Origin: Naegleria lovaniensis
Taxonomy: Eukaryota > Heterolobosea > Eutetramitea > Acrasida > Naegleriidae
DNA length: 64,000 nucleotides
Reading direction: 5' to 3'
NCBI RefSeq assembly: GCF_003324165.1
Contig: NW_025407823.1
Coordinates: forward strand, 744,001-808,000
Shown: positions 1 through 64,000 of the stretch, piece by piece
How positions within the stretch are numbered: the first letter of the stretch is position 1
Layout of the letters: every line of letters starts with the position of its first letter
Position numbers and translations under genes: made by a program
The notes under the pieces: model-generated
Databases searched by the model: none
Seen by the model: only the letters and a program-made list of their open reading frames with translations
Told to the model about the DNA's origin: nothing

Positions 1-3000
1 GGAAAGTTTACATCAAATATCCAATTTAACAGCCCATCAACAGCTCAGCTTTCCACCACGCTTCAAAGCGAGGCCTATTTATTGAGAGTCACTGCCAATG
101 GAACTGTGAATTGGACGTACCAAATACCCTCAACAGTGATTAACTCACAAATCATACCGAATCTTCAATCGACAGAGGTTGTTTCAATTCGATCATTGCA
201 AGACACTGGCTCTCAATATGTGGCTGTAGGTGTGATTAATAACAATGAAGGATTGTTCATTGTAAAGTTTTCGAGCAATGCAGGTTCTTCCGTAGTTGTC
301 GATTGGACAAAAGTGATTAGAGGGGACTACCTCAATGTTCAAGACGTTACTTTTTCATCAAGCAACATTGTAGTCGTTGGATCTTTTAAAGGAGTAGTTA
401 CTGTTTCGGATTCTCTAAAATTGGGTGGTTCTGCAAACGGCAATGGTACGAACACTCCTCCAATTACATCACTACCCGAAAATTTGTATGTTCTTACCTT
501 TGATCCTTCGAGTGGAAATCCTCAGAATGCAATGACAAACGTCATTGATAACACCAATGATGCAAATGTGAAAATCATCCCAAAGAGTGTTTATTTCGAT
601 TCTTTTGCGAATGAATGCTATGTGATTGGAACCTTTGTTGCTGCAGTTAATTATAGGATTACATTCAACCGGTCACCAACTGGTGGTAATGATACGAATA
701 CTGTTACTATTCAATCTACGGGCTCAGGAAATGACATGTTCGCTTTCAAGTATTCCTTCACCAGTAATGGCGTTTCATGGATTACAACTGTTGGTGGTAT
801 TGATGGCAATGAAGATGGAATATCAGTTTACCTTAATAACAACCAATTATTGGTACTTGGAAAAAGTACATCGAAACAAGCCATCACTTTTGACACTCAA
901 AACCGATTCACAAATACAGTTTCGAGTAGTGAGTGGTCATACTTGATTCTCTATACATCGAGCACGGGTGGTGTTTCACAAGTAATCCCAATAGGAAGAG
1001 ATGACTCTAATGCAGTACTGAGAGCAAATGATTTGATCGTTAAAAATAATGTACTAACGATTGGTGCTTCTTTTAAAGGAAGCGTTACTTTACCTGGAGG
1101 TAGTACCATATCTGCCACTTCCATGAATTTGGTCTTTTTACAATTTCCAGCCACATCACTGAATTCTGTTTCTCAATATGTGACGTATGCTTCAAGTCAA
1201 GATTCCACCATGAATGGATTTTCTGTTGTGAGAAATCAAGAGATAGATGTCTTCTATGCAGGAGGTTCATTGAACGGAGGAGAAAGTTTTATGACGTACT
1301 TGATACCAGTTTATAATTTTACTTTTGAGGTGGATTCCCCAAAGAGTTTACTTGCGTTGGATGCATCTAGTGGTGACATCACAACCACAATCAACTTAAA
1401 GCTATTGAACAAGCCTGCCACAATTAACAGTGATCCCAACATGGTTTTTATTTATCCTGGCCGAACTCAATATCCTCTCACAACATCTGACACTCTCTAT
1501 TCAGTGGCCAACGTAAAAATTACCAAAGACATGGCAAGCGCAGGGAAAGTTGGCGTGGAGGTTTGGAATTTTGCAAATCAATATTTGGCAATTTTTGCAA
1601 CGTATACCAATTTATCCATTCCTTTTATTTCCAAACAAAGCTTTGACTTGGTAGATCACGCGTCTGTTGTGAATCAACAGAACCTCATTTTAACACAAGT
1701 TGTGCTTAATAACCCAAATTTAGATATTCAGAACGTGTACATCAACATTAGCAATGTCATGTCACCTTTACAAAAAGATGCCTCTGGTAAAGTGTTTGCT
1801 CCGTTAAGTACGAGTTCCACGACACCAAAAGGCATTCAAAGCGTGAATATGGCCTTACAACAAGGCCCGAATTCATACGTGAACATGTCCCTCAATGCCA
1901 TCAATGTCTACTTTTTTGATCCAACCAATAGTCCTCTCATTCTTTCTCCCATACAAACCACAACAGTCTTGGTCTATAACAATAGTGAAAATAACGTTGG
2001 AAAATTTTGGAATTTCACACTTGATTTTGGAAACGAATTGAATAATCCTGTGATTTTGCAAAGCTATGTGAGCCCTAACAAGCTGTGCTGTCGTTACAAT
2101 GGAGCAGTGTATCCGGTTTCAATTACCAAACCTACCTCTATTTTTACATGCTCTGTTCCAATAAGTAATGCTGAGGTTGCCAATTTGAGGTTGAATTTAT
2201 GTTATCAGTTCAATGCAACCTATGCATTTGATATCTCTACTCAAGTGCAAAGTAATATTATAACATTCGAGAAGAAACAGCTGGTATTTGCCAATTCAGT
2301 ACCTTCTAGCTTGAATTTGGACGTAATTGATAAGCAATACTCGTCACAACCCACCTTCCCATTCACGAACTTGTTCCTTGACGAATGGAGCAGAATTAAT
2401 CGTAATAACCTTCCTTTTGTTCAGTTAGATTTAAAAATTCAACAACAATATCCACAAACTAACTTGGTTTACAACCCAATTTCGAGTATTGCCACAGGAA
2501 CCTTTCAACTGTCATCGGTGAATATGCCTAACATTCCTACTAACAATGTAGTTGCGCCATTTACAAATGTGACTCTCTCGTTGACTTTCAATAAGACTAC
2601 TGAGCTCACAAATAACATTACCATCTATTACTTGAGATATAATGAATTTGCGGGATTTCAAAACTTTTTAGCTGCCAACGGAAGTATCTCTGTGGTCATG
2701 AACATGAAATATGAAATTCCAACCTCATTCCTACCTTTTATTTTCTGTATTTTTAACAATAGAAACTTAGATTTGGTTCCCGTCACCAAGATCAACAACA
2801 ATAATTTGACAGAATTCACATGTCACTACAACAATCCTGAGCCCTTACAAAACTCAACCATTCAACTGGTATTGAGCTACAACAAAATGCCAACAGGCGG
2901 CAAAGCGCTCACAGACAATGTATCCCTTCGTGGTAGTGTTGGTGGGCTACCTCGTGTTCAATTTCTCATTGACCAAACCGTCAGTGTGGCTGGAATTAAT

Positions 3001-6000
3001 CAAGTGATCATGGCACGAATTACAACACCAAGTCCTCAATTAATTACCCTACTTACGAACAATATTTGGGTTGATTTGAATGGTGTGAAATACTTTGCAA
3101 GGCCTGACCAATTGACAGATGGTTTGTTTTACATTCCATTAATTTCCAATAGCGTTGGATGGAAGGATCTTACGATCTACACCAATGTCAACAGTGGAAA
3201 ATTTGAATTATTGGGAACACAACCCCTCAAAATATTTTTCTTCGATCCACTAGCTCAAATTCAAGCAAGTTATAGTAATGGTTCTACCGTAGTTTATTCA
3301 CCACAGCAGCCTACACTGCCAAGTTTCGATGTTACTATTCAAGGTTTTGAAATTCCCTATTCACAGATATTTCCACGGACTGTTTATTGTAATGTATTCG
3401 GAGCGAATTATCCAGCAGTATTTTCGAGCAATACCTCACTCAAATGTACTGGAATTTCACTATTGAAAGAAGGAGATGTGGATATTTACTTGACATATGG
3501 AGTGAACACCACATTCTCTGTAAACATTTCCAAGAGAACATCTTTATCAATAATTTCTAAAAAGAGTATTACTTTTGGAGGTAACGAATTTGAGTATTCT
3601 GCCCTAAAAGTGAACAATCAGTCAGATACTAACTCAGTGATTGTGCAATCTATTCCGTGGAATATTTCTGTTTACAACTTTGCTGTTGCTATGGAAGAAT
3701 CCTTATTCAAGACCTTCCCAACGCTTGAGTCTGCAGATAATTTTAACATCAAGATCAGAGATGGTGACACTGCACTGCAATATTTCAACTCACCCTTAAT
3801 CATCAAAACAACAAAACTTTCTCGCCCTCTTATATATGGTCAGGTGAATTTACCCCTCAACAGAAATTTATTGAGGCTGAACGTGTCATTGGTATTGAAG
3901 AATGCTCCTTATGATGATTTGAGTGTAGCTCCTCTTTCCATTGTTCTCTTCAGACAATCCTTTTTGAGTTGCCAATCACAGAGAGTGATATCAAGCGGTG
4001 CCTTACTGGTGAATACTCAAAAACCATTCTCTCAACCAAGTGGAATTGTTTCATCAACAGAACAATTGTTATTGGACAGATTGTATTGTCAATTCTATGA
4101 TGAAGGAAATTTGAATCTGCTATTGGTTAGAGCAACAAGCATGAATGGCGCTACCAGTGCACTCACTTGCTCAGCACCATCCATTGACTGGAATTCTACA
4201 TTAAGAAAGTTTGCTCGAATCGTTTTGAACGCCAGTCCTGATACTGTGACCTCGGTCGTTGCAAGCACACTGGTCATTAATAACTCAACTACAGATGCAC
4301 AGGTATATCCAATGTATTGTAATACGATTCCACATTATACTACATCCACTGTGTGTTCAGGAAGAGGTGTTTGCATTCAAACAAATACCTGTAGTTGCCA
4401 AAAGAATTATTTGGGAGATAATTGTGAGAAAACTACCTGTTTTGGAGTGCTCTCCACAGATCCATTGAGCTGTAGTGGCCAGGGACAATGTACACTCTTT
4501 AATACCTGTGTGTGTAGAGATGGCAGTTATGGAACCATGTGTGAAAATCAAATATTATTTGCCTCCAAAGATAAGACTATCTTGACCAGCAATAGGAATT
4601 TGGCCAATACTCTTTCCCATGCTCAATTTTATTCCTATGTTGTCAATTCAGGTTCAGAGGTGACCAAGTTGCCATGCAACGATATCTTCCCCACAACTTC
4701 ATTGCCTCTGATCGGTGAATCCAGTTGTTTCATAAACCAACAAAAAGACTTCATACTCTACACACCTAACACTTGGATCAAGAATGATACCGTAATTCCA
4801 GCATTTAACAATGTGAGATACTATGTGTTGGATCCAGATGGTGTGCCCAAACTCGATTCTGAAACCAATATTGTAACCTCTACTGCTGTTCTCACCCCCA
4901 CAAGCGCTTCATTCCCTGTAGTGTTGCAAGCTACCTCAAAGAATTTATCTCCACTCTCTACTTTGGAATATAGATGGTCTGCTGATCAAAATACTGAGCT
5001 CTCTAATTTCCTTTCTGCGTACACAAACCAAATGATTGTGAAGATTCCAGTAACCAAATTGAACAGAAGATTGAGAAGTTTAAGACAACAACTTTCAGCA
5101 ATTCCATTCACATTGAATGTGATAGACCTCACATTTAACACTTCAACAACAGTGAAAATGCCTTATCAACCACAATTAAGCACTTCCTCAAGCCCTACTT
5201 CTGTCTTGGTATATGGAAAGAATCAAATTACTTGCTCTCTGATGGACACATGTTTTGTTGAATTGAACGAGGCACCCCTAAAAAGTTCAATTATTGACTA
5301 CTCTGTTGAAGGAGCTAACAACAATTTGAAGTTCAACACTTCTTTTCAACACTCGTTCAAAGCATCTAGAATATTTAGTAGATCTCGAAATGATATTCAA
5401 AATAATGATGCTCACTGTATCATCGCCTCCTCTCAACGAAGTTCAAGCAACACCAAGACTGCCATTTGTGTTCGATTCTTCTCACCACGACCAACAGAGT
5501 ACTATGTGGAATCCAAACGAGATGGACTTTCCAACAAGTACGCTTTAAGATTGGTAAGATTTAATCCTATCACACAAACAGTGGAATATCCAACTTTGGA
5601 TTCTACAAGTAGTATATTATGGAAATGTTTCTACAGTACAGATAATGTGAATCGTCAAAGTTGTGACTCTCTCTTGCAGAGAAATACTGTCGACAATGTT
5701 GTGTATGGGTTGTCAGGATCCTCAGAGCTCACCAATGCTGTAATTCAGTTGAGTGCCTCAATCAATGGAACGAATGCAAATGGTGTAAAATTCTCGAACA
5801 CTAATTCGATACATGTTGAATTATTGAGTGTTGTTCCTCATATTGTAGGATTTGGATACGGCAAAGGTTTGCCATTAACTGCTGCAGTGACAAGTTTCAA
5901 ACCCATTTCAAGTATTAGTTTTAGCATTTGGAAAAATGGCACGTCTAAAGTTGTGAACAACAAGCTTTTTACAACTAACTACCAATCACCAGACATGAAG

Positions 6001-8733
6001 TTTATTTCATCTGTGCTTGACATTTCACAACTCAACACTGGAGCGAGATATACCATTAGATTTGAAGCCAAGACTTCTGACCAGCAAGTTGCGTTTGTTG
6101 AAAGACAATTTTCAATGCAATTGGAGCCTCCAACTCCACGATGTGGCATTTCTCCAAAAGAAGGTATTGCATTTGAAACTGAGTTCACAATTTCTTGCTT
6201 CTCTGACTCTTCCTATGAAGATGGTAACATAGCTCAATATGGATTTTACCTTTCCAATGATACCTCTGAGATTGCACTCTCCGTCTCAACCAAGAAATCG
6301 TTTTTCACAAGACTTCCTTACATGGAAAATCCAAAGTTGAAAATTGTCATTCGGGATGTATGGAATGGTTTTACAACAATGACGCTGCCTGTCAAATTAA
6401 CAAATCCACTCGAAAAGAGTACACCTGATGCGTTGATCAGCAGCCTTCTCAATGAAGACGCCTCGCAACAATCCATTGGTTTGGATATTGAAAACTCATA
6501 TTATGCTGCGGCAAGCTCACTTCCAGACATCTCTAAATATTCTCAGGTATTCCTTCCAAAATTGAGCGCCTTTGTACAACATGCAAAAGAAAGTGAAATT
6601 TATTCTATGGACAAAGTGTTAAAGATGGTTGACTCAATAATTTCATCTTCTAAGAATGTTCTATCAGATTCCAGCAATGTTGATTACTTGTTGAACATTT
6701 TAGATAATGCTCTGAGCGTACGTGTGCTTCGAAATTCACACAGTACAAGTTCCGACTATGTTAAGGATTCTGAAATTTCCACTATTTCAAAACTACTGGA
6801 TTTACTGTTGCCTTTAGTAAGCCCAAAAATTCAATACCAATTCCTGATCAAGTATAAACAAGGCCTATTTAAGGAAAGCCTGAGTGATGAACTTTGGAGA
6901 AATCCATTGTTAGTTTCCACTCGTACTTTATTGCCCTCAATGACAAGTACCACCTCTCGCTTTAACAATTACTTGGTATTGAAGAATAACTTGTATGGAG
7001 ACGAAGCCTTCAAGAATTCTAGCTATTTATCAATTCCATCCGAAGGTATTAATATTAACTTGGCTTCTCTTTTTGACACCAACACAAATACCTCGTCATT
7101 CAGTTTATATGAAGTTGAATTGATATTACAAAAACAAACGACCAAGACTAGATCATTACTGTTGGCTTCTCTAACCACTGCTCAAATTCTTCACTTCAAT
7201 GTTAGAAAGAATGGTCAGGGACCTGTTTCGATACTGAATAGCAATGCACCATTAGTGAATATCACGTTTGACATTGCACTTTCTACCTTGCCAACCAATT
7301 ATAGACCTCAATGCAAATTATTTTCGTCCTACGATCAAGTACAATCCAACCAAGATCAAAATTTAACAACTTTACATGTAGCTGGCACTAATCAAGTGAC
7401 ATGCTCCATTAAGATATCCGATTTAGGCTCAGGAAGTATCTATGTCACCAGTATTCCGCTAAATATTCCACAACCACCTCCACCCAGTTTGAGCGGTGAC
7501 AACACCTTATTGATCGTTATTTTGTGTACCGTATTGGCAGGCTCTTGTGTGATTGGAGTCTGTATGCTGATCATGTGCATATTTGGTGTGAGAATTGTCT
7601 TGAAACGAAGAAGAGAAAATGCCACTGGCAGAGGAGCAAGTGCTGTTTCATCACCCACTGGATATGCGTACAAACCAGCAATGCAAACCTCCCCAACCAC
7701 AGTCTCAGATCAAACCACTACTTCCTCTTCAGATGATAAGATTGAGGTTGATACTAGCTCAACAGAGAATCACAACGATCGAACTGTGGTTCATTATGGA
7801 ACCTCTGCTCAAGAAAAACCACACCATTTACACTCCCTCCTTAATGGACAGTATCAATTATTGGAATACATCTCAGGAGACGAGTTTGAAAATATATACA
7901 AGGCAAACGATTTGGTGAATAATCAAATTGTTGCTATTAAGAGAGTGAACTTTATTACATTCGATGAATCAAATTCCGCAAGAGAATATTCCAACTTATC
8001 AAAAGTGAATCACCCTCATGTGACGCGTTTGTATGAAACATTTATTGATACGGATGACAAGGCAATTTGTATGGTATTAGATTATTGTCCTTTTGGAGAT
8101 TTAAAACGATTATTGGAATCTAGAAGAGAAAATGGATCTCGTTTCGAACAATGGGAAGTTGTGGAAATTCTAAAACAAATTTCACAAGCGCTGGCTTGCA
8201 TTCATGATCAACATAATTTATGCCACACAGCTGTCAAGTTATCAAATATTTTTATTAAGGAAATTTCACATGAGAAAATGATTGTATGTTTAGGAGAATT
8301 TGGAAATTCAAGATCGCGTCACTCTTTGAACCTTACTCTTGCCAAATCTCCAGAGGACCCAGAAAGCTTCAAACCTTCATCTTCCTTAAATGACCGATTT
8401 GGAAATTTCGCAACAGCATTCAGACAATCTACAAGTTCCTACTCGGATACATTCACATCAACTGACATTTTCGATTTTGGTGTTTGCCTTTATCAATTAC
8501 TCACGATGGACACTTCCTTGAATATTGTAAAACTACATGAGGAAGCAGAATATGAAAGCGAATTCTTCAAAACATTGAAATCGATCATTGAAAAGCAAGG
8601 CTTTGAATATGATCATGAATTGATTGCGATTGTACTCTCCATGTTGGCGTTGGATGTTAAAAAGAGACCAACAGCATCAAAAGTCATTCAAATGGTTGAC
8701 AATGCTCAAATCGGCAAGAGTATGACTTTGTAG
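1..8733 (+). CDS. Giant single-pass receptor with EGF-like modules and a cytosolic pseudokinase (5' partial)
   Basis: The frame is open from base 1 with no ATG near the edge, so the gene starts outside the window; about 2910 codons are visible and no intron is needed. The first ~450 residues carry repeated Gly/aromatic motifs resembling SBBP-type beta-propeller repeats (inference). A long Asn/Ser/Thr-rich ectodomain with many N-glycosylation sites follows. Two EGF-like modules lie at about 4354-4427 and 4471-4544, then a region resembling the REJ/PKD ectodomain (weak). One hydrophobic membrane segment sits at about 7500-7600, followed by basic residues. The cytosolic part (about 7841-8690) is a protein-kinase fold: VAIK is present at 7930-7941, but the catalytic HRD is HTA (8224-8232), DFG is EFG (8296-8304), and the glycine loop is degenerate. 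It is probably a catalytically dead receptor-like kinase at the plasma membrane. Ligand unknown. It converges on the next gene with 95 bases between stops. Confidence 0.8.
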   Translation, partial: GKFTSNIQFNSPSTAQLSTTLQSEAYLLRVTANGTVNWTYQIPSTVINSQIIPNLQSTEVVSIRSLQDTGSQYVAVGVINNNEGLFIVKFSSNAGSSVVVDWTKVIRGDYLNVQDVTFSSSNIVVVGSFKGVVTVSDSLKLGGSANGNGTNTPPITSLPENLYVLTFDPSSGNPQNAMTNVIDNTNDANVKIIPKSVYFDSFANECYVIGTFVAAVNYRITFNRSPTGGNDTNTVTIQSTGSGNDMFAFKYSFTSNGVSWITTVGGIDGNEDGISVYLNNNQLLVLGKSTSKQAITFDTQNRFTNTVSSSEWSYLILYTSSTGGVSQVIPIGRDDSNAVLRANDLIVKNNVLTIGASFKGSVTLPGGSTISATSMNLVFLQFPATSLNSVSQYVTYASSQDSTMNGFSVVRNQEIDVFYAGGSLNGGESFMTYLIPVYNFTFEVDSPKSLLALDASSGDITTTINLKLLNKPATINSDPNMVFIYPGRTQYPLTTSDTLYSVANVKITKDMASAGKVGVEVWNFANQYLAIFATYTNLSIPFISKQSFDLVDHASVVNQQNLILTQVVLNNPNLDIQNVYINISNVMSPLQKDASGKVFAPLSTSSTTPKGIQSVNMALQQGPNSYVNMSLNAINVYFFDPTNSPLILSPIQTTTVLVYNNSENNVGKFWNFTLDFGNELNNPVILQSYVSPNKLCCRYNGAVYPVSITKPTSIFTCSVPISNAEVANLRLNLCYQFNATYAFDISTQVQSNIITFEKKQLVFANSVPSSLNLDVIDKQYSSQPTFPFTNLFLDEWSRINRNNLPFVQLDLKIQQQYPQTNLVYNPISSIATGTFQLSSVNMPNIPTNNVVAPFTNVTLSLTFNKTTELTNNITIYYLRYNEFAGFQNFLAANGSISVVMNMKYEIPTSFLPFIFCIFNNRNLDLVPVTKINNNNLTEFTCHYNNPEPLQNSTIQLVLSYNKMPTGGKALTDNVSLRGSVGGLPRVQFLIDQTVSVAGINQVIMARITTPSPQLITLLTNNIWVDLNGVKYFARPDQLTDGLFYIPLISNSVGWKDLTIYTNVNSGKFELLGTQPLKIFFFDPLAQIQASYSNGSTVVYSPQQPTLPSFDVTIQGFEIPYSQIFPRTVYCNVFGANYPAVFSSNTSLKCTGISLLKEGDVDIYLTYGVNTTFSVNISKRTSLSIISKKSITFGGNEFEYSALKVNNQSDTNSVIVQSIPWNISVYNFAVAMEESLFKTFPTLESADNFNIKIRDGDTALQYFNSPLIIKTTKLSRPLIYGQVNLPLNRNLLRLNVSLVLKNAPYDDLSVAPLSIVLFRQSFLSCQSQRVISSGALLVNTQKPFSQPSGIVSSTEQLLLDRLYCQFYDEGNLNLLLVRATSMNGATSALTCSAPSIDWNSTLRKFARIVLNASPDTVTSVVASTLVINNSTTDAQVYPMYCNTIPHYTTSTVCSGRGVCIQTNTCSCQKNYLGDNCEKTTCFGVLSTDPLSCSGQGQCTLFNTCVCRDGSYGTMCENQILFASKDKTILTSNRNLANTLSHAQFYSYVVNSGSEVTKLPCNDIFPTTSLPLIGESSCFINQQKDFILYTPNTWIKNDTVIPAFNNVRYYVLDPDGVPKLDSETNIVTSTAVLTPTSASFPVVLQATSKNLSPLSTLEYRWSADQNTELSNFLSAYTNQMIVKIPVTKLNRRLRSLRQQLSAIPFTLNVIDLTFNTSTTVKMPYQPQLSTSSSPTSVLVYGKNQITCSLMDTCFVELNEAPLKSSIIDYSVEGANNNLKFNTSFQHSFKASRIFSRSRNDIQNNDAHCIIASSQRSSSNTKTAICVRFFSPRPTEYYVESKRDGLSNKYALRLVRFNPITQTVEYPTLDSTSSILWKCFYSTDNVNRQSCDSLLQRNTVDNVVYGLSGSSELTNAVIQLSASINGTNANGVKFSNTNSIHVELLSVVPHIVGFGYGKGLPLTAAVTSFKPISSISFSIWKNGTSKVVNNKLFTTNYQSPDMKFISSVLDISQLNTGARYTIRFEAKTSDQQVAFVERQFSMQLEPPTPRCGISPKEGIAFETEFTISCFSDSSYEDGNIAQYGFYLSNDTSEIALSVSTKKSFFTRLPYMENPKLKIVIRDVWNGFTTMTLPVKLTNPLEKSTPDALISSLLNEDASQQSIGLDIENSYYAAASSLPDISKYSQVFLPKLSAFVQHAKESEIYSMDKVLKMVDSIISSSKNVLSDSSNVDYLLNILDNALSVRVLRNSHSTSSDYVKDSEISTISKLLDLLLPLVSPKIQYQFLIKYKQGLFKESLSDELWRNPLLVSTRTLLPSMTSTTSRFNNYLVLKNNLYGDEAFKNSSYLSIPSEGININLASLFDTNTNTSSFSLYEVELILQKQTTKTRSLLLASLTTAQILHFNVRKNGQGPVSILNSNAPLVNITFDIALSTLPTNYRPQCKLFSSYDQVQSNQDQNLTTLHVAGTNQVTCSIKISDLGSGSIYVTSIPLNIPQPPPPSLSGDNTLLIVILCTVLAGSCVIGVCMLIMCIFGVRIVLKRRRENATGRGASAVSSPTGYAYKPAMQTSPTTVSDQTTTSSSDDKIEVDTSSTENHNDRTVVHYGTSAQEKPHHLHSLLNGQYQLLEYISGDEFENIYKANDLVNNQIVAIKRVNFITFDESNSAREYSNLSKVNHPHVTRLYETFIDTDDKAICMVLDYCPFGDLKRLLESRRENGSRFEQWEVVEILKQISQALACIHDQHNLCHTAVKLSNIFIKEISHEKMIVCLGEFGNSRSRHSLNLTLAKSPEDPESFKPSSSLNDRFGNFATAFRQSTSSYSDTFTSTDIFDFGVCLYQLLTMDTSLNIVKLHEEAEYESEFFKTLKSIIEKQGFEYDHELIAIVLSMLALDVKKRPTASKVIQMVDNAQIGKSMTL

Positions 8734-8828
8734 TTCAAATCAGATTAATAAACATAAGTGATAGATTTTCAAGAATGTTGGTACATGAGTTGAATATAGT
8801 GACAGTAGGTGTAACTTTACAAGTAAAT

Positions 8829-11015
8829 TTACTTCGCAATGGTCTTGACAAAGAGCTGTTTTTTGACAGGGCGTTGCAATTTCTTTTTTGCTGTTCGTTT
8901 TGCTTTCTGTTCTTCTGCAACAGCGTTGGAACTCATGTCTATCGGTGTTGGAAAATATTCAGGAGTTTGGGTTGAATCAATGGTGCTATTCCCTTGATTT
9001 AAGGTTGATTCGGCCTGCTGATTTGGTATTTGTGATGTCGAGACACTTGAATGCTTCGTCTTCTTCTTTTTGGATTTCTTTAATCGTTCCTTGCTTTTTT
9101 CCTGGCTACTACTCTTACTGAATGTTACTTCAGATGTAGTCTCATTCAAATTTTGGTTTGTTACCTCCTTGATCTGAATTGGAGTTGTCTCCTCACTGAC
9201 CTCAATTCCTGTACTACTTTCAATTGGCGTTACTACTTCTACGTCACCCGACGACCCATGTTGTTCCTGTTTACAACGAGAATGCAGCTGCCTAAGGTCA
9301 TGGTAATCTTGTTCTACCTTACCAAACAGGTCATAAACTCTCTCAAGTTCACATTCTTTTTTTTCAAGTTCTTTTTCAAGTGTTACTATTTGATCATTCC
9401 GTTCCTGAATGTCTTTTTGAGAACTTTCTAACCCTTGTTGCAACTCGGAAATCTCACTACTTTGTTGTTTACATGTTTCTTTTAACTTATTTAAATTTGT
9501 TGTGCAAGATTTCAATTCTTCTTTGATGAAATTGAGCTCTTTCGTTTGATGCTCATAGGTGTTTTTGTTGTCCTCCAACTCCACAGTTAGTGTTGTGATC
9601 TTTTGAGCTTGTATCTCATTGGTTTTAATAGAATCCTCACATTCCTTTGTTTTGAGAGCTAACAATTTGTGCCCTTCCTTAATTTTCTCTGTCAGTTCTT
9701 TCTTTTCTTGTTCTAATTTTTCTTTGATTCTGGATAACTCTTTCAATTGAGAGGTAGTAAAATCTCGGTCTTTCTCTATCTGCTTGAGTTGAGCTCGCGC
9801 CTTTTCACACTCTTCTTGGTATTGTTTCACCTTGTTTTTTTCCAAGGTCAAGCTACCATCTAACTTTTTTATCATTTCATTCTTCTCTTCCAGTTGAATC
9901 TTATTGGTTTTCTTCAGCTTCTCAAGAGCCTCGTGTAGCTGTGTAGCATGCTCTTTCATAATAAGTTGTTCTCTATTGATGAGAATATTATTGTTGTCAA
10001 GTTGTTCGCTTAACTGATATTTACATGTTGACAACTTGCTTTCAAGAGTGGCCTTTTCATTTTCAAGTTGGACTTTTTCTGTAGTTAATTGTTGAATTTG
10101 GACTGCTTGCTCAATTTGTTTAGTGGTCAGGTCGCACACTTTAGAGTTCGAGAGGCTTAGCTCTGCTTCCAAATTTGTGTAGCGTTCCTCTTGGTTTTTC
10201 TTGTCTTCGATGGTCCTTTTGTAGATCCATTCAAAAGTTAAAAAGAATAAAAGAGCAACGACCGCTAATTTCCAAATTTCAGCAAGAGGGTCAACGTTGT
10301 TTTCAACCTTAACATGAATCTCCATTGATTTTGGATTGAATTCAATTTTAAGGGAATGAATCAAGGCAAGTGCTTCCTCTTGATGATCTAGACCTAGTTT
10401 CCTCACAAGCGAGTACCAAATAAATTTTTCTATCATCTTGGAAGGAATCGATTTTGCAAAAGACAAGACTTTTCTCTGAATGCTCAATTCCAAAATATGG
10501 AATTTGCACAATTTGGTGTTGTTTTGATGAAAATTGGAGCAAAATTCGTGAACTTGTTCTTCTCCATTAATAAAAAGCTGCTTGGATTCGTTTTTGGAAA
10601 TGAAAACGGATATCGAGGCTGGATCCAGTAACAAATTCTTGCAATGATTTTCCAAACTTTTCTTGATCTGATGATTAAGGAGTGTATCTAGCTTGGTAAT
10701 TGCTTCTTCATACGAAAAGGATGCATCAACCTCATCATCATCGCTCGTCGTACACTTCCTCTCCCTCAAACACTTCACCTTAAACTCATTCATGGTACGT
10801 TCAAAATAATAATTCTTAACCAACTGATGATAACATTCGGTATCAAGCCTTTCAAAATCTATCACGTTCCGAAGCCATTTCTCTCGTGTGTTATTCTCTT
10901 TATGATGCTCCGAGCACCATCCATGCATCACACATAAACCTACACATAAACTCAATACCCATAACCTCATCCATGTGATGCATTTTTTAAAAGGTTTCAT
11001 GAAAATAATTCTCAT
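8829..11015 (-). CDS. Single-pass membrane protein with long cytosolic coiled coil
   Basis: 728 residues from an ATG at 11015. The N-terminus has a hydrophobic stretch (about residues 12-33) that looks like a signal peptide. A Cys-containing, probably luminal domain follows, with charged helices. A membrane segment lies at about residues 243-262 (FFLTFEWIYK at its end). Next comes about 320 residues of uninterrupted Glu/Lys/Gln/Leu heptad-like sequence (about 265-590), clearly a coiled coil. The C-terminus is Ser/Thr-rich and then strongly basic, with a KKSKKKK cluster and a Lys-rich end. The family is not recognised; coiled-coil similarity to other proteins would not be informative. The topology (luminal head, one membrane span, long cytosolic rod) suggests a tether or scaffold on an endomembrane, but that is inference only. 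Confidence 0.7.
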   Translation of the reverse strand: MRIIFMKPFKKCITWMRLWVLSLCVGLCVMHGWCSEHHKENNTREKWLRNVIDFERLDTECYHQLVKNYYFERTMNEFKVKCLRERKCTTSDDDEVDASFSYEEAITKLDTLLNHQIKKSLENHCKNLLLDPASISVFISKNESKQLFINGEEQVHEFCSNFHQNNTKLCKFHILELSIQRKVLSFAKSIPSKMIEKFIWYSLVRKLGLDHQEEALALIHSLKIEFNPKSMEIHVKVENNVDPLAEIWKLAVVALLFFLTFEWIYKRTIEDKKNQEERYTNLEAELSLSNSKVCDLTTKQIEQAVQIQQLTTEKVQLENEKATLESKLSTCKYQLSEQLDNNNILINREQLIMKEHATQLHEALEKLKKTNKIQLEEKNEMIKKLDGSLTLEKNKVKQYQEECEKARAQLKQIEKDRDFTTSQLKELSRIKEKLEQEKKELTEKIKEGHKLLALKTKECEDSIKTNEIQAQKITTLTVELEDNKNTYEHQTKELNFIKEELKSCTTNLNKLKETCKQQSSEISELQQGLESSQKDIQERNDQIVTLEKELEKKECELERVYDLFGKVEQDYHDLRQLHSRCKQEQHGSSGDVEVVTPIESSTGIEVSEETTPIQIKEVTNQNLNETTSEVTFSKSSSQEKSKERLKKSKKKKTKHSSVSTSQIPNQQAESTLNQGNSTIDSTQTPEYFPTPIDMSSNAVAEEQKAKRTAKKKLQRPVKKQLFVKTIAK

Positions 11016-11256
11016 GAAGGTTTTTTGTCTATTAAGGTTTTTTTAACATTGAGATTGCGTTGTTGTCTCACGAATCATACAGAGCATTCCTTTTATGTCG
11101 TCCAATATATCTATAAATATTTTAGAAATCATTATCTAAATCATTATCGGATATGTCTTTGAGTATATTCTCGTACAGAAAGTTTAACTCGGTGTTTTCA
11201 AGATGTTGTGGTCGATTAATACATCATTGAAGACACTTAAAACTACTCTACTCCTA

Positions 11257-14004
11257 TTATTGTTGATGGGAAGCTTTGAATAGACCTCTCTCATCCATCT
11301 CTTCGGGTGCTTCTTGTTCCTCTTCAGTCACATCCAAACCAAAATCTTCATCATCGGATTGTTCAATTCGATTATCAAAAACATCTTCATTGTTATGTAT
11401 TTCGTATTGATTTCTATTATTTTCAATGTCTTGTTCTATGGATCCCTCACTGGCGCTCATATCATTAATGAGTTGATTGTATCGATATCTCATTCGATTG
11501 GGATTGAATAATGCTTGTAAACGAGAGGAATGTTTGTAAACGAGTAGAATGGTGAACATGAACAAGACCAAGAAGAATAAAAGTAGAATGAAAATAGCCC
11601 ATCCACTCATGGCCGTTGGACATTCTCTCTGAATAGGATCTAACTTGGAACTCACACCTCCAACACATGTATTTCCAGGAAGACGGGCAAACCCTCTCGA
11701 TTCATTGTAATACCTCTCAGTTTGACATGAGGAGAGTGATGGGCTTTTTGATTCTTCTTCGAGTTGTGCGGAAAGTGCAGTGCAAGTGAAGGTGGTCTTG
11801 TCTTGTGACAGCAATTTCTTGTCATAACCATAATCACAGTCATAGTCTGCATAGGTACATTCACAATTCTTGATTTTGATTGGCTTATCTTCGGTGAGTT
11901 GAGGATTAAAACATTTGGCACTTCGTTTTCTTCGTGTATATTCTACAACTCGTCCCAAGAAGCAATTATTCGAGTAACTGTGAGGTTTAAAGTATTCATA
12001 GTCACTATTCTGATCATATGGATTGTTAATTCCATTACATTCACGTTCCTGAACTTGAGAAAAATCAACTCGAATGAGAATGTCTCCCGTAGTATCTCCA
12101 GATCCATGAATAATCATATATTTGGCCAAGGGATCATGTTTTTCATTGACATATAATTTGCTAATATGATATGGACTATTGGCTCGATCTGTAAAATTTG
12201 CAGAAATCCACGTCTCTGCTTCATCGAGAGTATATCTAATTTCCACAGTAGGTTGATTATTTTTCACAGTGACTAAAACTCCTCCATGATTTAAAATTTC
12301 ATACAAGTATGATCCTTTAGCAATTTCAAACCATGTCAAACCACCATCTCTACTCATGTAGGTATTTACAATTTTGGAGTCTAAATATTGTCCAACATTT
12401 CCATTGGCTAGAATGATACCTACTGCATCTTTGTGAGATTGGATTTTGACATAATTGGAAGAGGAGGAAGCGGTGAAGCCATGAATGTTGAGATGGCAAT
12501 TGGAGCATTGAATGGGCTTTCCTTGAGCATCTACTTTTGGTGGTTGTATATAGTGCCATGTCATTTTGTCAAATGTAATGAGTGATTTGGTCTTGCATTT
12601 GTTTGTACAATCCTCATAACCATTGCAGCTGTTGCAGTCGTAAATGTCAACACTTGACATGTCATCGGTATGAATTTGATTAGCCAAATAGACACCTTCC
12701 AGAGATTTCACTTTTGTAAAATCTGCATGACCTCCTTCTTTTCTATTATTCCACAGAGATTCCTTATATTTCACTCCTCGTGAATCGGAAAGGAAGACTT
12801 TTCCAAATCTAGGTGAATATTGAGAGGAGGACGATGAGGATGCCACAACTTGTTCTTGTTGAACATTGATGAACACTGCTCCTTCACTACCATCTAGAAT
12901 GACAAATGACTTTTCAAGAACACCATTTCTGTTGGTTATTCGCACTCGATTGAAGCTGTGACCATTGTCGGAACTGACATAGAGTTTGGCAACATATTCA
13001 GATTGTCCATTCGCCGTCACTGGTGCCTCCGTAGTGGCTACAAATAAAAATTGCCCATACATCATAAAATCTCTTGGATGAATAATAATTTCATTATCCT
13101 CTTCATTTCTATTACGAGAATCCATACTAAAGAAGTAACTCGTACCATCTTCATTTTCTTTAATTCCGAATAGAAGAGTGTCACTGTACATTCTTGATTC
13201 CTTGTTGGCAAACGAAATGGATTTCACACCAGATTTTAACTTGAAAAAATTTGAACCCAAATTATAGCTAATATATAAATTATGATCACTCATCAAAACG
13301 AGAAGAGTATCATGAATAGTAGGATGGAAAATATATTTCAAAACAGCATGTTGTTGATATCTATTCTTTGCAGAGCTGTTGGATTCTTCATCGAGTGTAC
13401 TTTTCGGTAAATATCTCTGAACACAACTCAATTTATCAATTTCCTGAGGACCTGTGAGAGAATTTAAATTGGTACAAATAAATTGTGAATTCTTCTTGCT
13501 TGATAGCAAGACAAACATGTTGGTATCGGTTGGATGTTTCACCACACTGTCAATACACTTGTACTCTTCACAGGTTTTGAGTAATTGATTCAAATTGTAA
13601 AAGTTGACACCTTGATCGACACTCACATAACTGAATTTATCACTGGTTTGAACCACAATAAGATTTTTGCCAATATATTGAAGACTTGAAATTCTTCCAT
13701 CGATGGGATTTAACTTGAAGGTCGGAAGGGATGCTGCACTCACCATAACATGGAGAGAAAATAATTCCGTGATCACCATGACGATGATGACGAAGAGAAT
13801 GAAAATAAATGTCGAAGAGAATAATTTAGAGGGGACTACCCTACGAAAAGAGGCATAATTATGTGTGTGGATAGTGTTATTATTGATTGGCAACGAGTAG
13901 GAGCCATTGACAACTCTTTGAGGCATCGTGGTTGTTGTCATATTTTTTGTTTGAAGGTTTCTTTGTGTGTTGATGCGTGGCACTTGATGTTTTTGAAAAA
14001 TCAT
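11257..14004 (-). CDS. VPS10-domain (sortilin-type) sorting receptor
   Basis: 915 residues from an ATG at 14004; a second ATG 22 codons in is an alternative. A hydrophobic segment at about residues 62-90 acts as signal sequence or anchor. The luminal region has Asp-box motifs typical of the VPS10 ten-bladed propeller, such as SSDNGHSF and SRDGGLTW. It is followed by the cysteine-rich sortilin C-terminal module: a basic RRKR next to a Cys, then CECT and DYDCDYGY, which match that family well. A membrane segment is at about residues 797-823, followed by a tail of about 90 residues ending in acidic clusters around SDDEDFGLD. VPS10 receptors carry soluble hydrolases from the trans-Golgi to endosomes and recycle; the acidic tail fits adaptor or retromer binding (family knowledge). 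Its start is about 200 bases from the divergent WGR gene. Confidence 0.9.
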   Translation of the reverse strand: MIFQKHQVPRINTQRNLQTKNMTTTTMPQRVVNGSYSLPINNNTIHTHNYASFRRVVPSKLFSSTFIFILFVIIVMVITELFSLHVMVSAASLPTFKLNPIDGRISSLQYIGKNLIVVQTSDKFSYVSVDQGVNFYNLNQLLKTCEEYKCIDSVVKHPTDTNMFVLLSSKKNSQFICTNLNSLTGPQEIDKLSCVQRYLPKSTLDEESNSSAKNRYQQHAVLKYIFHPTIHDTLLVLMSDHNLYISYNLGSNFFKLKSGVKSISFANKESRMYSDTLLFGIKENEDGTSYFFSMDSRNRNEEDNEIIIHPRDFMMYGQFLFVATTEAPVTANGQSEYVAKLYVSSDNGHSFNRVRITNRNGVLEKSFVILDGSEGAVFINVQQEQVVASSSSSSQYSPRFGKVFLSDSRGVKYKESLWNNRKEGGHADFTKVKSLEGVYLANQIHTDDMSSVDIYDCNSCNGYEDCTNKCKTKSLITFDKMTWHYIQPPKVDAQGKPIQCSNCHLNIHGFTASSSSNYVKIQSHKDAVGIILANGNVGQYLDSKIVNTYMSRDGGLTWFEIAKGSYLYEILNHGGVLVTVKNNQPTVEIRYTLDEAETWISANFTDRANSPYHISKLYVNEKHDPLAKYMIIHGSGDTTGDILIRVDFSQVQERECNGINNPYDQNSDYEYFKPHSYSNNCFLGRVVEYTRRKRSAKCFNPQLTEDKPIKIKNCECTYADYDCDYGYDKKLLSQDKTTFTCTALSAQLEEESKSPSLSSCQTERYYNESRGFARLPGNTCVGGVSSKLDPIQRECPTAMSGWAIFILLLFFLVLFMFTILLVYKHSSRLQALFNPNRMRYRYNQLINDMSASEGSIEQDIENNRNQYEIHNNEDVFDNRIEQSDDEDFGLDVTEEEQEAPEEMDERGLFKASHQQ

Positions 14005-14123
14005 TATCGTAATGATGGGGTAGTGCTGTTACAGTAATCGAATGGTAACCGAATCAGCATCATCATGAAATGTTCTTCATGACCAACACATAAGGGCCAT
14101 GATCAAGTTATGAGTTATTGCTA

Positions 14124-14137
14124 CACACACGTGTGTG
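14124..14137. promoter_or_regulatory. Perfect 14-base palindrome with central CACGTG
   Basis: The sequence CACACACGTGTGTG is its own reverse complement and contains the E-box/G-box core CACGTG. It lies in the roughly 200-base divergent space between the sortilin-type gene and the WGR-domain gene, 75 bases upstream of the latter's ATG. CACGTG is the classic site of bHLH and bZIP dimers in other eukaryotes; a role here is inference, and the alternating purine-pyrimidine run could also be simple-sequence DNA. Confidence 0.35.
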
Positions 14138-14211
14138 AAACGCGATCAATCAAATTGTGAAATTTTTAAATAATTTTAAATTCATTATTGAAAACAAATC
14201 GCACAACAAGA

Positions 14212-15402
14212 ATGATGATCAACGCTACTCTCCCCACAGAGACCGTGGGCAATAACCAATCGCAACAAGAACAACAACCTCTAGACACCAAGGCAAGCGA
14301 GACCAATAACAACAACAACAACGGAACTAGTGTTATGAATGATCATCATACGAGCACGTCTACTTCATTCACCAACAACAATGGTCTTATTTCTGCAACA
14401 ACTAGTAGTGGATCATCAACACCAAGAAGGTTGCTTATTAAAGACACGCTGCTCTCATCCAGCGATGGCTTCTCATCTCTCATGAATAATAAGAGAAGAA
14501 TCAGGAAGCGAAAGGAACATCCATCCGAAGCCGTGAGCAACAACTCTGACCACAATGATCATCATCAAACTAACAACAATCATCATCACGTGCACGTCGA
14601 CAAAAACTCAACCACACACCACCAACAACTCACCAAACGAACCAAATCCTCACTGCCATCATCAGCAAAACCCATTGAGTATGCGAGTAATTCAGCCTTT
14701 CTTCTTTCCAACATTTTGCAAGCCTCTTCTCTATTCTCATGTAGTTACAACAACACAACTCTAAGCTATGATCCTAACGCAGTGCTCGAGTGTCCATGGA
14801 AGATAAAGGGAAACGAGAATAGCAATTCGGGCGAGTCATCATTGTGTCTTGCTCTTGAGGAACCAGCTAAACTTGAAAACAGATTGAAACGTTTACTTGT
14901 TGCAACAACAAGATCTAGGGTTTCCTCATCATCCTCAACACCGTCATCCAAATATACACTGCAAATTGATCCTTACTGTACACTCATGCTCACGGGAGGA
15001 AGAATTTATGCAGAGAATTTGGATCATCCTTTCGCAGGTGATTCAAACAACAACTTGTTGACTCATCAAGCCTTCAATGTACTCATTCACGGGTTGCAAG
15101 ATGAACAATTTGTCATCCTCCAACTGCACACTCATCTCTTGTTCAGCAATGTATTTGTTGTCTACTCGAGATTTGGTAATCTCGGATCCAGTGGTAAAAC
15201 ATACTCTCGTTTATTCGACAACGCACATCACGCCAAACAATTCTTTGCTAATTCCCTTCAATCTCTTCTGGGGTTAGACTTGGATGATGAGGAGAACAAC
15301 GGAACGATGAGCAGCAACATGGATCTATCGGTGGTGGGATCTTGTAGCAAAGTTTGTTATCAAGTGCCCCGAATTCCATTGTCGATGCATCTCCAACAAT
15401 AA
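14212..15402 (+). CDS. WGR-domain-like protein
   Basis: 396 residues from the first ATG at 14212; upstream in-frame codons exist but contain no ATG. The N-terminal ~150 residues are low complexity (Asn, Ser, Thr, His) with basic clusters such as NNKRRIRKRKEH that could be a nuclear localisation signal. The folded part is C-terminal. Residues around 290-350 read FVILQLH, then FVVYSRFGNLGSSG, then a FDNAHHAKQFF segment. This is the pattern of the WGR domain, which binds nucleic acid in PARP enzymes, where the signature is RWGRVG. Here it is SRFGNLG. No PARP catalytic domain follows before the stop at 15402, although a further exon cannot be excluded. A nuclear nucleic-acid-binding role is inference. 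Confidence 0.6.
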   Translation: MMINATLPTETVGNNQSQQEQQPLDTKASETNNNNNNGTSVMNDHHTSTSTSFTNNNGLISATTSSGSSTPRRLLIKDTLLSSSDGFSSLMNNKRRIRKRKEHPSEAVSNNSDHNDHHQTNNNHHHVHVDKNSTTHHQQLTKRTKSSLPSSAKPIEYASNSAFLLSNILQASSLFSCSYNNTTLSYDPNAVLECPWKIKGNENSNSGESSLCLALEEPAKLENRLKRLLVATTRSRVSSSSSTPSSKYTLQIDPYCTLMLTGGRIYAENLDHPFAGDSNNNLLTHQAFNVLIHGLQDEQFVILQLHTHLLFSNVFVVYSRFGNLGSSGKTYSRLFDNAHHAKQFFANSLQSLLGLDLDDEENNGTMSSNMDLSVVGSCSKVCYQVPRIPLSMHLQQ

Positions 15403-15722
15403 AAAATTAAATTCGAGAACCACAATCACAACAACACCTAGGACAGGATCATTTGGCATGCGTGCTGTTGGGCCCAATGGAATCAAGTCGTTAACCTCGA
15501 ATCCTACAAGGGTTGAGCACACACAGAACACGCTGCTCGGCTTACTCTTCAGATTCAAGACGCCACGTTATCAGTGTGCACTAGGGCAGTGAGTCTCTAA
15601 ACACAAGGACGACTCATAATCACTGATTGCAAAGCTCTCTTCCTCAAAGAAGTATCATCATTTTATCAAAATTTTGATTGAGTTGCAAGGCCTTCAGCTA
15701 TTTTCATTCGGAATCTCAAAAA
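15403..15722. other. Intergenic, no gene seen
   Basis: About 320 bases between the WGR gene stop and the next ATG. I see no RNA gene, repeat or convincing coding sequence. It holds the 3' end of one gene and the promoter of the next. A downstream exon of the WGR gene is possible but no donor-acceptor pair stood out. Confidence 0.5.
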
Positions 15723-17286
15723 ATGTTTTCAAACACAACAAAGGGCTTGATGATCCCATCCAAGCGTCTCATGACCGCTCTTTGGTCATCACAGCCAATT
15801 TTGCTGGCATCACGGATGGTCAAAAGCAACCGAATCATGGATGCAACAAGAAAGAACATTTTAATTGCCTCATCCCGAACATTTTCAAGTTTGTCAACAA
15901 TGACTGGTAAAAAAGAGGATCAAGAGAGTAAGCAAGACCAAAAATCTACCAAAGACAATGAAAAGGATCACTTTAAAGTATTTGATTTCAAAACATGGTT
16001 TTACATGGTTGGATATTGCTCACTGCCCTACGCCATGTTTTTGGTCTATTATTATTTCAAAAGATTGTCATTGACGAGAAATGAAAATTTGAAATTATTA
16101 TTGAATGAAAGCATGCCAAATGAACAAGACAAGTTATTGAATGTGTTGAAAGAAATTTTGTCTCTTGTCAAGGCACATCAGTACATTGAAGATTTTTTCA
16201 ATGCAGTAAGTAATATTTTCAAAGCTCATCTTTCCTCACATAGTCATTCTCATACATCATTCAAAAAGACTCTGATCAAAAACATTTATTCTCTTATCCA
16301 ACAATAGTGAAGTGAGTGAATGTGCATTGGAAATTTTGTCTCGAATTTTTCACAAAAGATCCTCTCCCAAATTATCGGAAGAATTTTTCACGCTATCCAC
16401 CCAACCCAACTCTGAATTTAACACAATTGAATTGGCCTTAAATATTTTGCGAGAAAATTACTCTCAATTTAATTTCAAGGATGCATGGATTTTAACAAAT
16501 TCATTACCGCCATCAAACAACAAGTATCGTCTGAATAAGAAGGAAAAGATGGCATTGGAAATGATCAAAAATGTCTTTTCTAACTCGAATTTATTAGAAC
16601 ATATTCTTAAAGAAGATGAGAATAATCAATATGCCAATCATCTTGCTCTTCTATTCAAGAGTGAAAATGCACTGGACAAATGCATTGCAACACTGTGTGT
16701 GAATCAAATGGTTCGAACTTTGGACAATGTATCCGACAGCACTACTCTCTCAGTGTCTCAATTGCTTCATTCCAATCTTGTCAAGTCCATGATTCAATCC
16801 TCAACAAATACCTCCATGCCAGATTATGATTTCAGAGATCAAGTTCGCATATTGGAGGATAGAATGAACATGGTTAGTAGTGGTAAAACTGGCTCTCCAT
16901 TACCATCAACAAGAACTTGGCTGAATCCAAACTATTCCAACAATCAACACATGTTTGTGAAAGCTCTTATATTGAGTTCTGCTTTTGTATTTTTCATTCA
17001 TGCGAAACGTCCACAATCATTGAAATTATTGAATCTCTCCAAAACAATGATTCGATCTACCATGTTGTTTACCTACACGGTACTCATTGGAAATTATAGA
17101 CCTACCCATCAATTACAATCAGAGACAACACATCAAAACAACAAATCACTTCCATTACGAGAATATATTCGAAATTGGAATCACGATCAATTTACATATT
17201 ACTATAGTGATTTCATGTTGTTCTGCTTTATGTATGGATTTGTGAGAAATTGGTTTGCGTTCTTGCCATTTCCTCTTTTGTATTAA
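15723..17286 (+). CDS. Probable mitochondrial membrane protein, reading frame interrupted near 16210-16312
   Basis: Frame 1 runs from the ATG at 15723 to a TAG at 16305-16307; a second frame, offset by one base, runs from about 16306 to the stop at 17286. The N-terminus is rich in Ser, Thr, Arg and Lys with few acidic residues (residues 1-55), like a mitochondrial presequence. A membrane segment with WFYMVGYCSLPYAMFLVYYY follows, then a helical, Leu-rich middle resembling armadillo-type repeats, and two hydrophobic C-terminal stretches (about 16950-17090 and 17205-17286). Skipping the T at 16305 joins SLIQQ directly to SEVSECALEIL, which reads smoothly. Alternatively an intron 16210-16312 (GTAATA...GAAG) is phase-compatible. 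The strong GTAAGT at 16206 is not compatible with any nearby acceptor. No family recognised. Confidence 0.6.
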
Positions 17287-17475
17287 CATTAAGGCTCGAA
17301 TTCTTTACATTCACCGGTTTCAGGGACTGATCAATTTTATCGGAAGATCAATTAAAAGTCACTCTTGTTGAAAATATGTATTTCTTGACTGAGACAAGCA
17401 TGGAATCCAGAATACAGCATGGAGGAGAGAAAGGGATGATATGGTGGTGATGGTTCCCCAAATTAGAGAGTGCAA

Positions 17476-19290
17476 TTAAAACTCGTCATAAAAAGCAAAC
17501 AAATTTTCGACAGAACTCAAGAATCTCCAACACAAGGGTGCATTTGTTGTAACCTTTGCCCCGTAATAAAACCCATCAATTCGTGCATTGAAGATGTTGC
17601 TCTCTTGCTTTGAGATAGAATCTTCATAAAAACCACTGTCTCTTAAGGCGACATCTTTCAGTGACACATCACATTCCGCAAACTTCTCCACTGGTTGTTG
17701 TGACAAGCAAGCTCCGTTTTGTTTCAGTGCCTTAACAATAAATTCCTTAGTAATTAAATGTTTTGGAACAAATAGAATGAAAAAGGACCTCATGGAAATT
17801 AATTGTAACCAAAATGTTTCATCTTGACATGATGGAGGAGGTGGATCAGGTAAAAATCTTAACACATTTGTCAATAACTCTGAAGGTTCAGAAAAAAGTT
17901 GACATGCTGCACGCACTTTTTGAACAATTACATTTGCATCTTGTATTTTGATCATTTCTGGATATTCTGTCAAATCACAATGTCCAAATTTTGGGTTCAT
18001 GTTTTCAACTACAGCGCGCATGACATCAGGATCATTACGGTATTCAATGGCATGCTTTGTTTCGAGAATATACGAAGCATGTTCTTCGTTCTTAATTGCA
18101 GCAATAATAATTTCCTTATCTTTCTGAAGATCTTCTGACATGATATGATAGACTTCAGATGAATACGAAAGTGCAGTCAAGCCCAATAATTTGTCACTTC
18201 TCAGTTTCTCTGAAGCAACAAAATATGGATCTGCACTTTTCCAAATTCTCATGGCTTCTAAAATTATATTGGCATCACTCCTTAGCTCGTCAGAGGCATA
18301 TTGTACATCTGTAGAATAGAAAGCATGTCTTAGTGAACGTAACACATATTGCCTGTCGCTTCGTTGTTCTAGAGTAGCAAATTGCAGTGAATATGTGAGG
18401 TTATTTTGTGCTATTGAAAGTATTTCAGGATCTTTTTGACAATCATGTGACGCAAATTCAAGTGCATCTCCGTTGATTTTCACTGCTTCTCTCATAAATT
18501 CTTTGCTTGCTCGTAATGAAAAATCATCAGCATATGCTAATGAATGAACATTCACCTTCAATGCCTCCAACATGAAATGAAAGTCCTGCACCAAATGATC
18601 AAAAGCAGGTTCTGCAAGAATTTTGGTACTAAAACGCACAATCGACAAGATAAATTCCTTGTCTTGTATCAATCGGTATGGATTCCACTTGGGTCCAATA
18701 AAAAACTCTTTTTCTGCATTCATTCTAAATGCTTGAAACACAACTTCATGATCGTTTTGTAAGTCTTCCGAAGCAAATCTCAAAGCATTAATATCGTTCT
18801 GCACAGCTTTCAGAACTACATCCCGATCATTTCTCAATGCACTTGAAGCACAGACCAAAGATGTGCCTTTCTTTTGAACCATCTCAAGCATTAGAGCCTT
18901 GTCTGTAATTTCCAGTAAATAGTAAAATAATGAATAATGATAAATTCCAGTGTTGAGAATCACATCCCGATCATATATAAACTCGATGGGTAAATAATCA
19001 CATAATCGGTTACGAACTCGAGTCATAAATTCTAATTTATGATGAAACCACTTTAAAAAACCCTTTCTTTGATTTTCAAATTTTCTATAAAGTAAATGAT
19101 AAGTCTCCGATTGTGGATGATGTAAATGATGACTAAAATCAATGAGTTCAATTTTCACCACTGATTCTCCATTATTCCATTCATGATGGTGAGGAGACAG
19201 ATCTAGACGACTGAATTTCAATTTTTTCTTTTCATCATGATGATGATCATCAAAACTACTACTAGGATTGTCTTGTTTTGTTCGTTTCAT
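17476..19290 (-). CDS. DUF4116-repeat protein
   Basis: 604 residues from an ATG at 19290. The N-terminus is polar and basic, with a His/Asp run. From about residue 130 to 430 it consists of roughly ten helical repeats of about 40-50 residues. The unit is recognisable as a hydrophobic A(L/F)xxAS motif, a (L)xxD element, and then a (V/I)(V/I)xxA(V/L) helix, for example LRFASEDLQND and LEFASHDCQKD. This is the DUF4116 repeat, found in very large numbers in Naegleria and some other protists and giant viruses; function unknown. The C-terminal ~150 residues continue in degenerate repeats. Divergent from the next gene with 133 bases between starts. A related gene lies at 53695-54776. Confidence 0.85.
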   Translation of the reverse strand: MKRTKQDNPSSSFDDHHHDEKKKLKFSRLDLSPHHHEWNNGESVVKIELIDFSHHLHHPQSETYHLLYRKFENQRKGFLKWFHHKLEFMTRVRNRLCDYLPIEFIYDRDVILNTGIYHYSLFYYLLEITDKALMLEMVQKKGTSLVCASSALRNDRDVVLKAVQNDINALRFASEDLQNDHEVVFQAFRMNAEKEFFIGPKWNPYRLIQDKEFILSIVRFSTKILAEPAFDHLVQDFHFMLEALKVNVHSLAYADDFSLRASKEFMREAVKINGDALEFASHDCQKDPEILSIAQNNLTYSLQFATLEQRSDRQYVLRSLRHAFYSTDVQYASDELRSDANIILEAMRIWKSADPYFVASEKLRSDKLLGLTALSYSSEVYHIMSEDLQKDKEIIIAAIKNEEHASYILETKHAIEYRNDPDVMRAVVENMNPKFGHCDLTEYPEMIKIQDANVIVQKVRAACQLFSEPSELLTNVLRFLPDPPPPSCQDETFWLQLISMRSFFILFVPKHLITKEFIVKALKQNGACLSQQPVEKFAECDVSLKDVALRDSGFYEDSISKQESNIFNARIDGFYYGAKVTTNAPLCWRFLSSVENLFAFYDEF

Positions 19291-19423
19291 ATTTTTTTTG
19301 TAATTCCAATTTGAAACTTGGCTTTTTTGACACTGTCAAATTGCCTCAAGTGACAAGCGATTTGAAGTACCGCCAAAATTTTACGTTTTTTCAATTTTAA
19401 AAAAAATAAAAAAACTGTATAAC

Positions 19424-20359
19424 ATGGCCACCTCGGTAATGATGAACCCTCGAGGACCAAACCTACATTCCTCCATCGATGCTAGTAATATTTCATCATC
19501 AAGCAACTCGAGGACAGGAGGTTCCTCTTCCTTGTCTTCCTCGTCCATCTCTACCTCCTTTTCCCATGCATTCAAAAATAATTCCAACCACCATAAGAAT
19601 ACTCATTCGGATGCATTGCTTTCTCCGACTTCATCAACGAAATCATTTATGAAGAAAACAAATGCATTGGATGGTCGGTCTAAAAAGGTGGATGACGTCA
19701 TGTCAAACCTAGAGGATCATATGGCCTTGTTACAAACTGAAATTATGCAAATACGAGATGATCTCCGTTTGCAGAGATTAATGGCAAAAAAGTATGGAGC
19801 TGAGGGATTCATGGAGGGAGAACAACGTTTATTGCAAATGAAACAACTCAAAAAGGAAGCATTGCATCGAGTGAAAAGTCAACTCGGAAAACTAGATCGT
19901 ACCATCAAAGCAGGACGAAGAATCACAAAAGAATTTGGAGGAATGAGTATGGCTGAAGAGAAGCTGAAAGATGCCAAAGAGTTGCAACGAAAGCGAAGGA
20001 AAGAGAGAAGAGAAAGTGAAGAAGCAAGGCGTCAACAAAAGGGAGAAAATATAGAGCTTGGAATTTATTCCGATGCAAGTGGAAGTGGCAGTGGTTCTTC
20101 AAGTGACACTGATTTTTCTGAAGTTCCAGATCTTTCTGAAGGAAGAAATAAGAAAATTATTTTCAAGCAAGTGTTGAATGGAGACTTGATTGAAGCACAA
20201 CTTGAAGATCAATTAAACATGCTTCAACTGTCAGAGAGTCAACGAAAGGTTAAATCAAAAATCCTAACCAATAAGAATGCACCCAAATTTAAGGGATATT
20301 TCAACCTTGCCCATTTGGAGGATGAAAAAGAAGACATTAACAACTCGCTGGTGGTTTAA
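19424..20359 (+). CDS. Hypothetical coiled-coil protein
   Basis: 311 residues from an ATG at 19424. The first ~85 residues are Ser/Asn-rich and disordered. Residues about 90-215 form a highly charged helix with MSNLEDHMALLQ and a basic KRRKERRESEEARRQQ stretch, probably coiled coil. A short Ser/Gly/Asp acidic patch follows (SGSGSGSSSDTDFSEVPDL), which looks like a casein-kinase-2 target. The end is again helical. I recognise no family. The composition (basic helix plus acidic Ser patch) would suit a nuclear or cytoskeletal accessory protein, but this is a guess. It converges on the formin gene with about 100 bases between stops. Confidence 0.65.
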   Translation: MATSVMMNPRGPNLHSSIDASNISSSSNSRTGGSSSLSSSSISTSFSHAFKNNSNHHKNTHSDALLSPTSSTKSFMKKTNALDGRSKKVDDVMSNLEDHMALLQTEIMQIRDDLRLQRLMAKKYGAEGFMEGEQRLLQMKQLKKEALHRVKSQLGKLDRTIKAGRRITKEFGGMSMAEEKLKDAKELQRKRRKERRESEEARRQQKGENIELGIYSDASGSGSGSSSDTDFSEVPDLSEGRNKKIIFKQVLNGDLIEAQLEDQLNMLQLSESQRKVKSKILTNKNAPKFKGYFNLAHLEDEKEDINNSLVV

Positions 20360-20460
20360 ACACATTTCGCACAGAACTAACGAGAAAATACAGCCATTCC
20401 TTACTCTATTTATTAAATGACATGTTTTTATTAAACGATCCACATGTTGTTATGAAAATA

Positions 20461-24829
<4,369 letters not shown>

Positions 24830-24949
24830 TGGGTATAGAGGTTATGCGGAATTGTTGCTTTTACAGTTTTGTGAAAATTAAATAATAATAGAGTAACCAA
24901 AAAAAAATAGTCAATTTCCCTCACACAGAGATTGTTTCATCGTGACAAT

Positions 24950-26308
24950 ATGGACATCGTGTTTGTCCCTTTTCCGAGCCAAAAATATGGAGAGCAAGAA
25001 CAAGTTCATGGTACTCCCGAATATTTTACATTGAACGAAAAAGAGTCCATCAAACAATTACATTATTCTGCATGGAATAATTCATTATTTATTGTTAGTC
25101 ATTCTGGAATTGTTTATTTGATCAAAACGTCGGGCAGTGACGATCCTAACATTCCAGAAGGAATTTCAAAATTACATCCGTTTGATGGATCCACAAGTCT
25201 AAGAGTAAAAGAAGTGGTATCGTACACGGAGGCAATTTTATTTGTTGTTAAAGACATGATCACGCAAGAAAATTACATTTATGGAATAGGTAGTAATGGA
25301 TACTATCGTATGAGTTTTTCTAAGGATGAAAGTTTACATTGGTCTACACCGGAGCTCATGTTTTCTCCTAAATCTGAAGTTGTTGGTGCGAATAATAACG
25401 ACACATTAGAGATTTCTCATTGTGGATGTTGTTACTCGTTCAGCTTGTGTATTATTAATGATCGTGATGTTCATTTTACAGGTCAGAATTGGGTTAGATG
25501 TAGTGATGAATATCTTTCAAGTAACTCGTACCATGCATGGAAATTTAGAGTTCAACAATTCAAACAACGTGTCTTGAAAATGGAGTGTGGAGATTTTCAT
25601 AGTGTCGTGTTGCATGATGATCATACGGTATCAGTTGCTGGAAGCAATAGCTCAAATCAATTGACATCATACCCCAATGAAACGTTTGAGAGCAATGTTC
25701 CTTTTGTTAACATTCCAATTCACTACCTTTGTGTATCCAATGTGCTTTCAGGAAGTAACACTGTTCTTTATGTTTCAGAAGAAAACGAGCAGTGTAAAGA
25801 CTTTTATTTCTGCGGTTCTAAAAAGTATAACTTTGGAGAATATTCAACACCTTCAACATCAAATCCAATGCTCGAACACAAACTTGTCAAATTTAACAAC
25901 AGCAGCAACAGTGGAGAAGAAAATAATGTCTTTGACAATTTTTCAAATATTTTTGACGCTCAATTTACAAGAGATCTCTTCATGGGAAGGTCGATCTGCA
26001 ATCCTAAATTGATCTATCTAGTGGGAAACTCTTATTACAGGGGCGTTCAATATAATGGCAATTTTTTTGACATTTCAAAGGTTGTTCCCTTCGATCGATA
26101 TTCAAAAGGAATGTTTCCTCGCTCTAGAGAAGCAGATTTTTACAGAAATATTGTGAAATTTGCTCTTCAGCATTCAGGTTACGTTATTTATTTCGACTAC
26201 AGCAGAGGATTGGTCTTGCTATTTTTCGAAAAACTTCTGAAGGCCACAAACACAGCAAATATCAACAATCACCGCCTACTGGATATCACAGTGGTCACAC
26301 ACCATTAA
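24950..26308 (+). CDS. RCC1-like beta-propeller protein
   Basis: 452 residues from the ATG at 24950 (the frame is open slightly upstream but without ATG). The protein consists of propeller-like repeats: CGDFHSVVLHDDHTVSVAGSN is close to the RCC1 signature (CGxxHSxxLxxxGxVxxxGxN), and CGCCYSFSLCIINDRDVHFTGQN and YFCGSKKYNFGEYST are degenerate copies. It looks like a whole seven-bladed domain with no clear extra domain. RCC1-like propellers act as GTPase exchange factors or as binding scaffolds; which applies here cannot be said. It is divergent from the formin, with about 120 bases between starts, so the two may share promoter DNA. Confidence 0.75.
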   Translation: MDIVFVPFPSQKYGEQEQVHGTPEYFTLNEKESIKQLHYSAWNNSLFIVSHSGIVYLIKTSGSDDPNIPEGISKLHPFDGSTSLRVKEVVSYTEAILFVVKDMITQENYIYGIGSNGYYRMSFSKDESLHWSTPELMFSPKSEVVGANNNDTLEISHCGCCYSFSLCIINDRDVHFTGQNWVRCSDEYLSSNSYHAWKFRVQQFKQRVLKMECGDFHSVVLHDDHTVSVAGSNSSNQLTSYPNETFESNVPFVNIPIHYLCVSNVLSGSNTVLYVSEENEQCKDFYFCGSKKYNFGEYSTPSTSNPMLEHKLVKFNNSSNSGEENNVFDNFSNIFDAQFTRDLFMGRSICNPKLIYLVGNSYYRGVQYNGNFFDISKVVPFDRYSKGMFPRSREADFYRNIVKFALQHSGYVIYFDYSRGLVLLFFEKLLKATNTANINNHRLLDITVVTHH

Positions 26309-26394
26309 TTTTGCATTCAGGTATTTACCCTAACTCCAACTACACCATGATTTCATTCTAATCACATATATAATAAAATTTGTCAGAATTGTTA

Positions 26395-26995
26395 TTAAAG
26401 TTTCGACAGCTTTTGCTCGGGAAGCCTCATCAACGAATTCCATATTTCATTTCCATCCCCTGGTAAAGTCACAACAAGCGTACGACCAGAATTTGGATAT
26501 TTCCAAACCCACATCCCAAAGGGAATTGCATGATGATGTCTAACTGCGCTTGAGACGAGTCCTATGATATGCTTATTATTCATTCGAGTCAGAGTGATCA
26601 GTTCCGAAAGCATTTGTTGTTGTGACGAATAGTCGCAAAACTCATCATCGTTGAATTCAAGCAAAATACCTATTTCATGTTCGTCTGCTTGGTATGCAGC
26701 TGCTGTAGAGGTGGATTGGTTTTTGAGATACTGAACAAAAGACTGCTTCGAAAGAGGTACTAGCTTCATCTTGAGACAATTTTTAAATAGCTGTTGTTGT
26801 TGATATCTTGTAAGACCTTTAGAGGCCTTTAATCACCCCTTTTTTGTTCAGACGGTTGACAATTTTTTGGAGACTTAACACTTTACAGTAAGGTTTGAGG
26901 TTTTCCATGTTGTTGAGAACACGTTCTGTAAAAAATTCTCTTGTTGGCTTAGATGCGAGAATCATCAATAATAGCAAGTCGGAGCGAATATTCAT
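26395..26995 (-). CDS. Hypothetical protein, frame interrupted near 26819
   Basis: Two coding-looking segments lie in adjacent frames: 26995-26819 (ATG at 26995, ending at a TAA) and 26769-26395 (ATG at 26769, open upstream to about 26826). Skipping the first base of the TAA (26821) joins GVIKGL to KGLTRYQQQQLFK, giving about 200 continuous residues. The DNA at the junction is a near-duplicate (AAAGGCCTCT then AAAGGTCTTA), so a 10-base duplication could be the cause. A 46-base intron GTGATT...CAACAG is also phase-compatible. The N-terminal part is helical and Leu-rich; the C-terminal part has a beta-rich segment with FGMWVWKYPNSGRTLVV. No family recognised. It may be one gene with a sequence error, one spliced gene, or a decaying gene. 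Confidence 0.45.
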
Positions 26996-27170
26996 ATGGG
27001 TCAATAAGATTCCATTTTGGAAAATTGAAAAAAAAACAATAATCAACACCCGTCATTCACACCTTCTCATTCAAATCCTTGTTGTTCAGTTATTCATTGA
27101 ATCCTCATCACAATAACTCAGCAAAATAATATCATCTCTCTCTCACTCACAACCAAACAGAATACCACAC

Positions 27171-28934
27171 ATGATGGAATCCCCACAACAATCCAGCACC
27201 ATGCCACAACAACACGAAGCAGAACAACAACAGGACGAATTGTCATCGGCCTCCTCTCCACAATCATCATCATCAGCCTCCTCTTCCACTAAGAAACAAA
27301 CCAAGAAGACCTCTAAAAGACGACCACTCAAAAAGTCTTCAGCTGCTTCTTCTTCTTCGGCATCATCAACGACCGAATCTACTCCACAAGATGACACTGA
27401 CCACACCAACAACGAGCTCACATCCACTAACGCCTCCTCAGAAACAACTAATACAGCTTCTCTCAACAACAATAGACAATGGGTTAAAGATGAGTCCTTC
27501 CAAAACCAACAAACAGCAGCCTATTCCATCCTTGTTGGTATTACGACTCGTGATGAATCCGAGCCTGTCTATGATACTCCCTGCAAAATGTACTCATCTC
27601 TCAGATATAAACTCCAATATAAGTGTACGGTGAATATGGACGCATGTCATGACTTGAAAGAGAGTCCCAAACTTTTAATGTGCCGTGTTACAGTCATTGA
27701 TGAAGATACTGCGAAGGAAATTAAGAAGGATGGAAAGGCCATCATTGACGATTCTCTCATCTCTCTCAAGCAAACCTCATCTGGAGGTGCTCTCTCCTTT
27801 GAAGCTACCCACAAAATCAAGTTTAAAGACGTGAGTTTCCATTATAATAAGAGCAAATGGAGACTCTTGCTTCAATTATATTCCGATGCTCATGGTTCTA
27901 TTAGCACACCTGTGGTTGTACTCAAATCGGCAGGCTTCCTGGTCTATGCTCGAAGACCTAAGGTCTCAGAACGGGGAGCCTCCGATGGTCTATTAACATC
28001 GGGAATGAATGCACCTACTTCGTCCAACGCAAGTACTTCTTCTGGTACTGCTGCTGCCAATGGTTCAACCGATGTCACCTCTCATCACGATGAAAGCTCA
28101 GTAACAGGAGCTCATGTCGTGGCCAGTGCTCTACTCAACCAAGCATCTGGAGATAAAAAGAAGAAAAAGAAGGGGGCTGCTCACATGGATTTGAAGAAGA
28201 GAAAACGTTCCACTTCCATGGCTGGTAACACTACTGTTCCATTAAAGATTGAGAAAAAACAAGAGCCTTCCAAGTTGTTGACAGCTTCCAATGGTGAAGA
28301 TACCCTCAATGCTCAACAACATGGTTCTGATCAAGTTTCTGCTACAACCACTGAAAATGCACCAGTTGCTTCATCCTCACCAAAGACCCTTAAACAAAAG
28401 AAAAAACTCATGGACAAATTCTCAAATACCTTAGATACATTGCTCAAGTTGCATGACGAAATGGATCCCAATGACAAGACCATTGCTTTTGAATTATTGC
28501 AACAAAAGTTGTATTCACACTTTTATTCAAACTTGGTGGAGCAACAACAACATTGGATTCAAATGACTCAAATGCCTTCTCCTGAAAATGGTGACATGGA
28601 TCATTCGTCTCATCATGCTCATCACGACGAGAATGGTGGTATTCATATTGATGATCATCACCAAATTGAGGATTCCAACGCCACCATTCTTCAGGCTGGA
28701 AGTGCTGACGATATTGAGCATGATTCATTCAGTTGTGCTCACCAAAATCAACATCATGCATTCCCAACTCATGGAGATACTCAACAACACAATTCTTGTC
28801 ATGACTCTGGTCTTTTCTTGTCACTCTGCGAAATTGGTTCTCATCATAGCCACAATCATCAAATGAGCACTAGTTTGTCTTTTGAGACTGAGAGCATTTT
28901 GGCATCATCAGATTTCCATCCTTTATTCAATTAA
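27171..28934 (+). CDS. Unrecognised protein with a conserved-looking beta-rich core, probably nuclear
   Basis: 587 residues from ATG 27171. The first ~110 residues are Gln/Ser/Thr-rich with a basic KKQTKKTSKRRPLKK cluster. A folded, low-repeat region of about 150 residues (about 27510-27970) has alternating hydrophobics and ends in VVVLKSAGFLVYARRPKV, preceded by SKWRLLLQLY. This organisation resembles the Ig-like, p53-type DNA-binding domains (an inference from pattern, not a match to a named family). A Lys-rich segment, GDKKKKKKG, and KKRKRS follow, then a Ser/Thr region. The C-terminus is His/Asp-rich, near DHSSHHAHHDENGG. The basic clusters suggest a nuclear protein. Alternative: a scaffold with a low-complexity tail. 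Confidence 0.6.
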   Translation: MMESPQQSSTMPQQHEAEQQQDELSSASSPQSSSSASSSTKKQTKKTSKRRPLKKSSAASSSSASSTTESTPQDDTDHTNNELTSTNASSETTNTASLNNNRQWVKDESFQNQQTAAYSILVGITTRDESEPVYDTPCKMYSSLRYKLQYKCTVNMDACHDLKESPKLLMCRVTVIDEDTAKEIKKDGKAIIDDSLISLKQTSSGGALSFEATHKIKFKDVSFHYNKSKWRLLLQLYSDAHGSISTPVVVLKSAGFLVYARRPKVSERGASDGLLTSGMNAPTSSNASTSSGTAAANGSTDVTSHHDESSVTGAHVVASALLNQASGDKKKKKKGAAHMDLKKRKRSTSMAGNTTVPLKIEKKQEPSKLLTASNGEDTLNAQQHGSDQVSATTTENAPVASSSPKTLKQKKKLMDKFSNTLDTLLKLHDEMDPNDKTIAFELLQQKLYSHFYSNLVEQQQHWIQMTQMPSPENGDMDHSSHHAHHDENGGIHIDDHHQIEDSNATILQAGSADDIEHDSFSCAHQNQHHAFPTHGDTQQHNSCHDSGLFLSLCEIGSHHSHNHQMSTSLSFETESILASSDFHPLFN

Positions 28935-29735
28935 ATGTTTTCTTTTCATGAAAACGCGTTTATACATAATGAAAGATTATTTTAGCTCTAAATGTTTAAA
29001 ACGAATTTCAATCGCAACATGAGATTGTAGTGACTCTTGTGAAGAAACGTGTCAATACAACCACTCTTCACAAATTTCTTGAGAAAAGGTTGCGCGAAGT
29101 ATTCTTACCAGAAATTAAAAATTTTTGCGAGCAGCTGCGTGACATGATACCCTCTGATGCGCAGGGGTAATCAGACGTGTTTATGTCATTCACGCATGAG
29201 CACGAATTTCGCCAAGTTTGTCCATTGAGGTACATTTTTGTCGCTTCTGCATCACAAGCTTTCACACAACTTCATACATTCCTCTTCTAGTGACTGAGTT
29301 GGTCATTTAAAGATGAGATGGATCATACAAAACTGGCGTTTAGTAACAACATGCGAATCATAGTCTCACGCACCAATGGATCTCACACACGAAGGCTTGC
29401 TCTTGAAAATTTTCAAAGAAGAGCTTGTAATGAATTGAGCGGGCACTGTTGATGGAATCAAAGCAACCTCAAAAAAAAAACAAACTCCACAACGGCGATC
29501 TGAGTTGTCGATCCACCACAACATTGTGTTGATCAAGAGAACAAGTGAGTCCTAATCTCGAGTCGGAAGTATTAAATTGTGCTTGAATTAGCTGTTTAGG
29601 AGAGTTCTTAGTCTTATGTTTCATCATCATCATACATTGTAGTACAGCATTTCTACAACACACACACATTAGAGTGAAGCCTTCTTCTCCACGACTTGCC
29701 TTTTTCAACACTAGCCTCTATCAACAACAACATCA
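28935..29735. other. Intergenic, about 800 bases, no gene seen
   Basis: One of the longest gaps in the window. Short open frames exist on both strands (for example 29068-29265 minus) but have no recognisable protein pattern. I saw no tRNA-like GTTCRA loop, no repeat and no clear regulatory array. It presumably holds the terminator of the previous gene and the promoter of the next. Confidence 0.5.
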
Positions 29736-30346
29736 ATGGAAATCAACCAAAGCCTTTGTTCACAGCAACAACAACAACCACTAGGAGTATATCATACAAC
29801 CAATGACATGGCCACGTGTCATCCACACCTCAATGAATCGTCATGCAATTATCATGATCAAGGCATGATGTTATCTCCCACACTCTCGTCGACACCTCCT
29901 GTACTTAGAATCGACAAGGATCAGAAAAGCAAAACACATCATGAAAGGCTTCAATCCCTGTCCCCTTCTACCCCTGTTGTTCCAATTCCCTCCTCTCATT
30001 GTAATTATTTACAAGACGAGTTAAATGGTAATTCGTCACTCGTTCACTCCTCCAATTGTACTTTTAACTACATGACAAACACGGATCCGTGTTTTCAATC
30101 GATATCCGTAACGACTAATCACTGTATGGAAATGGCACTGCAGCTCCTCAATTCATGTCATTTGACGATTTTTTGAAAGTCAACTCGAACAGATATTCGT
30201 TCCAGAACGACTTGGCTCTTGAAGACAACTTACAAAAACGAAAACGACAATCGAACAAGGAAGACAGACAAGAAGAAAAAGAACATCATCAAACAAAGAT
30301 GACCAAGTCAGGATTTTCAACGAGCAGCTTTTGTTTTTTTCACTAG
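29736..30346 (+). CDS. Low-complexity hypothetical protein with a frame break near 30120
   Basis: Frame 1 runs from the ATG at 29736 to 30176; an overlapping frame (open from 30119, stop at 30346) continues with SFDDFLKVNSN and a basic KRKRQSNKEDRQEEKEHHQ stretch. A one-base deletion around 30117-30122 (AAT CAC read as AAT TCA) would join them smoothly as TTN-SLYGNGTAAPQF. The sequence is Gln/Ser/Thr/Asn/His-rich, and the basic Arg/Lys/Gln segment resembles the basic region of a bZIP but no leucine zipper follows. Coding support is weak. It could be a transcription-factor fragment, a decayed gene, or noncoding. Confidence 0.3.
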
Positions 30347-30492
30347 AAATCTACAATTTTTGATTTGGCAGTAAAATCGAGAATTTGTTTTGGAAAGTCA
30401 CAACACTCTCACGTAACACTTTTCACACTATCACGACCCTATTTCACACATTCCGATCTCACGAAATCACACTCTTTTAAAAAATTGAAATC

Positions 30493-32134
30493 ATGTTGAA
30501 ATTCAACATTCTCTTTACTGCTTTACTGTGTATTGGACTGTGCCTATCACTCACAGAGGCAAAGTCATTTTTTGAATTGTCAAGACTCAGTGGTCGTTCC
30601 AACCCTTCAGGTGTTAGAAAGAGCTCACCTCTCAACCAAGCTTTACAAGGTGCTCCTCGTGTCAATCTCAACGAAATTGAAAATCCTTTCAAATACAGTG
30701 GTTTCATTGAAGTGAACTCCACATACAGTGGCCAAATGTATTACGTGTTCATGGAAGCATTGAATGGAAATGAAAATGCTCCATTGATTATTTGGATGCA
30801 AGGAGGTCCAGGAAGCAGTTCCATGTTTGGATGTAAGTAACATGATGGTGTGCTTGTATTGATACACAAAAAACTACCCAAAAGTATTTGTTGAGAATGG
30901 GCCCTACCTTGTTGATCCAAATACTCTTGAATTGGTTAAAAACAAGTATACTTGGCTTCAAGATCATCATATGGTAAGTAAGGTTCAATGCATGTCATGA
31001 GAAATTCAATATTCAACCGATATCATATAGATTTGGATTGACAATCCAATAGGAACTGGTTTTTCACATGTGAACTCCAATGGTTATGTTCATAGTGAGC
31101 AACGTGTGGCCATGGAATTACACATATTCCTTACTAAATTTTTCCAACTCAGTTTTGCGTCAAAATACAAGAAAAATCCATTGTATTTGTTTGGAGAAAG
31201 TTATGCTGGAAAATAGTAAGTGTTCCTTATTGTTGAAAATTTGATGATCATGAAATTTCATTCCACTATTAGTATTCCTGCATTTGCCTATAACATTATG
31301 AATTCTGGATTTCCTTTCAATCTAGTTGGTATTGGAATTGGTAAGTTACGATTGGTCTGATTGAACTCATTCGAATGTAATATTAACACCATGTTAATTC
31401 TCAATGAACAACAACAATCATTGTACAAAAAAGGTGATGGTCTTACACATCCCATGGATCAATTCAACACCTATGACACATTCTCCTACAGTGTTGGCTT
31501 GTTGGATGACAAACAACGAAGAAAGACTCAAGACTATCAAAATCAACTCGTTTCCTTGATTCGATCCGGTCGTTACTCTCAAGCCATGGATGTCTACAAC
31601 ACTCTGACTGATTATGTCCTTACCAATTGCACTGGAGGAATTAATCAATATGACATTCGTAATTATTTTGACACTGAAAATGATGCCTACATTAAATATG
31701 TAGAACTTCCACATGTGAAACAAATGATGCACACAGTTGGTGTGAAATATTATGATTCCAGTCAAGATGTGTGGAATGCTCTCTATGCTGATATTTGTCA
31801 ATCGGTTAGATATCAAATTGAGGCATTGTTAGATTGTCCTACTCGAAAAATTAGAGTTCTCTTATACAATGGTCAATATGATTGGATAATCAATTATGTA
31901 GGAGCTGCTCAATGGATTGATGGAATGAAATGGCATGGTAGTAAGGGATATTTGAATGATGAAGGTCCAGGAAGAAAACCATGGAAAATTGGTAATGAGG
32001 TTGTTGGATATGTGCATCAGTATGATAATTTGATTCAATTGGTCGTGAATGGTGCCGGTCACTTGTCACCAATGGATCAGCCAAGAAATGTCTTGGAAAT
32101 GGTCAAGATCTTTACCAGTAATCGTGACTTTTAA
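30493..32134 (+). CDS. Secreted/lysosomal serine carboxypeptidase (peptidase S10), five exons
   Basis: Exons are 30493-30832, 30885-30973, 31031-31215, 31273-31340 and 31434-32134, with introns of 52, 57, 57 and 93 bases, all GTAAG...AG and phase-consistent. The product is 460 residues. An N-terminal signal peptide ends near LSLTEAKS. S10 hallmarks are visible: the substrate-binding WMQGGPGSSSM, the nucleophile motif GESYAGKY (split by intron 3), WIDNPIGTGFSH, and the C-terminal catalytic Asp in NGQYDWI and His in GAGHLSP. All three triad residues are present, so it should be active. These enzymes remove C-terminal residues in acidic compartments or outside the cell (family knowledge). Convergent with the Sfi1-like gene; 79 bases separate the stops. 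Confidence 0.93.
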
Positions 32135-32213
32135 TTCACACATCTTGTTTGATCAGCGTGCAATAAATATATACGCTCAACAGATGTCGTCACAGATGTA
32201 GTGTGTTGTTTGA

Positions 32214-35200
32214 TTAAGGATCTGCCATTGTTAAATATTCCATAACGTCATCCGAGTCAGAATCTGAAGCAATTAAATAATGGTGGTGATGAATGAACAC
32301 CTTACTTGCCAAAGTGTTGGGGATATTCGTGCTTTCCCTGTCAGTGTTACACACGATTGGTGATGCTGCAGCTGTTGTTGCAATATTCTCCACAGACAAT
32401 GGTTGCCAATTCAGGGATGAAAGTGATGATAGAGGTGTGGACTCTCTCCACGAGTGTATACTCACTTTGGATCCTAATTTGTGACTTGCAAGTTTGCTCT
32501 TTCTCCTCCACAAATCAAAGAATTTAAATTTCAAATTAGAGGAATGAGCATGAACAGCCCGTGCCAATCGTAACCTCTTTTCTTTCTCAATGTTCACAAA
32601 AATCTTCCAAGAATCAATGGCCTTAAATAAAATCTTGTAATACACAATATTGAGAGTAGAAGAGACATTCAGTGGAGAATCTGGAGGAAGTTTGAGAAAT
32701 CGATCCAAGCTCAAGGGAGCGTTTAGATTGGATTGAATGAGCTTTTTGTGATAGAATAAATCTGCCTTGTCCTTCTTTCTTCGTTTTTCCTTCTTTTCAT
32801 TAATATTCATTAATAAGGAAATGATGACCTTTCTTCTCAGTGTGTCAATGTAATACTGTTTCGAGCGAATCAATTGTACATGTTCTATTCTGCGATGAAT
32901 GATAAACTCTTTCAGAGATTGCATGCCCTTCTTACACAAATTTCGATGATGGAATCGATCAGCCAGCGCATTCAAGGATCTTGTCTCTTTGTGCTCAATC
33001 GTTGCTAACTTCCACCTTCTAAACATGATTTTACGCAAAAACATTCTTGGCTCCTCAATGGATCGTTCTTTAGATTCCAAAGTAAATCGTCTCCACTGAT
33101 TGAATGCTTTTCTCTGAAGAATAATGTCTACAAATTTTGTTTCAATTGTGTATTCTTTCCATGACGTTAAAATTTTTCTTGTCATGACCTTTCGATAATG
33201 TTCTGAGGCAAGAGCTCCTTTGATTTGTTCCTCTTCATTTTCGGCAATTTCTCTCTTTTCGAGCTCAATGTTATATTTGAGTCTCCACAGAATGAATACT
33301 TTTTGTTTTAAACTCGAGTCATAGGTTTTCTTAGCTAACATGAACATGTTCAATTGTTTTTTCCTTTCTTTTTGTGTATCCTTGTGTCTTTTCAATGATT
33401 TAAAAACGTATTTGGCTAACAACTTTTTGTTTTCGAATACTCTAGTCTTGGCTCTCATTCTTTCAACAGCTGCAGTGAACGCCTTACGGAGCAGTTGTTG
33501 CTTCTTTGTCCGTTGTTTCCAATGAACCATTAATTTGTGAAGTAGAGACAGATTGTACTGATCACTGACAGCTTGTTCAAATTTTTCCTTGCTCTTCTTT
33601 ACCAATAGCATTAACTTCCACTTTTTAAGAATTCTTTCTTTTTCTTTCATTCTCCATGCCACTAATCTTTCAATTAAATCAGTGTTATAATCAGGTAAGC
33701 ATGATTGTTTCATACTATTGAAAACTTTTCTAACGATGGTAATATTGTGGTATTCTTCAGCAATACAATCCTTTTCACAGATAATGCGATTGGTCGCCTC
33801 TTTCCACCTCGAAAAGAAGCTTACAAGCAAATTTGCATTGCTCATTTCTCGAATGGTAGAAATTTTCTCGTGAGCGTCTTCCTTATGATAGGCAAGAGAA
33901 TAAAAAGCCTTTCTCAACAAGACATCTTTGTGGAATTTTTCTGCTCTTCTGTCAAGTACCTTTTCAAAGAAAATAACTCGCCAATGTTGCAATGCTTTCT
34001 TTTTGAGCCTTAATTCACACACTTTTTGAGTCAAATCAGGTATAGATGTCTTCTCGAAGGCTTTAACATCTAGAGATCGTTCACAATCTTCTTGTTCTTT
34101 TTTGTAGGCATGGTACTGTCGATAGAAAGAGTGAGTATGATCTTCAGACTTTTCAATTTTGTAGATGGTTGATAAATCAATTAATTTAGCTGGGTTTCTA
34201 TCCACATAGATTAGTTTGGGGCGGTATTCAAATTCCGTCAATAGTTGCTTCTTTTCTCTGTATAGCTGAATCAGATTCTTTGTGATTTTAGTTCTAAAAT
34301 TGAGCCTGATGTTGTACGACCGATACGATTCGAGTTCATTCTCAGTTTTGAAACGATCCAAATCGTCAAACGAGTCAGCAACTGCAAATTTCAGTAGGCC
34401 ATGTTTGAGATATTTGGTTTTTTCTGCCAAATGTCTCCATCCATGAAAGGCCTTACCAAGAGTTATTCTGTCTTTCCACATGTGTGCGAGATCATTTCCA
34501 CATTGCTTAAAGAGTTGTTTTGTAATGACATAAACCAAGCTATTGAAGGCCCTTTTTTGAAGGCCATTGTAGTAATGCGTCAAAGCAATCTCCTCCTTTT
34601 TCTTATCTTCAATACAATTCTTGGTTTTTAGGCGCCACTGATGTATTACTTCAGCTTTTTTTCCAGTCCTCACATAAGATGTAAATTTTTCAAAGCGCCT
34701 TCTCAAGTCAATGCTCTTCTTTGCAAAGGTTCGAAGTCCCAGCAAGCTGTTTCGTGCCAAACCTTCATAAACTTCGTCATGCATTTTAGTGATCAATTCT
34801 TGTCTGTATTGACTGGTCAAATAGTCCATTTTCAAATAATAGAAAAATAATTTTGCCAAACACGTCGCTATTTCTCCTTCATAAATTGCTACCTGATATC
34901 GATAATTATCTTGATTTACGTTCAGAGCTGTAATGAACATTTTGGCCTTCTCATTAGCCCTTGTGGAGTTTTTAACTGTCGTTCGGAGTCTATTAATTTC
35001 TTTCAGCCTCTGTTTTCTAAATAGAGCATCCTTTTCTCGTTCTAAAGATATTTTCTTACGAAGGTCATGAATTCTCCTTTTCAGGTCTTGTACTTTTTGA
35101 TTTTTTATCATTTCTGACCGCTCAAGTTCGATATTGTATCGTATTTCTTGTAATCTCGTTATCCTCAAGGATTTTTGTTTTTCCTTTAAATAATGTAACG

Positions 35201-36038
35201 TTGTTAACGTGTCACATTCAACATTTTCAATGGCTTGAATTGGTTTTTCGAAGATTATTTGTCGTTGTCTTAGTGGTTCACTACCGTATATTGATGTAAT
35301 CTGATTATACATGCTTTGTATTTGCCTAGAGGCCTCCGAAAGGGTCACATTGGTGGAATGTTCTGTAGAGGTGATGGAGGGAAGGGAATTTGTGGAAAAG
35401 TTAGGAGTCTGGATGGGGAGTCCGTCCAGAAAAAGAGAGGAAGGCGAGACACGCAAACAATTTCGAGGTTGTTCCTCAAAATCAGTCGATGATCTCATGT
35501 TTGTAATTTTGGAATGTTGCTCGACTCTATTGGATTTAATAGATGAAAGTAGTGAGTGCACTTTTCCGAAAAGATGCTCATCCGATAAATCTTTCATATC
35601 ATCAGATTTTTCATTCTTGGGATGGTGCATGAATATTACTTTTTTGTGAAGGTCCAACTTGTTATTAATCAAAGTAGAATTTGTTAAATTATTTAAATTT
35701 TGTTGTTGTGATGATTCTTCAGAAGAATTTTTCGAAAATCGAACTCTGTTGCGAATGAGTTGTTGGTATGTGGCATGTCGTAGAGAAATAAATACAAACC
35801 TTTTCGAATCGTTTAATTCTTCTTTAATTTCTTGGACATTCTCCTTGTCGTCTGGAACGATACCATTCGGAAAGCATTTTCGACAAAGATCATCGTCCTC
35901 ATCGCCTAGTGAATTTTTTGTTTTGGGTTTCGGAGGAGGTAATTGATTCTTTCTTTCCTCTTTGATCCATTTTATCAGTGTTGGATGGCTAAGCCTCTTT
36001 TTCTCCTTGTAACAGGATGAATAAGATGAAAATGTCAT
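32214..36038 (-). CDS. Sfi1-like centrin-binding repeat protein
   Basis: 1274 residues from ATG 36038. After a disordered N-terminus (~270 residues, with a CxxC pair at DDDLCRKCFPNG), about 900 residues are built of roughly 20-35-residue helical repeats with a Trp near the end of each unit and basic residues after it, such as FSRWKEATNR, VHWKQRTKKQ and QWRRFTLESK. This is the pattern of Sfi1, whose repeats bind centrin along a long helix at the spindle pole or centrosome and basal body (family knowledge). It is not rich in classic IQ consensus. Assignment to the Sfi1 superfamily is by the Trp-repeat layout, not by sequence identity. The C-terminus is Ser-rich and acidic. A basal-body or microtubule-organising role would fit an amoeboflagellate. 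Confidence 0.7.
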   Translation of the reverse strand: MTFSSYSSCYKEKKRLSHPTLIKWIKEERKNQLPPPKPKTKNSLGDEDDDLCRKCFPNGIVPDDKENVQEIKEELNDSKRFVFISLRHATYQQLIRNRVRFSKNSSEESSQQQNLNNLTNSTLINNKLDLHKKVIFMHHPKNEKSDDMKDLSDEHLFGKVHSLLSSIKSNRVEQHSKITNMRSSTDFEEQPRNCLRVSPSSLFLDGLPIQTPNFSTNSLPSITSTEHSTNVTLSEASRQIQSMYNQITSIYGSEPLRQRQIIFEKPIQAIENVECDTLTTLHYLKEKQKSLRITRLQEIRYNIELERSEMIKNQKVQDLKRRIHDLRKKISLEREKDALFRKQRLKEINRLRTTVKNSTRANEKAKMFITALNVNQDNYRYQVAIYEGEIATCLAKLFFYYLKMDYLTSQYRQELITKMHDEVYEGLARNSLLGLRTFAKKSIDLRRRFEKFTSYVRTGKKAEVIHQWRLKTKNCIEDKKKEEIALTHYYNGLQKRAFNSLVYVITKQLFKQCGNDLAHMWKDRITLGKAFHGWRHLAEKTKYLKHGLLKFAVADSFDDLDRFKTENELESYRSYNIRLNFRTKITKNLIQLYREKKQLLTEFEYRPKLIYVDRNPAKLIDLSTIYKIEKSEDHTHSFYRQYHAYKKEQEDCERSLDVKAFEKTSIPDLTQKVCELRLKKKALQHWRVIFFEKVLDRRAEKFHKDVLLRKAFYSLAYHKEDAHEKISTIREMSNANLLVSFFSRWKEATNRIICEKDCIAEEYHNITIVRKVFNSMKQSCLPDYNTDLIERLVAWRMKEKERILKKWKLMLLVKKSKEKFEQAVSDQYNLSLLHKLMVHWKQRTKKQQLLRKAFTAAVERMRAKTRVFENKKLLAKYVFKSLKRHKDTQKERKKQLNMFMLAKKTYDSSLKQKVFILWRLKYNIELEKREIAENEEEQIKGALASEHYRKVMTRKILTSWKEYTIETKFVDIILQRKAFNQWRRFTLESKERSIEEPRMFLRKIMFRRWKLATIEHKETRSLNALADRFHHRNLCKKGMQSLKEFIIHRRIEHVQLIRSKQYYIDTLRRKVIISLLMNINEKKEKRRKKDKADLFYHKKLIQSNLNAPLSLDRFLKLPPDSPLNVSSTLNIVYYKILFKAIDSWKIFVNIEKEKRLRLARAVHAHSSNLKFKFFDLWRRKSKLASHKLGSKVSIHSWRESTPLSSLSSLNWQPLSVENIATTAAASPIVCNTDRESTNIPNTLASKVFIHHHHYLIASDSDSDDVMEYLTMADP

Positions 36039-36235
36039 GGATGATTTGTAATTATGTGTGATTCCGAAATTCAGTTGTTGTTATTGTTGTTGATTCGCAA
36101 CACCAATCATTTGTTTTTTATATTAAAATTTTTTTTGTAACTGGTTGGGCGGGAGTTGTTTCATGGCGGCAATATTAGCCGAAACTTTTGAAAGACAATT
36201 ACACATTCAACCTTTCTTTTTCAATGTAAAAAGAA

Positions 36236-36913
36236 TTACTTCTTGTATTCAAAGTTCTGAGCTTCTGCCAACTGAACGGTTTGTTTCCATGATTCTCTTG
36301 AGGAAATCTTCTCCCACCAAGCTTTCACATGAGGTCTTTCCATCATCACATGTGCCATATTCACTTGAGGATGGAATAAACTTCTCCCAACTGGCAAGTG
36401 AAATAAATCTGCCAAAGTCAATGCATTACCACCAATATATTCTTGCTTACTCAAAATTCTTTCATAGGCATCCAAATAGGTGACGAGTTTTTGTGAAAGA
36501 ATTTTCACTCGTTCTGGATCTGTGTCTCCCAAATGAAACATTTTCTTGAAGAACAATTCCATGGCAAGTCCATGAACAGTTGGATCGAAATAGGAGGTTT
36601 CAATGGAGGCACCTTGTTCAAACAATCCAAATGCTTGGATATCCTCGGTGGATGGAATGAGTGGTGTTCCACGATCTTTAAATTTTGCTTCTAAATATCG
36701 ACAAATGGCACGAGATTCATAAACGAGGAAGCCATCATCATCTAATACAGGAATCACACCAAAAGGTTGTTTGGAAAGGTATGCTTCCGATTTATGCTCA
36801 CCGTTCATCATGTCGACTGGAAGGAGCTCAAAATCTAAATTCTTCTCTTTTAGAACTACGACGACACGTTGCACATTGCTTGAAAAGTAATGACCATAGA
36901 GTTTGAGAGCCAT
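36236..36913 (-). CDS. Glutathione S-transferase
   Basis: 225 residues starting at the ATG at 36913; the frame extends 13 codons upstream but only from a GTG, so I use the ATG. The N-terminal thioredoxin-like half contains MALKLYGHYFSSNVQRVVVV, with the Ser that would contact glutathione, then the cis-Pro motif GVIPVLDDDG and the YESRAICRYLE motif that binds the gamma-glutamyl part. The C-terminal helical half has the NALTLADLFHLP motif, corresponding to the conserved N-capping box of GSTs. Layout and size match the phi/theta-like classes. Role: conjugation of glutathione to electrophiles, or peroxide detoxification, in the cytosol (family knowledge). No signal peptide. Confidence 0.9.
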   Translation of the reverse strand: MALKLYGHYFSSNVQRVVVVLKEKNLDFELLPVDMMNGEHKSEAYLSKQPFGVIPVLDDDGFLVYESRAICRYLEAKFKDRGTPLIPSTEDIQAFGLFEQGASIETSYFDPTVHGLAMELFFKKMFHLGDTDPERVKILSQKLVTYLDAYERILSKQEYIGGNALTLADLFHLPVGRSLFHPQVNMAHVMMERPHVKAWWEKISSRESWKQTVQLAEAQNFEYKK

Positions 36914-37102
36914 GTTGATGATAAATGTGTGGTTGATTTTAATTATGATCACAGCTTGAGTGAATTAATTTTTTGTTGAATGTGAAAGCGTGGTGTAATC
37001 TTTGTGTGAGAATCATTACTAACAATGTCGTGAGCGAGGTGCAAATTGATTTAACAAGCACGCAGAACTTATTCGTTTTGTTCAGAGCGTTTGAAGTAAT
37101 AA

Positions 37103-39531
37103 TCAGAAATTTGTTTTATTCAGCAAGTTCTGAATCGAAGGTAATGTTAAAGGTTCATTCTTAATCGTTGAAGTACCATTGCTTGGATCATTCAAAAAGG
37201 TTCCTGCAGTGTCATTGTGTCTCTTCAAGAGGGAAACTACATTTTCACTTGCTCCACTCACAGTGAAAGGTCGTTGAGCAACACGTACTTGAACAGGTGT
37301 TGTTGGATGCTGGAAGGATTGAGGTCGACCCACAGAATGGTTGCTGCCCAAGCCAGAATTGGCAGCAAATGCAGTACTTGTGCTTGTTGGATTAATCACA
37401 ACATGATTCAATGGAGAATTATTTCCAGAGTGAGAGGACTTGTTGTTGGTGAGAGCAGTGCTGGTGTTTTGGAAAAGTGTTGAACTCACAGGGGTGGTTT
37501 GACCACTGTGTGAAGAAGACTGACTATCGTCGACTCCTAGTCTACCGTTGTTGTTGTTGTTGTTGTTGCTGGACGTGACAGATACAGTGGGTGAAGGAGT
37601 GTCATTACTGCTTGTTGAGCTCGTCATTACATTCTTTGTAGAAACGGTAGAATTCGTTGCACTAGTTGTGGTATTTGAGCTTGTTCCATTCATACATTCG
37701 TCACAAACTACACGATTCAATACCAAAAATTGTTTTTCAATAGTTGGAAGTGCAGTCATGAGACATTTCTTATGGGCCCATCTCTCACACTTTGGGCAAG
37801 TGACCCATGGTTCTGGAGCATTCACAAGCTCACTAGAATCTCTGTAAATCTCATTGCAAAATTTGCAAAAGTGACCCTTTCTGTAATGCAAGCCACATGC
37901 ATTGCAAAGATTGGCACGTCTTCCTCCCTCTACAGCAAATCCCTTTCTGTTCCATGTGAACCAAGGATTGTTGAATGCAAATGAAAAGGAATTATTATTA
38001 TTCAAAAATGCATTTCAAGTTCAATAAATCAAAATTCAAAACATTCATAAAGCAATAAATAAACTTACCTCCACAACGGAGTATCTGTAGTATTGCATTT
38101 TGGATTTTCACACTGTCTCGAAACAACCTTAGGGCTTTTCTTGGGTGGTTTGGGTTGAAAATTGGAGAATGATTTCACTTGATTGTTATTATTGCTCATT
38201 GCTGATGTTGTGATGCTCGCAGAATTCATGCTCGTATTCAAAGTCTCGCTCGTTGTTGAGGATGGTGCTGTCGAATAAAACGAAATTGACTCCTTATCAA
38301 AATTGGAAATGGTCGTATTGGTATGATTACTGCCACGTCGTTGCAAAGGCTTTCTTGGGGGAACAGGTGGAGGAATCATTCCAGAGGTTGTCGTGTTATT
38401 ACTTCCCGAATAATTGGCTGTTACAGAGATGGGTGGGTTCATGTTTGTTGGTAAGCCATTATTGTTGACCTGTGATCCGAAATTTGGAGTGTAAGTGGTA
38501 GGAGCGTGATGATGATGATGGTGGGAATGCGGATCATCATGAAGCATGGGCTCATTTCGATTACCGTAAAAATTACTGCTGTATGGTTGTTCAGGGACGC
38601 CAGCGTAGGAGGAATGACCCTGATGATGATTGCGTCGTGCTGCTTCCTCTGAGAGTTGCATCATGATGAGGCTTGCAGGTTGTTCTTCATGCTGTTGTTG
38701 TTGCTGAGGGTAATTTAAGGAACCTCCAGGCATGATGACTGCTTTTCGGTGTGCTTGATATTGTGGTTGTTTGGCACGAGCAGTTCCATTGCTGCTGTTT
38801 GGATGATGATGGTGCTCGACAGGTGCTGTACTTGCAGCATGAGAACTCGTATCCATTCTGTGTTGAATGTTCTGATCTACTTGATAACCTCCAAAGCTGG
38901 TTGTAGGTGCATTGGAAAGCATCCCTCCACTTCGGTTTCTATTGAACGGTATCTCTTGATGATGTTGGTGGTGAGGAGGGTTATGATGATCACGATGCTG
39001 TCCAGGATATGGAGGTGGTTGCAAGAAGGCTTCAGATGGTGCATAATGATTCACGTTGTGGTTTGAAACGTCAACCAAATGATCTTCATCATCAACCATT
39101 GCATTGTAATCCAATGAGCCCTGAATATGCGTTACGGAACCGGTGTCCAAGTGGTTGTTCTGCGTATGAACACGAAGCGATGGGTATGAATAGGGTCTTG
39201 AATGATCATTTTGGTGTGCATGGTCATTCGACAATGTGATGGCTGTGTTAGAATTTCCGTTTTGGTAAGAGGTGTGATGGCTTGACCACCGATTTCTGTT
39301 GCTGGTGGATGATGATGGTTCATGCTCGGGCGTAGTGATCATCATTGAATGGCCATTCATATGATTGCTGGTGTTGTTGCTGCCATTTCGATGATGAAAT
39401 GGTGAAGAGGTAAAATAATTATTGTGTGATGAAGGAATGTCGGTGTGGGATGAAGTTAATTGACCGGTTTGTTGGATGAAGGAACGAAAAGAAGGCAGCT
39501 GTTGTTGTTGCTGACTAGAAGGAGGGTTCAT
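37103..39531 (-). CDS. GATA-type zinc finger plus PHD finger protein, two exons
   Basis: Exons 39531-38069 and 37946-37103 are joined across a 122-base intron (37947-38068, GTAAGT...GAACAG) in phase, giving about 768 residues. The intron lies inside the zinc finger: exon 1 ends at CENPKCNTTDTPLWR and exon 2 continues KGFAVEGGRRANLCNACG. GATA features (TPLWR, LCNACG) are clear, but the spacing is C-x4-C-x22-C-x2-C instead of C-x2-C-x17-20-C-x2-C. Right after it is a cysteine-rich motif, CKFC ... CPKCERWAHKKC ... CDEC, with PHD-finger spacing. The N-terminal ~480 residues are Gln/Asn/His/Ser-rich with a PPPVPPRKP proline motif. It is likely a nuclear transcription factor or chromatin reader (inference). 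An additional 5' exon is possible because the frame is open upstream of the ATG. Confidence 0.8.
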
Positions 39532-40087
39532 GTTTGGTTCTGCTTGGCTTGTTGAACAAATTTGTTGCCGAGTCACGCTCTTGGTTGTTGGACGTTTGGA
39601 AGCACTCTCAAAATTTCAGCAAGCACATTAATTTGTTGCTTTTTTTATTGTATGGTTATGATGCGCGGAAGAGATGAGAAAATCTTGCAAATCGCACGCT
39701 TCGTGAAAGGTGTCACCAACTAATTAGACATCCATAACATGATCCATCACTTGCTGGTGCATCTACTTGGAGAGCAGATCCTGTTCGTTCCTGTAACATT
39801 TAACAGACAGTCTGTTAGCAAGTACGTGAGTTTAAAGCCCATAAGAAAGAAAAACAAAACACTTTCCAAATCATCACTGACACTTTTACAACAGGAAGGT
39901 TAAGAATACTAGATCTCACAATTTAAAATCAAATGCATGCTGTCACCAAGGTTTCATGGAATTGTTCGGAGGTTGAGTCGCGTCACAAATCATCACTGGT
40001 TACTGCTCCGATTCAATTTTTTATTGAATTGGCCTCGTTTCCTAATTCACCTTGCTGTTTCGCGACACGATATCTTCAAGTGAAAAT
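39532..40087. other. Intergenic, about 560 bases
   Basis: Between the GATA/PHD gene start and the 3' end of the ABCG gene. It contains a perfect inverted repeat at 39801-39817 (separate entry). A short open frame at 39933-40130 plus has no supporting pattern. No RNA gene seen. Confidence 0.5.
39801..39817. promoter_or_regulatory. Perfect inverted repeat, possible dimeric operator
   Basis: TAACAGAC-A-GTCTGTTA: two exact 8-base half sites separated by one base, about 270 bases upstream of the GATA/PHD gene ATG. Such a symmetric site would suit a dimeric transcription factor; it could equally be chance or a small hairpin. Only the symmetry is seen; function is inference. Confidence 0.3.
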
Positions 40088-43000
40088 TCAAGCATCAACG
40101 CATTTACACTTTTCGTGTTCCAATCTGTAAACTTGACCGCGACAAACAAAGTAAGACAAAAATCTGGTACTTGGCAATTCTAATCGCCGAATCGTTCTTG
40201 CATCTTTTGTTGAATGAGTGTACCAACTTTTCTCTGCAGACAAACTATTCACAATGGTGTAATCACCTTGATATTGTATCACCTCAGAAAGATAAATAAG
40301 CTCTCTCACGTAACGAGCATGTGAAATGAAAGGAAAGAATGGCAAAGGTTCAGACATCTCATTGATGCTTGTCAACGTTGGAACACCTCCACAAAAAACA
40401 TATCCCACAAAGATAATGATGGCACAAGTCAGTTGTCGAAGCTCTGCCCGCACTGATACAGAGACACAATAGGCCACTGGGAACACGGTGAAATTCAACA
40501 ATAGGAATATAGCAAAATACACTCCAAAGGACGCTCTTGGTAAAACAATATAGTAAAATGTGAGAGTAAAGCACAAGGACACAATCAACATTTGAATCAC
40601 TGCCAGAAAGTCCTTCACTAAAAAGTACATGAATGAATTCACACCACTTTGAGATTCTCTCACAAAGTTGGCCTTCTCTTTTCCAAATATTCTTAAGGAC
40701 GACATGGCACCTGCCAATGACACTCCCAGAATGACATAACTTGATAGGGCACTGACATAATCTTTTTGAGGGAGAGCACAAACTGAGAGCTTTTCAGTGG
40801 GACATTGCAACACGATGGATTTATCGAGAGGGCCTTGGAATAAATCAGCTCGAACATTCAATAAGAGAATACCAATCAATAATCCACCCAAGAGATTGAG
40901 AAATGCATCAACAATCAAATTGAACCATTCTCTGTAGAGTTGAATTAATGCTCTGACCAATAAGGCAAACAGTTGATGATAGAAAGGAGAAACATCTTTT
41001 GGTCGAGAGGCTTTTGAAAGAACTCGACCTCTTTTCTGAGCTTTGATGTTTGGCGTTGTAGGTGATCCAGATTTGCTTTCTTCAAGATCCCGACTGTCTT
41101 TCTGGAGAGTCTTCTGATTCGAGTTCGTTGACTTTTCTGTCTTGTTGGAACGAGCTTCTACTGTGACTTGCAAATCGTTCAGTATTTCAAAAGATGTATC
41201 CGAAACAAAGTCTAAAATTTCATCAGCATTGGCATGTCGATTCAATTTCAAATAATTGTAACCAATCTCATGAGATATAACCTCTCTTTTTCCTTTGAGG
41301 ACCACATGTTTTGATTTGAACACCATGAGATCTGTAAACAGACAAAAAGTTTCATAGGCAGGTTGATGAATGACACAAATGACAGTCTTTCCAGTCTTTG
41401 CAATTTCTAATAGAATTTTACAGAGCTTGTTTGCAGTGAGATAATCTAATCCTGTAGTTGGCTCATCCTATATTAGATAGATTTGTCAAGATAACATGTG
41501 TGATGTTTTTATATTAACGTGGTAATAAATGTATCAGTGAAATTTGTTACAATCAATAACATTCTAATACTTACCAAAATGAGAATTGGAGGTTGTGTTA
41601 CCATTTCAATACCTACATTCACTCGCTTCTTCTCACCACCACTAATACCTCTCTTTTCTTCATTTCCAATAATGGTGTTTGAAACATTGGAATCCTTCTT
41701 GATCAATTTCAAATCTCTCAAGACTTTATCCACTCGTTCAGAATGACCTTTAAAAGTTAAATCTGCATTTCGTACATAGGAATTGAATAATAATGTTTCT
41801 CGAGGTGTCAAGATTGGAATCATGGTATCATCTTGTGGAACAAAACCAACTAAGCGTTTCATGGATTCTGAATTTAGACTTCTTCCTCCAATGAATACTT
41901 CACCTCCAATTTTACCTCGACTTGTTCGCTTACTGAGTGAGTTGATAAAGGTTGTCTTGAATTCATTAATTGCAATTCATTAACAACCAACGTTCAGTGA
42001 TGATGAAATTAATGTTAAATAAAAAATATTAATATTTTGAAATATAATAATTCCATAGTTTCATAGAAAGGTAAAGCACATACCTTTCCTGATCCACTCT
42101 CTCCCAAGAGTGCTGTAAGTGTATATGGAAGAAATTCTCCCGAAGTGGAATGAAGATGTGTAGATCCAGAAAAGTCCTGAAATGTCAAGTGTTCATATTC
42201 TAATTTCACACCAATATTGTGATCCTTTGTGTCTGAAAGTGTGTCATTCCATTTCTTTTTTGATTTTTCAATACAAAACAATTTCCTCAATGAGAAGGGA
42301 ATAAATACTCTCATCTCCTTCGAATCCACAACTCTTTTCCATCTTGTCAAAAGAACAAGAGTGGCCAATATGATGAAAATCCAAGTTAGAGCCACACTTG
42401 TCATGTATAATGTAATTTCACACATGTAACTTTCAATATAATAAGAACCTTGGAAAGTTAATGGAAATGAAGTTGAGTTATAATCTTGATAATCATCCAT
42501 CGAAGATTTTGAAAGAGTGGTCAATGCATTCAAAAGAGTGGTAGAGTCTGTGGTTTCTGTGGTCATCATTTTCAAAGTCACGACCACTCGAACTCCAAAA
42601 TTAGAATTAATCTCAACATCAGTGGAATTATCAATGATGGAAAGACTTAGTTGTTTGAATCCATATTGACCTTGAGATTTCAACCAATAATTGACAGAGG
42701 TGGGATCTAGGTATCCTGTCGAGTTATATGTCTTGAAACTGGATAATTCTTTGAAATAATAAATATCCATGGGTGTACTAGATTGATAGAAAAATGTCAA
42801 CTTGTCACTGTTTTCAAAAGAGTCCTTTGTAACATCAATTTCCAATACTTTTTGAATGCTACATGTCTTGACAATGGTACTATTCAAACTGTAATGCTTG
42901 TACATGGCTCCCTTATTAAAATTGCAATCCGTCTTACTTTCAAAATTCAGTGTAAAATATTGAAATGCATTCACCGATTTTTCAATCGCAAAGGCACTGT

Positions 43001-43712
43001 AATAACTCAATCCTCCCACAACACACACATACGCCACACAAAGGAATACAACCATGAGCCAGACACAAATTCTATTCCTTAATTCATTGGAGGTTGACTT
43101 CAACGATTTCAATTCATCTCTTCCATGGTGTGAAGGATTTTGATGATCATTCTCCATCACACCCATATCAATCACTTCATCCGAGTGTTCTCCATACACT
43201 GGTGTCATTCGAGGAGGTGAATTTTGGTCATCCATGACCACAGAAATATCATGACTCACCAATGACATGTTGTCAATGGAACTAGCAGGTGAGTTATTGG
43301 TTGACACATGTGCAATTCCAGCTCCAATAATTTGAATATTAATCATTCGAGACGTAGAATTAGTGGAATCTAAACTTTCAGAACTTTGATGAGCCACAAA
43401 CTTTTGTATCGATTCAATTTCCTTCTCCTCCTCAACATTTTTGTGATTTTCAAAAACTGCATTCATGTTGGAAGAAGGATGTGGAGAAGAATCTGTAATG
43501 ACAATATTCGGATGAGAGGATGAATCTTGTTGGTTCATGGAGGTTGTGATGGTTTCTGCATCTTGTTGTTGTTGGTTCACTTCTGATGAAGGAACGGAAG
43601 GAGAATGAAGTTCAGAGGTTGATGGTTGTTGTTGTGGTGGCTGTTCTTCTGTGATTTCAATGACCTCTTGTGGATTGGAATTGGTGCCTGCCGGAGAGGG
43701 TCTTGGATTCAT
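40088..43712 (-). CDS. ABCG-type transporter with N-terminal membrane-bound domain, three exons
   Basis: Exons 43712-42084, 41955-41575 and 41467-40088; introns of 128 and 107 bases with GTATG/GTAAG donors; all phase 0. The protein is 1129 residues. It has a disordered, Ser/Gln-rich N-terminus and a first membrane segment (IWLMVVFL-like, about 43020-43080). Then comes a roughly 180-residue extracytosolic Asn/Thr-rich stretch and a second segment near 42350-42430. The ABCG nucleotide-binding domain has Walker A GESGSGK (42084-42104), signature ISGGEKKR, Walker B DEPTTGLD and the H-loop VIHQP. The last part is the ABC2 membrane domain with about six hydrophobic segments. The order NBD-TMD is typical of ABCG half-transporters; the N-terminal membrane domain is unusual. 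Substrate unknown. Divergent from the paralog at 44150. Confidence 0.9.
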
Positions 43713-44149
43713 GTGTGATCTTGTTGTTTTTTTTCGAGAGAGATGCAAAGTGTTCTGTGTTGGTGGACCATAGTTTCTTGCTTTGGATTGGTGTCAAACG
43801 TCATTTAGAACTATTTCAACAACTTTTAGCAGTGACAATGAGAAGGTTGTGTAAGTGAAAAGAACTCGAAAGGCATTAGTAAAACACAACGTCATGTCCA
43901 TGTTCATCACTGAATGAACCACAACCTGAAATCACTTCATGGATATTCACTCTTTTAATTTTCCATCTCTGAGTTGGCATGATTCGTGATATCGAAATAT
44001 CCAAATGTCTCCAATCATCCCGAGGTTCAACAACACTAGAAAAAAAACAGCCACCAACCTGAGCTTGTTCCATCTCTCACTAGTTTTCATTCAAATATTG
44101 TTTGTGTGAACTCTTTCAACAACATGCAACACTCGGATTCATCATCCTC
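43713..44149. promoter_or_regulatory. Shared divergent promoter region of two ABCG genes
   Basis: 437 bases between the ATGs of two head-to-head paralogous transporters. A short minus-strand frame at 43876-44073 has no support. No obvious repeated motif was noticed by eye, but the arrangement makes co-regulation plausible (inference). Confidence 0.4.
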
Positions 44150-47100
44150 ATGGATGTTCACACTTTTTCAAACACCAATTCCTCCTCGACGGTATCCACG
44201 AATGATCAAAATCTCTACACATGGTGGTCTTCCTCAACTCAAGCATGGCTCGGATTTCTCTCCATTCCTCTCTTCATGTGTGTCTTGTGTGTGAGTGGTT
44301 TATTACTCTCATTATGTGTTGGATTTCGAAATATGATTCAATTTCCAAAACGACAAAAACAACGAAGAAAACTTCATCGATTGGCAACCATTCGACAACA
44401 AGTCACAACCTCCACTTCGAGTCATGTCTCATCTTCTGAAGTGAATGAAGTTGAATTGCATGGTATTCCAAACATAATGTCGTCGACATCAACCATCTCG
44501 ACAAGAACAGCAACAACAACGAATGGAATATTTCCTCCTGGTGTGTTGGATGAGAATGCATTCGAGGAACCACCATCGACATTTAATATTCGAAAAAATC
44601 ATGGAAAACAAATTTTGGAAAAGGTTAATCAAACGATTCGAAAGACAGTGGCATTTGCGAGTGATTCCAGTACGAGTCAGAAAGAGACATGGGATGCTAT
44701 TACGTATGGTGTGAAATCGATGGAAAGAAATTCAGTGAATCAAAACAATCAATCATCCAATTCTCAACAATTACAACAAGAGACAGAACAACAACATCCA
44801 ACGACAAGTGTCACTACAAGTAATAATTCCAAGAAGGATGAACATGGTTTGGAATATTCTCATGAGAGTACGTTACAACAGAGTCCAAGTATGAAACGAT
44901 TAGAGTCCATGAATCGTTTAAAGACAGTTCATGCAGCTCCTTCGATGGCATCCAAACCCATGTTGGTGTTGTATGCTCCATTATTGATTGTTGTGGCATT
45001 GATTGGAACATTTGCAGTATTGAGTGTGGCTATTGTGACAGCTGTCACCACCTATCAAGTGTATTATCTGGAACAGAGATTGAGTTCGTTTTATTTGGAA
45101 TATTCATCAAGCAAAACCACCAATCGAAGTATGATTGAACCTTATGGAACTACACATTATGTGGAGAGTTTAATATTTCTTTCAGATAAGAACACTTCGA
45201 TTGCACTTTTTGGTTTATATTCTTCCAATGTCACAATGAGAATAATTCTCTTTAAAGAATACTCTCTGTATGAAACATTTGATAATACGAGCTCTATAGA
45301 TTACTACTCTTCAGATGTGAAGGTTATTAATGACACGATGGAAGGAGTGATCATGACCAGTTGGAGATTATGGGACAATAGTACCGTGACCACAGGAAAT
45401 GGTCGTCAGAATTTTACTGTATTGATTCAAGTTGAAAATTCTTCACTTCCATACTCGATTCGAGTGCATTCCATGGTTGAAGATGAACAGTATACTCTCT
45501 CACGAAATTTTATTTCACTTGTTTGGTTGTTGTTTTTGGAATTTTTAGTGTGTTTAATTGCTGGAAATCAAATTTATTTATCCATGATTTCATATGATCC
45601 AACGAATCGAGAACACTTTTTGGATGAATGGGTGGCATTGTTTCAATGTTTTTCGAAAAAGAATTCAGCATTGACAAATGAAAAGGACGTGACGATTGAA
45701 TTCAAAGATTTGAGTTTTACAAGTTTTGAAGGTCAGAAAATTTTGAAAAACATTTCAGGAAGAATTGAAAGTGGAAAATTGACTGCAGTCATGGGTTCTA
45801 CAGGCAGTGGTAAATCCACATTCTTGACCGTTCTCTCAAAACGAGCGTATTACGGCGTGCAAAAAGGAACAGTTACCTTAAATGGTAAAATTCTAACAGA
45901 AAGTATGAAGAAAATTATTGGATTTGTTCCACAAGATGACATTATGATTAGTTCTCTTCAAGTTTGGGAAACTTTAATGTTTAGCGGTATTTATCGAAGT
46001 ATGACCAACTTCTTCTATCCGTTAGTGAAACGTGTGAAAGAAACTGCAGACATGTTAAATATTAAGAAAAAACTATTTAGTACCATTGGAGATGTCAATA
46101 AGAAGGTATTGAGTGGAGGTGAAAAGAAGAGACTCAATGTAGGCATTGAAATGATTAATGATTCTCCAGTATTGTTATTGGATGAACCAACAAGTGGTTT
46201 GGTAAGTATTGTCAAGTTGTAAAGTTTAACAATTAATGCAATCCAATGAACCATTATTGAAAATACATGACACGCACACTCATGGAATTCAATCCTTAAT
46301 GAATCCACCCAAAAAAAGGATTCAAAACAAGCACTTTTATTATGTAACATTTTGGCCAAGAAAAAGCAAGAAGGAACGAACATTATTTGTGCCATTCATC
46401 AACCCTCTGCCGAAATTTACTCGTTGTTTGATGATTTGATCTTGTTCGATCATGGTCGAATGATTGCTCATGGTGATGCTCAAAAGATTGCACAAATTTG
46501 TGCACACGATATTCTTCATCTTGACAGGTCGATGAAACATGACGTCAACATGGAAGATGATCCTCATCTCGAACATGTTGAACACCATGAACAACATCAA
46601 CACGCAGATTTCAATAATCCAGGAGATCATGTCATTGCTGCTCTCGATATTATGAACGATGAACAACGACAAGTCTTATCCAAAGTCCCACCCTCTCTCA
46701 GTACCTTTCAATTGAATCGAGGAAATTATCGACATGGTGAAACAGCCAATTCCATCTCTGTACCTACTGTCCCATTCTATATTCAGGCATTGGCATTCTT
46801 CTCAAGAGGTCTCTTACTTCTCTTTCATGAATTTTCATCCTTTTTCTTGGACGTGCTCATCAATGCCATTAGTGGTCTCTTTATTGGTGCAGTGTTTACA
46901 GGAAACTTGTCGTATACGGGTCAAAGTGATCGATCCATTGCACAACAATGTCCACTCATTCTCTACGAAGATTGTTCTGCAGCCAATCAAGATGATATTT
47001 CCTCCTTTGTCTGCACGGGTGTTTTTGCCATTGGTTTATCTTCCATTTTGAGTGCATTGAGTACATTTGGTAAGGAAAAGGTCGTTTTTCGACGGGAATC

Positions 47101-47722
47101 TCAAACAGGTCTGAATACTCTGGTGTATTTCATGGTGAAGGATGTATTGGCATTGATACCCATTGCATTATCTTCCTTCTTTTATACGCTCACTTCGTAT
47201 TTATTGATTCAACCCAAAGCTTCCTTTTCAGAATATTATCAAGTCTATTTCTTGATTGCATTTGCAACGTATCCACTCGGATTTATCATTTCGATTTGTT
47301 TGCGGAGTGATTTGGCTCAAATTGCCAGTGCCATTGTCCTCTTTGTGTGTTATCTATTTTCAGGATCGTCTCCAAGTGTGTTGGAAATGAGTGAAATGCC
47401 ACTCCCGTATCCATTCCTACCACATTTGAGTTTTTTGAAATATGCCAATGAGATGTTGTATTTGAGTGAAATCAAGTATTATACGCTCTATTCGAAGAGT
47501 GTGGAATCGAAAGGTTATATTCAAGAAATGATGCAAGTGAATGGTACCATGTTGTTGTCCTTTGCCTTGTTGTTCCATGTGGTGGCTGCGTTGTGTTTGT
47601 GGCAATCGGTTCCTGGATCGTTTGTATCGACTTGGTATAATCATGTGAGAAGTAAATGGACGAATGTGTCGAGTTGGTGTTGGATGATCATGAAAGAAAG
47701 GGGTCGAAAGGGAAACAAGTAA
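44150..47722 (+). CDS. ABCG-type transporter with N-terminal membrane-bound domain, two exons
   Basis: Exons 44150-46201 and 46319-47722; the 117-base intron (GTAAGT...AAAG) is phase 0 and falls right after DEPTSGL. 1151 residues. The frame is open upstream of 44150 but without an ATG. N-terminal membrane segment near 44260-44330, a disordered loop, a second long segment at about 44955-45060, then a roughly 150-residue Asn/Thr/Ser-rich extracytosolic region and a third segment near 45520-45590. The NBD follows: Walker A GSTGSGKS (45792-45815), FVPQDD Q-loop, LSGGEKKR signature, DEPTSGL(D) Walker B and AIHQP. The C-terminal ABC2 membrane domain starts at about 46780. A Lys/Arg-rich end with KERGRKGNK. 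Same domain order as the divergent partner and clearly its paralog. Substrate unknown. Confidence 0.9.
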
Positions 47723-47832
47723 GAGTATATATATATACGCAACACGTGTGGTGTGTGGTGTGTGGAGAGTTCCAATTTCCATCTCACTAAAAAATCGTTT
47801 AAAATTCTTTTTGAAATTTTTGGAGCGAAAAA

Positions 47833-49011
47833 ATGAATCAAAAACGATTGAAGGAAGAAGAGGAGAATTTCACAAGTTTTTCATCCTCGGATGATTCAAA
47901 CAATATGAAAAAGAGAAAAATGAATATAAAAGAAATAATATTAGAATCAAACTCTCTATTGTTGAATAATTGTATTCATTTGAAATTAATCGATTTGTAT
48001 CATCCACACTTTGGAAATGAACATGATCAACATTTATGGATTCATCATTTGAATGAAAAATTATGCACACACATGCGATCAAAAATTAGAAACAGACGAC
48101 CATTTTCAATGAATTTTCAACTCGTTCATTCATTAGGTAAAAAAGAAAAGAACAAGAAGAAATCATGTCAAGATTTGGGAAATCCTATGGATGTCAAAAT
48201 ATCTTACAATCAGCGTGTTATTGTAGTGACTGATAATTTTAACGACCGATTAGTTGTGTTCGATTTGGACTCGTACAGATTCAAAACTTCACTTTTTATT
48301 CGATCACTTTATCCCAAGTATATTTGTATTGAAGAAAATTATATGGGAGAAAGTAATGATGCTTTAATATGCAATAGCGACTATGATCGAGAGATTTTCA
48401 AGTGTGACTTGAAAAAATTGTTACATGAAAATATCAAAAATTCTTCTACTGCAGCAGATTCCTTTATAGAGCCATATATACCTGGTCATTTGTGGACAAC
48501 CAGAATCACAAGTTCAACGCGAGGCATAGCGGTCAACAAGGGTTTAGTGTTTGCTTGCGACCCTGGCGACAAGAGCATCAAGGTTCTTGACTCTAGCAAT
48601 GGTGTTTTCATTCGGCGAGTGACAGCTCTCAACGGTCTGCCATCATCCGTGGATGTCACAAATGACGATCAAATGATTGTTACAAGTTTATTCGAAAACA
48701 CCACACACGTCTATTTTCTTTCACGACAGGACAATGGAGAATGGGAGGTTGTGAAAATTGTACATCTCAAAGATGTGCATGGACCCAGTACTGTGATTTA
48801 TGACACAGTGTCCAATCATTTATTATTGACCAATGAATTGAGCAATTCTATTCTTGTGACCAACAAGGAGGGATCAATCGTGACAACATTCAGCTCTTAC
48901 GGACCCGGAGAAGGCGAATTGCAGACACCTGTAGGTCTATGTTTGAATATTCAATCCGGTGAATTGCTTGTGTGTTCACTTGATAATGGCAGCGTTGAAA
49001 TATTCAAATAA
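47833..49011 (+). CDS. NHL-like beta-propeller protein
   Basis: 392 residues from ATG 47833. The N-terminal ~110 residues are charged, with Lys-rich clusters. From about residue 115 the sequence forms propeller blades of the NHL type: GNPMDVKISYNQRVIVVTDN followed by DRLVVFD; RGIAVNKGLVFACDPGDKSIKVLD; PSSVDVTNDDQMIVTS; and a last blade with TPVGLCLNIQSGELLVCSLDNGS. NHL propellers bind RNA or protein partners (family knowledge); there is no RING, B-box or signal peptide, so the role is open. The stop is 35 bases from the convergent gene's stop. Confidence 0.7.
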   Translation: MNQKRLKEEEENFTSFSSSDDSNNMKKRKMNIKEIILESNSLLLNNCIHLKLIDLYHPHFGNEHDQHLWIHHLNEKLCTHMRSKIRNRRPFSMNFQLVHSLGKKEKNKKKSCQDLGNPMDVKISYNQRVIVVTDNFNDRLVVFDLDSYRFKTSLFIRSLYPKYICIEENYMGESNDALICNSDYDREIFKCDLKKLLHENIKNSSTAADSFIEPYIPGHLWTTRITSSTRGIAVNKGLVFACDPGDKSIKVLDSSNGVFIRRVTALNGLPSSVDVTNDDQMIVTSLFENTTHVYFLSRQDNGEWEVVKIVHLKDVHGPSTVIYDTVSNHLLLTNELSNSILVTNKEGSIVTTFSSYGPGEGELQTPVGLCLNIQSGELLVCSLDNGSVEIFK

Positions 49012-49046
49012 ATTCTCAGGGTAGCAATTTATTCAAATTTCACATC

Positions 49047-52000
49047 TTAGAAAAATTCAAATAAATCCTTATTATTGGTGTTTGAGGACTGCTGAGTGCT
49101 TGAAGAAGTGGTGGAGGTAGTATGTGATAACATCCAATCATTGGTGTTGTTCGAGGTAGTATTGTTACTACTAGTGGAAATGTTGTTGCTACTAGTTCCT
49201 AACCAGCTATCCAAATCATTAAATGTTGTTGCCACTTGTGGAGTGTTGAAAGAAGGAATGACAGCAGCAGTTGGGAAATTATTGTTAAGAACAGGTGATG
49301 CTCTCCAAGGTACATCAAAAGTATTGGTGTTCTGCTGTTGTGGATGTTCATCTGTTGGTTCTTGGAAGTCCCCAAAGTCATCATCATTATTATGTGTTGA
49401 AGCGGTCGTATGCTCCTTCGCTTCTGGGAAATCACCAAATCCATCATCGTCTGAATGATTTGAGATACCTTGTTGCATTGTGTTGGATGAAAGAGGAGTC
49501 ATACCGAGTGGAGGCTGACTGCTAAAACCGAAGAGGTCATTAGTGACGGACTGTGGCGTTGCTTGAATGAAACCGCTGCTCATCGTAGGTGTGTTGCGTT
49601 TTGGGAAATCACTATAGTTGCTACTAACAGGAGAATTATTGGAAAATGGACTAGTTGTTTTTTGAGAAGTCGTCATGATGTTTGTGGGGAACGATGAAAC
49701 CGAGTTGTTGTGGCTGCTCGGTGTGAAATCTGCCAAGCTCATCGTGTTTTGAGTGCTACTAGCAGTATGAGCTGGTTCTTCTTCTTTGGCTTCTGGGAAA
49801 TCTCCAAAATCATCGTCATGGTTGTTCGAAGAAGAGGTTGTCGTTTGTTTCATCCAAGATGATTCCTCAAATTTTGTTACTACGACTGGAGATTGGGTCG
49901 AAACAGATTGAGAAGTAGAAGGCATCATCCAATTGTCAATACCGTTGGTACTTTTTAACGTAGAAGGACTACCCGTTGATTGTGCCCAGCTTGGGCTATT
50001 ATTTGGCTCTCGTGCCACAAAAGTTGGTGATTTTCTAACTTCAACAGTATTCACAGGTTTAAAATCAAATGGATCATCATTGGATGAGGGTGGTGGTACT
50101 GTAGAAGACATTGTTGTTACCACAAATGGTGGCGATACAAGTGGTGGTGTTTGTTGTTGAGAAAGTTGTAAAAATTGATCAATAGAATTCGTACTTGCTT
50201 GTGAAATTGGTAATGATGTAAAGGTGTTGTCGCTCCATGAATCATCGCTTGCAAATTGTGGAACAGTCTCTTCTTTTGGTTCTGGAAATTCTCCAAAATC
50301 ATCGTCGGTGGCAGTGGTGTGTCGTTTTTCATCTTTAGCCTCTGGGAAATCTCCAAAATCATCATTGGATGCTCCAGTAAAAGTATCTTGTGAATTCTTC
50401 TGAGCTGTGTTGGCCGGGACTGACTGCAAACTATTTGAAGGAGCCCCTTCAAAGGTCTTTGATTCTTTTGAAAAATCTTCAGAAACATTTAGTTGTAGAA
50501 CTTTTGATTTCTCGTCATCTTTGGGCTCAGGGAATTCACCAAAATCGTCGTCAAAATTTTGCGATTCCTCATTCTTCAATGAGGTTGCTTGACTTGAAGC
50601 AAGAGGGCTAGTAGCAGGAACAGAAATTTGTTGAGTAGAGGCTGTTGGTGTCGACGAGGTAAAAGTGTCACTTGAATTCCATCCACTATCGTCATTACCC
50701 CAACCATCGTCTGCAAATTTTGGAACGGTGTTTTCTTTTGGTTCTGGGAAATCTCCAAATTCGTCGTTTGCACTGGAAGTCGTGGTCTTTGTGGATGTTA
50801 CAGCAGTAGAACTCTGAGTCGATAATGTGACTTCTTCCTTGTTAGTAGATGTTGGGAAATCTCCAAATCCATCATCTTCAAACTTGTTTGTTTGTAAGGT
50901 GCCACCACTAGCATGAGAAGAAGTTGTTACTGAGGCTGATGATGTGCTGATGGTTGTTGGAATATCATTACTACCACTACCAAAATCGTCATCATCAAAT
51001 TTCGCTTCAAACTTGTCGCTTGATTCCTGTGATTTTTGGAGTACTGGACTTTCTTGCTTTTTTGTGACTGAATTGACAGATGTTGATGAAAGAGCAGTAG
51101 TGCTTGCTTGAGTAGAAGGTGGTGCACTACCCCACGAGTCATTGTCATTCCCCCAACTGTCGTCGTCATCAAAACCTTTTGATGACTGCTGGGAAGAAGA
51201 GGATTTAACAGGGATTGAAATCTTCTCCAACACTGGTGAGGCGCCAGTAGTGATTATGGTTACAGGTGGTTGTACATTGGAAATGGCACTTGTTTTGTTG
51301 TTCATGGGTGTAGACACTGTTGAGGAAGATGCTTCCTTCTTTGCAGCAACAGTGGGTTGTGGTTTTGGAGAAGTGAAATCAGAGCCAAACACAAGAGCTG
51401 CAATATCATCAAGCTCAGCACTCTTGGTCTTGGTTGGAGTGTAAGATGACATAAGTTCATCAAAATGATGCTGGTTTGCAGTTGTTGTTGTTGCTGGAGA
51501 AATAGAACTGCTGGATGGTACTGGAGAGATTGATCTTGGCGATTGCATGTTCAAGGGTGGTCTTGGAGACAAGTGTAAATCTGTGACTGTTGAGTTCATT
51601 CTTCGATGTCTTGCTCCTCCTATCATTCTTTGAGAAATCGTTCCAATATCGTCAATTTTCATACGTTGATCCACAGCCTCAGAGGTTTCTCCTTGTTGAC
51701 TTGAATCACTGGATATTGGGGATGAAACGGTATGAGAGGCTGTTCGTCTGTGTACAACTTTTCTTAATGGCTTGTGTTGCTTCTTGTTCTTCTTTTTTTC
51801 TAATCCTAATGCAAGTAGGAAATGTTTTTCGACACAGCTATTTTGCCAAACAGCCATTTTGCTTAAAATATCAGCATTGTGGTTGGAGTTCATGTTAAAC
51901 AATTTTTCGAGCGTGTTGTTAGAAAGATTTTCAGAGGAGAAAGAATTTGCATCATTGTGAGCAGGCACTCGAAGCTCTGGAGGTACAAGTCCATTAAGCA

Positions 52001-53660
52001 AAGTATGAATAGAAATATTAAGCTTTGCCGTCTCTTCAGCACTTTTCTTGTCAATTGCAAGAATAGAATCGATAACGTATTTCTGCGAGTTAACGTCTAT
52101 TTCAAAGGTGTCTTCGACCTTTGTTGTCTGATCCAATATTGGTTCTAGTTGAGGTTCAGATTGTGCAGTTTGTTGTTCTTCTTTTGGTTCTTCAAAATCT
52201 CCAAATCCGTCATCATCGCCACTGTGTTGAGGTTCTGTATTTTTAGCCTCCGTAAAATCACCAAAGTCATCGTCGTCATTAGTTTTTTCTGTGACTATTG
52301 GCTCATTAAAATCTCCAAAGTCATCATCTGTTGCAGATTCATTTTGGTTGTCTTGAGATGATAAATTATTTTGGATGGTCGAATTTGGAGTGCTCTCAAA
52401 TGAGCTATTGTCAAAATTATTAGCTTGTAAATTTTCTGCGACCGGTTCAACATTGAAATTTGCATCGAATTCATCCGTTGATGATGGTTGTTGATTGATA
52501 GGCTCAGAGGTGGATGATGGAAATGAATCAAAACTAGCTTCAAAATTGTCATTAAAATCCTGAGGGTTGGAGCTCTGAGTTTGTGTGAATTCTGCTGGTT
52601 GTGTGGAAGAGTTTGCAAATGATGATTCCTCAAACTCTTCTTCAAATTGATTTTTGATTGGCTCATCTTGCTCAACAGTTGATGGCGGTTCTGTTACAGG
52701 TTTGTCAAACTCAGAGTCTCCGAAATCAGCTGCAAAATTTTCTTGTGATGTCTCTTGGTCAGATTCTTGTTTCTGTTCCAATGTAGATTCAGAGTTTGTC
52801 TCAGTTTCGTCATTCATTGCTGAAGATGTATGATGTTGTGACTCCAACTCGGAAGGAGTGAACGTTTGAAAATCAGAATCAGATTCTTGAGGCTTAGTTT
52901 CATTTTTAAATTCACTCATAGAGTCACTTGTGAGCAATGTATCATCGTTGTTGCTTGTGTTGTTAAATAAATTATTATTGTCAATATTCGAAGGAGAAGT
53001 AGTTTCCTGATGGATATTGTCGTCAATAGTGGAGGATTTTGTAAAATTATTTTCTTGATCGTCGTTGTTTGTAACGGTGTCTTCTAAATCGTTTGTTTGC
53101 CCTTCCGACTCAACTGTTGTTGTTGTTTGGGAAGATTCAATATTCTCTGTTTGTACTTCCTCTGGATGGTCTTTTTGAGGAACCGTGGTCATCTCATGTT
53201 GCGGTTGTTGAGAGTCTTCTTCTTCTTGTTGCTCCTCTGTTATTTGTGTTTGTTGTTGCTCGTGGATATTATTATTTGTTGAGGATGGTATGGAACTCTC
53301 TTGATGATGAAGCACGATTTCAGGAGTTGAGTTTTCTTCTGAAGAATGAATTTCATCCTCTACCGAAGCATGTTGTTCTGCTCCATCTAGAGAAGAAGTA
53401 CTCGGATTTGTCATGTCATTGGTTGTTGTTGTTGGTGGTGAAATTAGTTCTTCATCTCCTGTTGCCGCCGTAGTGTTGTCCCGATTGATTTCTTCATAAG
53501 AGGTGGGTGGTGGAACGTCAGCTACAACGCTATCGTTCTTGTTGGTAGGAGGAGTTTGATCTTCGTGTTCATCATGAATAATAATTTGTTGTTGTTGTTC
53601 ATCATCAACCATGAAACTCGAACCCTCTTCGGGTGTTACCACGAAACCTTCTCCGGACAT
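49047..53660 (-). CDS. Large acidic protein with eleven FGDF/FGEF motifs, aftiphilin-like
   Basis: 1537 residues, ATG at 53660. Most is disordered, Ser/Thr/Asn/Gln/Glu-rich. Eleven copies of (D/E)DxFG(D/E)F, most followed by PEAK or PEPK, are spread over 49360-52340. Such acidic phenylalanine motifs bind the gamma-adaptin ear of AP-1 and GGA proteins in aftiphilin, gamma-synergin and p56 (family knowledge). A single predicted folded segment lies at about 51770-52110 (ETAKLNISIHTLLNGLVPPELR, ending in WQNSCVEKHFLLALGLEKK). Its Trp, Asn-Ser and LLALGL pattern resembles the clathrin-binding domain of aftiphilin. Together this supports a clathrin/AP-1 accessory role at the trans-Golgi or endosome. 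It could instead be a disordered scaffold. The start lies only 34 bases from the next ATG. Confidence 0.55.
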   Translation of the reverse strand: MSGEGFVVTPEEGSSFMVDDEQQQQIIIHDEHEDQTPPTNKNDSVVADVPPPTSYEEINRDNTTAATGDEELISPPTTTTNDMTNPSTSSLDGAEQHASVEDEIHSSEENSTPEIVLHHQESSIPSSTNNNIHEQQQTQITEEQQEEEDSQQPQHEMTTVPQKDHPEEVQTENIESSQTTTTVESEGQTNDLEDTVTNNDDQENNFTKSSTIDDNIHQETTSPSNIDNNNLFNNTSNNDDTLLTSDSMSEFKNETKPQESDSDFQTFTPSELESQHHTSSAMNDETETNSESTLEQKQESDQETSQENFAADFGDSEFDKPVTEPPSTVEQDEPIKNQFEEEFEESSFANSSTQPAEFTQTQSSNPQDFNDNFEASFDSFPSSTSEPINQQPSSTDEFDANFNVEPVAENLQANNFDNSSFESTPNSTIQNNLSSQDNQNESATDDDFGDFNEPIVTEKTNDDDDFGDFTEAKNTEPQHSGDDDGFGDFEEPKEEQQTAQSEPQLEPILDQTTKVEDTFEIDVNSQKYVIDSILAIDKKSAEETAKLNISIHTLLNGLVPPELRVPAHNDANSFSSENLSNNTLEKLFNMNSNHNADILSKMAVWQNSCVEKHFLLALGLEKKKNKKQHKPLRKVVHRRTASHTVSSPISSDSSQQGETSEAVDQRMKIDDIGTISQRMIGGARHRRMNSTVTDLHLSPRPPLNMQSPRSISPVPSSSSISPATTTTANQHHFDELMSSYTPTKTKSAELDDIAALVFGSDFTSPKPQPTVAAKKEASSSTVSTPMNNKTSAISNVQPPVTIITTGASPVLEKISIPVKSSSSQQSSKGFDDDDSWGNDNDSWGSAPPSTQASTTALSSTSVNSVTKKQESPVLQKSQESSDKFEAKFDDDDFGSGSNDIPTTISTSSASVTTSSHASGGTLQTNKFEDDGFGDFPTSTNKEEVTLSTQSSTAVTSTKTTTSSANDEFGDFPEPKENTVPKFADDGWGNDDSGWNSSDTFTSSTPTASTQQISVPATSPLASSQATSLKNEESQNFDDDFGEFPEPKDDEKSKVLQLNVSEDFSKESKTFEGAPSNSLQSVPANTAQKNSQDTFTGASNDDFGDFPEAKDEKRHTTATDDDFGEFPEPKEETVPQFASDDSWSDNTFTSLPISQASTNSIDQFLQLSQQQTPPLVSPPFVVTTMSSTVPPPSSNDDPFDFKPVNTVEVRKSPTFVAREPNNSPSWAQSTGSPSTLKSTNGIDNWMMPSTSQSVSTQSPVVVTKFEESSWMKQTTTSSSNNHDDDFGDFPEAKEEEPAHTASSTQNTMSLADFTPSSHNNSVSSFPTNIMTTSQKTTSPFSNNSPVSSNYSDFPKRNTPTMSSGFIQATPQSVTNDLFGFSSQPPLGMTPLSSNTMQQGISNHSDDDGFGDFPEAKEHTTASTHNNDDDFGDFQEPTDEHPQQQNTNTFDVPWRASPVLNNNFPTAAVIPSFNTPQVATTFNDLDSWLGTSSNNISTSSNNTTSNNTNDWMLSHTTSTTSSSTQQSSNTNNKDLFEFF
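49360..52340 (-). repeat. Dispersed FGDF/FGEF acidic motif repeats
   Basis: Eleven degenerate copies of an about 36-base element encoding (N/S)DDDFGDFPEAK-type peptides, separated by variable low-complexity linkers. The consensus is acidic residues, FG, (D/E)F and a Pro-Glu-Ala/Pro-Lys tail. An additional degenerate copy reads DDDFGSGS. The multiplicity would give avidity for a protein with a small Phe-binding pocket. Confidence 0.8.
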
Positions 53661-53694
53661 GAAGGAATTTTTTAATGTCTTTTACTAATTTTTT

Positions 53695-54776
53695 ATGATG
53701 ACGATAGTGAATGTGGCTGTTTGCTTGATAACATGGAGATGTACTGTTCTTCTGTACCATGTTATCAACAAACTCTTCATCAAAGCCTCCAAAACCGCTC
53801 ACTCAAAAGGAATTAGTGTTGTTCAACACTGGAGAAGATACGAAAATAACAAGACTTTAGACAGTGCACCAGTTATCTTTCATAGTGTTTATGAGAATTC
53901 GAAAAAAACGTTCATTCATGATGGAAGCAGTCAAGCTCAACAGTGTGCATTTAATTTCGCTTTGCAGGATTTGAAAATGGACAAGCACATCGTTCTTAAA
54001 ATGTTACAACAAAATTGGAGAGCCCTCAAAGATGTCTCAGAGGATTTTAAAAAGGACAAGGAAATTGTTATGCAAGCAGTGAAACAAAATTGGTGTGCAC
54101 TGCAATTTGCCTCAGAGTATTTGAAAAAGGATTATGAAATTGTTCTAGCAGCTATCAAAGGAAATGGTTTTGAATTTCGATATGCTTCAGATGATTTGAG
54201 GAAGGACAAACATTTGTTGCTTGAAGCTGCGAAACAAAGACTGTTACTCTTAGCATCAGACCCACAAAGGGACGATGTTAAAACAATTTTACTCAAGTTT
54301 AATTACACTGATCTTGTATCTGCTTTCGTTTCAATAGAGTTAAAAACCAATAAGGCTTTTGTGCGAGGTAGTCAGAATTGAAAAGACGGGCGTTAGTGTT
54401 TGCTCAGTGGAGAAGGACAAAGAAAAACAAAAATCAATGTTGAACAAACTGCTTTCATATGGCCAACCATCACATCGAGTATTGGTTAAACTTGAAGACG
54501 ACCAACTAGGAATGGCCACTTCAACAGTGACCATTGTCAGACTCATTCCGGTCTCTGGAGGAACAGGTGAAGAATGAATTTCAAGTATTGGAACGTTTTA
54601 GCATTGTATTGACCTATTTTGACCCTTCGTTGGAAGAGATGTGGACAATCAGCAATGATCAAGATTTGAAAGATTGTTTGGAACTCTTCAATGGTCAGTC
54701 TATCGAAAACTCTGAAAAGTTTATCCAAATTTCTGTTCGGAAAAAGTTGCGTAAAGTTGAATCCACTTCTATGTAA
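53695..54776 (+). pseudogene. DUF4116-repeat plus PB1-like gene, in several frames (possible pseudogene)
   Basis: The first frame (53695-54381, ATG at 53695; an alternative ATG in another frame at 53759) contains three clear DUF4116 repeats: ALKDVSEDFKKD, ALQFASEYLKKD and EFRYASDDLRKD. It stops at a TGA at 54379. The next frame (+1) continues from SQN to EKTGVSV and KDKEKQKSMLNKLLSYGQ, ending with a TGA at 54575. A further +1 frame encodes FQVLERFSIVLTYFD ... MWTISNDQDLKDCLELF, which matches a PB1-domain C-terminal half (hydrophobic strand, acidic SNDQDL). The three pieces line up as one protein if T is skipped at 54379 and 54575. Short GT-AG introns of 31-40 bases are phase-compatible, but weak. 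Sequence error or decay is as likely. Confidence 0.5.
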
Positions 54777-54830
54777 CTGTTAAGAACTAAACAATTTTTA
54801 ATTCACATTCAGCCAAAAAACACGGTTTAC

Positions 54831-57800
54831 CTATTCCTTTCGCAGAATTTGACTCAACTCGTCTATGCCCTTCTGCCATGTCAACCACCCATCTTCGGAC
54901 TGTTTTTTGCTCTCTTGTACTGGAGTGGCGTATACAGTTTTTGACTGTTGTTTCTTAATGGACGTCATGCCATGTGTTGTATTGTTAAGGAAAATCTTAT
55001 TGAGCGCAAGTTTGGGAATTGTTGGAGGTTTGGGCGACGCACTTGTTGTGACTCCGTGTCTATCGCCGCTACTAGCGCCAGTATTGAGAAAACTTTTTCG
55101 AAAGGAGCTCACGTTCTTCGGTGTTTTTACCTCTTTCTTTGGAGAAACATTGGAGGAATGCTGTTTTGCTATTTTAGGGGTTTTTTCTTTGAGCTTGACG
55201 ACCGGAGCATTGCCATAGGTTTCTTTCAAAAAGTCTGAATACGTTTTCTTTTTCGGAGATCCTTCACTACTGCATCTATCGTCTTGAGAAGATGTCATAC
55301 TGCTAACACTGCCCGAAGACGATCCGTGAGTAATATTTAAGGTACTACCACGCGAAAGTAACAAGCTGGTACTGATTTCAGAAACCGTTGCCCATAGTTT
55401 CTCCTCCTTTTGTTTTCTTTCCATGAATTGGTTTTTCATGAGACGTTGCTCTTCTTCTTTCAAAAGTTTTTGTTTCTCTTCCAGTTCCTGAGAGTATTTG
55501 GCAATTCTTGATTCAGCCTCTCTAATCTTTCTTTCACGATCTTCAAGATCTAGCCTTCTTTTTTCTTGCTGACGTTTGGCTTTGTTGTTTTTAAGAGCTA
55601 AATCGATTGCTCTTCGCGTCTTATACGCTCTCCAGGCCCTCTGAATGATGATTACTGCCTCAAGCAAATGTGTGTGGAAATATCTTGTTTTAAACTTTTT
55701 CCATGCGTGTTGGATGGTAAGTGCAGCTCGATTTTGTCTATCAAATTCATTCTTCTTTTGCTCGTTTTTCCGTTTGATGACTTCAAATTTTCGCTTACGA
55801 AGCTCTTTTTCAATTTCAGAATATTTCCTCTCTCTGTACAAGGATTGAAGCATCACAGCCAATCGCTCAAGCGTAGAAATTTGTCTCTTCAATAAACCAC
55901 CACGTATGAACGCTTGAATTACAATTACACTCTCAATGACCTTTTCGTTGCGTGATAAAATTACAGGTTTGTTTTGCGAGATTGATAATGATGACTTTTT
56001 CTTAACTAGCGCTTTTTGGGGTAGCTGAGATTTGTCAATTCCATGTTTTGTGTTTTCCTTTCTCTTCATTAAACTATAGGCGTACGATTTTTGCATCTTC
56101 TTTTTTCTTTCTTTGATAGGAGTTGGTTGTGATGTGTTACGTGCGTCATCAACCATTGTTGTTACATTTGGTTTAGAATCCTCGTTTGCAACGTCGTTCT
56201 TTCTTAAGGGATCTCTTCTCTTAGATATTAATTCTCTGAGAGATTTGAAAATTTGTCGTCTTATTATAACTAATCTCCATTGTCGCTGAATTACTAATGC
56301 TGCTTCCTCCATTATTTGAAGAACCCTTTTCCTGAGAAAATCATAGGCATCTTTTTTCATTAAAATGTTGTATTTCCCAACAAAGTAGGACAGCTTGTCG
56401 TTAGAGTCATGATTTGAACCTAGATAATGCTGCAAAACGTTTGTGGCTAATGACACCATGTCTTTTCGTTTGCTGGTGTTGGAATCCTTTAAAAACTGTA
56501 GCTTGAATGTTAAGCTATTGAATGTTCTCCAAAATGTGGTTGGAGAGAGAACATAATCGAAAGATTTTTCATTTGTTTCTGCAACAAATGAAAGCACGCT
56601 ACATGCAATTTGTGAGGTCAAATTGGAAAATGATGACTCTGCTAATTGTGTGTCTGTTGAGCTGGAGGTGTTCAAATAACAAAATGTAAGAAATGTAGGG
56701 TCCGCATTTAAGGCCGTTGAGCTCAATAATTGTTTCATGTTTGCCAAAAACTCCTTATGAGTTTCGCTAATATCAACGCAGGGTATTCCATTACGAATTA
56801 TTTGATACTCCGGTGCTTCGTTCACAGCCGTTGGAAAGATTGCATCCATACTGTACTCAAATCGACCAAATGAGTGGTCGATAACAAGATGGTCTTCATC
56901 AGACTTACATATGTTCACACAGCTTAACCCATAGTACGAATTGTTTCTAAAATATTGAATAATACTATCAATCGCTTCATACTTTTCTTGATAGGCTGAT
57001 TGTTGAGACAAAGCGGGGAATGTGCATAATATTCCTTGGCTTCCCAATAAAAAGTCTATGACTTCTCGACTTGGTGACTTCTCTAGGACGTCCACAAGAG
57101 GATCCGTAAGCTTGTACCCCTCTCTGGTATGAATGGATGAGATGTCTTCAATAAGATACTGTAAAGCCCAAGAGTATAAATGCTCGCTACTAACATTGCA
57201 CCATAAATCACCAAAATAATGCAACGAATTATTATGAGCGAGCTCAGGCAAACTAATTATATGAATGGCAGACAGCTGATCCGGCTCCAATTCGTCTTCT
57301 GCTTCTTCGATGTTCGTGAAGGACTTTGAAGCAAGGTGTCCCTTTTCTACAACCCATCTGAAAATTGCTTCGTACACAACACACGCAAAATCTGTACTAC
57401 TTTTGAAGGTACCTGGTAAAACTTTTCCGCTGATCATGGAGTTCATGTTTTTCAGCACCTCAAATCTTTCCATTTGCAGTATGTCACACAAATGTGCCAA
57501 CAATTCGCTATCAAAGGTTTCAATATGCCTTTCCATATCCATTCTTAATCCTTCTTTGAATACATCTACGGAAGATCTGTCATCAATATCGATGAGTAAT
57601 AATACCATTGAAAGACCCCTCAAAAAAGCATTAATTTCTCGAGTAGAACATTTGAGAGCTCGTTTCACATTCTTGAGTAAATCATAAAATTTAGCTTCTG
57701 CGTTAGTAGTGTCTTTTTTCAGCTCCTCTATGAAACTGAAATGTTTTAATCCAATAAACGTATGACCAAGAAGCGGTTCTATCATCTTTGTTGGAGCACA

Positions 57801-58670
57801 AAGCAAATCTTTAAATATTTCGAAATGTTCCAGTATTAGACGAACTGAGCTTTGATATGGATTCGTCTTTCTTTTTAATATGTACTCAATTTCATATCGA
57901 TTAAATAAAAACGCTAATACATCAAAATCCATGATTGAAGGATTGACTTGATACGTGTCAGTACCCCTTTTGAAAGTGAGAGTAATATTAAATCCAAAAC
58001 TCGGCTTTATCATTCCGTATGGTGATGAAACATCTCGACTGGATCCGAGTTTATACAGGAGGCACAATTGTTCGGAAAGAATGCACTTTGAAAATCGATA
58101 CCCACCATCCGTTTCTCTAGCTTTCGGGCTGTTATTGAGTTCTTCGCTATTCTTTTGAGCTGTGCACTCGAAGAATAGTTTATCCAAAGTTTGGGTGATC
58201 ACATCAATTCTTTCTTCTCTCGTCTTTCCGAGGAGAACCAGCGTTTGTGGTTTTGGGCTATTTTTCAAAGATTCAACAATGCGAGAAGTCATGACCTCTG
58301 CATAAAGAATGTTCGTTGAAGAGAAATGAGAACACGAAGATGGACCAAGCAAGCTCGTTAAAAAGTGAGGACGTATTTGGGTCACCGGTTTTCCCATATT
58401 CAATCGTTTGATCATTAGGGAAGCCACTGAATTTAGCCACTCCGACGTTTGTTGGGGCTTGATCCATAAAAACTTGCTGGAATTCTCGGTCTTGGCCATA
58501 TTTCTTCTAAAATTATGCTTGCTAGTGTTCCTTGAATAACGCAGCAGCTTTTTGAATTGATCCAGTATATCCTCATCCTCCTCATTTCGAAGTTCTTTTC
58601 TGTTGTTGTGCGTTGGTTCGGCTTGAGGATGATCGATCTCATCTTCAGCCATCCATAACGGATTAAGCAT
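54831..58670 (-). CDS. Degenerate myosin heavy chain with IQ motifs (probable pseudo-motor)
   Basis: 1279 residues from ATG 58670. Residues ~70-760 align in order with myosin head landmarks, although poorly: the N-terminal YAEVM segment before the P-loop, LVLLGKT at 144-150 in place of GESGAGKT, SSRDVSSPYG at 210-219 (switch I region, normally NNSSRFGK), IISLPELAHNNSLHYFGDLW at 471-490 (switch II/relay, normally DIFGFE...NSFEQL), and EHLYSWALQYL (normally EKLQQFFN). Then come IQ motifs at about 790, 917, 985 and 1007 (for example AALTIQHAWKKFKTR and AVIIIQRAWRAYKTRR), a short coiled coil at about 1030-1075 and a Ser/Lys-rich tail. IQ motifs bind calmodulin-type light chains. The ATPase residues are gone, so it likely does not hydrolyse ATP. 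The order of landmarks is the main evidence; alternative: another IQ-protein with a chance resemblance. Confidence 0.5.
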   Translation of the reverse strand: MLNPLWMAEDEIDHPQAEPTHNNRKELRNEEDEDILDQFKKLLRYSRNTSKHNFRRNMAKTENSSKFLWIKPQQTSEWLNSVASLMIKRLNMGKPVTQIRPHFLTSLLGPSSCSHFSSTNILYAEVMTSRIVESLKNSPKPQTLVLLGKTREERIDVITQTLDKLFFECTAQKNSEELNNSPKARETDGGYRFSKCILSEQLCLLYKLGSSRDVSSPYGMIKPSFGFNITLTFKRGTDTYQVNPSIMDFDVLAFLFNRYEIEYILKRKTNPYQSSVRLILEHFEIFKDLLCAPTKMIEPLLGHTFIGLKHFSFIEELKKDTTNAEAKFYDLLKNVKRALKCSTREINAFLRGLSMVLLLIDIDDRSSVDVFKEGLRMDMERHIETFDSELLAHLCDILQMERFEVLKNMNSMISGKVLPGTFKSSTDFACVVYEAIFRWVVEKGHLASKSFTNIEEAEDELEPDQLSAIHIISLPELAHNNSLHYFGDLWCNVSSEHLYSWALQYLIEDISSIHTREGYKLTDPLVDVLEKSPSREVIDFLLGSQGILCTFPALSQQSAYQEKYEAIDSIIQYFRNNSYYGLSCVNICKSDEDHLVIDHSFGRFEYSMDAIFPTAVNEAPEYQIIRNGIPCVDISETHKEFLANMKQLLSSTALNADPTFLTFCYLNTSSSTDTQLAESSFSNLTSQIACSVLSFVAETNEKSFDYVLSPTTFWRTFNSLTFKLQFLKDSNTSKRKDMVSLATNVLQHYLGSNHDSNDKLSYFVGKYNILMKKDAYDFLRKRVLQIMEEAALVIQRQWRLVIIRRQIFKSLRELISKRRDPLRKNDVANEDSKPNVTTMVDDARNTSQPTPIKERKKKMQKSYAYSLMKRKENTKHGIDKSQLPQKALVKKKSSLSISQNKPVILSRNEKVIESVIVIQAFIRGGLLKRQISTLERLAVMLQSLYRERKYSEIEKELRKRKFEVIKRKNEQKKNEFDRQNRAALTIQHAWKKFKTRYFHTHLLEAVIIIQRAWRAYKTRRAIDLALKNNKAKRQQEKRRLDLEDRERKIREAESRIAKYSQELEEKQKLLKEEEQRLMKNQFMERKQKEEKLWATVSEISTSLLLSRGSTLNITHGSSSGSVSSMTSSQDDRCSSEGSPKKKTYSDFLKETYGNAPVVKLKEKTPKIAKQHSSNVSPKKEVKTPKNVSSFRKSFLNTGASSGDRHGVTTSASPKPPTIPKLALNKIFLNNTTHGMTSIKKQQSKTVYATPVQESKKQSEDGWLTWQKGIDELSQILRKE

Positions 58671-58799
58671 TTTTTTTTGTGCTAATTGCCATTTGCCTTA
58701 ATAATCCATGGCCAACAAACACATTCACTATCTCTCCTACTCCCATCAATATTCATGTTCTATAATCTCAATGTTATAACGACACACAAGTTTATTAAC

Positions 58800-61700
58800 T
58801 CACGCATAATACGAAGGAGAGCTGGTTTGGAAGAGATCATGTAATGTTCCAAGTTGCTGTTCCGTAAATTTTTGTTGGTGAATTTGCCACATGTCTGAAT
58901 GACATTTCACAAATTCTTGGAATGTCTTCTTAACGGTCTCTCTTATCGATTGCACACTGTCATTTGCAAATTTAGCCAGTGAGCAAAGCATGTCAGGAAT
59001 AAAGTCAGGAACAGAGTATGGGAATGCTAGAGCAACAGCAGATAATCCAAGAACACCACTATGACGTTCAGTTGTCTCCTTTGAAGAGAGTTTGTCCGAT
59101 GATATCTTGGCATTTCTGTTCTTGAATGCTTTTTCTTTGAATTCTGGAATTAATTTCTCAGAATATTCTGTGCTGGATATTTTGAGAAATCCTGAAAGTG
59201 TAATTGCAGCCATTTGTCTTACTTCAAGCTGTTGATCTCTAAGCATGGTTGTAATAATTTCGAAAAGCTTAGGTAGTTTGTCAGTCAAGTAAAATTCTTG
59301 TCTATATGCAAATATTTGAAGAAATTCAAGCAATGCGCTTCTAATTGACCAATTAACAAAAGTTGCAGAATCTTTTCCGACAATTTCGTCATACAAAAAT
59401 GTAATCACTGTGTTGGCTAAAAGTTTGGAAAAGGAGAATGCAGAGAGTGATATAATATCATGTTGGCATAGAGATTGTAAATCATCGTCTTGCGATGTGG
59501 TATGCTCGTAAATTGTGGAAATGATTTTGATATAATTGGTGATTTCTCCAGAGCCACAATGAGGAGAGCTCGAGTTAAACAACCCTGAAATTATTGCTAA
59601 CACAGTTTTGCTTAAATTTTTAAATTCTGAATACTTCTTGTCAAATTCTGGGCTGTCATGTGGCATGGTTTTGATCAACTTTTCCTGTTGTTCAAGATGT
59701 TCATATAAATTGATATTGAATTTTCTCAAATAATCGTATTGCGTCTCATCATTTGTGATGTTGAGCAATGTAAAGGATGGCAACTTGTTATGTTCAAGTC
59801 GAGGTGGATTCCATAATGACTTGTAAATGAACGAAACGAATAAACCGACATATTCCCTAACTAGTTCAGCATCATGATGAAGGGTAGTGGAGCACAATTC
59901 ATCCAATAACAAGCGTAGTAAGTAAGGAGATCTCCAACTGATTTCTCCAACAATACCATATAAATATTTCAAAAATCTAGCTTGGAGAATGGCCTCAACA
60001 TCTTTCTTTTGAAGAGAAGATTTGGTTTTTTCAATCATGTATCGAATAAGCCATCCCAGCCTTCTTATATCCTTATCGCAAATAGCAAACTCCAGTCCTT
60101 CAGAAATTTCTCCCACGCTATTTGTAGAACTTTGCTCCAATACTTTGTCGAACACTGGAATGATAAATTCTGTAATGGCTCGTTGCTGTTGAGAATAGTC
60201 CCAATGTTTCATTCCTCGAATTAAGCCTCCAACAATTTCTGATATCAATGCAACATGGTGAACCTCTTCAGGACCACCAGAGCCAACCATAGGTAAGAGT
60301 ATTGATTCAATGTGAGGCTTGCAAAGGTCAAGAAAGCCTTGCGACCCGGATTCACAGGGAAATACTTGAAATAAGCCCTTAAATAACTGAGCGTTGGATT
60401 CAATAAAGCCATCGTCTCTATGCGTCAGTAAGCGAATAAATTTAGAGACAAAATCATCCTCAAGCAGAATTGGTTGCAATTCTCTCTTGATAATGGCTTG
60501 CTTGGAGCAATCTTTTGGTTGTTCATAATCATATACTTCCACTCTGTCTGGGAGTGTGTACCATCCAAAGTAATTCTTTTCATAACAATTGGATTTCTTC
60601 CAATTCTCTTCAGATTCAAAATCTATACCCAACGCACCCCAATCAAGGGTGTTATTGACTGTAGTTGGATGAGGAGAAATGAGCTTTTTCTTTTGTACAG
60701 GTTTGTATTGACAAAGAATCAAATTAATTGCTTCACATGCAATAATTCTGGACTTCTCCAAATCACTTATCATCTGTTTGAAAAAGAATTTGGCAGCTTC
60801 GACTGGGAATAATTGGTCAGGTCTAATCATTAACATTAAAAAACTGCTAGCAAATGTATGATATTTCCAGTGCCAGCCTCCCTTACTTTTAGCAATCTCT
60901 GTTGTTTCTAAAATAATACGTTCGTACTTTTGCCTGTCCTTTTCGTTGGCAATCTGAATGTGATAGAATGCATTGAAGTACGTTTCAAATAATTGAGCCA
61001 ATCGTTGCTGAATGCTTTGTTTCTCGATATGACTTGTTTGAAAAAGTGCAAGCAAAAACTTGGAGCATAAATCCCAGTCTCTAATAACACAAGAAACGGC
61101 AAAAGGTTTTTCCAATATGAAAATACAACCCGTTCGTTGCTCGTCTGTCGATTTCTTATCAACTAAAACTTCAATCAATCTGGGAAGGAAGCTCTTAATA
61201 ACCTTATCAGAGAATTTGTTAATGCATGACATGAGTACGGACTGTGCACGTTTTCTGACTTCAGAGTATGAATGCAGCGAAAGACGAAGTAAGTCATCCA
61301 GTAACCTTTGATGATATTTGGTGTATGGAATAGATTCGTTATGAATAACACATCTAACCTTGTACTCCAGCAAGGCTTGAATCAATAATAAATATCTAGG
61401 ATATTTGTTTGATGTAGTCGAGTATACATCTTTGTAGCTGTGTTGCTTGACAAACTCATGAGAAGATTTCTTTTTCTTGTATCTGTAACGAGTGTTTCCT
61501 CCTCTCATGGCTATCATTGGGAAAAATATTTTACAAATCTTACCAATGAGATTAGGGTCCTTATCGGATCGATGCTCAAGTATAACCTCAGTAAGATCAT
61601 GCAAAGTGTCGCAAACTTGTTCGTAACTAGAAGCCAAGGTTACTGACTTACACTTTGCAGCGACACACAAGCCAGCATCTATCAATCTAGAAGATGGATA

Positions 61701-64000
61701 TTGATTCATTTCTTCCATTACTCCCTTTTCAATCTCAGGATAAAGAGTATTGCCTCCTCTCATTGCATATCTGATAAAAATAAGGTGATTCTTCAATTTC
61801 TGAATATCTGGTATATTACCACCCTTCTCTTTCATGAGTGCGACGCATGCATTAATGTTGGCAACAGAGTCAGTCAAGTATCTGTTGCACAGCTCAATGG
61901 CAAATTGTAGCTCTTCTTGAGTAGGTTCATGCCAATTAATTTCAAACTCATCAAGCGAAATAAATTCTCCCCATGATTGCCAATGATGATAATTCTTAAA
62001 CTCTTCAGTGCTCCATTGGCTTGCATTCACTGACTTCAATTCTAACAAGTAGTATTTGGTTAATGACCTTAGAACGTTTCTAAATAGTTTTCCGCATATC
62101 TTTACCACCTTCTTTTTTTCTGAAATATAGCAAAGAGAAATAACTGTCTCAATTTGTTGTCTATACTTTAAAAGATGAGCACCTGTTCGATAACAAACTT
62201 GGCCTAGAATTTGTAAATAATATTGGGTTTCCATGTCTGTTAAATTCTTGAGACGTTTTCCATCCCTATCTACAAGCTTTTTATAAAGCATTGGAATGAA
62301 AAGCGCCAATGTTTGTTCTGGATACGCATATGCAATGGAAGAGCACATATGAGCAATGTTTTTCTTTGCGTTAAATAAAAAATTAGAATCTACAAAGTTA
62401 TAAATTCTCTTGAGAGAAATGTCCAATAATTCTGTCGACATTTGATTGAATAGTAAGTCGCATAAACCCCAAAACATGCTTGGAGAAATAACATCAGTAT
62501 CTCCTTGAGCAGTTTTTGGATCTGTTTGATGAGACAGTACATTAAAAATCCTTTCCAAGAGCTCGATTGACCAATCCTCGAATACTCGCACAACCTCAGG
62601 AGGAGTTCTATCGCCTTGTGATGCTCCTGTTGTACATAGAGGTACACAAACCAAAAGTGAAGTATAAAATTTTAAAGTAGAGAACGTCTTGGCATTATCA
62701 TTCACATCAATACCAGGAAGAGTTAATTGCAATAAATTAGAAAGATAGTTGGCACCGTCTGGGTAAAGTGAATATTTCAGGAGTGGGAATACAACCAGAG
62801 AGAGAGTTTCGAGGGCTGAGATTGTTTGATGTGTGTTTGTGAGAGTCTCCAACGCATAAAAACTTCTTTCCATAAGGGAAGGGAATACCTCTTGCGGGAG
62901 GATATAAGCCAAATGTTTTAGAGAGTGGTTTGCACATGTAGTCATTTGATTACTTTTGGAAAACAATGATGTCATTGCAAGTGGTTGAACAATGCTAACA
63001 AACTCTTTACAGTCGTCCTCCGTCAACCTATATTCTTCAGGGATCCATTGATAACCTCCATTCTTTGAAGCTGAATATGTTTCTTCTGTGAATCCCTTCA
63101 TTCCTCTTTCTATATCCAGACGTTTTCCAAATTTAGTACATAGAATTAAGAGAAAGTCTGCACATTTGCTTGTCCATTGTCCTTCGTTGGAAGGCTGGAA
63201 AAAGTTTGAAACTGATTTGATGAGCTGGTTGAGAAGTTTCAGGGCGTTAGACTTCTTTGAAATCATCCAAACTATTAGCTTGGCGGCATTTGCCAAAAGT
63301 AAATTCTTTGCAATGTCAAATGGAGTTAATAAATTCAATTCATCATTTGGATATTCTTCGTAATTCGATGCAACAGGAGTATTTCCAATGGGTAAGTCAA
63401 AGCATTTCATGGTCTTTGTGAAAATGAACAGTGTATACGGCTCCCAATCGACATAGCCAGCTTGATCCTGCGCAAGATTTGCGAATAATGTGAAAAAGCT
63501 CAAATCCCAAGTAGGATACAACCCAATCCAATCCCAAATACCAAAGAACTCGTCAACCCACTGGTCGTAGTGATTTTTTTTGAATGTCAATGGATCTTTG
63601 GATGTTGGACCTTCCAATTTGGTTGGTAGCATGATACTTAGAAAAGCTTGTGCTTGAAAAATCTTGTGGTCATTAATGCATAACATGGGCCTGAAGAATT
63701 TCAACATTTCATACGTGGAATCTTCGGTGAAGTATCTCTTTAACTTTCTGATCAAGTCAACCAGTGCGGCTCCGTGTTCTCTTGGGCTATACAAGGCATT
63801 TCTAAACTTGGTGAAGTAGGTTTTGTCAATGATGTCATAAACCACCTTCCAATCAAATGTAACATCCAATAATTCACTTTTCTTGAGGAGTGAAGATAAT
63901 CCATAACAGCACTTTACCTGGGTTGAAAAGTCTACGCTATAGCTATCTTTGCTTGATATCTTGAGAATATTAAATAGAATTTTGCAAAGTTCGGCTTTTT
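58800..64000 (-). CDS. Proteasome activator PA200/Blm10 (5' partial)
   Basis: The frame is open from the stop at 58800 past 63869 to the window end, so the start lies outside; about 1733 residues are visible, including the extra N-terminal stretch beyond 63869 with no ATG. It is a large HEAT-like helical protein. Matches to PA200/Blm10 are clear: the WVDEFFGIWDWIGLYPTWD segment near the N-terminus, AGYVDWEPY, and the conserved C-terminal block with HSGVLGLSAVALAFPYSVPDF and SIRETVKKTFQEF. The last three residues are YYA, the HbYX motif whose insertion into the 20S alpha pockets opens the gate (family knowledge). It therefore probably caps the 20S proteasome, degrading unfolded or acetylated proteins without ubiquitin. 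No intron seen. Confidence 0.92.
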   Translation of the reverse strand, partial: KAELCKILFNILKISSKDSYSVDFSTQVKCCYGLSSLLKKSELLDVTFDWKVVYDIIDKTYFTKFRNALYSPREHGAALVDLIRKLKRYFTEDSTYEMLKFFRPMLCINDHKIFQAQAFLSIMLPTKLEGPTSKDPLTFKKNHYDQWVDEFFGIWDWIGLYPTWDLSFFTLFANLAQDQAGYVDWEPYTLFIFTKTMKCFDLPIGNTPVASNYEEYPNDELNLLTPFDIAKNLLLANAAKLIVWMISKKSNALKLLNQLIKSVSNFFQPSNEGQWTSKCADFLLILCTKFGKRLDIERGMKGFTEETYSASKNGGYQWIPEEYRLTEDDCKEFVSIVQPLAMTSLFSKSNQMTTCANHSLKHLAYILPQEVFPSLMERSFYALETLTNTHQTISALETLSLVVFPLLKYSLYPDGANYLSNLLQLTLPGIDVNDNAKTFSTLKFYTSLLVCVPLCTTGASQGDRTPPEVVRVFEDWSIELLERIFNVLSHQTDPKTAQGDTDVISPSMFWGLCDLLFNQMSTELLDISLKRIYNFVDSNFLFNAKKNIAHMCSSIAYAYPEQTLALFIPMLYKKLVDRDGKRLKNLTDMETQYYLQILGQVCYRTGAHLLKYRQQIETVISLCYISEKKKVVKICGKLFRNVLRSLTKYYLLELKSVNASQWSTEEFKNYHHWQSWGEFISLDEFEINWHEPTQEELQFAIELCNRYLTDSVANINACVALMKEKGGNIPDIQKLKNHLIFIRYAMRGGNTLYPEIEKGVMEEMNQYPSSRLIDAGLCVAAKCKSVTLASSYEQVCDTLHDLTEVILEHRSDKDPNLIGKICKIFFPMIAMRGGNTRYRYKKKKSSHEFVKQHSYKDVYSTTSNKYPRYLLLIQALLEYKVRCVIHNESIPYTKYHQRLLDDLLRLSLHSYSEVRKRAQSVLMSCINKFSDKVIKSFLPRLIEVLVDKKSTDEQRTGCIFILEKPFAVSCVIRDWDLCSKFLLALFQTSHIEKQSIQQRLAQLFETYFNAFYHIQIANEKDRQKYERIILETTEIAKSKGGWHWKYHTFASSFLMLMIRPDQLFPVEAAKFFFKQMISDLEKSRIIACEAINLILCQYKPVQKKKLISPHPTTVNNTLDWGALGIDFESEENWKKSNCYEKNYFGWYTLPDRVEVYDYEQPKDCSKQAIIKRELQPILLEDDFVSKFIRLLTHRDDGFIESNAQLFKGLFQVFPCESGSQGFLDLCKPHIESILLPMVGSGGPEEVHHVALISEIVGGLIRGMKHWDYSQQQRAITEFIIPVFDKVLEQSSTNSVGEISEGLEFAICDKDIRRLGWLIRYMIEKTKSSLQKKDVEAILQARFLKYLYGIVGEISWRSPYLLRLLLDELCSTTLHHDAELVREYVGLFVSFIYKSLWNPPRLEHNKLPSFTLLNITNDETQYDYLRKFNINLYEHLEQQEKLIKTMPHDSPEFDKKYSEFKNLSKTVLAIISGLFNSSSPHCGSGEITNYIKIISTIYEHTTSQDDDLQSLCQHDIISLSAFSFSKLLANTVITFLYDEIVGKDSATFVNWSIRSALLEFLQIFAYRQEFYLTDKLPKLFEIITTMLRDQQLEVRQMAAITLSGFLKISSTEYSEKLIPEFKEKAFKNRNAKISSDKLSSKETTERHSGVLGLSAVALAFPYSVPDFIPDMLCSLAKFANDSVQSIRETVKKTFQEFVKCHSDMWQIHQQKFTEQQLGTLHDLFQTSSPSYYA

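Follow-up and report, generated by a model that had tools for sequence, protein, structure and literature searches.

The gene at positions 54831..58670 (minus strand) of the 64,000-nucleotide stretch of Naegleria lovaniensis DNA analysed here (the window) encodes what is probably a pseudomyosin, a protein with a head of myosin descent and a decayed ATP site, most likely working as a fixed scaffold. It consists of one uninterrupted ORF of 3840 bp with an ATG start and zero internal stops, coding for 1279 aa. As judged from sequence only, it joins the features expected of a pseudomyosin: a myosin-derived head, an intact gene and no working ATP site. The features referred to below are the following.

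54831..58670, minus strand: whole ORF, a lone open frame; putative degenerate myosin carrying an IQ neck and a tail
56346..58463, minus strand: myosin-head-like region, residues 70-775; z 5.4-8.8 in global alignment to the profile, according to the null
58215..58241, minus strand: P-loop position, residues 144-152 (LVLLGKTRE), loop shortened; GESGAGKT aligns with GKT---RE
57990..58043, minus strand: switch I position, residues 210-227, SSR...FG with an insertion holding SSPYG; register ambiguous
57237..57260, minus strand: switch II position, residues 471-478 (IISLPELA); DIYGFE aligns with SLP--E
57141..57230, minus strand: relay-helix-like stretch, residues 481-510 (NSLHYFGDLWCNVSSEHLYSW ...), aligned with NSFEQLCINYVNEKLQQ
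56670..56696, minus strand: residues 659-667 (TFLTFCYLN), equivalent of HFIRCIKPN by MAFFT; the global profile alignment gaps this block
56355..56393, minus strand: converter end, residues 760-772 (LSYFVGKYNILMK), aligned with KYQIGKTKVFLK
56250..56291, minus strand: IQ1, residues 794-807
55878..55919, minus strand: IQ2, residues 918-931, beyond a 110-residue basic linker
55818..55850, minus strand: partial IQ, residues 941-951
55674..55715, minus strand: IQ, residues 986-999
55605..55646, minus strand: IQ, residues 1009-1022, found by pattern and by Pfam
55395..55598, minus strand: charged helix-like stretch, about residues 1025-1092, which may form a coiled coil or a single helix, read directly
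54834..55394, minus strand: Ser/Lys-rich tail, residues 1093-1279, read directly from the sequence

In its own genome (an assembly of 30.69 Mb in 97 contigs) the protein matches itself only, with no paralogue or near relative at E ≤ 10. Relatives were also sought in viral contigs (7 pattern matches, 0 confirmed) and in prokaryote genomes (44 pattern matches, 0 confirmed), and a search of the viral contigs for myosins gave 214 matches, 0 of them confirmed. No paper on this Naegleria protein was found in the open-access literature. The neighbouring genes comprise a PSME4/BLM10-type proteasome activator directly upstream on the same strand (58800-63998, minus strand), whose end at 58800 leaves a gap of 129 bases, and, downstream, a DUF4116 repeat protein (53695-54381, plus strand). 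A further ORF of 1537 aa (49047-53660, minus strand) has zero Pfam matches at E ≤ 10.

Standard searches do not call the protein a myosin. Pfam reports IQ at E 4.7e-10 over 3 stretches, plus a weak second IQ model. With the relaxed threshold of E ≤ 10, Myosin_head (PF00063) had no match either in the whole protein or in residues 60-810; invisibility to annotation by myosin domain, as foreseen in the preliminary description, was thus borne out for the Pfam model as used here. A phmmer search against PDB chains gave nothing at E ≤ 10, and among the 31 matches listed for PF00063 in the genome, where only the best candidates were scored, none lies at 54831..58670. To a profile of our own, built from the heads of 12 myosins in this genome, the query scored 7.9 bits in local hmmsearch. 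The best of a first set of 200 shuffles reached 2.1 bits and the reversed query 5.7; in a second set of 200, one shuffle reached 8.3 bits. When myosin L014 was omitted from the profile, the query fell to 5.3 bits, with 8.9 for the reversed query and 7.4 for a shuffle. Because shuffled and reversed sequences score as high, local similarity alone is no proof of myosin kinship. End-free alignments to the same profile slid toward end overlaps and were mostly not significant (z 4.7, -0.8, 2.9 and -1.1 in four settings). With hhalign, the local mode gave a probability of 17% and, over 281 columns, a single-target E of 0.0015; the global mode found nothing.

A different picture came from full-length global alignment, and it is by this alignment, not by local or end-free ones, that the myosin order of the landmarks claimed earlier was shown to go beyond chance. 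Residues 70-775, aligned over their whole length to the profile, gave z 7.0-8.3. Six settings were used (two profiles, each with three gap costs), and in every one of them 0 of 500 shuffles reached the score. Twelve nulls preserving order or composition were then set up from shuffles within 10-, 20- or 40-residue blocks, permutation of 20- or 60-residue blocks, and rotation of the sequence; they gave z 5.4-8.8, with 0 of 400 reaching the observed score in each. As decoys, 54 segments of the same length were cut from 11 other proteins of the window, forward and backward. None reached the score (0/54; z 3.7-3.9 against decoys). Stretches preceding IQ motifs served as matched controls: eight other genes were fetched, of which six had sufficiently long ORFs, and the 31 segments obtained gave a maximal z of 1.6 and 2.5 with the two profiles, versus 7.5 for residues 70-775. 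With residues 1-706 as the query, z fell to 3.5 and 3.0 for the two profiles; with the tail half it was -0.2. All these figures for residues 70-775 are somewhat inflated by the choice of the segment ends 70 and 775, which were picked by eye after reading the sequence.

The alignment begins ahead of the P-loop and runs up to the end of the converter, adjoining IQ1. It covers 596 columns, 116 of which (19%) are identical to the profile consensus, and when it is divided into forty-column blocks, 16 of 17 are positive and one is about zero. Several registers can be recognised along its length: FEIFKDLL matches FHIFYQL, STREINAFLRGLSMVLLLID matches the helix ending in AAILHLGN, FACVVYEAIFRWVVEK matches LAKSIYERMFDWIVKR and HLVIDHSFGRFEYSM matches FSLKHYAGKVKYNV; that of LSYFVGKYNILMK with KYQIGKTKVFLK sits 22 residues ahead of IQ1. 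Hydrophobic consensus columns are hydrophobic in the query in 124 of 183 cases, against a base rate of 0.36, a figure that is descriptive, as the aligner favours such matches. In alignments to single myosins, z ranged from 0.9 to 5.7 over 12 myosins and 7 of the 12 beat all 200 shuffles, the closest being L012 (z 5.7) and the least close L011 (z 0.9, 37 of 200 shuffles as good); these values are too weak for a tree and no myosin class was assigned. We regard homology to myosin heads as well supported, the colinear full-length match being what decides it.

Within this frame the ATP site could be inspected motif by motif. The three motifs quoted in the preliminary description were located in the protein (LVLLGKT from residue 144, SSRDVSSPYG from 210 and IISLPELA from 471), and the loss it proposed is clear for two of them. 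The P-loop block retains 2.5 of 22.1 bits and some residues of GxxxxGK[ST] are missing; the switch II block retains 1.1 of 19.4 bits, DIxGFE being cut to SLP--E. Switch I, described as destroyed, is indeed altered, but retains 13.9 of 26.4 bits. This value requires SSR (210-212) and FG (226-227) to be joined across an insertion, with SSPYG as an alternative reading. As SSR and FG match across the insertion, we describe switch I as interrupted and not as plainly erased. Set against the motifs of a functional motor (P-loop GESGAGKT, switch I NNSSRFGK, switch II DIxGFE), the protein falls short, though switch I is merely interrupted. From myosin biochemistry, a shortened P-loop together with a broken switch II means that the ATP-driven cycle should be absent, and the 1279-aa protein is expected neither to bind nor to hydrolyse ATP as myosins do.

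The neck follows the head as in a myosin, with the converter ending at residue 772 and IQ1 directly after it at 794. The IQ pattern occurs in full four times, from residues 794, 918, 986 and 1009, and once in part, from 941. An additional partial-pattern match at 1251 was discarded, since it lies in the tail and is not IQ-like. The IQ neck said to be kept is therefore present, but not as one piece: IQ1 and IQ2 are 124 residues apart, and we call the neck split because the basic linker parts IQ1 from the other IQ motifs. What the preliminary description named a coiled coil corresponds to the charged stretch at about residues 1025-1092, a candidate coiled coil.

These observations suggest the following scheme. 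A myosin ancestor would have given rise to a protein in which head, converter and IQ lever keep their usual order, while the ATP site decayed as the P-loop and switch II became shorter and switch I was interrupted. The lower head may still hold on to actin, or to something else that the head once bound, with no release driven by ATP. Binding of calmodulin or light chains to the IQ motifs would let the lever respond to Ca2+, and cargo or a partner at the cortex could be bound by the charged helix together with the Ser/Lys-rich tail. The open frame, the full length of the head and the retained hydrophobic core columns together suggest that selection maintains the fold. The protein is thus pictured as a non-moving, ATP-independent actin/calmodulin scaffold, in which the myosin fold, the binding of actin and calmodulin and the scaffolding itself are probable properties.

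A less probable alternative, to which we give some weight, is that the degenerate head has also come off actin, leaving a calmodulin or light-chain sink, or an adaptor working through its IQ motifs and tail, with the head inert or repurposed as a protein-binding platform. The low overall identity (116/596 columns) is compatible with it, conserved surface elements cannot be told apart at this level, and a MyoG-derived protein of Leishmaniinae, in the part of the source available, is nearly devoid of a motor domain and retains coiled coil and IQ (PMC5778035). Yet a full-length head with its hydrophobic core columns retained is more readily expected where selection acts on the fold. We consider it improbable that the protein is an unrelated IQ protein that shows the myosin order by chance, through its helical composition. 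The local and end-free searches, not being significant, would agree with such a coincidence, as would AlphaFold, which yielded no fold for residues 60-810 as a single sequence without alignment (pLDDT 36.5, pTM 0.22, no residue above 50), although so poor a model speaks neither for nor against the myosin fold; the global colinear score, however, exceeds every null, including those that keep local composition and those that permute intact 20- or 60-residue blocks. Finally, a slow or switch-like myosin with altered nucleotide binding is very unlikely. The P-loop position still has a GKT triplet and the switch I position an SSR, which might speak for it, but some residues of GxxxxGK[ST] are missing from the loop and DIxGFE has shrunk to SLP--E.

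The pseudomyosin proposed here has company in the same genome. At L022:770-5173 (minus strand; G000:C10) lies a 1467-aa protein with a very degenerate myosin head carrying GEGSKEKQ at the P-loop position. Its score in the PF00063 genome search, 26.6 bits, is below the cut-off and hmmscan misses the head; against the own-myosin profiles it reaches 30.6-31.6 bits, with the best shuffle at about 6. Compared directly with the protein of 54831..58670 it shows no pairwise similarity above noise, apart from the myosin-like character that they share. An ORF upstream of it (L022:5207-6214) contains a stretch that resembles, by eye, the myosin N-terminal SH3-like domain. At L023:2814-5612 (minus strand; G000:C4), a 932-aa divergent myosin (Pfam 212.6 bits) has the P-loop GDSASGKS, an altered switch I (KCSSRVTRN) and an altered switch II (DIGVGFE); it stops soon past the converter, and Pfam finds no IQ in it at E ≤ 10. 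Both resemble the present protein in being myosin-derived with altered motifs, the L023 protein representing a milder case.

Myosin inventories used in the study of eukaryote evolution depend on profile detection of the head. Where the layout of a head is full and its score is sub-threshold, surveys based on profiles can undercount pseudomotors. We raise, tentatively, the possibility that heterolobosean amoebae retain a group of hidden pseudomyosins, the present one and at least that of L022, with heads taken off the ATPase cycle to serve as permanent actin-binding scaffolds tuned by Ca2+/calmodulin; such proteins would escape the family models and so be left out of myosin inventories. The Sebe-Pedros 2014 myosin survey, according to the portion of the paper available, relied on Pfamscan with the gathering threshold (PMC3942036). 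A pseudomyosin would also offer a natural test of the role of the myosin head once ATP is removed.

Proteins of this kind are already known, since precedents exist in MyHd, the MyoG-derived proteins, Dachs and Myo18; we compare them here as far as they are described in the parts of the cited papers that were available. The nearest in character is MyHd of Trypanosoma cruzi and its kin, the product of a MyoH-derived gene of trypanosomatids, which is termed a pseudomyosin, is without P-loop and is found in the cytopharynx (PMC5778035, PMC7300353). Like the present protein, it is a degenerate myosin of a discoban protist in which the conserved P-loop is gone and detection by BLAST is hard. Its recognisable head, short as it is (144 aa of MYSc_Myo13), is still scored as myosin, whereas the head studied here can be aligned over its full length without any myosin match and is followed by an IQ neck. 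The MyoG-derived proteins of Leishmaniinae keep a coiled coil and an IQ motif and have almost lost the motor domain (PMC5778035). Dachs of Drosophila, with a myosin-like head, is described as a scaffold that binds F-actin and has no motor function (PMC5047748); it is recognised as a myosin and acts in animal Fat signalling, and the likeness is one of description only. Myo18A is reported to have negligible ATPase and to bind F-actin weakly (PMC11112018). In class 18 (Myo18A/B) the motifs carry substitutions and loop insertions but can still be clearly recognised; these changes are milder than those of the present protein, whose P-loop and switch II have lost length and which the family model does not match. 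What is new, on the evidence of the alignments, is a Naegleria case in which the full layout of the head appears to persist and yet stays below Pfam detection.
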